Shown piece after piece: positions 1 to 64,000 of a stretch of 64,000 bases of DNA. Position 1 is the stretch's first letter. Each line of letters starts with the position of its first letter. Origin of the DNA: Pagrus major (Eukaryota; Chordata; Actinopteri; Spariformes; Sparidae); the NCBI RefSeq assembly GCF_040436345.1, contig NC_133234.1, forward strand, positions 12,213,446 to 12,277,445, read 5' to 3'. The position numbers were made by a program, and so were the translations under genes. The notes beneath the pieces are model-generated. The model did not search any database. It was given only the letters and a program-made list of their open reading frames with translations, and was not told the DNA's origin.

Positions 1-485
1 GCAGGGGGGTTGTTAGTTGAATATGTTAGTCTAGCCTGACTTATTGATCCTTTATCTGACTGAGGTTTGTGCAAGTTGGAATCTATGGTCCCCACTATGG
101 CTCTGAAATATTAGCAGCCTAAATGTGCTGTGTATTGATGAATACATGACGCTGTCTGTGGTGCCTTTTTGCAGACGGAGTTGTAAGTGTCCCTTTTTCT
201 CTCAGTCCTGCTCTTCTGTCAGTTTCATATTGGATATATAATATTCTCTGAACTATATACTATAAATCCTTAATTCTATACCATATCATAGCGTATGTAC
301 TCTATAGAGTTGCGTCAACCTCATGATCGAAGTGACAAGTAGCAACATGTAGTCACAGAAGAGCGAGAGGATCCCATTGCTCAATTCCTCCTCATACAAA
401 TTAACAATTCACCAACTGGGGCTTGTAAATAAATAACTATTTCCTCTCATTTATGTACTAATGTCGTATTTTTCCTTCCTCATAA

Positions 486-1516
<1,031 letters not shown>

Positions 1517-3185
1517 AACCAGGAGTGGTTTTAGTGAGGCCGAAACAGTACATCAACAGTGTGGAGTTTCACCTGACGGCGTGAAGAACTTTTAAAAAGG
1601 AAAGTGGGAGGGGACCATTTTCAGCAAACCTGACTGTACTATCATAACTGAACTTGAATTCAAAGAGACTCCACAGTGAAGGTGAAGACGTTAGTAAATG
1701 TAAAATGTGTGTTTGTGTGTGATTGTGTACATCGTGTGACAGACAATCTAAGTAAGAGTGTTTTAGGACTCATCAGCCTCCCTGCAATCTCTCTTGGAGG
1801 AGGGCTGTGTGGCTTACTTTGATGTTTATTCATTGTTAAAAAAAAAAAAAAGTAGGAATTTCTATACTATCTAACAGGATTTGGGTATCATTTGTATACC
1901 TCTCACTTACATTTGAATCATTCAAGATTACAAATCTCTAGGTACACATTGGTCACAAGCACATTTCTACTGTTGGGTGAAAACCTGTTGAGTTAATTGG
2001 TTTTTCAAAAAGTTTCATCAATGGTTGTAGAATTTGTACCTCCACTGAAGTCAAAACAGTAAGTCATCAAAATGGGAGTGACTAGGTTTTCACACAATGT
2101 TATGAAAGCTTTTTTTCCTAAAAATGATGTTAAGTTTTGTCCTTAATGTGCACACTTATAAGAAAAAGCATGTTACTTGTGCCAATACAACAAAATATTT
2201 TGCTCTTTAGTATTGGTTTACTCATCTACTGAGAAACTAATTGAACACCTGCAAATATTACTGCACACAGCTTTCTGTGAAGTCTAACTAGCCCATGCTG
2301 ACATTTGTAGCTGCAGCATTTTGATTTCCTCATGCAAACATTATGTACTAGGCCTCAAACCTGTCGAATAAAAAAATGCCTCATATAGGACAAGACAGAA
2401 TGTAATTATCCAGGGTAACAACAATTATATAGTGTCTTAGTTTAGAGCCACTTTTATCGCTTTGTCAAAATCCAACATCCGATTTTTTTGTTCAAAATGC
2501 TTTACATGTAATCTATGCTTCATTTATGTTATTCTATCGTGTTACTGTGTTCATGCTCTAAGTGTAAACATCAACAGAAGCACTTTGCTGTCACCATATA
2601 ACATAAGAACCCCGACACACGCCAGTCTCTGCTCTCTGTCAAAGCACACAAAAACACTGAGCCTAGGCTTTTGTATGGTGCTAGGTATATAACATGTCAT
2701 AATTAAAAACTGTGCAAATAGAGCCATCACGTAGGTGTCAGTCAATCTCGTTCAAAGCTGGTCTTTTCTGATTACCCTCTGATTACGCTTTATTTTATAG
2801 TGCGGCAAATTGAAGATATGTTAAAAGATCAGTAAACTAAGAACAGATGGACAACAAAACAATGACATTTCACTGTACATGAGCAATTTGTTTTATTTTT
2901 GTTAGTAGATGTTGTAATGTATGTAGCTAGCCCCCGAAATGAAGGTTTAAGATGGAAAAAAAATCCCTGTGTTAGATCACAGATCGGTATCACTTTGGCT
3001 GATACGGTTTCACTGAGTGGAGTTAACTGATAGAGTCTAAATGAAATGTTAGGGTTTTTACTGTTTTTGTCATTTTTCATTAATTTCTTGTTAAATGTTT
3101 TGTTCTGGATTGTAAACTCAAACTGTATATGTATAAATCATGTACATGTGGAATATATTGTATAATAAAACCTAGAGGTGGTACT
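1517..3185 (+). other. slc17a7: 3' UTR of slc17a7
   Basis: After the stop codon there is about 1.65 kb of non-coding, AT-rich sequence without intron signals. AATAAA occurs at about 2367-2372 and at 3164-3169; the second is followed by TG-containing sequence and is the likelier end of the longest transcript. The exact cleavage site is inferred. Confidence 0.6.
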
Positions 3186-3190
3186 TCCTG

Positions 3191-5720
3191 TACAATTATT
3201 ACAGATATGCTTCACAGTTAATGCATTTCTCCAACTTTTATGTTTGAGTGTTTGGTATTGGGTGGTGCATAAACTATCTTGCTAAAAAATAGATGATTAC
3301 AGCAATGTTACATTTTTAATCTGCCTTTTTGTTTTGTTTTTGTTTTGCTCAAGCCAACTTTCCTCTGCTGCATTCCCGCTTCAGGCACTAATAATGTAGG
3401 TCTTTGGATACAGTGGTTTCATGTTACCCCTAATGCTGTACTCCTCTGTAGACAGCATATTGATCAACAGGGTAAAGTATAAGAACATGGAAATGAAGAA
3501 GAAAAAATAGATTTTTATGGCACCAGAGCACAGGACTTGCCAGTTTTCCTCAGCCAGAAAAAAAGCACTGAGGGCTTCACCCTCGCTGTCCTGCTTTGGT
3601 CTCTGAAATCACTCGGATTATCCTGCATCCATCTGCCAGTGGGGGAAATAGTAGCTACCTGGATTTAACTTCAGTTCTATAAGTAACGTGCCGCCGTCTA
3701 ACAGACTTTGCTTTTGCTTTCATTTACTCTTTGTGGCTCCATCTCGGTACCTTGAGAGAGATCATTGCAGTCACCACCCGATCTAAGAATAGTAGAAACC
3801 ACACTATATAAAGCACCAGTGCACCTGCCTCTAGTTAAGAGGGATACACATTTACTCTTAGAGCTGGAGTTACATTCAGGTAACTATTTCGATTTCATTT
3901 GTTTTATGGCCTCTAACAGGCTTTGCCTTTGGCCATGTCTGAGTCAAAGACATGTGAAGTACTTCCAGCTGGGCCTAAATATGGTCACAAATATTCCAGA
4001 CTCAACCACTGAGGTGGTGAAAGACTTCAAGTAGTCAGGCCATGGAGCACCGCTGGCGTACGGTTCCCACAACCAAGCCGCACTGCATGACCAAAAGGCA
4101 TCAGTCTAATTCAGAGAGTGCCTCACATTGCACCAAGCACTGAGTGAGTCACAGTCAGACGTCATGTCCCTGAGATACGACTGCACACAAGTGGATGTGG
4201 AAGACCAGGACATGGCCAAGCAAATGACATCGACTGATATAACAGGGCAGCCGACAAGGCAGTGGTCCTAGTGGAGCAGAACCTGAGAACCTCCTGAGAG
4301 GTGCTACCCATTGTCACATAACCCTCGCGAAATCCAATGAGCCTGCCGCTGGCCCAACACAGGGCTCCAGGGTACAACTATTTTTGTCGCACATGCGCCC
4401 AAAAATCAGCAGGCCAGGTTAAAAACAAATTGCTTATGCTGTGATTTAAATGAAGAAAAACATTTATCTGCACCTTTATTTCTGCACCTTTAACAATTGT
4501 TTACATAATCAGTTAAAAAATGTAATTAAAAGTGCAACCAGTGTAAAGTTAGTCTGGAGCCCTGCAACAGAGAACTACCCTGGGCTTGCGTGTCATGAAA
4601 GATGAAAAATCAGTCAGGCTTGTTGTGCAGTCCATGTAACAGCAAAGTGCGCTCATGGGACACAAGGTGTGAAGGTGCTTGTTTTTGTGAGGCAGGGGGA
4701 AAAAAAGGCATTTTATATAGAACAGTGTTTTCACTCCTGTCACCCTTAGTTTCCAGTGCTGCGGCTGTTGGTGGCCTTCAGTCATGGGTGTGGTTCATTT
4801 ATTAGTGTGCTTTTTTTCCTTTTCTTTTTTATGTGAAGTGTGTTTTGTTATTTCTCACATGTAAAATACTCCCAGGACTCCATCTTGGCTCTTCTGTCAT
4901 GGTTTGACTGTACACTCCTTTTCTTTATAAAGCTTTAATAGTTAAATGTTGTTAATAAATAGCTATTATAATAATTATGGCAGATATTCCCACAAAGACT
5001 TTAGTCATTTACTCATTTTGAGAGTTATAATACTCCAGGAAAGTATAAAACTCACCTTTGTATGGATTGTGAAATATCTTTTCCATGGTAGCCACTTCTT
5101 TTCTGTTTTTCAGTCAAGCACGTCCTGGCCAGCATCAGGTCGGATGGGGGTCGCCATCTTGTAACGTCATATCAACGTTATCTTTTGACGGTTTGAAAAC
5201 GATGTTATGTCACTCGTGATGGTTGTGCCTTAAATGAGTCCAGGGTCAGGGTGTCAGCGTGTCTCCCTTTAAGGCACTGATTGTCTCCGTGACTGTAAAA
5301 CATCTTCCCACTTTAGACAAACTCCTTTGTTTAAAATATTAAAGCAATTAAAGCAGAACTAGCAGAAAGTGCGGTGAGGACTGACGGGTAAAGTTATGCT
5401 AAAGGCTAATAAGCCCGCTAGCAAACGAGGCTAAAAACACAGCAGCCTACAACACTCAAGGAACCACAGGCTCACACGGAAACACAACAAACACCATTAC
5501 TGCTCCATTCAAAGGTATGTATTCCTTGTATATAACACCACTGCCTTTTAAAACTTTGTAGAGAAAAATATTGTCCAGTACTGATAATGTTACACAAGAA
5601 GATGCAGTATAGCACATGCATGGATTCCACTCTTTAGCCTTATGGAAGTTAATCTCTTCTAGCTAGACATACATTTTGTGATAAGTGATTTTAATAATAA
5701 AACAAAGAAACAAACCAGAG
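3191..5720. other. Intergenic region between slc17a7 and the Ig receptor gene
   Basis: No coding exon is supported. The gene to the left runs rightward and the one to the right runs leftward, so this is the gap between two converging 3' ends. The stretch from about 5160 to 5520 has the look of a dispersed teleost repeat, but I could not place its ends. Nothing else stands out. Confidence 0.5.
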
Positions 5721-5729
5721 GTAATCGAA

Positions 5730-6212
5730 ATAGCTTTATTTCAGCATAGATAAAAAAAACAGGAAAGAAGTTTCACTACAAATTAAGCTGATATCTAAAG
5801 TGCTTTTACATCTAAATACTAAACTAGAAACTATGCAATATGCAATACCGTTTCTTAAGTGCAAAAATATAACAGAACAAGATGTTGGTAAGGCAAATAC
5901 ATTTAACAAAAAAAATAACAAATCCGGAGACTATTCTCCATCTCTATACGAATAATGCTACATGATTTGATATGATATGATACAACATAAGCAAAATAGT
6001 TTTTCTGGGAAAGAGTGAATGTGCTCGCCCTTGTCCCATCACTGAAAGCAGATTTTCATGGATCAAGCACTCAATCTCCTTATGTGTGTACGAAGAGGCA
6101 TAGAAAAGCTTTTTTTTTTTTTGAGAAATAGCTGTGTACATGTGAACAGGTCCTTAGTCTACTTCTTTTCTTCCACTATCTCATATTCCTCATCCTTCCC
6201 CACTAATTCATA
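5730..6212 (-). other. 3' UTR of the Fc-receptor-like gene
   Basis: Downstream (leftward) of the stop at 6213-6215 the minus strand has no further coding signal. TTTATT at 5735-5740 on the plus strand reads AATAAA on the minus strand and is a plausible poly(A) signal, giving a 3' UTR of roughly 0.48 kb. Confidence 0.55.
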
Positions 6213-6716
6213 TCACTCACCTCCTGCTCCCCCCTTTGCTCCCAGGGTGTGATATACTCCCTCCTTCATTCCCTCTTTCCTCAGTGCTTCATATCCCCCT
6301 GCTCCTCCACCTGCCCCTTCCCCTCCCAGGGTGTGATATTCTCCCCCCTTCATTCCCTCTTTCTTCAGTGCTTCATATCCCCCTGCTCCTCCTGCTGCCC
6401 CCTCCTCTCCCAGGGTATTGTATACTCCCTCCTTCATTCCCTCTTTTTTCAGTGCTTCATATCCCCCTGCTCCTCCTGCTGCCCCCTCCTCTCCCAGGGT
6501 ATTGTATACTCCCTCCTTCATTCCCTCTTTCCTCAGTGCTTCATATCCCCCTGCTCCTCCTGCTGCCCCCTCCTCTCCCAGGGTATTGTATACGCCCTCC
6601 TTCATTCCCTCTTTCCTCAGTGCTTCATATCCCCCTGCTCCTCCTGCTGCCCCTGCCTCTCCCAGGGTGTGGTATACCCCCTCTTTCATCTCCTCTTTCT
6701 TCAGCGGTTCATATTC
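6213..6716 (-). repeat. 84-bp coding minisatellite encoding ITAM-like units
   Basis: Unit starts (GGGTRTKG on the plus strand) fall at 6245, 6329, 6413, 6497, 6581 and 6665, an exact 84-bp period over about six copies. On the minus strand each unit encodes 28 residues: a YEAL tyrosine motif, nine residues, a YNTL or YHTL motif, then a Gly/Ala/Glu linker (GEEGAAGGAGG). Copies in the middle are nearly identical. The period is a multiple of three, so copy-number changes keep the frame. It also keeps other frames open on both strands. Confidence 0.95.
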
Positions 6717-9700
6717 ACCCTTCCTCTCTCCACCCGTTGCTTCTGGGTGAAGGGTGTCGTACTCGCCGCCCCTTTGGGCACCATGTAGCACCTCGTATTT
6801 GTCATCACCTTTGTCTCGTGTCCTCAGTGCCACATCCTCGTATATTGGTCCTGAAGGAGAAAAATGAGTGCTATGAATTACCTTCAGTGTGCTTACGGAC
6901 AGTGAAAAAAGTAGTAGTTACTCACCTGTGGCATTTCTCTTCTTGTACCATAGATAAGCTGCAAGTGCAATGACTGCACCTAGAATCACCAGCATGACGA
7001 ACAAAACCACTACAATGATTTTGATGGGAGGTTTATCTGAAACAGAGAGGAAACATAATCCCTGTGACCATGTGATATGTAGTTTATATTAACTGAATTC
7101 ATTTTAGCAAGTTAGGCAGTTTTAGGCAGTTTATTATAGAGGTCTGGCCATTAGCACTTCGATACATGAATTTTCAAAGCAACATTTGACATCTAACAGA
7201 GCTCCAACAGGCCAAATAATATGTAGTCAAACTGAAAACACAAAAGTGATGAAGCAGATGCAGTCTGATGTCCGATGACTTTTAGTGTCCAGGATGGGTG
7301 AAGATCCAAATACCAGTGGATCCTACAATTCCCAGAATGCAACTCTTAAGTGTTATTTGTTAGACCCTGTCTTTCAAACCCCATTTCCCCTTGTCTGTAA
7401 GAAATTGTGACTCAAACAGTGTGTCCAGGTGCCAGATGCATACAGCTGTGTAGAGTCACAAGTAAAACAGTGTGAACTAACAAAGATGGAAATTTGTATA
7501 CGCATTCTTTTCATTAGATCAATAAAGATGTTTGTATGCTTGATTCTGTTTTATAAATCACTGTCAATAGTGTGCATGTGCGCATATGCATGAGCTTTAT
7601 TTCACTCCCATCATCCATAAACGGATGTAGAAATGGCCTGATTTGCATATTGATACTTATGCCCATTCCACACTCATTTGACCTGAAGAAAAGCAAAGAA
7701 AAGTACAAAACTGAAAAAGTACAACTGATTGTGTTTCATCAGTCATCAGTTTCAACAATATCAAAGTCCATTAGCAGGAACTTACAAACGTAACTGTTGC
7801 TGAGAAAAGACATCCCTGTCTTCCACACAGCTCTGCAGGCATAAGTACCGCTCTTCGTTGGCATCATGAACCCTTGGCTGGAATCTAGAAGGTGTGATGG
7901 CTGACCATAATCATCATTATCGTTGTAGTACCAATGATAGGAAGAAGCACTGGGACAAAGTGGACAAGAACACGACAAGCCAGCATTTCCAGAAAGAACC
8001 GCCTTCATAGAAGCCACTGAAAAAGGACAAATGAGGAGACTTTTAAATTTGTCTGCTGGAGAGAAGAATGCATGTGTAAAGCATACAGTATCACACAAAA
8101 GAGGGCACTAAAAGTCAGCAGTCACTGCACTCAAAGTTTTGGATATGCATACCTTGGACAAACACCTCTTGATTATCAGAGGCCAAATGGTACGGGGGCC
8201 CTCCAGTGCGATCCTTGTATGTGAAGGTGGCGTCACACTTATATCTTCCCTTTGCAGATTCTGTCACAGTTGGGATAGTATAAGTAGGAACGATACTTTC
8301 CTGAATTATTGTATCATTTTTGTAGAAAGTTGCGCGGGTGATCCGATCTGTGCCCCAAGCAAGGCACCTCAGAGTCAGACTATCCCCAGCTACAGCAGGC
8401 AGATGATTCATTTCCAGCAATACCTCCTTGTCTGAAAGAAGATGAAGATTGTATTTGTTTTATCTCCATAATTTAAATGAATAAAAATAAAACCAGCTGG
8501 TGAACGTAGTGGAGCATTTAACAGCTAAAGAGCCAGATATTTCCCTCAGGAGTTGGCGGAGAACAAAAACGGAGCTAGAAGTAGGGCTGGGCGATATGGC
8601 CTTAAAATGATATTGCCATGTTTTTAGGCTATATGACAATACACAATATGTATTTATATTTTTATTTATATATTTTGAAATCTCCTCAAAACATCAAAAC
8701 AATATTTTTGAACAAATACCTTGATATTGATAAAAATATAAACATATATTAATCACAGAAAAGAAGCATTACAGTTTTTGCCTAATGCTTAAACACTAAA
8801 AGTGGTTGCTATGCCCAAAGCATCACAACCTCTAACTTTGGTGACCATGCCCTAAACAAAAGCACCAACCCTGCAAACATAATATATGCTTTGCACTGTG
8901 TTTGAAATTCTCCAACACACTTCTTGCAAAACACTACACACTGTTTTTTACATAAGACACATTGTTCAAAAAGGAAATCTCATACAATCATTGGGAAAAC
9001 ACATCTATTTAAAATACAAAACACAACTACAATTGGAAAAGCACACAGACTCACACACATGAAAACATTTAAAATCTAATTGTAGACCAATCAGTCTAAG
9101 CCATAGCACTACAAATACACCTGATGTGAGCTCAGCTCCTTTGTGCCAACTTTGGAAACATGTAGGCAGAAAGAGGAAGAGGGAGAGTAAGAGCAGTAGC
9201 AGGATGAGGAAGAGGACGAAGAAGGGGAGCAGGCAACAGAAGGAGACAAATATCTGATGACATGAGGGCCACTTTGGTGGACCATGTAATAAATCATGGC
9301 CTTACAATGAGGGAGGCTGGGCAGAGAGTCCAGCCAAACCTAAGTCGCTACTCAGTTGCCTCAATTATTACAACTTTCAGACTGGAAAACAGGCATGTTT
9401 TGAAGTTTCCACACTAAACTGTACCAAAGAAATTACAGTATTGCACATTGTTCAAACACACAGTACAATACATTGCTGTATTACTGTAGGTCTATTGGTC
9501 TAAAGTACAAAATGTATGATGTTTCATTTTCTACAGAACTGCCAGACGACCTGCACGGGGTGGAAGGCAGATTATGTTCAGTGATGAACAGGAGGTGGCC
9601 ATAGTTAACATTGTTTTAGCAAATAACGAAATCCGGCTTTGTGAATTGAAAGAGCAGGTCATCGCAGATCAAATAACCTTCGCTGACATCAACACTGTCA

Positions 9701-12700
9701 GCATATCTACGCTCTCCCGCATCCTTAAAAAGCACAACATTTCACTGAAGCAGCTGTATAGAGTTCCATTCGAGAGGAACAGTGCGAGAGTCAAAGACCT
9801 CCGTCATGACTATGTGCAAGTAACACCCCAGCCCCCCCCCCTTTTTTTTTTACTTTTGCAAAAACCTGAAAAACAAAAAAAATCTGAAGCGTTTCCATTT
9901 TGTTTTCATGTGTCTAGATCAACTGTAGTGGATCAATCTTTCACAAAAAAAAAATCTGTATGAGTCTTTTAAAGTCAAAAACCATCCAAAGTACTGAATA
10001 CAGCTGTGTTTTGCATAAAGCACATCTGTGTGTTGTTGCTGCTAGGAAAGAGTAATTCAAAGGTGCATGTGTTTAACGTTTTGATGCTAAAAACAGTTTT
10101 GAAATGGGATTGTTAGGTTTTGTTTCAAGAGTTTCATTTTGCCATATAAGTTAGGAGTTTATCTTCATGTGCTGTGTCTTACTCAGCCTGTGTGTTAAGT
10201 TATGACACAGTGAGCCAAAGTCTGCTACATGTGTGTAAGCATTCGGCAAAAACTGTAAGATAAGAGCAGGCCTACCTGAGGTCCAGACTGTGATTTGGTT
10301 ACTTCTAAGTTTTAGAGCACTGTCAGTACACCAGAAAATGGTCTCAGGAACTTCCAGCCTCTTGGGTTGAAAGTCCAGGCTCACAGTGTCATGCTTCTTC
10401 TTCAACACAATCTTCTTCTGCTGCTCTCCCCTGTAGACCCAGCAATTCCATTCCCCCAGACCGTCGTCGTTGTGGAGCTGCAGGACAACTGAACTTCCAT
10501 TCTTCATCACTGGGTGGCCTGTCTTGATGGTGAGTGAGGCTCTGGGAATGTATTCTGAATGGTAAAAAGATAAATGTTACTATTATTTGTATGTAGTGTA
10601 TTTCCCTTTACACTTTTGGGAGTTTAAACTCCAATATACTCATGTTAATGTGGTACACTTACTATGGACGTCGATTTGGCGCTTCTCACTTCTTTCCCCA
10701 TTGCTCTCACACTCATAAAAGCCTGCGTGGTTGGGGGTAGCACATGCTACCCTCCAGGTTTTTTTCGTCACCGTTTGCTCATTGCCGTTGAAATACCATT
10801 TCACTGTACTCCCACTTGCACTGTTGTCACAGCTCAGATAAAATAAGTCCCCAGAGAAAATCTCTTTTAATTCGGGTGACATAGAAACTAAGGAGGCAGG
10901 AGACAAAGGAAAAGAAGACAAACAGTCAATAAGCTCTTATGTAGACATTCTGACACCTGGTACAATTTATGTCATCGCAAGAAACTACAAAAGGCTGTTG
11001 TAACTTAGTACGTTTACTCAAGTACTGTACTAAAATATAAATTTGAGTTACTTTTTCATTCAACTTTATACTTGTACTCCACTACATTTGTCTGACAGCT
11101 TTAGTTACTATTTACTTTTCAGAATACATTTTGCAGAATTCCTTTCCAGTGAAAACCACGTATCTCCAAACTTGGTAATGTGAATTTTTCTGATGAACTG
11201 ATGGTTGGAGTGTTCCTTTATGAGTTGTGAAAGTCATACTTCTTGAGCTAAATTAAAGCTCCTATTTGTAGGAGAGTTGATTTTTGAGTCTCATTCCTAA
11301 CTCGTGAAATGCTAACACTTTGGGTTGGTATGTCGAGTCAGTTACCAACCCAAAGCGTCAGTATTTGACGAGTTGGGAATGAGACTCAAAGATCAACCAA
11401 TTTACAAAGTTAAGATTAACGGGTCACAAAGCTGAAACAGGCCGTTTTATGATTACTTTGAAGACAGTGATGCTACAAACATAAGATGATCTTATGAATA
11501 TAATGCATTGCTATAGATTAAATTACCCAACATTATTTAAAGCAGTTAAATTCACAACCACAAACAACTACAGCAGTAAAATGCATATTTACTGCAGTAA
11601 TAATTATCCCAAAACTTCATATATAATAATAAAACATTGACAAGGACCATTTTACTGCACAATGGGCACTTTTACTTTTGATGCTAAAATATACATTTAC
11701 TTCAGTAAGGTTTCTCAATGAAGTGCTTTTACTTGTAATGGAGTATTTTCATAGTGTTGTATTAGTACTTTTAATAAAGTAAGGGTGCTTCTTCCACCAC
11801 TGCTGACAACTTAAATTTGGAAGATGGAGGGCTGACTGCTTTTGCAAACTTTTTAGCACTTATTACCTTGTGGTATTTGCTGACATCTCACCAGGAGCAC
11901 GGACACTGAAACAAAAATTTAAAAAATGTTATTCTTCAATAAACAAACAGTCTTTCATGACACAGTCTACATTAGTCTGTACCAGATCAGGTCGAATATC
12001 AAAATGGTGATTCGCAAAATCTACTTCTTTTTGTGCGACATCACAGATCTGTGAAAACATATTGAACTTTTAATTGTAGTTTAGAAATTAAATAATTAAT
12101 ATATTCAAAAATATAAGTTTGGTCTCAAACAGTGTAACCAGAGCTGTGATGTTGTTTTTTCCTATCTATTTTTTGTTAATGAAGTTAAATTGTCTGTAGG
12201 TGGTGCTATTTCATTTTGTCTCTTCAGCCACAGGGCCTAGTACTGCTCATGGAAGCTATACAGTTGTTTTTATTCAACCTGAAATTGACAGCATAATTAC
12301 ATTGCTTTACTGTCCCACGATGCTTCTGTACAAAGGAACTCATAATAAGTAAAAAAAATAATAGTTTATGTGGTGCACCTGATTGAATAGAATAAGAATA
12401 AGTGATCACTAATAGAAAAAAGTTCACCACTTCCTCTTCTTTTCTAGTCTTTTGCCAAATGAGGGTTTTCTAATGTTCCCCATATTTTTTTTCTTTATTT
12501 CTGCCTATAATTTTTTTTACTGCATATCAATATACTGTAGAATCATAAAACACTGACTGTTATTTGTTTGGAAGCTCAAGGATGGTCTCTGTATATCTAT
12601 GGTGTACAACTGACTTTAGACATTAGTCTGAACATTACATATCTTTTTAAAGTTTTAAATCATATCAGATCTGTAGTATTTTGATTAATTACTGGATTAA

Positions 12701-14100
12701 GGAATTAATCAGAATGTTTGCACAGGGTTTTAAGCCCACTATATCGTCTTTTATTCCATTGAACCAAAGTTACATAATAACACCAAATATTAATTATGTT
12801 TGAAATAGTCAATTGAAACAGTATTCATACAGTATGTATTATACTCCACATCACTTTTGTTTGTTTTGGATATGTTCGGCTATAAAAGTCTTTTCCTGCT
12901 TTGTGCGTGTGTATATCTGCGGACAGTATGCGTTTCCAAAATTAATTGTTTTACAATTCACTTTATAATGCAGGAAATTCTATGTATACATACAAATACA
13001 CATACACATATACATACACATATACAAATACATATAACTGGCACAAAAAAATAATATAATAATGTTATAAGATAAATATCTGAGCTCTTTTTTGGTATTT
13101 ATATGTGTGGTTGTTTTATTAAAAAAAAAAATTCAATAAATGTATTAGCGTTTGAAAGATTATACAACATTTATAAAAGTGCAGAGAACATTTTAAAAAC
13201 ATTAAATGTCTCATTTGCATGCCAATTTTTTTTTCTGGCATGTGTTTATCTTTTTCAGAGGTACTGAATTTCTTTAATTTTGGTTGCGCCTGTTTGAATG
13301 TCTGTGTGCATGTTTGTTATGTTCAATTTTAAACAAAATGTCTGCAAAGACTCTTTCAACAACTCTTAATGTAAAATCTAATATTTTATTATTTTATTTA
13401 TATATTTTTTTCAGTTTGGATATTCAACATTTTCCCTAATACAGATGCAATATATGATTATATTTTTTAAATCATAGATACATTTTTAAATAAAAATAAA
13501 TAATTTAACTGAATTGTTAGCGTAAGCATCCAGAGAATAATACAGTAAATACAGTATACTTGCAGTATACAAAAGCCATTGTCTCCATGTATGGGCATCT
13601 GTGTATGCGCACACATAATGAACTTTTAATTGTTTTGCAATATAAAAAGTTAATTGAAATTTTTGCTTTAATTTTTAATTCATTAAAATTACATTTTTCA
13701 ACCAATCGGCGGACATAATGTTGACTTTTAGATTTAGGATGAAAAAGTTAAGCCAGGACATTTTCAGCCACCTGCAAGAAAAATTGCAAATTCATTGTAT
13801 TTAAAATTATGTCTTTTTTTTAGATTCATATTTATTTTATTTATGATACATGTTTAAATTGTCTCACATTTAAATCATAATGTATAAGTTTTCTGACTAT
13901 AATACATAAAACATCTGTGTAAGATCTCTCTTAAATCTCAATATATTTCTGCTAAAAAACATGACATAAATATTATAATACTCACAAAAATGAAAAGCTT
14001 ACAATCCTAAAACCACCTTTAACCCCAGCAGCAATCCTGGTTCATGTTTCTTTGGATCTATCTTACCTGCCAGGAGCAGCAGATGATTTCCACCCCTCAT
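6213..14100 (-). CDS. Fc-receptor-like Ig receptor with an expanded multi-ITAM-like tail
   Basis: Eight coding exons on the minus strand: 14100-14067, 11905-11867, 10887-10663, 10554-10276, 8431-8153, 8016-7786, 7036-6926 and 6850-6213. All junctions are phase 1, as is usual for Ig superfamily genes, and total 611 residues. The first two exons encode a leucine-rich signal peptide (start MRGGNHLLLL); the 39-nt second exon is the mini signal exon typical of FcR/FCRL genes. Four Ig-like domains follow, each with a Cys pair (for example FYLSCDN...FYECES in D1 and LTLRCLAW...GRYKCDATF in D3). D3, with its LPAVAGDSLTLRC stretch, is the most FcR-like. One membrane helix (IKIIVVVLFVMLVILGAVI) has no charged residue and ends in YLWYKKRN. 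The 212-residue tail has 14 YxxL motifs plus YEDV. An activating, ITAM-type receptor on leukocytes is inferred from the sequence; the ligand is unknown. Likely relatives are teleost FCRL or Fc-gamma-receptor-like proteins. Confidence 0.88.
8585..8760. repeat. Degenerate interspersed repeat (GGGCTGGGCGATATGGC type)
   Basis: The sequence starting GGGCTGGGCGATATGG followed by AT-rich, ATAT-containing DNA resembles one end of a teleost DNA-transposon family with a similar start to the element at 15760. I see no matching right end. It lies in an intron of the Ig receptor gene. Confidence 0.4.
8771..10100 (+). mobile_element. IS630/Tc1-like DNA transposon relic with transposase N-terminus
   Basis: Within an intron of the Ig receptor gene, on the opposite strand, two blocks read as the DNA-binding N-terminus of an IS630-type transposase of teleost genomes. 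Block 9262-about 9393 begins MRATLVDHVINHGLTMREAG (helix-turn-helix) and ends at LEN. Block about 9537-9829 continues with MFSDEQEVAIVNIVLANNEI and ends LKQLYRVPFERNSARVKDLR plus HDYVQ, followed by GTAACA. The two join in frame if an intervening intron is spliced (acceptor TTTTCTACAG at about 9536). The DDE catalytic part is absent. ACAGTTTTTGCC at 8771 and the inverted TAAAAACAGT near 10090 may be remains of terminal repeats, so the ends are approximate. Upstream of the first block there is Arg-rich coding-like sequence with stops. Confidence 0.65.
10991..11802. mobile_element. hAT-type MITE (CAGTGGTGG family), copy 1
   Basis: The left end reads GTAACTTAGTACGTTTACTC and the right end reads CTTCTTCCACCACTG, the typical ends of an abundant teleost hAT-derived MITE whose body is full of TACTTTTACTT motifs. 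The extreme left terminus is degraded. It sits in the intron between the signal exon and the first Ig exon of the receptor gene. A long palindrome (11276-11397) lies inside it. A related copy is at 39740-40440. Confidence 0.65.
11276..11397. repeat. Long imperfect palindrome with 55-nt arms
   Basis: Arm 11276-11330 and arm 11343-11397 are inverted copies separated by a 12-nt spacer. Shared blocks include TTTGAGTCTCATTCC / GGAATGAGACTCAAA, CTCGT / ACGAG and CTTTGGGTTGGTA / TACCAACCCAAAG. It is nested in the hAT-type MITE and has no open frame. Confidence 0.9.
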
Positions 14101-15751
14101 TGCCTGGCCAGTGTCACACATGCAAGAGAAACAACACTATGACTAAAGTGCTGAGAACTGACCAGTCTAATAGAGTGACTGTTTCGATTATTCAGTCATG
14201 TTGAGGAAGTTGAATGGGGGGGAGGGTGTTTTTCCTAGAAGCTGACCAAAAGTCATCTTGTACAAGGAGACAAATGCATGCAAGCTCATTAATAAGAAAG
14301 AAAGAGATGACAGTGAATTCAAAATAAATACATTTACCATAATACATGACAAAAGGGAGAAACTGGAAGTAGATGCTTCAGAAAGCTTTTAACCTTTGAT
14401 AAGTTGATAAGTTCTTTATAACAATTATAAATGGCAATATATACAAAAGCTTTACTTGCCTCCCAAACAGCCAAACTCCAGCTGCGACCATAATTTAAAC
14501 TGAATCCTATAAATAATTTTAATAATAATGGTAATTTGTAAGATCAAGGAAGTCCTTCAGAGCTTAAGCTGAACCTCATACTCCTTTTACAAGAGCCCCT
14601 TACACATATCGAAACTAGTGGTGTGTTCAAGTGTTCACTGGCATAATATAAGAAAAACTTCAGTTTGTTTGGAACAACCTCCGATTGTCAGCTTATCAGG
14701 CATCTAAGAATAAACTATTAAGTTTACACCTGACCTTTATAATTTACATCTCGCAGCTCACCTATTTGTTTAATTTATGTGACTGACTGCAAACTGAATG
14801 CAATATGATGGCAGTATGATGACATCACATGTTAATGTGATAGATCTGATCATGCAAACAATACACGAGCTGCATTTTTAGGAGCATCTGGGGAAACCAT
14901 TAAGAGGTACAGTACTTGAAATGTTCAGTCTTATTAATAATAGCATTAATAGAAGTTCCAGTCTTGCAGTTGCTACAAATAACCAGAATTGACCGTCAAC
15001 CGTCTTATTTGGTTTCAGAGAAAAAAGTTTCTGGGCCATAAAGAGGAAACTGACTCATATTTTGGCTAACCCTATGACACCAAAGGATGAGAGGGTGTGA
15101 ATGACAGGCATAGAAGCTCTGAGGCGAAAAGAAAAAAATAAATATAGTTTTGATCTAAAGTAACCTGACATTTGTCACTTAACATATGACAATGTTGTCA
15201 ACCTGTCCATAACACATGTGCTGAGATCAGGTTTCAAAACATGATGATGTATCACTCAGAAGCTTAATAGCATGTCATTTTAGGACAGCACTTTGTAGTC
15301 AATCGTAATATGCTGGTCATCCAAGGACACTGTGGGTTTTAAGTGTTAAATTAGATACTGCCTACTTCTGCGGATAACAACAGAAAGCAACTGATGTCTG
15401 CTCGACCACTTCTGCTTTTCTGCAATGTGCAAACAAAGAACACGTTTTTTTAGAGATGACATTGTAAGTTACTGACTCCTCTCCTGCACCTTAAAGGTGT
15501 TGTATACACGCTCAGTAACTTAAACATCCAAAAGCAAAAGAAAACTGTATGCAGACGTCTCTGTATCTAAGCTGTTCAACTCAAAAGGCATAATGAGTTA
15601 TTCATAGGTGACACATTACAAACCAAAATGTGGTGGGTTTATTCTCTGGTTTGTTTCCCAGAATTCAAACAAGGGGTTAGTTTCACTTGTGCAGTAGCAG
15701 TTGTGCAACTATTGCAGTAGTTGTAGACTTACTGTCGTTAGTAACACTTAT
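14101..15751. other. 5' flank of the Ig receptor gene; non-coding
   Basis: The receptor gene's promoter is expected immediately right of 14100. I see no clear TATA box or other defined element, and no exon is supported up to the MITE at 15760. Confidence 0.4.
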
Positions 15752-15759
15752 GTAGCAAC

Positions 15760-16250
15760 TAGGGGTGATATGGCAAAAATATCATATCACAATTTTTTAA
15801 AAATAAAATCATGATTTCGATTTTATCACGATGTTATATCAAAAAAAGAAAAACAGACAATTTAGGCCAAAGAACCTTTCTGAACAGATTTAAATTAAAA
15901 AATTTAATTTAAATAGTTGCAGTTTTGCCAACATGTGCAAACAACGTAAACATACTAAAAGGTAAACAACAACACTCTGATAAAGTGCACTCTTGCAACA
16001 TAAAAAGGTAGCTTTCAATAAACATGAAAGTAAAATATCAGTGAAGACATTACTGTCTGTTTTATTCAACACAGTCATTTTAACAGGATTTAAGTATATC
16101 AAAACACTAAATAGCTTATTGAAAAGGGTCAAATAAGCCGTCAGTGGTCGGACTATCCGAAGGGGGGGTGGGGGGGTCGCGGTAATTTGAACAGTGTACA
16201 ATTAGCGCATTTACCGTTTATTAGCGGCCAAGCGTAACCTATCCATGCGC

Positions 16251-16291
<41 letters not shown>

Positions 16292-16665
16292 TGCGTGCGC
16301 ACCCGAGAGAGGCGGCAGGTGGAAGGGCTAACTGGCAGAGATGAGAGATGGTGAAACGCTGTTTTTTTTTTTTTCTTTAAAAAAAGCGACCAACTCCTCC
16401 GTTTGGCTTTCAGCCATGGCTCTCCATGCGGCTACCGCTACACACGCAAACAAGGAGGCGGGTAAGAAAGCGCGTCACTGCCCGTAATTCGCTATGATTG
16501 GTCGGTCAGGTTGACGACGTAATACGTTTGGTGCGTCGGTGCATCAGCATAGAACTGCAATTTTTACAATGTGCCCTAGACGATCCCTACGATCTCTGCA
16601 CTTTGGCAGATCGTCTACACATTCTAATCCTTCACGATCTAATATCGTCATATTGCACACCCCTA
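15760..16665. mobile_element. hAT-type MITE with intact 8-bp target duplication
   Basis: The element begins TAGGGGTGATATGGC and ends GCACACCCCTA, giving inverted ends TAGGGGTG / CACCCCTA. Both sides are flanked by the same octamer GTAGCAAC (15752-15759 and 16666-16673), as expected for hAT transposition. It is 906 bp long and contains a (GT)n run near 16253-16287. No transposase frame is seen, so it is non-autonomous. Confidence 0.85.
16253..16287. repeat. (GT)n microsatellite
   Basis: An uninterrupted GT run of about 17 units followed by GCGCGTGCGTGCGC, inside the hAT-type MITE. Confidence 0.95.
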
Positions 16666-16673
16666 GTAGCAAC

Positions 16674-19600
16674 ACAATTTCTCACCCTGTCATGCTTATG
16701 GACTCCATGTTATTGTTTCTATGTGTTTTTGCTGTGTCTATGTGTCTGAGTCTGAGGTATTGATGGCTTCACTCTTCAAGTTACCTCTAGCAACCTTTTT
16801 GCCTTGTTTTTTCTGAGACTAACATGTACCTTTTCCTCGTCATTCCATTCGTTAAATCCTTTAAACCTTCCCCCAGCCTTTGGTCCTCGCTTTTGGTTTC
16901 AACGATCACCCACACAAATTGTAACACATCCTTTGCTTTATCTTCAGTTTTATTTGCTTTTCTTACAGATGTATTTCCATGATTCTCAGAGTTGAACTTT
17001 TCTAAGAGGAAGAGAAAACCAGATCAAACCAGTGTGAATGTTGAAACACACATATTGGGGATTTTTGTATGTCATAAGAACTGCTTTTAAAAATGCAAAT
17101 AGAAATGGGTGTCACATTCATGAGACATTCAAAATCATTCTGAAACTTATTTTTTAATGCTCACATGTAAAAGAATGTTTGAGATCTCTGTTTTACTTAC
17201 TTGAAATGGCCACCAGAGTCCAGCACTGCATCGGCTTTCCTTGAGTCAATAATGCATGAATGAGGCCTTAAAGCAGGTTTGAGCCCATATTTCCCTGACT
17301 GTGTCAGTGTACAGTAGGTGTAGTGTGTACAGTGAGCAGGTGCAACTGTATTTAGTGCTGTGAGTAGTCTCAGTTTGAGTGCAGCAGTAACAAGTAGTAG
17401 TGAATCTAAAGATGTGATTATTATGTATTATTTGAAAAAGATTTTCAGTGCGAGTACTCTGACAAAAAATATCAACCGCATTTATATTAATGAGTACTCG
17501 CACGGAAAGTGTTAAGATATCATTCTATGTTTGAAGCCAGTGATTTTAAGCAATACTTTCTCACAGCTTCACAGCTTCGATTTCATAAATCAATAGCTTC
17601 TGTCTCATCCTGCCCTCTCCTTCTGTCTCTTCTTCTGCTTTTGTTTTCTTTTCAGCCTAACTCTACCTCACCCAAAGCAAACTAACTGCACTCACTAAAA
17701 CACACAGGGAAAAAAAAAACATAAAATAAAACCTAGCCAGCATTTTCTTACTACTGTATGCTCCATCCATCTGCCTGTGACCCACTTTTCTCTCCTTGCC
17801 TTTGGCATGAGAGGTGTTAACACAGAAAGCAGGAGGAAAGCTAGTTTCTGGTAATAAGGACATTGGGTAGCAAAGGCAGTGGAAGCGCCAAGGTAGGATG
17901 AAAGTGGGGTGAATATAAACCGTGGAGTGGTGCACCATTAAAGGAGAGCACCCACTGGAGCTCTTATCAAAGGTTACAATGCAGGTGTCATGTCGTCCTT
18001 GAGAGGCTGAATTTGTCAGGATTCATCTACATCTCTTAACAGAGAGCACTATTGTGTGCATTAATGTATTATAACCAAGCTCGCCTTCCTCTGTCCTCCA
18101 TCCTTCTCTTTGATGGGCTCTAAAAGCATAAAACAAGCATAAGGGCAGTTTTTCACTCAAGCACTCTAGCTGCGTAAATGAAATTCACTGACACAAAATT
18201 ATTATATAAGGTTACTTGGTATCGTCACACATATCCAACCTTAAGGGTACTTAATGCATTATTTCCGAGGTAAGTTGTTGGTTACCTCTGTTCTGCAACT
18301 TTTTCTTTTGAGTTTTAAAGTTTTTTGGCATTTTACCCTGACAGTTTGAGTCTAGACGTAGACAGGAAATATGGGGTGTAGAGCTGACATACAACAAAAT
18401 TCCCCATTGTGAACTGTTGTGGTTATATCGAATCTATCTCAACCACCAAGCTACCGGACGTTCATAGTGTGGAGTTGTTGTTTTAAGTTTTCTTTCCACC
18501 TCTTGAAGTCCTTGCAGCAGGTGTCATAACCAGTTTACCATGTGACAACAACATGTGCCAAGTGTAGATCCCAAACATTTACCAAGTGGGACACAGATAA
18601 TGATGCAGTCATGCCTTGAGCCTGTCAAAAACCATAGCATCTTCAGAACAGGACTGCTGGAGAACAACACCCTGGTGGTGTAATCACAATGTTCTCTGGA
18701 CCTTAGCTGTATGACATAGGCAACCTTGCTGTCTCTTCGCCATGTTTCCTGTCATGTTCACTATCTAACTGAAAACATCATCAGTCATGTCAGTGTATTT
18801 ATTAACATTGCCACAAAGTGTCTACTGCTGTACCGAATGTAGGGGTAAGTAAGAGAAAGAAATACGCAAGGAGAGAGGAGGTGACGAAGTATCGTAAATA
18901 TGCCGATGCACATGGATGTGTAAAGAGCTTCATCACACTGGCCAGCCATGGTTGTTTTGGGTCCAAGTGAACCCAAACAGAAGGCCTCAGCTTTCTCTTG
19001 TTGTTTCATGCTATAGTGCCTGCAGGCTGCAATGCTCAGATTGCAGCCTGTGATTCCATTAATTTCCGATTTTCAAGTGACAAATTCCACAATGCAACAA
19101 TGCATGAAATCGATCTTGCATCGTGCAAAGCTTCTGCGTTCGTGTGCTTGTATGGACCAAGTTTCAGGCCTAAACTAAACGTTTTGATTCTTTAAACATA
19201 ATTTTCCATCCCTTTTGAGTGTACAACCAAGCACAACACAGGGGATACTGTCAAGGAAAGAATGTCTGAAAATGGTGCCATTACCCCCATTTGAATGATT
19301 GTCGTGTCTTGCCCCTCTTGACAACAACAGATTGTGGGTGTTGTGAACATCTATACATACTTTTGCTTACAGACGTAGTTGGACAACATGTCTTAAAGCT
19401 GCTGTAAGCATTGTTGGCATTTTAGCTGACTTCCTGGCTGTTTTGCATTTAGCAATCCCCTTCCTCCTCTCTGCAACACCATACTTGCACAACTCCTTTC
19501 CTTTGTTTGAGGCAGCTCACTTTGCCTCTTTCTTTTCTTTAAGCATTTTTCTTTGCTTGGCATGTTTGGCATGTAGAAAAACCGTCACAAGGAGTGCTGA

Positions 19601-20560
19601 AACTGGTAGCTAACCATGTTCCGCCATTGCCAGTAAACAGGAGGATCCTGTTGAGTGTTCACGAGCAGACAGGACAACCTCTTTATGGAGTTCTCTACCT
19701 TGATTGGATAAAGCGGGCAGAGATACTGACCAAACATAACATTAATGTTGAAATATAGCGCTATTTAACACTTATTTTAATAAGAAAATAATGCTTCCAT
19801 TAGCTAGCTTAGTTAGTTAGCTTCAAGCATACTCCAACCTTTAGCACACTGGAGTTCAGATCATGAAAACCCTGGCCATATGATGACATGTTTTTATTAT
19901 TGAAAATACTGAGCAACGCTTGAGGTCACACATATTTTTGTTATATTAGTAGATAATGGTTTGATCCTAAATCAGTCAGTCAGTGTAATTTTGAAATTTG
20001 GATTTACAAACCAAGGTAACATCAGCTGGACTGACAATGTAGCAGTTACATCCCTACATTTGAAAGTTTCAAATTTGATGTTTGATTGCAGCGTTCCCAT
20101 CAGTTCAATCAGTGTATGTTCTTAAATGGTTTATCCAAAGCACTAAAAAGAAAAGTAGGTTGAGGTCTGTGGACCATCCAGAGTAGCGTGGGCATTGTTT
20201 CTGAGGCTGTTGAGTCTCTCTAATCTAATTTTCTAAGGCGGTAAGCACAGCATACACAATGCTAATCAGCTCCACTGCGCTGGGATTTGGACAGAAGTCC
20301 CTGCAGCAAATATCTCAAAACCTGACCAAATAAAACCAAAAATGTTTGCACGGCAAGATACCCCAAGGGTGCCAAAATATGTTTGAGTGTTTTTCTTTTT
20401 CTCAGTGTGTGAGTTACGTGAAAAGACACTTTGAATGACAGAAAAAAATCGCATCATTCCTCTACATTTGTTCAAAGTCGAGGTCGGTCACTAAAGGTAG
20501 CACAAACTGTTCCAAAACATGCAGCTGCTATATCTGTCACCATCTTTTATTTCTAATGCA
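16674..20560. other. Intergenic, no gene recognised
   Basis: Only short spurious open frames. One small perfect hairpin, CAGGCTGCAAT with a 6-nt loop and its complement, lies at 19023-19050. No RNA gene could be identified. Confidence 0.4.
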
Positions 20561-20699
20561 TAGGTAATAAGGCCACATTTTATGAATGCAAAAAAAAAAG
20601 TCCATATAGTTTTCCTTTATTTTCATGATGACCTCTCTGCATCAAAGACACAAGTGGAACAGTAAAGTGGCCTGAATCCATCCACTGTCCGCGTGACAC

Positions 20700-21470
20700 G
20701 AGTAAAGATAAAGGGGGGGTGGTGGTGGTGGTGGGATCATATCGTGGGACAAGTGTGAGTGCGTTTGATTGATGGAGTGACTGAAATAACGAGCAAGAGA
20801 GAGAGCGGGAAAAGAGAGAGAGGAAGAGTGGTTGAAATGCGATGGAACAGTGAGAGACAAAAAGACGGAGAGAGGGAAGAGAGAAATGAGGAAAATTGGG
20901 GATAATTGAATAGAAGAGCACTTGGGCGCAAAAAAAAAGCAGAGCGAGCAACCGACAGAGAGGGTGAAGAGTCAGTACACAGTGGAAGTACAAAGAGAGG
21001 AAGGAGAACGAAGGAGAGAGATCAATCTGGCAGCCGAAGTAGAAGAGACTGAGAGAGAGAGAGGGAGACAGAGGGAGAGGGAGAGCACGCCACGCTGGAG
21101 AGAGAGTGCGTGAATGTGTGTAAGATAGAGAGAGGGAGAGACAGAAAGAGAGAGATGGCTAAACCGGGGCACAGAGTAGGTGAAAGTGTGTGTGTGTGAA
21201 TGAAAAAGAGAAAGAGAGGCTGCACGTTATAGTGGCTCAGGCTGGCTCGCACCGATGCACATTTAAAGACTTGAAGGCATGAAAATGTGATTTTTTTGGA
21301 AGAGAAAGTCACTTTCTCTCTTTTTTTCCCCTCATCTATATTTTATCAACTGGATCTTGCTCTCATTTTCTAACCCCCGTCCCTTTTTTTTTTACTCTCT
21401 TTGTGGTTTATGAAGGAGGTCACTGCGGATAAAACAAGGAGCAACACAGCCCGGACTGCAGACTAAAAGG
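20700..21470 (+). other. shank1: GA-rich segment; candidate distal noncoding first exon of shank1
   Basis: From about 20760 to 21170 the plus strand is dominated by GAGA/GAGG, then a less repetitive stretch ends CAGACTAAAAG followed by GTATTT (21471), an acceptable splice donor. There is no long credible protein. GA-rich 5' leaders followed by a first donor are common in large neuronal genes, and shank1 coding exon 1 is preceded by acceptor-like sequence, which implies an upstream exon somewhere. The link to shank1 is inference, and the segment could simply be a purine-rich repeat. Confidence 0.3.
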
Positions 21471-24400
21471 TATTTACTTTCCTAAGTTTGGTTATTTACT
21501 CAGACTTTTGGTTGGGATTAACCACAGCTGTGTCTTTCTCACAATCAAAGACATGTTAAGTGTTCAGAATACGAAAAAGGCAGCAGAAAATTATAAAATG
21601 ATGATAGAAATCTGGCGTGTGAACTATGAACGAAGCGTGAAAGATGTGAAGTATTGGGCATGCAAAGAAGGAAAGAAATTATCTTTAGTAGCAAGGTGTG
21701 TGAGGGTGAAAGCCAAAGCGCTTCACAAGCAGAAGTGGGTGCTGCTGAAACTGTGGCAGAGTGAGGAGGGGGGTGGGGGGACATGTCCTCTGAGGCCTGA
21801 TTCCCATGTTTTATGGAGGTGGGGAAGAAGAGTAAAGTGGGACAGAGAAAGACAATTACAAAGATCACAGAGCCTTCAAAGAGAACTCTATAATAATCGC
21901 ACATATCACTCCAGAACAGCTTTAACACTGATTACTGAGAGAAAACTGCTCCACTGTGGTGCATATAAGCTTTATTAGTGAGGGTATAAAGCAGCTGTAA
22001 TAAAGCAGATTTGTTTGTGTAGTTGATGTGAATCACTGAGGTTAAATTACATAGACATTAAGGTGTCTTTCTGACTAAAAGGATTGCTGCCAGACATTTT
22101 CTGCTGGACACAGTGGGCAGTGACGGTGGAAAAGTTCATTCCTCTAAATGAGGCTTTCATGCTGAAACTGACTTTATGGCCATAATTGGATCCCTTGTGA
22201 CTTGTTAAGACCCTGTTTCATGTAGATTTATCCATGTTCATTATGACTCATAATTGCACATTGCAGTCTTTTACAACCGCTCCTCCACAGTTACAGTGCA
22301 AAGTAGGTTATGACCTGTTGTATCGCAGTGCACAGAAGAGAATTAGGGCAATAATTGATGCAGGTGGCATAAGCTAGAAATCAGTCTGGGAAATGTTAAT
22401 ACTTGTGCTTATGTAAAACCTACATTTATGTAATACCTATTTTAATACTATCCAGACACTTACAGCTTTGTATTACATTTTACAGAATCAATCGAGAGCT
22501 CATCAACACCCACATTTCACACACTTGTGTAGCTGCGACTTATCAAAATCGTTACCTGCTCACAGAATTCAAGGTGTCAGCTGGTGGAAAGGTGGAAACT
22601 CTCTAAGGACCCCAGAGAACTGACTCACACACACACACCTAAATGCAGAAGTGTGTTCCAGCTCACTGCACTTTCATCCTATAGATACAACATAATTGAC
22701 TTCGCACAGCCTCCTAAAACCTGCCCCTCGTGGTGTAATGCACAACAAGCAATATTGGCTCTAAAAGCATATTTTTCCCTCGGAGGAGTGCACCTGAGGG
22801 AATTCATTCGGAAAAAGAAGAAAATAAACGAGGCAATTTAGAGCAGAGTGGACACAGTAAGATTAATGGCCTCCTAACAAACACAGAACAATTGATCATA
22901 ATGGAACAAAGGAAGCCGGGTGACATTATCAATCGGGAGGGACTTGGAGCGATTATACGTAATGTGTGACTAATGCCAAAAGAGAATGTGATTATGAAAC
23001 AATTGAGTGGAAGATGAAAGACATGAAATACACTGAAAAGCTTGATGTGTCAGTGAAGGTGTGTGCCTCTTGAATTCAGGAAATTTCCACCACCACTGCC
23101 TACTTATTTCCACTCTGTCCTGTCCTGCTGTTCTTTCCTGTCCGGTCCTGTTCTGCCCTCTCCCATCTCGCAGGAGTCAATAAACAGGCCGGTCAGTGTA
23201 GCAGATGTGACAATGCTATGTGGTCCAGCAATTCTCCAGGGTTTGGTATGGAGGGAGTGTAAAGACAAAAGACAGACATGCTGAGGGAATATTTCCAGTG
23301 ACAGCTCACTGCTGTGGAGGAAACACAGCTAGGCTCTAACAGCTGCAAGCTACTACTGTATCTTTGAAGCAGAAATGCAAAACCCACTACAAAATGTTCC
23401 TTAAATCAGTCCCATGGGAGTATTAAACTGGGCTACAGCTGTACGGAGCCATAAAAAAAAGCAAAATAAACACATGTGCCCATTCAAATCCACACACTTG
23501 AACACACACATGTTCATCAGCTCCTAATTCAAGGACAAACACTGCAAAATCTGTGCAAAGAAATACCACAGACTGCCTTCTGTCTGACATGTAAAGTGTC
23601 ATCATCCAATAACCCTGAGAAGTAATTCATTGTGTAAATAAAAATTATCATTTAATATGATTTTTAATGACCTTCTAATTGTTATTTGTCAGCATCTCAT
23701 TGTTGTGCTCATTAAGATGGAACGCGAGAGAGGAGCTGTTTCCCCTGACTCTGCAAGCTTTTCATTATTACATACAGGGAGATTTCCCCCAGGGGAAAGA
23801 TCTGGAGGATTGCCGTAAGCCATGAAAACAGAAGCCGGCAGAACGTAACACATCCACCATTATGAAGAGCTCAAACAGCTCCGGCTTTACCATTTCTGAA
23901 CATAACTTCAAATTAATGACTGAAAAATACAGTCACACTCCTCTTGCACAGATGGCTCAGAAAACAACAACTGGCTTTTAGATGTACTGATTAAAGGGAC
24001 TTTATAACAGTAGTGTGTACCTGGCAGCTTTTAAAGCAGGACTAACTTGGTAAATCTAAGTTATGACACTAAAACAGGAATAATATATCACTAATTAACC
24101 TCACTGTTTGCTGATGTAAACCAGATGGCCCCTCAGCCAGCGAGATTTGGCTATTGTAACAAGGTAGTGTTGATCTGACAATTGTCGAGAGCAGGTGTAA
24201 AGAACACATGGTCTGATATTGCCGTATTGCTGTTGTCCTTGGGACTTCATTATTAATGTTGCTCCACAACCATCAAAGCAACAGACCAATCGCATTTTTG
24301 TAATCTTGTAGCGTTGCGACTCGGGAAGAAGACCAGAAAAAAAGGCACATGGGAGAAGTTATCCTTTGTAAAAATGTGGTTAATGTGATGAAAGAGCCTA

Positions 24401-27400
24401 TTTTAGCCTAACCTTAAGTATTTCTGTAGACTGCACCTAACCATACCATAACAGAAACCTGAAAAAAAAAACGTAAAGCGTAAATAACAAGTGAACAGTT
24501 ATAACAAGAGTCCAAAACTTAACCCACTCAGCCACGATGGCTTGCTCTAGATACAGGATTTGTAGCAAAAATTGTGGAAAATATTTAGATTTTATTCATC
24601 CCAACCTACATGTGATCAATCATTACTTATGTGACTAATCAATAAACATATGGATGCTAAAAAATCATCATCAATAAATGGATGTGATCATAAATGTAAA
24701 TGGGACTCAGTAGATAATCGTGTACGAAACTCTTGTGAGTAGCTGTGAGGAGAAAGGGGCTGGAGTATAAGAGAATGTGCTGTTCCACTGAGGTATGTGG
24801 AGACAATCAGACAAAGAGAAGTATCAAACAAAAAAACAAGAACATCCAGAGAAGATGGAAGGAGAAGATCATAGTGTCTCAAGGACAGAAAATTGTAGCA
24901 GTAGGTGTGTGTTTACAGTTAACTACAAAGACTGAGTATATTTCTCTCTACAAATCATGTGGTTAGAGGACTGAACCTATCTGGCCCAGGTGAAGAAGAT
25001 CCTGGTGCAGCATTAATTATGATAACCATGATATATGATGTTCCAAGTCCCAAAACTATGACATCACAACAACATGATTGGTCAGTTGAAACGATGGTCC
25101 TGTAACAAACATTTATTATGATGTTCAAGGAACAACGCCAGCAGGTACACCATCAGATACACCGTGAAGCACATGCCTTCCTTCAAATATCTTGGATAGA
25201 AAGCACACATTTAATACCTTCATTGCTTTTTCCATCGAGCATCTAACCCCGGCTGCTATAGACGTGCTCCCCTAAAACAAGCGTTGCTCCCATTTGATGC
25301 CAAAGAGTGAGTGAGATGAGATACTACGGGTGTGTGAGAGTTTCCTCACCCTCTCTCTTGACCTCCTAGCAGAGGTGGACAATTTGACAATTTTAGATCA
25401 TAATCAGGCGAATTCAGGCAAATCATAGCAATCTTTTTAATGTCCTCTTACTTCTGTTTCTGAACTTCACATAACCTCATTGACTAGCAGGTCTGCACTA
25501 TGTGAACATACCAATAGAGTGGCTCATGGGAATGTTCCTTGGGTGACGTGTTGTAAACAATTCAACGTGAGTTGTAGATAGCAGCATTATGGATGAGGAG
25601 CTTGTGCCAAAAAAGACTATCTCTAATGTGATATTGTGTTTTAATGGTGTAAAGGGAGAAAGTCTCTGGCTATTTCAAATCTGGCTAAAGTCTACAGGGC
25701 ATTTTAAAATTGAGATTGTGGATCGCGATTGGATCATGATAATGTTTTATAGCCAGATCACCCATCCCTTCCTCCTAGGCTATAAATCATACTGGTTTAT
25801 GGTAAAAGTTTATTAGAAAATCTTTTATTTGGAGCACACAGCTACAATAGTCATAAGTTTAAAGTGCAAAGATAAGAATGAAGGGTCTTTCTGTCTGTAG
25901 AACCAATTACAGCCCATTACATGGTATGGTGGACAAACTCTAATGGGACCTGACAGGCGTCGACGTGGTACTCACTTTGTCAGCCGTGTCTAATAGTATT
26001 TATTAGTATCTTGTTGACTTTTGTCTCTCAGTGTTACCTTAATGTCAAAGGACGTGCAAGGTAAGTGGAAGTGTCACTAGTGGGCAGTCTATTTGTGGCT
26101 GTTTATCTGCCATGAAATTCACCTCAAAGCCTTAAACCTGTGCTCACCTCCATGTGTCCGACTAGTTTGTCTGTGGCCTGCTTTCATTGTATCTGAGGCC
26201 TAGTCGGGAGCTCTGTGACAAGTATAAAAGACAAAGATGTAAAAGTGATTCCATACGAGGAATTCTATAGATGTTCTGTTTTATTAGAAATGTTTTGACC
26301 CTGCATCTGTGCTTCTTTACTTTTGTTGTGAAACAGAAGGCAACCTGCTGCACGGTTGCCTTTGAAGTCTCTGTTTTCATGACATTTTAATGCACTTTCC
26401 GTCATTTCATGTGTACTGAGTGAAAGAGGAGTTTGTGCTATATAAAGTTAGCAATATTTTACTTTTGGACATCTTATTAGTTTTTTATTAGATACTAATG
26501 GTCCTGGTATCTGGTGTCATTTAAGTAATTGCTGAAGGGACTTATTTATTACAAAAACAGACAATTAAAACAACATTGCTTGTCATATATTAGCCCGCAA
26601 GGATTAGCTCATAAATCTGCAATAATAAGATCCAATAACACATTTGAAATATTAGGTTGTTCATTGAGCTTCATTAATATTATATTAAAATTGAAGGTGC
26701 AGATGAAATCGTGTTTGCAAGGTACAAGGAACTTGTACGTATGCCACATGGGCAAAAATGTGAAACACAGATTCACGTAACTTTGGGTCGTGAAGACTTG
26801 GGGACCTGAAAATGAGGCCACGGGCCAGTTGAGAGAAATCCTAATCTAGGGATTTCTGTTGTATAGTCGGACAAAGAAGCTTTAGCTACTCTATCCAACA
26901 ATGTTTACAGCGATGGGGAAGTCTCTAAAATAGTGCAGGGGATGTTCACTCCTAAATTTGTGCTGCATTGAGGTCTCCCGGCCCATCCAGCCAAGTTTAG
27001 CCTAGGCGAGGCCCTCAGCGCACGCTCCACCTGACCCAATTATATCCAGTCTGAGGGGAAAGATAGCCCACTTTGATCTACATGAGACCGCCAGCCAAGC
27101 TCTAGCTGACTGGTCTGGCACTTGATGCAGCTTTCTGCTAGACATTTTTCCAGAACGGATGTGTTCGAGTGCTGCTTTAAGAGTCAAACTGTGGACTGTG
27201 TGTGTGCGATCACAGAGTGATCATGTGCTGGGAACATCAGGCGAGCAACACGTAACGTGTGAAGTAAGCTGCGGCCCCTTTTTCTTAAAAAAGATCGTCC
27301 TTGGTGAGGTGGCGATGGGAAGGATGGAGCTGCAGCACAGATCAAAGGGGCAGGATGTTTATTGTGAAACAGAGAGCTGGGGGTAATTATTTTAATGATG

Positions 27401-30400
27401 CACTTTATTACTGATTAGCAGGGTTATCGTTTTTTGTTTGATTAGCATCCAATATGCAATTGACTGAAAGGTGCCTGATTGTGTTGGATAGGAGACTTTC
27501 TCTCCCCTGCTGAAGGAAATCAGGATCTTTGGGTGCATGGAGGATGAATCTCTTGCTGGTGTTGTTATCTGCCTGTAAAATTAATTCAATTAAGCACTTG
27601 CAGTTTATCAGATTTTATCAAGCAGAGATTTAATTACTGCTTGAAAATGCCAAGCCTTGTCATCATAGCAGAAAAGCCTACAAATCAATACATTTTTAAT
27701 GCCAATTTTCATCTTTTAGAGATCATAGACATTGAAACCTAAAGGATTTGTCCATTGTCTTGTCCTTTGAAGTTGATTTAATGAGTGCTGATGCTATAGG
27801 GTACCTATTATCATACCCCGGCTTAGCTCTTTCCCCTTAAACTCCTACATCAGAGCACCGCCCCCAGACCTGATGGCTAGTGCTGCACCATTCATATAAA
27901 ACTTAGTGCCTCCCCCCACCCCCACCCCCCAGTTTAGTGAGTCATCCCATCCACCCTGTGTTGGAGGAGGCCTAGAGTGTTCTTGATGGATCCTCGTCAC
28001 TGGCGGTGTGAAAAAGGCTGAAGGGTGGAGACCCAGTGAAAGAGAGGGATATAGAGGACAGAACTTGGCCGCTCCACTTTCGCAGGACATAAAAGTGGGA
28101 CAATCTGTTCCTTGGATGATCTCCAATTCTACTTTCTGGGGACCGATACACTGAAAATATATCTATACACATGCTCTGTCCTACATAGGGAGAGAGTGAG
28201 TGAGTGAGAGAGAGAAAGAGAGACATTGACAAAAAGAGGAAATGAGTTGAACTGACTGTCCATTAGGCCTTTATAGTACATAGTGCTGGGACTGTACTAA
28301 TGAATATTTATTTGAGAGGAGATACCCCTGCAGCACACAGGCAACACTCTGTCACAACAAACTCTATAGAGCATTTACAGAGATGTGAGTAGTGACAGTT
28401 AGATATTTTAACAAAAGATAGTTAATAAAACAATTTCTAATTTAAAATTCAGTGAAATTGGAAGGAAACATTAAAATCTCCAAGATCTAACATTATTTTT
28501 TATTGTGCACAATTTGCATCGCAGTAAACTTGAGTTTGACTTATCAGCCAACACATGAATAATGTTTTGTTTATAAGGAACCCCAAGGACTAAAGAAACT
28601 AAATGAGCTCCAAAGTCATTATTGCAACTTTGCTAGACTTTGCAAAAAAAGCAACGTGTACAGAAAAGGCAAGAGACAAGAGATACCACTAATCTCTCTC
28701 TGCAAATCCCTCCATCCATCCATCTTTCGTTACCAGGTGCTCAAGGAGGGTATCCGTCTCTGTCCTCGTTAGCATGATTAATCGGTTCCTGATTTTTCAT
28801 CTTGCTTTCACTCAATTTCCTATCTGTGGACTCACGTCGGCCCAGATCTATCGAATTCCTCTGTTTGAGTCTCCACATGGCTTCTAATCATCAGAAGTCA
28901 AGCTGCCGGATTGGCATCCCACGGGTAGACCGACTCGCCAACTTCTGAAATCTTCAGATGTTCCTCTTTTCTACTCATCTCTACATTGCATGACTGTTGA
29001 AATTTTTATCCAAGTTTTGAGTTAGAAGATCAGGAAAAAAAGCTATTGTGTGACATCATTGATTGTGTTTTGTAACTGTTAAAATAGTAATCAGGTGCCC
29101 ATATGAACAATTTTTGGTGGATATTATTATTCCTTATGTTCATACTGGCCATGAACAGATCCTGTCTTGGTGCACGTCCAATATAAGTGATGTGGGACAA
29201 AATCTTCAATGAGTGTATGACTCATCTGTAGCTAAATTTTATTTGTTTATTTTGTAATGTGTAGGTATGCAGATCTTTAAAAACACATGCTAATGCTAAA
29301 ACAAATATACCAATACAAGTAGTTATGTCTCTTGCTGAATTCGTTTCCCCTCTTATGGTCCCAAAATAGATATTCAAATGGTTCATACCTGTGTGTTTTT
29401 CTGATATGGAATAATTGAACGTCATTGTTTGACAGCCATATATTTGGCATCTGCCCTCCACAGTTAATTACTAGTTAATGGGAAGAATTGGCGTATCACC
29501 TGCATGCAAAATTGGGCTTTGGTGTAAACTTATTTGTCCTTTGTCCTTATTTGGTAAAATCCCTCAAATCACATTCACAGATTAACCTTGGACAAGAATT
29601 TTGTCTCACAACAGCTTAGACTGCAGGACTTAAAGTTGTGTCCAGCCACATTTATAAAACTACTTGATACAACATCAGCTGTAATAGGTATGAGCAAAAC
29701 GTCATAAATCTTGCACACCAAAAGATAATGGTTGCTTTCTGTCCGTCTGTTATCCGTGGTGGCCTGCATTTCCCAGAGACCATCATAGCCTCTTAAACTC
29801 TGCCTTCACAGCAAATTAAGGAATTAAATCAGATTTCAGATGTTTTATATCACTGCCCTTTGTGAACAATAAAAAATAAGCCTAAATTCTTTCTGACATT
29901 ACAAGTAACCCGTACTTAGGATGTGCAGGGTGCACTGACCATTTTTGAATATAGAAGTAAAATATCAGACAATAATCAAATAAATCAATCGGTCATATTG
30001 ACGGAACAATACAAGCGAGTGGTTGAAAAAAGAGGAGATTCAGTGTAAGACAGTGAAAAATGAGTTTTCTGCCTCTGAGATGATGCAGAAAGACAGCTCT
30101 GTCAGGAGAGTGAAATTAATTCCTCTCTCCCACCACAGTTTTTCCCAGGAGAAAGAAAAGTCAAGACTGGTTGGAGAGATGATGGCCAGCCCAGGGACAG
30201 GAGAGTCAAACAGCTGGCAAAAGAAAACTGACTAAGTCTGAGCTATTGTGTTAGCGTAGGAGTTGAGTGACAAGACGGGGAAGGCAAAGACGAGACAAGC
30301 TGCCTCATTCGTGATGGTGGAGGAGAGCGTTTCAGGACGTGTGATTGGGGTTGCCATAATTAGAACATGACATCAAATAGCCTTTCTTTTTCTACAGATC

Positions 30401-31060
30401 TCTACACCTCCGTTCATCCTGCTTTTATCCTTACGTTACTGTAGTTTTTGGCCTAGTTCCCCCACTCATCCCTCTTCCAGTAACGGTCGTCCTCTCGCCC
30501 CCACTTTTTTCTCTCAATCTGATTACTCTGCTTTATGCAAACTACAACTCTCTTTGTCTTTCTCTCTTGTGTATTCCCCTTTCGCTTTTACTTCCCAATT
30601 ATAAGGCTCCTGTCTACTCTCAGCCTGTCCCTCTGGTTCCTTATCTGGCCTAGTGCAGACTCAATGTTGTTCAATATTTGATGAGACTTTGTTCATAAAT
30701 CAACCTCCTCTATTCTCTCCTGGTGTACTTGAATGATGGTGTTAATCTGGATGGTGTTAGAGTGGTTTCTGGCCTAAATGTGATACAAATATTTTGAACA
30801 TGTAAATCATACTCATAACAATGGCTAGCGATGGGTCCTATAGTGTGCAGTCCCCTACAAATACTGGTTAAATGTATGCTGAATATGGATTTCAGGTCTT
30901 ATAATGTAGCTATTGATAACCACTGAGGGCCCTAAATGTACTGCCTGTGGTAAAAAACCTTAATGAAAAAAAGTTTTATATATGTAAGCCAGCCTCACAC
31001 TCTCTCCAAAGCACTTTTTTATTAGATCACTTTCTCCTCATATATCCTAGATACCATACG
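21471..31060. other. Long non-coding stretch, probable shank1 first intron or intergenic
   Basis: No exon is supported. The 156-residue frame at 21508-21978 is compositionally random. AT-rich, TAAT-containing stretches at about 22850-23000, 23630-23720 and 27380-27680 differ in texture from their surroundings and could be conserved non-coding elements. Their function is unknown. Confidence 0.4.
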
Positions 31061-31064
31061 ACCC

Positions 31065-31108
31065 AGTCCGTGATAAGCATTAGAAAATGGATGGATGGAT
31101 GGATTGTT
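31065..31108 (+). repeat. LINE-type 3' tail with (GGAT)n
   Basis: GTCCGTGATAAGCATTAGAA followed by AATGGATGGATGGATGG matches the 3' end form of common fish non-LTR retrotransposons (a GATAAGCGGT-like motif followed by ATGG repeats). Only the tail is recognisable. Confidence 0.5.
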
Positions 31109-31984
31109 AGATACTTTGTTCTCGAGTGGTTAAGATTTTTTCCTCAAACCGTTCTTCAATTTTCTGGTCTTCCTTTCTGTTGTGGTTCACTTGCTCTGAC
31201 AGACATTGTGTTTGTGTTGAAGTGGCCCACCCTGTCACTCCCAGCGCATCTTGGGAAATCGACCACGGTCAGTCCTCTACCCTCTGTGGTATCCCTCTTT
31301 CACCCAGAAATGCTCAGCAAGCTGACTTCATTTTAGCCAGTGAGACATACACAGACCAGGATTGGACTGTTTTGCATACATCAATCATTGAAACATTGCT
31401 GACTTTATAATTATACCATTTATAAATCAGGTCAAATTAAAAGTTGCAATTACTGCCATTTAAAGTGTTGCTGGACTTAGTCAGGTTTACTATTTTTATT
31501 CTGACCATTTTCCAAGATGAAAGTTCCAGGTCAATCTTTCTTGATCTCTTTTTCAAAGGTCTAAAAATGTATTCATTCCATTTCCCTAAATCCAGACTCA
31601 AGAAAAAGTGGTTGCAAGATGAATAACAGTACAGGAAAGCATACAAAACACAGAGCTTATTTTATCACACATTTCTCCAATCTTTGCTTTTTTTGTGAAT
31701 TGTGAAAAGATTGCAACCAGTAGCCATCTACAACCGATGACGAGGGGTCATAATTAAGATGTTGCTTAATTTTTAAGGGGCCGCAAGCCAAAAAGGATGC
31801 CGTAATCCATACCCAATTTGGATTCTGATGCCTTACCTTACTTAATACTAGAATTACCTCTAACTTAACCAACGAGCCAACCTCCAACACCTTGGGTTTT
31901 TTTTCTTCATCTTTCATTTTGTATTCAAAACCCCCACCAAGGAAGATCAAAGAAGTCCTCTTGTTAGAGAATTTTAAATATGGA

Positions 31985-33022
31985 TAAACACCGATCAGCC
32001 ACAACATTAAAAAGGTGAAACGGGTGAAGTGAAAAACATTGATCATCTTGTTACAGTGCAATGTTTTACTGTTTACCACCCGCCCAAACACCATGCAGAC
32101 CAAGTACACCCCCGATGACCGTGGCCTCCCCGGCAGGACAATGCCCCCTGCCACACTGCAAAAAAAGCTCACGGAGTCAATCTGCCCTTCAAATTCCTCA
32201 GATCCCCATCCGTGGGCAGTGCCAGGACGAGTCTGATCCATGGAGGCAACAACATAGATTGCACCGTTTTCGCTGTAATTGTTGTGTAGCAGTGGTGGCA
32301 GGGGGTAAATGATGGTATTTGTTCTGCCTCGGTCCCTGTTGGTCTTAGTTTAATGGATTGCAGCACTATTGTTTGTATTTAGTTTCCTGATCATGATTAA
32401 AGGGCTGCTTCTATGCACTGGGCATTATGCTTGTTTTGTTATCTTGTTTATTGTTTTCAATATCCCATTTTATCTAGCTGTGCTGTTAATGTTCTTTCTG
32501 TGGAGGTGGACTACACCTGAATGTATGCAGAGGAAACACTGGATTGGACTTGACTCTGACCCATTGATGCATGGACACAGAACCTCTGGGGGTGTCCTGT
32601 GGTGTCTGGCACCAGGGCATAGGTGGCAGAACCTTGAGGGTTGTGAGGTCTGGCCTCCATGGACCAGACTTTTACCGGCATATCCAACAGATCCTCAATT
32701 GGTATTTGAACTTGGGAATTTGGAGGCCAGAGTGGCGCCTTAAGCTCTTTGTGACTATTTTAGAAACATTCCTGTGCAGTTTTTTGCAGTAAGGCAGTTT
32801 GGATTGTCCCGTTTAAATAGGCGACTGCATCAGGGAATGCCATTGCCATGAGGGGTGGACTTGGTCTGCAGCAAATCTTTGTGTGTGTTGTACATTTTAA
32901 GTGGCATCGAATTGAATGCCAGTATCCAAGGTTTCCCAGCAGAGCATTGCATTTTAACAAGATGATCATGTTATTCACTTCACCTGTTAGTCCTTTTAAT
33001 GTTGTGGCTGATTGGTGTACTC
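31985..33022. mobile_element. Inverted pair of deleted Tc1-like elements
   Basis: The left end has ACACCGATCAGCCACAACAT (from about 31988). The right end has the inverted ATGTTGTGGCTGATTGGTGT (about 33000-33019). These are the terminal repeats of a widespread teleost Tc1-like transposon. Inside, both halves read inward from these ends: a GATCATCTTGTT block, then transposase-derived sequence around GCAGACCAAGT...CCACACTGCAAAA...CCATGGAGG (left, to about 32245) and its inverted counterpart (right, about 32530-32960). Each half lacks the front and much of the middle of the transposase, and frames are broken. Confidence 0.75.
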
Positions 33023-34140
33023 TATGACCTCTTCATCAAATGTCTCTGTTGGATCGCTGGCTCTTGGCTAGCTTCTTCATCTCTCCATTATTATTTATGT
33101 CAATTACAGGCCACTGTAAGCTGTGCCAGACACCTGTCGATGTCCTTGGTCACCGATAGAGGTTGATAAGTCAAAAGTCATAGATCACTTAATGCCCCTT
33201 TAACCTCCATTAACACCATGATTTCTACATATTTTATTAATAACCGATTGACCCTTTATCTGCATGTTGGTAATCTGTGATTGAATGAGTTTTGATCTGT
33301 GTCCTAATTTGAGTTGTGTCTCCATATTCTCATGTGATATTTTATTGAGTTCCATCTGTCCATCTAAGTGTTCTGGTACCCATCTATTTCAGACTCCCAA
33401 CTCATATGATATTCAGAGCACCAAACTGCCAATGAGACAGTGGGAGATTCCCCACGTCATTCACCATCATTAAGGCGGCTGTTGGCAATGGTCCAGATCT
33501 GCATGATGGCAAAGCCCCTGTAGCCAGACTTCACCACAGAAAAACCAGGACAGAACATATGGAGGCGCCAGTATGCCAAATCTGAAAAGCAATGAAACAA
33601 TCTTAAAGCAAAAATCCACCCTGGTTACGACTGTTTTCAAGTAGCTGCTGGTGATGCAAGTTGTATTTGTGGGTCCATTTTATCATTTTATGGTACTTTC
33701 TCCTCCCTGCAGATAACTGGCCAGATACAGGCATATTTTTCATGTAGATTCAGTTTGTATGCAGGAAATGTTTTAGCTATCTTAAGAGGTTTTGATGTCA
33801 GTCCCTGAAGATCAAAGAACAAAGTCCTCTTTGTAGGCTTTGTACAGACATTCATGAAAAAATAAATCTGTTGCACTTAAAGAATCTTTTCCACTTAAAG
33901 AGCCCGCAGTTGACCAGAGTGCCAGGTAGCCACAACGCTTGTTTGATTTTAATGAAGGGGCATGACTTTTCTCTGCTGGAGAAACTCCTGCACCTTTGCA
34001 GCATACTTCAAATCAAATTGAATTGGGCATATTCTCACAAAAAACGTACAAGCTGTGCAAGAAACAGACTATGAATGTATGTAGAAGACAGGATTTGCAA
34101 GCTCCTTGAAGCAATAAAAAAACCTGCTTATTCTGTCTTG
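33023..34140. other. Non-coding, no gene recognised
   Basis: Between the Tc1 relic and the hairpin at 34141. Open frames are short and without recognisable family features. Confidence 0.4.
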
Positions 34141-34332
34141 TGAAGGGCTTGTTGCATGAGCGAAATGTCCTCATAGTAATAAAAAATATAAAATGCAAGT
34201 CTCCTTCAAAAACAATCCAATCCAAGACATTTTCGTTTTGCAAAAATCCTACAGTGTGCCTTGGATTGAGTGACTTGCATTTTATATTTTTTTCAAGACT
34301 ATACATATTTCACCTATGCAATGAGCCCTTCA
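34141..34332. repeat. Long inverted repeat (about 62-nt arms)
   Basis: Arm 34141-34203 begins TGAAGGGCTTGTTGCATGAG and contains AAAAAATATAAAATGCAAGT. Arm 34271-34332 contains ACTTGCATTTTATATTTTTT and ends ATGAGCCCTTCA. A further inner pair CAATCCAAG / CTTGGATTG continues the stem. It is probably a small palindromic transposon (MITE); a structured transcript is possible but unsupported. Confidence 0.8.
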
Positions 34333-35429
34333 GAGGATGAAATAAGCAGAAGTTTCTGAAGAGCACCTGTATGTGATCACCATAAAGACCCAGCAGCGCT
34401 GCCACTCCATTGCCTTTGAGATGAGTAAACCTGTTCCCACTGAAGAATACACAACCTCGATGATTTACAGATTCTGCATGAGTGCATGTGATCAGTAAGT
34501 TCTCAGCAATTGCAGGTAAAGGAATGTTTGAGGGTTGAAAATGCTATAAGCTATAATCTTTCTACACAGCAATGATCAAAGCACAGTCCCAGTGTTCTGT
34601 GTTGTGAATCCACCACCTTGCTTGAGCAAATGAATTTCATTTGGTTTGGAGTATACCGCCAGCCATATTGTTCTTATTTTGGCTGGACAGAACATTGCGC
34701 AACAAGTTCAGGCATGTTTCTGAATGTTGTCAGTTTCACATCACTGAACCATGTCGATATCATCAAGGAAGGTGTAGGAACAGTCAGTACACCAAGAGGT
34801 CGATAACAACACCTCGATTACAAAAAACACCTGCATCACAGTGAACATGATGTGTAACAGTGGACAAGTAACTGAGGGTGGAATTTTCCTTTAAGGAGCT
34901 CACATTTAGCTGTTAGCCCTGGGTTGTACCTCAGACATAGGTCGGCTCCATTACCACTAAAGTAGCAATGATCTTGACCTGGTGTGAAACTAAATTGCAT
35001 ATCCAACTCACTCTCTTCTGCAAAGAACCTGTGATGCAAATTCACAGAGTTTATATATAGAGCGTCTCTATCAGCCTGCTATTCCCCGATGCATTCCCAG
35101 TGGCTAAATGGAAAATGTGGACCAGCTCTGTGCTCATTCACACATGTGGACTTATTAGCATTGCCGGTGGCTAGTTTCTCTATTATTGCACGTGTCTTTT
35201 TACATATTTGAAATACACATTCTTATTCTGCTTGAATAGAATAATAATAGAATTGTTCACTCTTTCAATGAAATGATAAAAGTTAAATGACCAAAGTTTA
35301 CTCCCTTCTCTGCCTGTTTCCCACAGCATGTTTCTAAGGATGAAGCCAGTCACATGGGATAGCCATGTTTTGTCTCCATGACAGCTATGTCACTGAGCCC
35401 TCTCTGCAGTGACTCCTGCACCGCAAAGG

Positions 35430-37662
35430 ATGCTGGGAAATAACGAGCACTTTTATCCCGGTCAGGATGACAAAGATGGGGAGGATGACGAGGAGGAAGA
35501 GGAGCAGGGAGGAGAAAACAGAGAAGGAGAAGGTGGACGTGACACGGAGGATGGAGGGTTAGAGGGTCTGGAGGAGAGGGAAATGACCGGAGGACGACCA
35601 CCCTGGGAAGGGAAAGGTGGTGAGGTGGTGAAACCAGCAGCCATTGTGGTCGGTAGACAGAGAGCAGACCGGCCACTGAGGCCGGGTAACCTGGGCAACC
35701 GGGGCATCGCATACATGACCAATCAAGCCCCGCTGCATAAGCAACAGCATAATCTCATCGCAGCCAATCAGCAGCCTCATCACCCAGGCCTGAATGCGCT
35801 GCAGAAGAGACGAGCTCTCATGGAGCGCAGCATGACCACGATGGTTCCGCTGGAGGACACTTTCCTGACCATGATGGTGTTCCGCATTGGAATTCCTGAT
35901 ATCAAACAAACAGTAGGTGCATGTTCGCATCAAAAACACTATGGCCAGATATAATACAAAAAAATGTCATGAAACAAAGACACCTACATTTGAAAAAATC
36001 CATTCCAAAAATGAGGAAAAGTTGAGGCAGACAAAAATAATGTAGCACAAAGGTCAGTTTCTCATATCTAACATTTAAAAGAATGAACAGTCATTATCGT
36101 AACATTTAAAAGTCTAAGAATCTATGTTTAAAAAAAGTCTCCCTCGCAAACAGGGCACTGACTGTAGGTCTTTCCAAATGAGGAAGTAGTTCAAGCCAAG
36201 TCTCTCTGGTATTACTGCCTCGGAGAGAGATAGCTTTAATCCGACAAACAGAATTTAAAAAAGTAATGATATAATAGCTTAGGCTACTTTACAATGTTAA
36301 GGCAGTAATGCATTTTGCATTTACTGATCTGATCTTTGTGCAAGTACAGACAAAAGTAAACTTGTTAAGACCATTTTTGTAATGGCAGGGTTTATTGTTG
36401 TATTTAATGTGTTATTCTAAAACATACTGTATGCTGGTATATAGATTTGTGGCAGTTTTCAAACATTGGTCAACAGAGGTCTGATAAGAATACAACCACA
36501 AAAGGGTTCTGGTCCCCACTTTTCCCATTTGAGGCCCTACAGCAAGCATGTCAGGCAGGCACTTGGTTGCTGTGTTCATCCTCTATTTTTTTAAACCCCA
36601 CATTCACTTTGTTTTTTAACTTGTTCTAACTCTCCAGGCGGAAGCTGAAAATACACAAACTCATACCGTTTCCCTTCTAAACCCAACCATCCTGTAAAGA
36701 TTTAAAACAGTAATTTTGCAGCAGTGTTGACTCTACACCTGTGTCAAATGACCAAACAGTTAAATCTCTTACTTCAAAGCATTTTCATTCCACTCGTCCC
36801 AAGAGCCCAGGGATGAGTCCCAAAACGTAGTAGGAGAAAATACAGAGCTTGACTTGTGTTGAGCATCCTGCGAGGGCAGGCTTTTTCAGTCAACAACACC
36901 ATACAAGCATCTGCCTTAGGTCGGGCATGGTCATAATTAGTTTCCAGAACTGAAGTTAGTATCAATTCACACTTCCAGCAGCTCTCAGCTGTACGATGGT
37001 GGCAGGTGAGAATTGTCCAGCCCACACACATCATATCCAGGTGAGAATGGGTGCACCACTGTAACCCCTCCTCCTATCTTTCCTTCTCCATTTTCAACTC
37101 CCTGAACATACCGATTGTTCTACATGTCAGCTAATCTGCCCTCAATATAACAGTAATTGCTAATTATCTAATAGGTTTTTAATGAGTTTGGGGAGAGCTG
37201 GGGAAGTGAGTGACGCTGGAAAGGAAGAAATATGTGAAAGGCATCAGTGTTGCTGTTAGGTCTCAACCACAGGCATCATTTTGTGCTCTGCACACCACTG
37301 ACAAACACTCCGCACCAACCAAACCTCGGAGCAGAACTGTTATTGAGCTGAATTAAAGGGAGATGAAGAGTAGGGGGGTAAATATCAGGAGCTAGTTAAA
37401 GAGAGCCAGAGAGGAAATGAATGCTGTGAAGAGAGAGTTGGGGAGTGAGTAAGCAAAGAAGAAGATATATGAATTTACATAAACCAAATTACTGCACAGT
37501 GAAGGTCTAAATAACTCTCCTGAGTGGGGACAAGTAGTGCCAGAAAGATCTCTGAAAATCCTTGATTGTATAAAACAGAACAATGGTGAAGTGTCACAGT
37601 AATATACAGTATACATTACATTAGACTCCTCTCCCAGGGATTGGCCACTCGATCTCTTTCTT

Positions 37663-37710
<48 letters not shown>

Positions 37711-40700
37711 AGAAGTATATGCACTCTTACACTCCCATAAGAACGCACAAACACACATACTTTACAACTCAATTCATTTGCGTGCACACACACACAACAC
37801 ACACACACACACACACACACACACTCCTCATCATGTGGTTTACCTCCCAGGGACCACCAAGACATTGCTACGGCAACGGGTGCCTGCCTTCACTAATGAA
37901 CCGGTTGCCATGCCAATAGAGTTGGCTACACTATCAAATAGTGCAACCTAGTGGTGGGGGGCTGTGGGGGGAGTGGGGGGCTCCAGGGGGGATGCAGAGA
38001 GGACATGGAAGTGTGCTGAGCTGTGCAATTTTACTTACAGTTCTCTGAAATGGAACAATAGCACAGAGCATACATCTCATTCAGACCACTCAGCCCTGCT
38101 GTTAAAGCCCCGCTACCGGTCAGCTGTGTCCTCCGGCTCCATACTCTAATAAGAAAAGCACAAAAACGAGATGGCCTTCCTGTGGAAATGCAAGAAAATG
38201 GAATAATATGAGGAAATGGGCAGTGCACAAATCACTGTGAAATCTAGTTAGGCATACCACAGACACATAATAGATCTGAGGTATTTTTTCATCTTGGCCT
38301 GTGAGCCTCTGGTGTATCACACACAGACATACAGTAAGAGGCAAAGGAGCTTTTCTCTCCAGACTGGTTCTTTCTGTTCTGGATGGTGGTGCAAATCTGA
38401 TATTATGCATGCAGAGATCAAAGAGGACAGTAACTAAAGGGAAATATTTATCCCAGTATAGAATCTTTACTTCTTCAATAGGGGCTAAGAGAAAAAGTGG
38501 TGTGAAAATACAGTAGATGCATCTTATTTCCATGAATTTGGCAAATGATTAATTATTTAGAAGTAATGTATTCATATTCTGCACACACCACATTCTCATG
38601 CATTCATCATTCACCATCTGATGTTAAAACCCTCATGCAACATTATTAACCCATAATAACCAAATCACCTTAATTACTGTATTAACCAAACTGACTTAAT
38701 GTTGCTGAAATTGTGTGTATTAATATAATTACGTGTATGTACAGATTACATACAAGAAAAACCTTAGATAGACTAAGATCAGAGAAACAATTATAAAAAC
38801 AAGGCTAAAAAGTACGATGTATATAGACGGTTTACTTCTGGATAAGTAGCAATACTACAATACAAATACACATACAGAAGTATTATCACCAAAATTTACT
38901 TTAAAGTATCAAGGTGAAGTCCATCACCTCATTAGGCGTATGCGTATGGTTTAATATTATTGAACATGTCAGCAGCTTTTTTAATCTTCTAGCTGTTGAT
39001 GTAGAGAGTATTTTATCATATATCAAGGTATTACAAAATAACCTGCAACTGAGACTATGCATGTGGCTAGCTAGCTATAATGTTGAGCTATAATGAGTAT
39101 AAACAACAATATTACAGTACACCGGACGTGAAGCAGAAGTATGAAGTAGCATATAATGGAAATACTCATGTATAATCAAAAATGTACTTAGGTACAGCAT
39201 TCAAGTCTTACACGTGAAGCTAAATTGCAATTAGCCTCCATAGTAGGTTAACTTACTTTTCTAGATTGGCTAAGCTAACATTAGCTCGCTTACATGATCC
39301 CTTAACCTACAGCCAATAAGCTACTTGGCTCATCTGCTGCCCTTCTTGATTCTGTGACTGTTAGTATGGTTGGATAAAAAAGATAATTTTAACATAACAT
39401 ACATAACATATATTGAAACTCCCTTCAAGTTTACAATATATATATATGTATATATATATATATATGTATATATATATGTATATACTGTATATTTCCTTTT
39501 ACCTTTAGTGAAATCTAACAGTATAGATAGTTGTGCTTATCAATATAGACACCAATATGGAGGTATAGAGGTTTATCTGGGTTGCTCAAAGCATCGCAAA
39601 ATTTCTTAAAAATTTCAACAGCAACAACATTCTAGAAACAGTGTCCCTGTTGTTCCAGATAACCCAAAAACCTTGCTGTAAACGTTCACATTAAAGTACC
39701 CATTTTTTGTTTTTTAACTTGGTCTCTGAAAACTACACTACTAGTACATTTACTCAAAAACATGAGTACAAACTCCATTTTAAGCAGCTTAATACTTCAA
39801 CTCAACTGCAATTCAGAGGCAAATATTGTACTTTTTATTCCACTATATTTGTCTGAGAAGCTTAAGTTATCAGAAACATCTCATTCAGATTACAGTTTTT
39901 CATGCCCTTCATTTCCAGTACAAACCATGTAGCTCCAAATGTAGTAATTGGTTTTGAATGTGAAAGTTTGTAATAAACTGAAGGATTAAGTGTTCCTTTG
40001 TTGGGTTGAGAAAATTCTCACTCTTATTAAACAAAAAAAAATTATATTTTAACCCTCTTGGATTAGTTGAAAAAATGCAGCGTCACAAAGCTGAAAGCAG
40101 AGTTGTTTTTGTTCACTTTTCACACGACACTGCAAACATATGATCTTATAGAATATGATGCATTGCTGTTAAACTACCCAGCAGTAGAATTCAAAATTAG
40201 CTTCAACATCTGTAGCAATAAAATGCAACATACACATGAATGCAACAGTAATATTAATCCAAATCATCATGTTTTATAGTAAAACACTGACGGGGAACAT
40301 TTTAGTGGAGAACTAGTACTTTTACTTTTTATGCTTTAAGTACAATTAGCTGGTAATGCTTTAATATTTTTACCTAGATATGGTTCAGAATGCAGCAGTT
40401 TTACTTGTTGTGGAGTATTTTCAGTGTGGTATAATTTCTGCCTCCAGAGCAGGTGTAGACAAGAGAAACATTACTACATCTCCACCTTTGAGGCCTCTGA
40501 CCTCCACGCCTCCCTGTGGTCTCTGTGTGTCTGCCAGAGGTGTCTCCAGTTTGACCTGGACTGCACAGTGTGGATCGCTAAGCAGCAGATCATCTGCTCC
40601 CTCACCGAGTCGTTGTGGGACGCCTACAACTACGGCCTCTTCCAGCCGGCTGGAGATGGACGGGATGCCAAGTTCCTGGAGGAGGAGCGTGCTCTGCGAG

Positions 40701-40741
40701 ACTACTCACAGTCCTTTGAGAAAGGGGTGCCTTACCTGGAG
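35430..40741 (+). CDS. shank1: shank1 coding exons 1-2: acidic N-terminus and SPN domain
   Basis: Exon 35430-35912 encodes 161 residues: an acidic block (DDEEEEEQGG), a basic/Gln-His-rich stretch, then TMMVFRIGIPDIKQT, the opening strand of the SPN (Shank/ProSAP N-terminal, ubiquitin-like) domain. Exon 40538-40741 continues RCLQFDLDCTVWIAKQQ, YNYGLFQP and SFEKGVPYLE, all characteristic of SPN, which in SHANK proteins binds Rap/Ras GTPases and packs on the ankyrin repeats. Two acceptor-like sites precede the ATG (CCCACAG ending at about 35326 and CTCTGCAG ending at 35409), so the first ATG is probably in a second exon. The acidic extension is absent from the mammalian SHANK1 N-terminus as I know it. 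Confidence 0.88.
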
Positions 40742-43700
40742 GTATGGAGGCAGAAATGATGTGAAAGTGACTCAGTGTCCAAGTATGCCAGTAGCAGCAA
40801 CAACCCCCCAGAAAATTTTGACCAGATGCTAAAGAAGTCTTCTAAAGACTTCTCCACACTGCCAAGAACACTCCACCACAGTCTGATGGGGATATACTTG
40901 ATTTATTTATTTGTTGGCCCAAGAGTTGACAGAATTACATGTATTAAGTCTAAGAAATACTACAAATTAGCCTATAAACTATCCAAAAGGTGATGCTACA
41001 ACCACCCAAATTCCTAGAAAATATATAGGACATGACCTTATTTTTCTGAGTGGTCACCACTGCCCTGGCTGAAAGCACTCTGTATAGATATTTGTATCAT
41101 GTAGACATTTTTTGCGTGTTTTTGTAGGTATTGAATAATTCTCTAGATATTCTCTTGAAGAAAATACTGCTTTAACAAAAAAGTTCAGCAGCAGCTGTTA
41201 CAGATGCAAATGTACTTTTTTACTCTTTTGCAGCTCCTGTAGTTTGATGACATTAAGACACTTTCAAAACTTAATAGCTCATAACTAAGTAAAACCAATA
41301 GGGATTGTTCTACAATTGCTGATAAATTACACAAGGATTAGGGTTTTTTTAAATTAGAATTCCCACGTTCAACACAGTAAATGAAATGTAATCAAACCTC
41401 CCCAAAAATAACATCCACCATGGATTTAATTGTATTTTCTACATTATGTAACCTACAAACTGAATTACATTTCCCCACTTTTTGAGGACGTGGACTGTGA
41501 GATGACATCAATATGAAGTTGTCATGCTGTGATAAGATTATCTCACAGTGCCCTCTGGTGGTCCAGCTACTAAATGTTGATGAGCCGGGTGGGGCTGAAA
41601 GAGTATCCTGCGCTTTGGCTTCAAACCAGAGTGTTTACATTCTTGGCGAGGTTCCAGATGAGGACATGTCTGCGTACTGATGAGGCCTTGTAACTAAATT
41701 CTGCTCCACAGCAGAATGTATCTCACAGCTCCATTAGTGCATGTATTTATAACATGAGTAATGCCAGTTTGAATCACTGTAATGCTTGAATTGAACCACT
41801 GGTTTATAGTCGTTTCTGGATACTGTTAGTTCTTAATGTGTACACCACTTACTAACAAGCACGTTGTAATTTTTTATTGTCAGTATTCGGCTACATGTTC
41901 TCCTTTTTCCACGCCAAATGCGCCTCTGGCTTGAAATAGCTGCTCTCTGGCTGTCTGAGGTGCAGTATGTGGTTCAGTTTGTACAGCACTGATGTGAAGA
42001 CAGCACATCCAGTCAGGTGGTTCCCATTGACGCTGACACCCACTCAGAGAGGAAGTGGAAGGCGAACCCACCTGAAATCAATTTACTCATCTTTTGAAGG
42101 ATGTTATGTTTACGACTTAATGTGACTGATTCTCTGGAGTATATTTAAATGCCAGAAAAAAAATTTCATTTCACCCCCTGATTTTTATTCCTGGCAGGAG
42201 AGAGAAGGCTGTGAAACATTTAGACCACCACATGAGAACACTGTGAAATACAGCTGCCCAGACATTGTTTAATTATTTTACATTTTAATATTTAAACACG
42301 CATTTTTTGTTCTGGTCAAGATGGTTCCTCCAATAAACCATGGTATAGGTGTCAAAATTGCCTGGAATAGGATATATTTTGAGTGAGTCCATTATATTAT
42401 GAAATGTAGGGTATTGTATACAGTGTAATGTATACAGTATTTGAGATGGACAAACTGTTCTAGATACCAAATTTAGTTGTTAAAAGAGATTTAACGACGA
42501 ATAAATAATCACCATTAAGTCTCTTTTCCTGCCAGTCTTCTTTGCTCCCACATACACAATTTACATATCAAGAAATGTATATTGACACTGACACTATCTA
42601 TAGATAAAAGCTTTATGTCAAATATACATTTTGAAAAATGACTGGCAACTATTCACATAGGAATTTTACCTACATTACCTTATCAAACCAGACAAAATAA
42701 TGCTGCATGCACCTTATTTTATTCGGAATCCATCTGTATTTTAGTGGCATGTTCAACCAGTTCGGCTTTACATGCGATCAAGCTTTACCCAAAAAACAGA
42801 CAATTAAAATCTGACTCAGTATTGTAAAGAAATTAATCATGGAGCTGCTCCAAAGTCTTTGAGTGGGAGAGTGAATTCTGGAAACAGTGGAGAGAGTTTA
42901 GCTGTAGTTAACAAGAGTAATAGTGCTTTTTGTGCTTTAGAGCTGCAATGCTGAAATTAACTCAATACAAGTGTTTGCTCAAAAAGCACAAGCCAGCATT
43001 GTATGAACAAAAAATGATTTGATTTCTAACTTTGCCTCTGTGCTTTAAAAAAGAGGATTGTTCATATTGTAAAACACCAGCTAAAGTACAGATTTACAGC
43101 ACAAGTAGTAACTAGTTTTGTTACTTCTCCTCTGTATGCTGTCACTGATAAACTGAGCTGTGTAGCAGTGTGATGAATCACCAATCATTTCACACGTATC
43201 TTTTTCCGGTCCACAGTTTAGGTACAAAACCAGAGTTTATAAACAGACAAATCTGGATGAAAAGGCTCTCTCCAAACTCAGCACAAAGGTAAATCTTCTC
43301 ACGTCCATTGAACACTGCTGGTGCACAGTACTAATTTCTACTCGCTGACATCCATTTTTTCCTCCTCTACTCCTCTCTAGGCCAGTATGAAGAAGTTCCT
43401 GGATTATGTTCAGGCTGGAACAGTAGACAAAATGTTGAAAGTCCTCGAGAAAGGTCTCGATCCAAATTTTCATGACCCTGACAGTGGAGGTGAGTTTGTA
43501 CTCCCACTGTGGAAATTATCCTTTTGAAGAGGTATATGGCTTCATTCTTAGAAGTGGTTTTGATGATATGAAATTCTGTAAGGGTGAATTTTAACTTTCA
43601 CCTTTCTCCCTGCAATCTTCCCTGACCTACACCCCCTTCTGTGGGTCAGAGACCCCCCTCTCTGTGGCTGTGCAGTCAGGCCTGCCAGTGGAAGGCGTCA

Positions 43701-46700
43701 GGGTGCTGGTTCAGGGCGGCGCTCATTTGGATTTTAGAAACAGAGACGGTTTGACAGCGCTGCACAAAGCTGTTCGGGCTCACAATCATGCTGGGCTGCT
43801 GGTAAGGACTTTGAATTAAAATCACATGCTTGCAGACACACTCAAGTAGGACGAAATGATTATAAAGGTATTACAAGGACACACATACTCACATTAACAT
43901 GTTATATAATAATGTAGAAGTGAATAAATGACCATTGTAAATGCTGCATCAAATGTGGGTGGTCATGATATTTAAAGATGGTGAGAAGTGTTTCACAATG
44001 CCTTAGATACTGAGTTAGTTTCAAGTTGTGACTGCTGCTTCTTTTCTTTGAACAATGTTCTTGCGATAGGGAACAGAGGCCTTTTTGGAGCTTTGGTACC
44101 TGTCTCATGTTGCTTTCAAAGACCCCATATCAAAGCCCTGTTTACAGGTCTACATATACAGACAGAATATGTACACCCACATGCTTTTCTTTTGTCTTAC
44201 CAGGTTCTCCTGTCCCTCGGAGCATCTCCAAACTACAAAGACCGCTGTGGCCTGACCCCGCTGTACCACACTGTACTGACAGGGGGCGACACTACCTGCT
44301 GCGAGACCTTGCTGTACTACAGGGCGTGGCTGGGGACGAGGGACGAGAACGGCTGGGACGAGTCCCATCAGGTATCAATGGACAGTTTAAGATTTTTTAT
44401 AATGAACTCCTCAAATACAACTCTGTCCGTCTATCCATGGTTTCCTTCCATATTTTTACGTTAAAGGATAAGTTCCCACAAAAGTGAAAGTGCAGTCATT
44501 ATCTACTCACCGCCATGCAGATGGAAAGTCTGGTGAAGTTTCATAGTCCGCAAAACATTCCTGGAGCTTCACAAACAAACATAGTTGCAATATTCTTCTG
44601 AACAACTGAAGTTGAAAAATAAAAAAACAAATGAAAAGAACATAAAATGGCTCCATACAGCTCGTCTGGCATAATCCAAGTCTCTGGAATCCCAGAGATG
44701 CCAAATTGATTGGAAGAGACATTATTTACACATTCAATTATTTACACATTGTTTGGTATTGAAATTACCAAACAAGACCCTATTTACTTCAGTTGTTTAG
44801 GAGAATACTGCAATGCTTTTCTTGCTGTGAAGCTACAATAATGTTTTGTGGACTACAAAGCTTCACCCACCTTTCCATCGGCATGTGGGTGAGCAGATAA
44901 TGACTAAATTTTCATTTATGGGTGAAATTATCCTTTAAGCATCTCTGGTCTTTGACTCTCATTGTGTATACTTAAGCAATGCACCGACGTCTCCTGTCTT
45001 ATCTCTGTGGTTGATGTCATGTACCATCGCCCTCAGCCTCTCTCAGCATTTTCTCACTCCTCCTTCTCCTCTGTGCCTTCCTCACTCGTCTCCTCATTCT
45101 CTCTCCTTCCTCCCCTCCTTCTCTCTTTCCATAGCACAGGGATGAAGAGGAGTTTGGAATGGAAGAAATACATAAGGTACCCTTCATCCTCCCATCTCAT
45201 CATCCCAATGGCCTTTCAGAGGCAAAGGCGCTGAGGATCGTGATTTGATACAAAATGTAGATAAACTGAAGTGACCACACAGTTTCTTTAAACCTGCTCT
45301 CATCTTAAGCTGAGACCAGTTCAGAAAGAGCTTTGGATATTACCTCTTTCTTACTGTAGATATGGGTGCATTGCCTACATTATGTCTCTGTGACATTCTG
45401 GTAAATTTGCGTTTGTGCTGCGAGCTGGTTGTCATGGTATTTTATTTTGGTTTTGCCGTGCTCTGTGTTTTCTTTCTTTACTTTGTACATATCTTGTGAT
45501 ATTTTAGTCCCCGCAGAAAAATATGAGGAAACCTCACAGGCTGCTGAAAGCTTGTTGCTGTTGTCTTAATGTTTTTTGTTGCCTTTCTTTTCCACAATGG
45601 TGCAATGTAATTGGCTCTGACCTGTTTTTCTGTAAGAATAATTATGGATCTAAATGTGGATGTAAGACATATTATTTCCCTTTCTTTCTCTCTGAATCTG
45701 CCCTGCAATATCTTTCATCCTCTCCAATTTTCTATTGTACTGGAACAGTCCTGTGTGAAATCTCCCTCTTCACTTTAAATTGTCTCTGACAATTTGTGGA
45801 TATTTCTTTCACTCTCTTGACATTGAAAGGCGTGCCAGAATGGCTTCGCCCAGCACTTGGAGCATCTGCTGTTTTATGGGGCAGACACCGCTTCTCAAAA
45901 TGCCTCAGGGAACACTGCACTTCACATTTCTGCCCTGTACAACAAGGCAAGTATGGAAACAGATCCCTCACATGAAACTATTATTACCATAATTATTATG
46001 CTGTTTTTAGTCTAAAGGTGTTAACCGATCACTCTCCCTCTTTGAATGATCAGGAAAGCTGTGTCCGCGTTCTTCTGTACAGGGGAGCAAATAAGGAGGC
46101 AAAGAACAAACATGGTCAGACCCCTTTTCAGGTAAATGTTTAAAGATATGATATGTAACATTTCTGCATTTAAACATCTATCACATCTCAAACTTTGGTT
46201 TATATTTTGCTGAGTTGTGTACTTGCATAGAAAAATCTGTCATTTTATTTACGGTAACAGTGCGTTGCAGTTGCTGTAACTTTCCGGGAGAGAGTCAGAG
46301 AGTGAGAAATGAAGTTGACAAACGTGACTAAACATAATGTGAACAAAACTTTTAAACATTACAGCGCCCGTAAGCATTTCTGCCTGAGATTTTCATCATT
46401 CAGTGGTGGTTGATACAATGAAAACAACAACTACTTGTCTATACTACTAGTTATATTGCATTTGCAAAGAGAAAAAGGAGACAACACAATAAAACAAGAA
46501 ATAGATGTAATTACAATAGCTAGAACAATTGGATCTCATTTTGTTTTTTGTGTTTGCAGCTAGCTATAATGTCTGGTCACTTTGAACTCGGGGAAATCAT
46601 CAAAAACCACAAAGACTCTGATATAGGTAAGCTTTCATGCCAGACTGTCTCAATCGGTTCCCAACATCTGCTTTTCTTTGAATCGATCATGTATTTGCCC

Positions 46701-48937
46701 TGACAGTCTCCCTTCTTTTCCCTAACAATCTGCCTAACTTCTCCCTCCATTTCACCCCGTCACATCAAACCCCTCTGCCCTTCCTCACGTCTTACTCCTT
46801 CTTACTCATCACCTCTGAACCCTCACCCGTGAATCTCACACCCCCATCTTCAGTGCCCTTTTTGGAATCGCCAAAGTATGTTCCCAAGCGAAAAGAGAGC
46901 GCCCACACCCTGCCTCTCCCCTCACTTCATTCCCACCCACTCCTGCGTGCTAACAGTGATAACACCATGTCCCAGTCTGACCCTCTGGCCCCGCCCAACA
47001 AGGCTGCAACCAATCCCAACCCAGGACAGGTACTGAGGACCATTAGGTGGATACCGATCTGCTGATGTTTGTGATATTACATATGCTTTCTTGCTTTCTC
47101 AGACTTTTAGTTATAGTGAGTTACAGGATCAGCTTTGATTTTGTGTGTTTCTGCAGGGCCAGCGCAGGGCCTCCATAGGCATGAGAAGCTCCAGCAGCCC
47201 CAGAACTCGTACTCGCTCCCCTTCCAGAGGGAGAGGAGGTCAAAGTGATACAGAGGAAAGGCACCGGCAGCCTAGGGGCAGACAGGGGTAAGTACATTCA
47301 AAGAGGAATAGTGATGTTTCTGATCAGCTCCTTCAGGGCCATCCACTAACAGCCTTCGTTGATCTCCAGTTACCATCATCTGTATTGCTGAACATTACTA
47401 TTTGTGTCCCTGTTGCATACTATGTACTATTTTAAACTGCAAAATGTCATATATTTTAAGAGTGGTGTGGATTGATATTGTTGTCCTGCAAGTAACAGAT
47501 ATGGAGGAGCAAGTCATGGCCTGGAAGAAGTTTGAAAAATGTCAAACTGGTGCAGTTGCCCAGCTGACAGCTTTGAAATAGAGCCCGACTGATATGTCAG
47601 AGATTATAATTCAAAAAAGGTATTAGGGGTACATTCCCCTTGAAGTTTACTTTTTTGGTGCGCTTGTGTCAATTTAGACAATAGGGTTCATTGTTAAACT
47701 GTAAAATATTCTGCTTTGTTACATATCTTTGTCACAATTGTGTTTGTTAACCACATTTTTGGGGATTATTGCAAAAAATGTATTGACCAATATTTCAATT
47801 TAAAACTTTTTTACTCCTTAATATCGGAATCTTCATCAGCCCAGGAAATCAGGTATTAGTCAGGCTACACTTTGAAATTACAGTTTACAATGGTCTACAG
47901 CCATGCTAGCAGCTTTGTGAGGCTGTAAAGTGGTACTTTGAGCTAAATGCTAACATGCTTATAAGGGCAAATATTTACATGCTGAGGTGCAGCTGAGGCT
48001 GATGGGGATGAAATTATTTCTTACAAATATTTTGTCATAAACCAAAATATTGGACAAATTTAATTTATATTAACCTTGACATGAGTAAAGAAAAAGGATG
48101 CACCATCTAAGAACTATGAATGTCTGTGCAATAGTACAGATATATTCTTGCAGATTCCTGCAAGATTCATTAGATCACATCACGTGGCAATCCCTTCTGT
48201 GAAACAAACCATCTGGCACGTGAGGTTATGAAGTCGCAGTGTGATAGACATCTACCTCCACATACTGTACATTATTTCACATCAGTACATAACTCATTAC
48301 ACTAATTCATGTACAGTGTTATAAATATAAATAAGATATAAAATATACTGTTTATACAAAGCCTCACCTTAAACCCCACAGCTCATCATCACCACACACA
48401 CACACAACTGGCCTTGGCTTCATCATATGCAGTAGACACACATATATTTAAAACAAGACAAAACTCAAACAAACAAACCATCACAAGACAAGGAAGAAAA
48501 AAAAAAGTCATTTTATGTCCATGCATACTGTAGGTTAAGACACTGAATATGGCCCATTTCCTAATCTAATCTTTCAAACTGTTTATAGGACATCTTTTCG
48601 AATGCTGCTCCTCATGCCATCTTAGCAGCCCATTGTTCGACGGAGGAAACCCCGTCTGCCAAACATAATATTCGTTTGGACTCAACTTCTTCCTAAAAGT
48701 CATCCTAAAACAAATAATATTGTTAGCACTTTCTAAATACCTGACGTACAATATGCATTGAATGCAAGACACTGTAAGTAGAAACAAGATTGCAGCATGT
48801 TTTCTTACTGTTGGTATGATGACTGATCTGATTAGTATGACTCAACTACTGACTGCCTCTGAAGTAGCCTTACAATCTGTATGTCGTCTCACTTTGTCTC
48901 ACTTGTTTTTCCACACAGTCTTATCACGGTTTTGTAA

Positions 48938-48994
<57 letters not shown>

Positions 48995-51900
48995 TCGCCC
49001 TCTGTAGTGCGACCTCAGCAGGCAGTGGGGGAGGTCAGATGAAGCGTATGTACAGTGCAGTGCCAGGGCGGGTTTATGTGGCCACTCGTGGCCACTCTGC
49101 CAGTGGAGACAGAGAGCTCTCACTTAGCAAAGGGGACAAAGTTAAAGGTGAGATAGAGTCTAGATTTATAAATCTGCCTGACAAGATTTAATCACTGTTA
49201 TCAAAAATGCACTGCTGGCACTGGAATCATGTTGTTTGAAAGATAATAAGCTGAACGTTCTCAACTACAGATAATTTGGTGTGATGCAGAGATACTTCTA
49301 GTGCAGATGCAGGAAAATATGTAAGCGGCTGTATCTAAGAGAGGATTGTAAACAAGAGAAATGACAAGCGCCAGCAGACACATCCAGTCATCGCAAAGCA
49401 ATACATGCTCCTATTTATTCTCAGTGGAGAATGTTGTTATAAAAAAGGTAGCTTAAGGTAAACAAGAAAGGCTGAGAGAATGATATAAAACAGTGTTTGT
49501 GAGTGGATTTATGATCCAAATTAAATTCTGTCCACCTTTCTATGTCTGTCTGTTTGTCCCTCTATTCGTCTGTTTATCGGTCTGTCTCAGTGTTAAGTGT
49601 AGGTGAGGGAGGATACTGGGAAGGAACAGTGAAAGGTCGCACTGGCTGGTTTCCCTCAGACTGTGTGGAAGAGGTGGCTGGTTTTACCAAAGACAATCGA
49701 ACAGGTGAGACAAAACCAGTGGTAGTCTGAAAATATTGTTCTGTCCACGGCAAATTTCTAGCCTGTTTTATTCCATTATGATTTTGTGATAATCTGTTGA
49801 AAGACTGATTTTGAAGGAAGTTATATTTTAATTATTTAATGTACCGTTTTTCTCATTTAATCATTATTCATCAATTGACAGTGTTAATGGTTGTGAGGGA
49901 ACAATGTCAAGAGGTGGGTTAGTAAGACACATAACAATCATACACACTAACACATGGATTAGATAAAGGCCATGCTGAAAAATGGGTTACACACTCCCTC
50001 AGGCTGGAATTATCCTTTAAGTCACTGTAACACCCAGCACATGCCACACTCATGCTTACCAGCAGGCCCCTTTTGCAACAGACAGTGGCACATGTACAGT
50101 ACAGACACTCACTTTCCTCCCATTTTCACAGCTGCATTGTTCACGCAGCAAGCAAACCATATGCCACACAGAAGACAAACAAACAGGATGTTAATATATT
50201 TGATTCATTTGTGTGCCGCGCTGAAGACACAACACTTGTGCAAAAAGACAGAGAGGTGTCATGACAGAAGCTGAAGGTTTAAATCAAGCATGTGTTTTGC
50301 CTGCTTATGCCTTGCAGAGACACGCAGCGAGAAAGCCAAGAGGAAGCTTTTCCGTAACGTCACTGTCGGAGCCTATGACGGCACCGATGGCCCCAGGTAA
50401 GAAAAGTTGCTGTGACCCTTCCAACATGTGATCAGTTGATAAGTACGTTGGGGCAAAGAGTTGGCAGAGAGTCAGTCCTGCAGTAAAATGAGCGTGCTGC
50501 GTTCAAGGGGAGACACTACAGGTTAAAACTTCCAAAAATACATCAACAGAGCTTGTAGAAAGGTGTAAAATAGAAGTATTTCTTTTCCTTTGAGATTGTG
50601 AATTAATAGTCTGTGTAAGAATTGTGGTTGGTTCCAGCTTCTAACAATATTTGTCAGCCAATAGTGTAACACTATTGGTATCAGGTGATATATCTGTTTC
50701 AACAGCGAACAACAGTCTTGGTACTTGCCAGTTTGTGGAAAAAACATAAAAATCTCTTAGTTAGAGTATGCGGCCAGCATACTGTAGTGCATCACATTCA
50801 CGAGCTAACTTTAACATCGCCAACGCTAGCAAATGTTAACGTTAAAATCAGAAAACGTACTGTTTTATAAAATTTGTATCCTGTCTACCATCTTTTGTCT
50901 AAAAGTGAATGGAATTTTAAAGGCTGTTTCCTCATAATCCGAACCAGAAATCTCCACTTTAGTAGCACGTACATATACCAACGTTTCCAGTTGTATTCCT
51001 ATGTATATTCTGATGGTTTTTATAGAGGAGTTTGTTCATTTATCATTTATAACCTGATTTATATTACATTTATTGCTAAAAACGTGGCAAGAAAATCCCT
51101 TTTTATGCCTTTTTTATGTAGACAGTATATTCTATTCCATGGAGTGATGTAAAGGGATTACCAGTGTTACCTCTGTAAAAACCTTTCAACAACATGAAAC
51201 AAGAATTTTGAGCCTGGCTTCATCCAATGTTTAGATTTCTGTTCTGGAAATGTGTGCAAATTAATGTATTTAATTAGTTTGCCTCATTTGTTTATTTGAA
51301 CATAAAATAACAGAAAACCTATGAAACAAAACATTATTGTCTTAATGTAAGTAATTAACTGGGGAAGTTTAATGGTGACATCCTGTTCACAGGAAGTGTC
51401 TCCACTACAGTCAACTGGAAAGTCTGAATTACTGAAAAAGTGTGTGTGTCACACTGTCCCAGACTTCTGTACCAATGCATGCTGGGGCAGGCCTCAGCCC
51501 CTCGTAACCCTGCACAGGATACCAGTTTAAAAAATAGATGGACTAATAAAACTAAAATAAACCTGATTGGCTGCAGCGTCTTATATAGCTGTGGATTGTC
51601 ACATAGTGTGGGCAGCAACTGAACTGTCTGCTCGCTGGTTTATTACTGTAAGATAAGACTGCGAGGCCAGTCAGGGTGATGGAAATAGTTGACACGCTCT
51701 TATTTTGCAGGTAACAGGACGCTCTTGAGTGTGTGTATGTGTGTGCATGTTGTGCTTTCATGTCTTCCTGTGTGCTGTATGTGTCTGTTTTCTGCTGATC
51801 CTGAACAGCGCTCGTTCTCTATTGTTTCCCCACATGAAAACGTCAGCGCTGAAAGCACAAAGAGCAGCCATGTCATTTTCAGCTCTGCCCCTTTTTGGCT

Positions 51901-54900
51901 CCACCAGACAAATGCACTTGTCTCCCCGATACCTCCATCCACATGCCTCTCTCTCCCCTCTGCTTGCTTGTTTACACTGAACACAATAATGCCATAATGA
52001 AAGGTAGAGGAGGGGGGTTACTTCTCCTCCTGTGTGGCATCTGTGTGAAGCTGCAGCTCAGCCCTGGGCAGCTGCAACTGTGTATTATGAAGCTATGCAT
52101 GTTTGTTTGAGAGTTAGTGTGCGTGTGGATATGCCTGTGTGTGTCTTTGCGTGTACATACATCATCCTGCTGATGAGTCATGAGGAGGATGAAACACCAA
52201 GTGTTGGTTAGGTCCCCGGGCTTGTGAGAAGGACTTACCAATCGCCACCCTGGGGGGTTTTACAGCCTCTTACACATTGTAGCTGACATTACCCTTGTGC
52301 TGAGCAGCCCTCACTGTCATTCAAAAAAGGCTTTCACTTTAATGCAGCTGCGCTCGTGTTCTAAATGGAAAAAAGCTGCCACTGGGGTTGTATTACCTGT
52401 GCTAAGTTGGTTAAGCGTAATTGCAGCACCGTGGTGAAGTGGTGCTCAATTAAGAGCAAGGTGATCCGGAGCATGTTCCCTCACTGCAGGGAGAATGTCA
52501 ATTACTATTTCAGAGAAGAGGAAGAGTGTTTGTCAGGCTGTGTGGTGATGACAGCTCTGCTTTAGAGGAGAGGAGGCAGATATGGGAGGGAGGGGGGAAA
52601 GTTTGCAAATGTGTGTGTGAGAGAGTAAATCCAGGGTGAGAATCAGCTGTTAGTATATCTGTGATACAGCAGTCAGTGGATGTGCAAATGCGCTGTCTCT
52701 CCCTGTGTCGCTTTACGTTTATACCCATCCCCCGCATCCCCACCCCGCCAATCCAGCTCTCCATCTCCCCCTATTTTGCAACCAAACCCTCTTCCTGTCA
52801 TGTACCAGCTCTCACACACACACCATCCACCCTCTCCCTGTTGTGATAATCGCTGGTATTCTCTTTTTTTTCTTTCCTTCACATTGTCTTCCCCTCATCT
52901 TAAGTATGCGGGGCTCAGACTAACACGCTGTCTCTCTCGTTCCCCACCTCTCTCGCTCTCTCTCCTCCACTCTCGCGGCTCTCCACGGCTGAGCTCTCGC
53001 TGGAAGACCGGGAGGAGGAGGAGGGAGGAGGGGAGGAGGAGGAGGTGGTGGAGAGCGCGCGCGAGAGAGGAGGGGGGGACATGGCAATGGGGGGATGCGG
53101 AGAGAGAGATTTCTCTCTCTCCCTCTCTTCTTCGTGGCCGTCACTGGGCCCCAGAAACAGGAGCGTGTGGTTCATTTACAGGTAGCGGCTGTTTCCTCAT
53201 TCATTGGCTGGCTATGGATGTGAGGAGAGGACAATGGAGAGAGGGGAGAGGTAGATGATGCTATTGAGAGGCCGTGCCTTTTCAAAGACAGACTAATAAG
53301 CTATGTATTCTGTGCGTGCGTGTGTCTCAGAGTGTGCGCGTGTCTTAAATTTGTATTTTTCCTATGCATGTGAATATCTGTGGGACGGAAGTGGCTATTG
53401 AATGGAGACTCTGCAGCATGTTTATTTCTGTGTCTTCCTCCCGTGTGTCTCTGAACGCTGTGTGCGTGTGTGTTAGTGCATGAAAGGGAGCACATATTGA
53501 TGCATTTCAGTCAGACAGTGTGGGTGTATTTCATTCTCTTTGAGTCATGATTTCTTTAAGCAGATATTTTTCATTCACCAGGACTTCCCATTTTTTCCTG
53601 TTCCTTTAAAAAGGCTGCTGTCACATCCCGTTTTTTTAATGTGTCTCATTGTATCATTAAATATGTGAGGTATTTTGACTGTACAGACAGATGAAAGTGA
53701 ATAAGTGGCAAGAGTGCGGTTTATCAGCTCCTCTCAAGCTCTGATTTAAGATACCGGTCATTTCTGTGCATGCCTGTGTGTGTGCATGCATTTGTGTTTA
53801 TGTGTGTGTGCATGCGACTGTATACACCGAATAAAATATATATGTGGTCTTCACATATGAGTGTATACGTCATAGTGCTTGATTGCTGTGGGAGTATCTC
53901 TCCTGTACATACATTTGCGTATACGTATGTCCATCCCCATCCACAGTGTGTGTCACTGACATCAAGTGCTTCACTTGTGGTGTGTGGGGATTGTCCCCAC
54001 ATAGCCAGCCTATCTGCATGTTCATTCAGCAGATGAATGGTTAAAAAGCTGCCTTTTATCTCAGTAATTGTGGATAGAAGAGAGGATGACTCAGGAGGGT
54101 ACATAATAACTCGGGTCTCTAGTAGGCTTCTAGCTTCACTGCAGCCAGTTTAGAGAGAGTGTGTCCTACTGGCCAACACAGATTAACCAGGGACGTTTGC
54201 GCTTTTAGTGTCCCTAATTGGCCAGGTGATGGTGGTCAATGTGGTGACAGACGAATTGAATAAAAAAGTCTGTAAAAGGAAATCAGGTGTTTCTGTGACG
54301 CAACTTAGAACCACCTGGAGGACCAACGCAGGCCGTGTTTCCCCCCTTGTAGAAGTGGCTGGATGAAGAGCCCGATGGATCCGTCCACCCACTCCGTGTT
54401 ACTTTGATCCTCAGAGAAGGAAGGCATGGTGGAGGACAGGGTGAGAGAAAAAGGAATGAGGTGTGAGGAGCAGATGGCTGGAAGGCGGCTGTGCGTTGGC
54501 GAAACACTAACATTGATGGAGAACACACAAGGGACGGACCTCAGTAGGGGAAACTAGCGATCGTCTGTTCAGTGCTAAAGTTATGGCTTGGTGTCGAAAG
54601 TCTGGATCTTCAGGCTCGTAGGCCAACGCTCATGATTCTGCTGGACCTCTGTGATTCCACAGCCAAACTTTATTACATGCTCTGCCGGAATAAATACACA
54701 AAACATTGCCAGCTCTGTACTGTAAGAGACAGTGTGGAATATAATATTACACTGTTATTGTTATTTTAGTGCCAGTATACACATGGGTGTTTCAGGAGAC
54801 GGCGAAGGCAGAATGAAGTCGGAGGGGCTTGTCTGCCAGGCATTAAAAAAAATCAAATCTTCTGCCTTGAAAACTTAAATGTAAATCAAAAATGTTGGCA

Positions 54901-57900
54901 TTTTTAAATGATACATTGATTTTTTTTCTTAGTTGTTACACGTCCAAGCTACCCTGATGGATGCTTGGCTGCAGACCGTATTGCCAGGCAGCCAATGAAA
55001 TGGTCGTGTTTAGGTTACAGAGTCTGACTCACCGGATGTGGACTGTGGGTATAAGCCTGTCATTTGCCGACTATTTCAGTCTGCATTCTCCTCCTTTCTG
55101 CATTATCAAAATCCCTGTCGCTATGGGAAACAACAACCTCTTAGATATAGCAACCTACATGCTGTAAATGGCAAGTTACCCTAACCTGGTTGCTAATGGT
55201 ACAAACTTAAACAAGCTAGCAGCTCTTACCTTTTCTTTTGCTGTGATTTAGATGGGGCACCATCATTGCATCCTGGGCTCAACGCCACCCAAGATGATTT
55301 GCATTGGTTAAATGAAATACTAACATGCCAGAACGCCTTTATCTTTCATACCAGAATGAGAACTTTTCTCCAGCACTGACACAGCTGGCTTTGTGACACT
55401 AGATTACAGAAAGTTAAAGTTGGATATAGCAGCATGGTTTGGGATTTAGGGTATGATGACTCAAGTGAAGGAGACCTAATTTGTGTGCAGTCTGAATGTA
55501 AATGTGATGCCTGAAACCATTAACTCAGAGCCAAAAAGTGTTATTTACATTTGCACGATTCACCCAAACTTCCCATTTAAAAGGGGGAGGGGCAAAAAAC
55601 TATATTCCCAGTGGAAATTATGTCCTTGAGCATTATTACTGCATTGAATGGCACTCAAGCTTTCACTGTAAATAAAGACGTTTCTTCCAACAGGCTACTT
55701 GTCGTGTACACACACTGTTCAGCCCTTCCAGGAAATCAAATACTTTGATTTGTCAAGTGTCAGCTTGAGTTGAGCTGAGGAGCACAAACTAACACTGAAA
55801 TGAGCTGCCCTGGAAAGAAATATCTGGAATTCCTCTTAAATCATACAGCTCTGCTCGAGCCCCGGGCTCTCTCACAGAACCAGGGTGAATTGACATTGTT
55901 AGAAAGTCAAGTCCAGAAATGAGTCATGAGATGTGGCTGTGTGTGGCAGTGTGGAGTCCATTTAACCAGTCCTATATTAGAGAAAGGGTTGTAAAGCAGC
56001 TTGGCCAAATGTCCCAGACAATGTAATAGAATAATGAAGGAGCTTGCTGGGCCAGCTGTTACACTACTCCAACAGTCTCATAATAAGATTGCATCACCAA
56101 TGTCTGTGATCGCTGTTCTTGCCCTCCCCAGGCTGCAGACTTTGAGCAAAAGGAGCTGTTTGTGTAGGGAGATTAGAGGCCGAGTTCTTCTTGTACATAA
56201 TTTGAAGTGTCATGTATGACCGGTAGTGGTGCGCTGGAGTCGGTAAAGCAGTATCCTTGCAAAAGCTGCCAGAGGCGGTGAAAGCTAATGCAGCGATTTA
56301 GGTGCATTTGGAAGTTTCCATTATCAGTGAAGTGTATGTGCACATTTTTCTAATGTGCCGTTCCCCCCGGCCCAGTGCTTGTCAGCTCTAGCTGGATAAG
56401 TCCGTAGTATGGAACGTCATCTCATATCCACTTCGTCCCATTGTGACACTAACTGTATCCCTGCCATCAACCCTTTTTGTGCACCGGTGCTTTTTGTATG
56501 ACATTCTCAAGCCAACCTACCTTTTGCTGCAGTGTGATTTCATAATGTGATGCAGTATAGCTGTTTTCCACATTCAGAAAATGCTTTATTTGCATGACAA
56601 TAAGACTTTTCTGTTGCTATAGAAGTCATATGGCTCTCTCTGTCTCTTTCTCCCCGTCTCTCTCTGTCTCCCCCTTTCCACTTCCCCTCTGCTCCCTCTT
56701 TACTCTCTCAAAGTGACTACATCATTAAGGAGAAGACAGTGCTCCTACAGAAGAAAGACAATGAGGGCTTTGGCTTTGTGCTTAGGGGAGCCAAAGGTGA
56801 GTCTTTTCTGCAAAATTAATCTCATATTTTTCTGTCTCTACAGATTTTTTCAGTCTCAAATGCTCTTTTTTCTCTCTGTTTAATCTCTCTATCCCTGCCC
56901 TCATTTTCCAACCCATGTCCTCGTTATCTGTGTCCCCTCATGCTCATCCTTCTCGTCTTGTCCTTTGCAGCTCAGACTCCCATAGAGGAGTTCACTCCGA
57001 CGCCAGCGTTCCCCGCGCTGCAGTACCTGGAATCTGTCGATGAGGGGGGTGTGGCCTGGAGGGCGGGCCTGAGGATGGGGGATTTCCTCATCGAGGTGAG
57101 GACGAGATGTGTTTTGGACTAATACACAAAAAAAACTGATGCGCCTTACATTTCTGGGTCGACGTTGTTGTTGGGTGTTGTATATTTCATATTTGCAGCA
57201 AGTCAATAACTGTTTCCTTTTAGAGTTAGGATGATTCACAAACCACACAGGAAGAACTCCAAGATAACAAAGACAATAAGGCATCATTAACAAGGATCTA
57301 ATATAGCATTTTGAGTGAAGGATTCAAATTTTACTAGTGATTTCCCCAGTATCGATTGCAGCAAGTGCAGTCATATTCCACTGAGAGTGTCAAAACTCAT
57401 TCTGGAAATTGTAGGAAATTAAGAAGACATAGACCAGACAGGCTGCAGAGAAGTGGGTACAACAAAAAACTAAACTTCATTACAAAGGATCCTATAGGAT
57501 GGACTGAACTGAACATCACAGATCAATGATATCTGCAGGGTGGACAACAGACACACATTACAACACAATAACCTTGCAGGAAATACCAATTTAATAAAAC
57601 ACATAGGGCCACATCTCAGAAAATGGCAAAAATATACGCTGTCTTTTTTCCTGGTACTGAACCTCCAGATGCGAGTGAAGGAGAGCTCATAAGGATAGTT
57701 AGCTCCGCCAAGGAGGTTATTTATTCACTCGTTTACATTTGTTGGTTGGTTGGTTGGTTGGTTTGTCAGCATTATTGCAAAAAAATCTACACTTAAATTA
57801 TAGTTGGAAGTTATGGGTTTCTAATCTGGACTGATAGCGGGGCGTATCCCCATGTCAGTATTTTTGCACATTCCTGTAGAAGACTGTACAGCTCTATCAT

Positions 57901-60900
57901 TTAAATAACGGTCATTTTATACACGCTGTTTTTCTAATATCTTTTCATATATTATTGTCAATTTTTTATTTATCCCTCTTGACTTGTAGTACTTCTTTTT
58001 GTGTTTATTGTTTAAATATTTTCTCTATTTTTATTTATGTGCACCCATATACCAACGCAAATTCCTTGCATGTGAAAGCTCACTTGACAATAAGCCCAAT
58101 TGTTATTCCGTTTCTACCTAATTATCAATATATTCGGAGGCAATAAACACGTTCATTTGAACAAAAAGAACATGAACTATGAGGATGTGGAGATGATGAC
58201 CATTTTGATTTTAATGCTGAGGTAAATGTAGCCAAACACACACAAAAGCTTAGTTGTAGCCTGGAGTGATTTTACAGTTCACTGATGGTCAAGTTCAATT
58301 TCAAGTTTTTGAACACAAACTACAACATCCTTCTATTCTTTTCTTTGTGTTAAAGATAATAATAATAATAAGATAATTAATAACAGCCAAATTTCTTATT
58401 TTTTGTATCAAATAATCAGTTTTTAGTCGTGTTCAAGCTTATATTTAATGCATGTTTTTTTTCCTACCACAACCTTCCTTGTGACTCCCATCTGTGCGAT
58501 GTTTATGCCTCCCTGCAAAACTGACAGCCACAAAATAGCTTGACCTCAGGAAATCCAGTGGAATATATAAATATTAAACCCTTTTAAAAGGTCTTATATT
58601 ATTTGTGTGATTCTTCCTTAAATGTGTATGCAAACTGCAACTCCAGCCTAGTGCATCTGCTTGTTACATGCAGAACATGAGTTTGCGTCACATCTGCACC
58701 TGAATAACAGGCACAAAAATCTGGCACATGATGTTTTTTAGGATTGAGGTTTTGATCATTTTTTTACAAAGTATATTCTGTATTTTATATGTAGTGCATT
58801 TCAGAGTTGCTGAGAGGTTCTTGTACTTGGTGTTGTTCATCGACAGAGCTAACGTCTGGCCATTTTGTACCTTTAAAGGTCCCAGTATGTTGGCTTGAAA
58901 ACTCAGTTCTAAAAATGGTGATTGTCAGACCTCTTTTAAAGCTGACACATACTTCTAATTAGTATTCAACCTAATATGAGTCACTTATGTAGCTGCCCAA
59001 GCCTTTTTGTTTTACTGTAGTCGCTGCCTGAATTGGTGCTGCACACATTCAAAACACAAAAAAAATTATGTGCAGTATGTTTGAAGCTAAATGTAAGAAA
59101 ACATCTGCCAAACATGGGAAAGCTGCACTACCAAAGTGAACCAGTGGTCACATGAAGACCTTCATTAACTGTTTTGTTAATTGTTTCATTTAAATTGATG
59201 CAACACATCAGCTCATTTAGCTCTTCTGCGTCTTCGTGTCTGTCAGGTGAACGGCCAGAATGTGGTGAAGGTTGGCCACCGGCAGGTGGTCAACATGATC
59301 CGACAGGGCGGCAACAGCCTCATGGTGAAAGTTGTGATGGTTGCTCGAAACCCTGAGCTGGAGGACACTGCTCGAAAGAGAGGTAAGAGTCACATTTTCC
59401 CTGTATGTCATTTCCATCGTATGTTTATGATGTGACGATAAAGCTGATTGCATGTTTACTTCACTCTTAGAGCCTGTTGCAATGTGGTCGTCATTGGTGA
59501 CTGTATGTTTATACGAGAATACTAAACATTAAGTCTGTATTTGGCTGGCTTCCCTTGGCAGCCCCGCAGCAGACTAAAAGACTGACTCCTCCTGCCATTG
59601 CCCTGCGCTCCAAGTCAATGACATCAGAGCTGGAAGACATGGGTAAGATGAAAGAGGGGACAAAGGACAGAATGCAGAGAATAAAGAGGGGAGGGGAGAT
59701 CTGGGAAGACGTAAAAAATAAATTAGATTTGAGTCCCCCACTGTTTTTGTCGGGGGGGGGGGGGCTTTTCAGGGTTGGCAGTCCTCTGCAGCATTACGGT
59801 ACAGCACCATAGCACTATTAGGGAAACACAGCATTAAATATTAACTGAGTTGATGCAGAGAGCCAAGAAAATGATCCAGTATAGGTGTGATTTCATTTTT
59901 TCTTTCATTAGCAATAGTTTGATGGGGAAGGAGCTCTTTGATTCATTTGCACTTTTGATATTCTCTGTGAAGAACAAATGTGATAATTAAACGGTTAGGG
60001 GATACAAAAGCAATTGTGTGTTGTAAAATGATACTTGTCTGTTGCCATCAGTCACAAACTGCTGTTTGTTTTTCTCTTTCTCCTGCTGCATACAGTGGAC
60101 AAAGGTGGGAGAATCATGGATTTGTGTGCTCTCATTATCATTTCCGTCCCCCATCACCATCCCTCTCATCACATCAGTATTCACACCATCACATGTGTCG
60201 GAGTATGTATTTCATCCTTTCATCTGCTCAATACACATGACAACACAGCAGTTCTAGTCACACCTAATTTCTGTTTCCCGAATTATGTATGCCACAGCTG
60301 CGTCTCCGTGGAAAAAGAAAGCAGGTGAATATCAGCCTTTATCATTACCCCCATCAGCCCCTGAGCTTTAATTAAAAGTCAGCCTGTTTGATGCTGTTCT
60401 TTTTCTCCTCCATTTTCAGAATACGACTCCTCTCAGGGTCCTGATAAGAAGAGGACAGTTTATCAGATGGCACTAAGTAAGAAATCACTCTCACCGCTCT
60501 TGTCATACTGTAAAAAGGGTGTTTTTAAACCTTGGGGCTCAATGAAATCCTCCTTTTCATGTTTCTGTCTTTATTTTCTGCTCCCTCCCACTACCTCTCT
60601 ACATTTCTTCTCTGCCCTGCCCATGCTCGGTCTATGTTTTAGATAAACTGGATGAGATCTTGGCTGCTGCCCAACACACTATTACATCAGACAACCAGGG
60701 CCAGAGGGGTCATGGAGGCAAGAGGGACCGGAGCAAGAGTATTGTTCCCAACTCCAATGAGGTACAGCTGGGAATTGGAAGGAAATGATTGTCGTTGCCA
60801 TAAGTTTTGGTTCTGCTGGCTTTTTAGATTTCTGATTTATCTGCAAAATATTAGCAAACACTGCACAGTTCTGGACCAGATTCACATATACAGTACAACA

Positions 60901-63900
60901 GAGCTTCTCTGCTGTTTCAGGATGTAGCACATATTTAGTCATGGATGTGACTAATGCTTGCAAAAAAAAAAAAAGATTCCTATCGATAACCAGCTTTAGC
61001 TTTTTTTTAGCTCTATGTGTTCTCCTGCCCTCACTGCACTTTAAAGAAAATGATTGACAATGGACCACCCACACCAAAACACGTTTAAATGCAAGGCAGG
61101 TTGTGTCCATTCATCTACGCTGTTTTTCCTGATACACTATACTGCGACTGACTGGTTCTTTGGTAACACTTTATAATAACCATCATTATTAAAGTTGTGA
61201 TATGTAAGCATTTTACTTTAAAACATAAAAAAACTTACTAAGATTATCAACAGGTGTTATTTCATGTTATATCAATTTGGTCTTGTGTGTTGTGTTGCAG
61301 AGACACCTACTGAAGTTAGCATGTTAACAAGCTAGCCCCGACGGTCCAAGGCTCCTGTGCTAGCTATGTTGACACCAACACTCCACTATTACTCTGAGCT
61401 CACAATCGAGGCATACTCAAGTCAGCTTATAGACCCACGTGCTACACAGCTAACTGCGCTAACTATGCTGCCCCCTATTTGTTTTAAGTATGAATAACCC
61501 TAACCCAATAGGTGGCCAATTCTTACATACTGCACCTTTGAATGGTAAACTTAGAATTAATTAAACTTTAGTTCATAGTTATTTGACTCTTAACAAACAA
61601 TGAAATGCTTCATAAACCATTTATTAAGCAGTTGTTTATTGTAAAGTTGCAATTGGTGTTTATAATGCTTTGTCAATGGTTAATAAATACTGTGTAGTTC
61701 ATTTTTAAACATTATTTGGATGGTCATTTGGAAGTTGCAAATCATGTTTATAAACCTTGCATACATCATTTGACAGTCAAACAGTCTATTAACTAAGTAT
61801 AATTCATTAAAAATTAACCATTTATTAATGATAGTGAAAACAGCAGTTTGACTTGATCATATCTGAATAAATGTCTTCTGTCTTTACTCCCTCCTTCTTT
61901 GCAAATTCTCCTTTGCTCCCTTTTCAAAATGTTTTTCGACCCCTGAAGCAGCCCTATGAGCAGCAGCCGACAGTGAGTATGGTGCAGCACGGACCAGGTT
62001 TTGTCTACAATCAAGCTCATTTTCAACCAGGCCATGGTCAGCATGCAGTCATGATGCGTCAAAAATCTATTGGTAATTGTCAAGGAAAGATTTCTGCCTG
62101 TTCAATATGTGAGTGTCTGGTTTAACTTTCTGTTCTGTAACCACCTGTATTCTTGTTCTCAGGCGTAACAGAGGAAGAGAGGCAGTACCTTCACCCACCT
62201 GCTATGAAGCTAGCACGCAGCCTGTCAGTGCCGGGACCAGAGGAAATCCCTCCACCCCCTAACACATCAGCCCCTGAGCCACCTTTATCCGCAGGTCCTC
62301 ATCCTGGGAGAGGGCCTGCTATGCCCATTCCCCCAGTATCTCAAGCCCACTACCAACTCCACTCCCAGCCAGGTCATCCTACTCAAGCAGGCTGGGAGAG
62401 GGGAGGACCTGGTGGGATGAACCAGCAGGTCATGGTCCCCACCCTCCGCAGACAATCAGAAGGACTGTGTGCCAGAGAGCCGGAGGCACCCAGGAGAGGT
62501 GGTGGCAAGATGGGAGGGTTAAGGAGAGGCTACAGCAGCGCTACACCACCGACAAGTGCTAAGCCTAAGGCCCAACAAGCGCCACAACATCACCCGCACG
62601 CGACCAGCCGGGAGCAGGGTGGAGTGGTTGGCAGGGGGGCGACCAGGAGGGGTGGTCGAGGGGCTCTGATGAAGCAATCAAAAGTGGAAGATGGGCTGAG
62701 ACAGCACAAAGGAAAAGGGGGTGCAACTAAAGAGAAGAGCTCCATCCCCATCCCCACCATCATCGTCAAAGCGCCCTCCACCAGCAGCAGTGGCCGAAGC
62801 AGCCAGGGCAGCAGCATGGAAGCTGAGCCCTCCCATGATGCAGAAGAACCCACCTCAGCAGATGCAACCCAAGACAGCCCCAACACCAGTCTACCCTCAC
62901 CGCTCACCCCCTCACCACCTCAGCCACCTACGTCCACTTCCTTGCCTTTATCAAATGTTGCCCCATCTGTTTCCTCGCAGCAAAATCTGGAAAATATGGA
63001 TTACACTTTGACATTTGGTTCGACCTTTGGTGGAGGAGGTGGAGGAGGAGGGGCGCGCAGAGAAAGGGAACGTTTCCGAGATATGAGAAGAAAGAGCGCC
63101 TCTTTCTTCCTCTCATCCGAGGAGGACATCCAAGGAGAGGCAGGAGGAGGAGCAGGGGAAGGAGGAGGGGCACTAGGGGCAAGAGTTCAGCCTTTACAGG
63201 GCTCACAAATGGAAGTGCCCACTCCTCGTCTACGGCCCTCCAAGTCTATAGATGAGGGCATGTTTTCTGGAGACAGTTATGTCAACTATTCCAGCAGCAT
63301 GCCCCCAGCCTTCGGCCTGCCTGAGTATTCTTCCCCTATCCTCAGTCAGGATGGCCAGCCCAAGTCAGCTCCCTCAATGTACGGCACCCAGCCCACTACT
63401 ACCTTCATCCACCCACTTACAGGGAAAGTTTTGGATCCCTCATCCCCACTTGGCCTGGCCTTGGCTGCCAGAGAGAGGGCCCTAAAGGACGACCGCAGGA
63501 CTCGCAGAGAGGAGAGACACTTTGGTCGACAGCTCTCAACAGTGGGAGCATTCCCTACCCCTGTTCAGACCCCAACTCCTTCTCTTTTTGCAACCCCTAC
63601 ACAATCAACTTACACTTCCCCAGTGTCCCTCCACCTAACCTCCCCCACCACCACCACCTCGCCTGCATCTCTGAGCCGGCCACAGTCACCAAGGATATTA
63701 CGTTTGGGAGGCGGAGGTGGGGAGAGGATGGAGAGAGAAAAGGAGGGAGGACCCAGGGAGGGTCTTAGAGTTCGCTTTTCAGAGGACAGAACCAATCAGT
63801 ATTCAACCCAGTATTACCCACAGAGCCCCAGGGAGAGAGAAAGAGATAAGGAAGTGTATGACCCCCGACCTGCTCCACCCATACAGCCTCCACCACCGCC

Positions 63901-64000
63901 TGCTCAACCTGCACCTCGCAGACCCTCCTTTCTGCAGATGGAAAACACTCCCCACACCAGCTACATCCCTCAGTACACTGTCCCCACAGCCCCAGCACAG
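35430..64000 (+). CDS. shank1: SH3 and multiple ankyrin repeat domains protein 1 (Shank1), 3' partial
   Basis: Master scaffold of the excitatory postsynaptic density, linking GKAP/PSD-95 (through PDZ) and Homer to actin. Coding exons: 35430-35912, 40538-40741, 43217-43288, 43381-43489, 43650-43801, 44204-44371, 45830-45946, 46054-46131, 46560-46626, 46854-47029, 47157-47287, 49008-49147, 49591-49704, 50318-50396, 56714-56796, 56971-57095, 59247-59382, 59562-59642, 60420-60476, 60643-60761, 61952-62072 and 62163-64000+. Phases agree at every junction, giving 1,550 codons before the window ends. Domain order (approximate residues): acidic N-terminus 1-145, SPN 148-240, ankyrin repeats 254-480, SH3 600-660, PDZ 700-800, proline-rich region from 840. 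KSIDEGMFS, RSLSVPG, MRQKSIG and LAARERALKD favour SHANK1 over SHANK2 and SHANK3. The start ATG at 35430 is the first in frame after a stop at 35394. Homer-binding and SAM segments lie beyond the right edge. Confidence 0.95.
37665..37822. repeat. Two neighbouring (CA)n microsatellites
   Basis: An uninterrupted AC run of 20 units at 37665-37704 and a second of about 15 units near 37790-37822, with CA-biased sequence between them. Confidence 0.95.
39437..39492. repeat. (TA)n/(TATG) low-complexity run
   Basis: Alternating ATATATAT and ATGTATAT blocks within shank1 intron 1. Confidence 0.9.
39740..40440. mobile_element. hAT-type MITE (CAGTGGTGG family), copy 2, decayed
   Basis: The internal sequence follows the copy at 10991-11802 section by section: TACATTTACTC, GTACTTTTTATTCCACTATA, CCATGTAGCTCCAAATGTAG, GCGTCACAAAGCTGAAAGCA, TGATCTTATAGAATATGATG, AACACTGACGGGGAACATTT, then TACTTTTACTTTTTATGC. 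Both termini are degraded. The palindrome found in copy 1 is missing here, so that palindrome may be a later insertion. It ends just upstream of shank1 coding exon 2. Confidence 0.6.
40742..43216. other. shank1: shank1 intron 2, non-coding
   Basis: Bounded by donor GTATGG and acceptor TCCACAG. No repeat with recognisable ends and no exon-like segment was seen. Confidence 0.5.
43217..46626 (+). CDS. shank1: shank1 ankyrin-repeat exons
   Basis: Exons 43217-43288 (TRVYKQTNLDEKALSKLSTK linker), 43381-43489, 43650-43801, 44204-44371, 45830-45946, 46054-46131 and 46560-46626 encode about six ankyrin repeats. Recognisable helices include DGLTALHKAV, CGLTPLYHTVLTGGD, ASGNTALHISALYNK and GQTPFQLAIMSGHFELGEII. 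In SHANKs this block binds partners such as sharpin and alpha-fodrin. The intron after 45946 begins GCAAGT rather than GT. An extra in-frame 42-nt exon candidate lies at 45135-45176. Confidence 0.93.
44461..44938. mobile_element. TTAA-flanked MITE (piggyBac-type target)
   Basis: The element begins TTAAAGGATAAGTTCCCAC and ends GGGTGAAATTATCCTTTAA, so the ends are inverted and each side carries TTAA. The family (AAAGG-ATA-AGTTC...CATTATTTACTCACC) is common in teleost genomes. It lies in the intron between ankyrin exons of shank1, 90 bp after the donor at 44371. No transposase is present. Confidence 0.7.
45135..45176 (+). CDS. shank1: Candidate 42-nt in-frame cassette exon in shank1 ankyrin region
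   Basis: After an unusually long pyrimidine tract (about 45040-45130) ending TTTCCATAG there are 42 nt, HRDEEEFGMEEIHK, followed by GTACCC. Phase 0 on both sides matches the flanking exons (44371 and 45830), so inclusion would add 14 residues without a frame change. The final EEIHK resembles the EIHQ that precedes ACQ in mammalian SHANKs, whereas the constitutive exon here ends DESHQ. It could be an insert or an alternative ending. No expression evidence is available. Confidence 0.5.
46854..50396 (+). CDS. shank1: shank1 linker and SH3 exons
   Basis: Exons 46854-47029 (FLESPKYVPKRKE, LLRANSDNTMSQ) and 47157-47287 (Ser/Arg-rich SSSPRTRTRSPSRGRGG) form the linker. Exons 49008-49147, 49591-49704 and 50318-50396 encode the SH3 fold: KRMYSAVPGRVYVATRGH, SLSKGDKVKVLSVGEGGYWE, GRTGWFPSDCVEEV, then EKAKRKLFRNVTVGAYDG leading into PDZ. 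SHANK SH3 domains are atypical; binding to CaV1.3 and densin-type partners has been reported for the family. The polypyrimidine tract before 49008 is a (CT)n microsatellite. Confidence 0.93.
47288..49007. other. shank1: shank1 intron between linker and SH3 exons
   Basis: Begins GTAAGT, ends CTCTGTAG. It is AT-rich with no exon candidates. A (TC)n microsatellite occupies about 48940-48992. Confidence 0.5.
48940..48992. repeat. (TC)n microsatellite forming the splice polypyrimidine tract
   Basis: An uninterrupted TC run of about 26 units ends 15 bp before the acceptor (TTCGCCCTCTGTAG) of the first SH3 exon. Confidence 0.95.
50397..52899. other. shank1: 5' part of the shank1 SH3-PDZ intron
   Basis: Non-coding. 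Around 51420-51545 sequence of the form CCCCTCGTAACCCTGCACAG followed by AAAAATAGATGG resembles the 3' end of a fish retroposon. Nothing else is recognised. Confidence 0.4.
52900..53080 (+). promoter_or_regulatory. shank1: Possible internal promoter and 5' leader of shank1
   Basis: A short, CT-rich then GAG/GGA-rich, CpG-containing stretch (GAGAGCGCGCGCGAGAGAGG at 53051-53070) stands out from the AT-rich intron around it and leads directly into the candidate first exon. No TATA box is seen. The role is inferred from position only. Confidence 0.4.
53081..53181 (+). CDS. shank1: Candidate alternative first exon of a short Shank1 isoform starting at PDZ
   Basis: In the 6.3-kb intron between the last SH3 exon and the first PDZ exon, an ATG at 53081 (GGGGACATGG, good Kozak context) opens 33 codons, MAMGGCGERDFSLSLS then through GPRNRSVWFIY, ending in phase 2 before GTAGCG. 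Splicing to 56714 gives Y-S-D-Y-I-I-K-E-K. The SHANK2 short form (ProSAP1/CortBP1 type) likewise starts from its own exon just before PDZ and ends with a PRN...YSD junction. The exon is preceded by GC/GA/CT-rich, CpG-containing sequence (about 52910-53080) that could be a promoter and 5' leader. The frame is open upstream, but no earlier in-frame ATG was found near the exon. Confidence 0.6.
53182..56713. other. shank1: 3' part of the shank1 SH3-PDZ intron
   Basis: Non-coding; many short GT/TG-rich stretches near 53300-53480 and 53770-53830. The acceptor is TCTCTCAAAG at 56713. The open frames here are short and have no family features. Confidence 0.5.
56714..59642 (+). CDS. shank1: shank1 PDZ exons
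   Basis: Exons 56714-56796, 56971-57095, 59247-59382 and 59562-59642. The carboxylate-binding loop is GFGFVLRG. The SHANK-specific long beta2-beta3 loop reads TPIEEFTPTPAFPALQYLES, followed by VDEGGVAWRAGLRMGDFLIE and VGHRQVVNMIRQGG, with the His of helix B that defines class I ligand binding (GKAP/SAPAP C-termini). The last exon ends KSMTSELEDM. This is the most conserved part of the gene and the surest basis for assigning the family. Confidence 0.97.
57096..59246. other. shank1: shank1 intron within the PDZ domain
   Basis: Non-coding. Around 57700-57850, GCTCCGCCAAGGAGGTTATT then (TTGG)n resembles a widespread fish interspersed repeat, ends not determined. Confidence 0.45.
60298..60324 (+). 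CDS. shank1: Candidate 27-nt neuronal-type microexon of shank1
   Basis: TATGCCACAG precedes 27 nt followed by GTGAAT. With phase 1 on both sides it encodes AASPWKKKA in frame between exons 59562-59642 and 60420-60476. Length divisible by three, a lysine-rich insert just after a PDZ domain, and a TGC a few bases before the acceptor are typical of SRRM4-controlled neuronal microexons. Without it the join (LEDM then EYDSS) is also in frame and matches the usual SHANK1 layout. Confidence 0.6.
60420..64000 (+). CDS. shank1: shank1 post-PDZ exons and giant proline-rich exon (partial)
   Basis: Exons 60420-60476 (DKKRTVYQMAL), 60643-60761 (NKLDEILAAAQHTI), 61952-62072 (ending MMRQKSIG) and the large exon from 62163, which stays open for 1,838 bp to the window edge. 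In it: LARSLSVPGPEEIPPPP, KSSIPIPTIIVKAPSTSSSG, ARRERERFRDMRRKSASFF, RPSKSIDEGMFSGDS, FIHPLTGKVLDPSSPLGLAL. Long Pro/Ser and Gly tracts are species-variable. A single giant exon here is the normal arrangement in SHANK genes. The IPIPTIIVKAPSTSSSG block is shared by SHANK1 and SHANK2. Confidence 0.93.
61150..61850. repeat. Nested MITE-like repeats in a shank1 intron
   Basis: GGTAACACTTTATAATAACC at about 61162 is the start of a familiar fish DNA element whose AT-rich body resumes after about 61545. Between them, AAAGTTGTGATATGTAAG (about 61192) and the inverted CTTACATACTGCACCTTTGA (about 61522-61541) look like the ends of a second element inserted into the first. Confidence 0.5.

Follow-up and report, generated by a model that had tools for sequence, protein, structure and literature searches.

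Organization of the gene and its surroundings

The window, a 64,000-nucleotide stretch of Pagrus major DNA, carries on its minus strand a gene whose eight exons are spliced to encode a protein of 611 amino acids. The spliced model and the predicted P. major protein P0001 are 100% identical over the full length, and every intron is of the GT-AG type and in phase 1. Exon 1 (14067..14100) supplies the start codon and the first half of the signal peptide and ends at a GT donor in phase 1, and the 39-bp exon 2 (11867..11905; AG/GT, phase 1) supplies the second part. The four Ig domains follow with one phase-1 exon each: D1, which is FcR-like with a profile match to the first domain of FcγRI and FcεRI, in exon 3 (10663..10887); D2, placed by the splice model and confident in the predicted structure, in exon 4 (10276..10554); D3, placed by the splice model and by a phmmer match to FcγRIIa and superposed together with D2, in exon 5 (8153..8431); and D4, placed by the splice model and the predicted structure, in exon 6 (7786..8016). 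Exon 7 (6926..7036) encodes the transmembrane helix (residues 367-396). Exon 8 (6213..6850) is in frame with the seven upstream exons and specifies the entire cytoplasmic tail with seven ITAM-type tyrosine pairs, terminating in a TGA stop codon at 6215-6213. A split signal peptide and a single phase-1 exon for each Ig domain characterize FCRL genes, and the P. major gene has the same layout. A search of the 786-Mb P. major genome with the tail produced one match (1.2e-122) and one other at an E value of 4.5, a single-copy count that is based on the tail sequence alone.

The neighboring genes in the window are on the plus strand and include an exon of a vesicular glutamate transporter (VGLUT; 486-713) and a SHANK ankyrin exon (43985-44461). 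Human SLC17A7 and SHANK1 both reside on 19q13, which is the LRC/SIGLEC side and not the FCRL side. The P. major locus is flanked by VGLUT and SHANK, whereas the human FCRL5 and FcR genes are located on chromosome 1 according to PMC5742104. A plus-strand open frame of 147 amino acids (9520-9960) in the intron between the D2 and D3 exons resembles the N-terminal part of a transposase, and a Pfam search with this frame gave no match at E up to 0.01. Antisense to the tail, a plus-strand frame of 271 amino acids (6158-6973) is open across the whole repeat described below and probably is a by-product of repeat composition. Elsewhere, contig C1 of genome G000 harbors a very large cluster of Ig-receptor genes at ~4.62-5.46 Mb, with ~114 (counted by eye) of the best 150 of 1544 Ig_2 matches; C20 holds none of these best 150.

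The ectodomain was nearest to FCRL5 and the classical Fc receptors in both profile and structure comparisons. The phmmer match to FcγRIIa, the profile match of D1 and structural superposition each identified an FcR-type Ig ectodomain, the predicted D2-D3 module superposing on FcγRIIa with an rmsd of 3.0 over 156 residues. When the pdb was searched with Foldseek, the top row was 8grx_B (APOE4 receptor) followed by FcγRI, with LILRB3, Sidekick and others scoring alike and with TM-scores by query length of <0.2. An earlier note on this DNA had described the transmembrane helix as uncharged, and its 20-residue core indeed contains no charge. The charged transmembrane residue typical of adaptor-dependent Fc receptors is absent from the P. 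major receptor.

Tyrosine pairs of the cytoplasmic tail

The tail includes 15 tyrosines, 14 of which are in YxxL/I motifs and one in YEDV, a count that agrees with that of the earlier note when made in the tail exon (6850-6213). The membrane-proximal YEDV motif (Y403; 6831..6842) corresponds in many relatives to YED[V/M/L/I]. The seven pairs proposed by the earlier note also were recovered: one YEVL-x8-YDTL (pair 1; 6750..6797), one YEPL-x9-YHTL (pair 2; 6663..6713) and five of the form YEAL-x9-Y[N/H]TL, comprising YEAL-x9-YNTL in pairs 3 (6579..6629), 4 (6495..6545) and 5 (6411..6461) and YEAL-x9-YHTL in pairs 6 (6327..6377) and 7 (6243..6293). Pairs 2-7 are built by an 84-bp (28-residue) tandem repeat at 6220..6714 of 5.9 copies with 91% matches, which was the only array detected by TRF and is within exon 8. 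Both tyrosines and both +3 leucines are kept in all six array units in P. major, and nonsynonymous differences exceeded synonymous differences in 14 of the 15 comparisons between these units. The linkers between the array units are 11 residues in length and consist chiefly of Gly, Ala and Glu, and Cys, Ser, Phe and Trp are absent from the 212 tail residues that were counted. The abundance of motifs is apparent even when the array is represented about once: the first 75 residues of the tail contain four YxxL/I motifs compared to an average of 0.47 over 100,000 shuffled sequences (p = 0.0002).

The residue at position -2 of the tyrosines had been given as Gly, Asp or Lys. Gly (13 tyrosines) and Asp (one) were borne out, whereas the other residue is a single Pro, with Lys instead located at -1. 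The P. major tail contains no ITIM, ITSM, YxN or YxxM motif, the count of the ITIM consensus [I/V/L/S]xYxx[L/I/V] being zero.

The pairing register is ambiguous in P. major alone: the 11-12 residues between the pairs also fit x6-12 spacing, and an alternative register that begins at YEDV likewise yields seven pairs. The register of the earlier note is favored because the array pairs hold a distance of 13 residues between tyrosines throughout the family, whereas the distance between pairs varies. An in-frame stretch behind the stop codon (YELVGKDEEYEIVEEKK; 6159..6212, minus strand) is similar to the C-terminal end of relatives in Micropterus, Anabas and Betta and, judged by this resemblance, seems to be the remnant of a final tyrosine pair. 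A motif similar to YELVGKDEEYEIVEEKK also closes the Acanthopagrus protein. A consensus-like splice donor, GGAG/GTGAGT (6224-6213, minus strand), overlaps the stop codon.

Strict ITAM spacing is x6-8, which is observed in only one of the seven P. major pairs, the other six being x9; the pairs therefore are termed ITAM-type, denoting units that would work like ITAMs. All seven fit the form Yxx[L/I]-x6-12-Yxx[L/I] given in PMC3528668. The Pfam ITAM profile (PF02189) did not match the P. major protein at E up to 10 and had no match anywhere in the P. major genome, where controls equally were unmatched so that the scan is uninformative, and the profile matched two of 48 family members (alignment A3, E up to 1) with a best value of 8.6e-7. 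All seven pairs are contained within exon 8 with no motif split over two exons, and the first tyrosine of the array units has Ala, not an acidic residue, at -3. The x9 spacing, the Pfam result, the single exon, the Ala at -3 and the liability of the repeat to slippage weaken the proposition that each pair is a classical ITAM. They leave untouched the conservation of paired YxxL units, which the protein comparisons below establish for the tyrosines and +3 hydrophobic residues.

Conservation of the tail in other fishes

Teleost proteins with an FCRL-like ectodomain and repeated YxxL tails, a search for which had been proposed in the earlier note, were found. A homologue search in which the best 7993 candidates by shared words were scored yielded at least 99 proteins including P0001, among which are isoforms or several models of one species, and a second search with the best 7994 candidates added two proteins. 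Fourteen of the 99 were without a clear transmembrane segment and tail of 40 residues and were dropped, and 85 tails were analyzed. Public names within the family include sialoadhesin, CD22, titin, obscurin-like, LILRB2 and DDX3X helicase, and the Chanos record is named zgc:154125.

The multi-pair tail is real and conserved. Across the 85 tails 763 of 796 tyrosines are in Yxx[LIV], and Leu, Ile or Val occupies the +3 position of 763 of the 794 tyrosines that possess a +3 residue (0.961 vs. a background of 0.117). At -2 these residues accompany only four of the 796 tyrosines (0.005). When 78 membrane-proximal tails were aligned by column, seven odd or truncated tails of the 85 being left out, four tyrosine columns were invariant and a fifth was Tyr in 76 of 77 tails; two +3 Leu columns were nearly as constant (77/78 and 74/76). 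These seven columns head the conservation ranking of well-filled tail columns. Lower in the ranking is the third tyrosine's +3 Leu (71/78, with Ile in seven), and the 22 most conserved columns do not include the +3 positions that belong to YEDV and the fifth tyrosine. The 678 intervals between neighboring YxxΦ tyrosines were most commonly 13 residues (297), followed by 15 (205) and 17 (76). An interval of 13 is nearly always within an array pair, and those of 15 and 17 chiefly separate one pair from the next or YEDV from pair 1. The distance between the tyrosines of pair 1 is variable across the family, mostly 12 to 15. The transmembrane core is uncharged in 84 of the 85 proteins, the charge in the remaining protein being near one end of the core. 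The ITIM consensus occurred 13 times in 13 of the 85 tails and YxxV 111 times in 75 of the 85, with Val at +3 common in some lineages.

Pair number and evolution of the array

With x6-12 spacing, the number of pairs per chain in the 85 tails ranged from one to 11 when Leu, Ile or Val was admitted at +3 and from zero to 10 with Leu or Ile only. Four or more pairs were present in 55 and 40 of the 85 tails, respectively, or in 54 and 40 of 77 when models with frame-shifted-looking ends were omitted. With strict x6-8 spacing no tail of the 85 has four or more pairs. The highest count was in Micropterus dolomieu (11 pairs, or 10 with Leu or Ile only) and the Acanthopagrus tail has six. Among Epinephelus species E. 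coioides has six pairs, E. lanceolatus and E. moara have four and E. fuscoguttatus has three, all with repeat-type ends. Frame-shifted-looking tail ends, defined by a pattern picked after the ends were inspected, were noted in predicted proteins P0030, P0032, P0036, P0057, P0059, P0060, P0065 and P0073; they look like array indels that are either real or derived from the assembly or gene models.

In a survey of repeat periods that covered 91 tails (the 85 and later hits), the best period was 28 residues in 47 tails, and 53 possessed at least two copies of their best period. The unit is 26 residues in Centroberyx and 40 in Cynoglossus, with two YxxL motifs kept, and in Melanotaenia a 17-residue unit has a single tyrosine and so is not an ITAM unit. 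As read from the tail sequences, the two-tyrosine unit that underwent amplification differs between lineages. Outgroups from the ectodomain search comprised Dallia, in which two x9 pairs are intact but an array is lacking, and Chanos with a degenerate tail and zero pairs. Close neighbors in the ectodomain tree (81 sequences, shown without support values) differ in pair number. These patterns are likely to reflect an old two-pair tail that was amplified repeatedly in spiny-rayed fishes. Homogenization of the units within each species was considered and rejected: of 297 units, 67 had their best match within their own protein and 191 in another protein, with 39 ties. With 191 of 297 units best matched elsewhere, the arrays are not simply homogenized per species.

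Proposed function and alternative explanations

The organization of the protein points, with reasonable though far from complete confidence, to an Fc-receptor-like protein that would be activating and self-contained, with a Syk-family kinase recruited to its tail. The suggestions of the earlier note that an activating role is more likely than an inhibitory one and that an adaptor is not needed are supported in this respect by sequence evidence. Counting against this reading are the x9 spacing of six pairs, the lack of a Pfam ITAM match in P. major and the excess of nonsynonymous over synonymous differences between the array units. The protein would be a type I receptor, probably expressed on leukocytes, that presents four FcR/FCRL5-type Ig domains to the exterior, crosses the membrane by an uncharged helix and carries a disordered tail with Gly/Ala-rich linkers. 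A multivalent ligand, for which immunoglobulin or an immune complex is the candidate, may cluster the receptor so that Src-family kinases phosphorylate the pairs, and one chain might then dock several Syk-family kinases in the absence of the FcRγ adaptor.

The effect of many ITAMs on one chain has been addressed with an engineered receptor that promoted engulfment more strongly with four ITAMs than when only one ITAM of the chain was intact, although tandem ITAMs on one chain could not substitute for the clustering of several receptors (PMC8175083). By analogy, many ITAMs may strengthen the signal while clustering still is needed. Models for the multiple ITAMs of the TCR invoke amplification, ligand discrimination and context-dependent activation or inhibition (PMC12058738, PMC4428620). 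A more tentative extension is that the array evolves as a gain control set by its length, the minisatellite adding and removing kinase-docking units so that signaling strength differs between species. If this were true, alleles within a species perhaps also would differ in signaling strength, and the range would extend up to the 10 (Leu or Ile) or 11 (Val allowed) pairs on one chain, like the whole TCR complex.

The alternative that survives best, albeit as an unlikely one, is near-neutral growth of the minisatellite in which function resides in one or two pairs near the membrane and further copies accrue by slippage free of cost. The 91% similarity of the units in DNA, the variation among Epinephelus congeners (6/4/4/3 pairs with repeat-type ends), the two intact pairs without an array in Dallia and the eight predicted relatives with frame-shifted-looking ends, a pattern chosen post hoc, are as expected from this process. 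In contrast, Tyr and the +3 Leu, Ile or Val are kept in 763 of 796 cases while the linkers vary, four or more pairs persist in 54 (Val allowed) or 40 (Leu or Ile) of the 77 tails without frame-shifted-looking ends, and lineages amplified different two-tyrosine units.

YxxL also conforms to the YxxΦ sorting motif, and a receptor that scavenges immune complexes might use the sites chiefly for uptake by AP-2 and clathrin. This explanation is improbable. Fourteen of the 15 tyrosines in the P. major tail are in YxxL/I and are compatible with YxxΦ, but a single YxxΦ motif is enough for uptake and, to our knowledge, AP-2 does not require the 13-residue pairing of tyrosines. An inhibitory or damping receptor in which many low-occupancy sites recruit SHP-1 or sequester kinase, as an inhibitory ITAM, is marginally less probable still: inhibitory actions of ITAMs have been described (PMC4810170, PMC12058738) and YxxV is widespread (111 in 75 of 85 tails), whereas the ITIM consensus is absent from P. 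major and sparse in the family (13 in 13 of 85 tails) and Leu, Ile or Val is at -2 of just four of 796 tyrosines. Skipping or replacement of the tail exon in most transcripts, or a repeat count that is an assembly artefact, would accommodate predicted relatives P0087, P0088, P0091, P0093 and P0103 that end right after the transmembrane segment and the consensus-like donor at the tail end, but is very improbable given that the public P. major record also is 611 amino acids in length (it may share the assembly), that Acanthopagrus has six pairs and that a repeat with at least two copies is present in 53 of 91 tails.

Comparison with known ITAM systems

The activating, self-contained receptor proposed here differs from mammalian FCRL5, FcγRI, FcγRIIa and FcεRIα in that the P. 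major protein bears no transmembrane charge for docking of FcRγ. The FcR-like receptors of lower vertebrates include Xenopus XFL and catfish LITRs. The XFL tails contain one to three YxxL/I/V motifs (PMC2413239), and the stimulatory catfish LITR 2.6b pairs with ITAM adaptors such as FcRγ (PMC2413239, PMC4810170). In contrast to P. major, the accounts of XFL and LITR in these sources describe no array (PMC2413239, PMC4810170).

The fish thrombocyte collagen receptor G6fL is, like the P. major protein, a teleost receptor with four Ig domains, and it signals through an ITAM in its own tail, as is proposed for the P. major protein. The single ITAM of G6fL signals, both tyrosines being needed as judged by mutation, and its tyrosines are 12 residues apart (PMC3528668). 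However, G6fL combines a single ITAM with a Grb2 YxN site, and its ITAM is split over two exons (PMC3528668). The engineered DNA-CAR-4xγ also is similar in combining four ITAM tails and short Gly/Ser linkers in a single-pass chain (PMC8175083), but is synthetic, whereas the P. major array is natural with a 9-residue pair spacing.

Understanding of Fc receptor function in farmed fish is described as being at a very early stage (PMC9699129), and the P. major receptor is a candidate receptor for antibody or immune complexes in these fishes. A 2025 review regards a large number of ITAMs as singular to the TCR, with other receptors having one, two or at most three, and finds no clear consensus on the role of ITAM multiplicity (PMC12058738). 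A partial search of the open-licence literature did not find a single recognition chain with as many ITAM-type pairs as the P. major protein. Of the 10 ITAMs in the TCR complex, the zeta subunits contribute six (PMC4428620). Several tandem ITAMs are shared by CD3ζ and the P. major tail, but CD3ζ needs partner chains to recognize ligand, whereas the P. major chain brings recognition and seven pairs together. If the pairs signal, the fish family with one to 11 ITAM-type pairs per chain exceeds the three of the review and constitutes a natural series in which signal can be measured against ITAM number in one scaffold.
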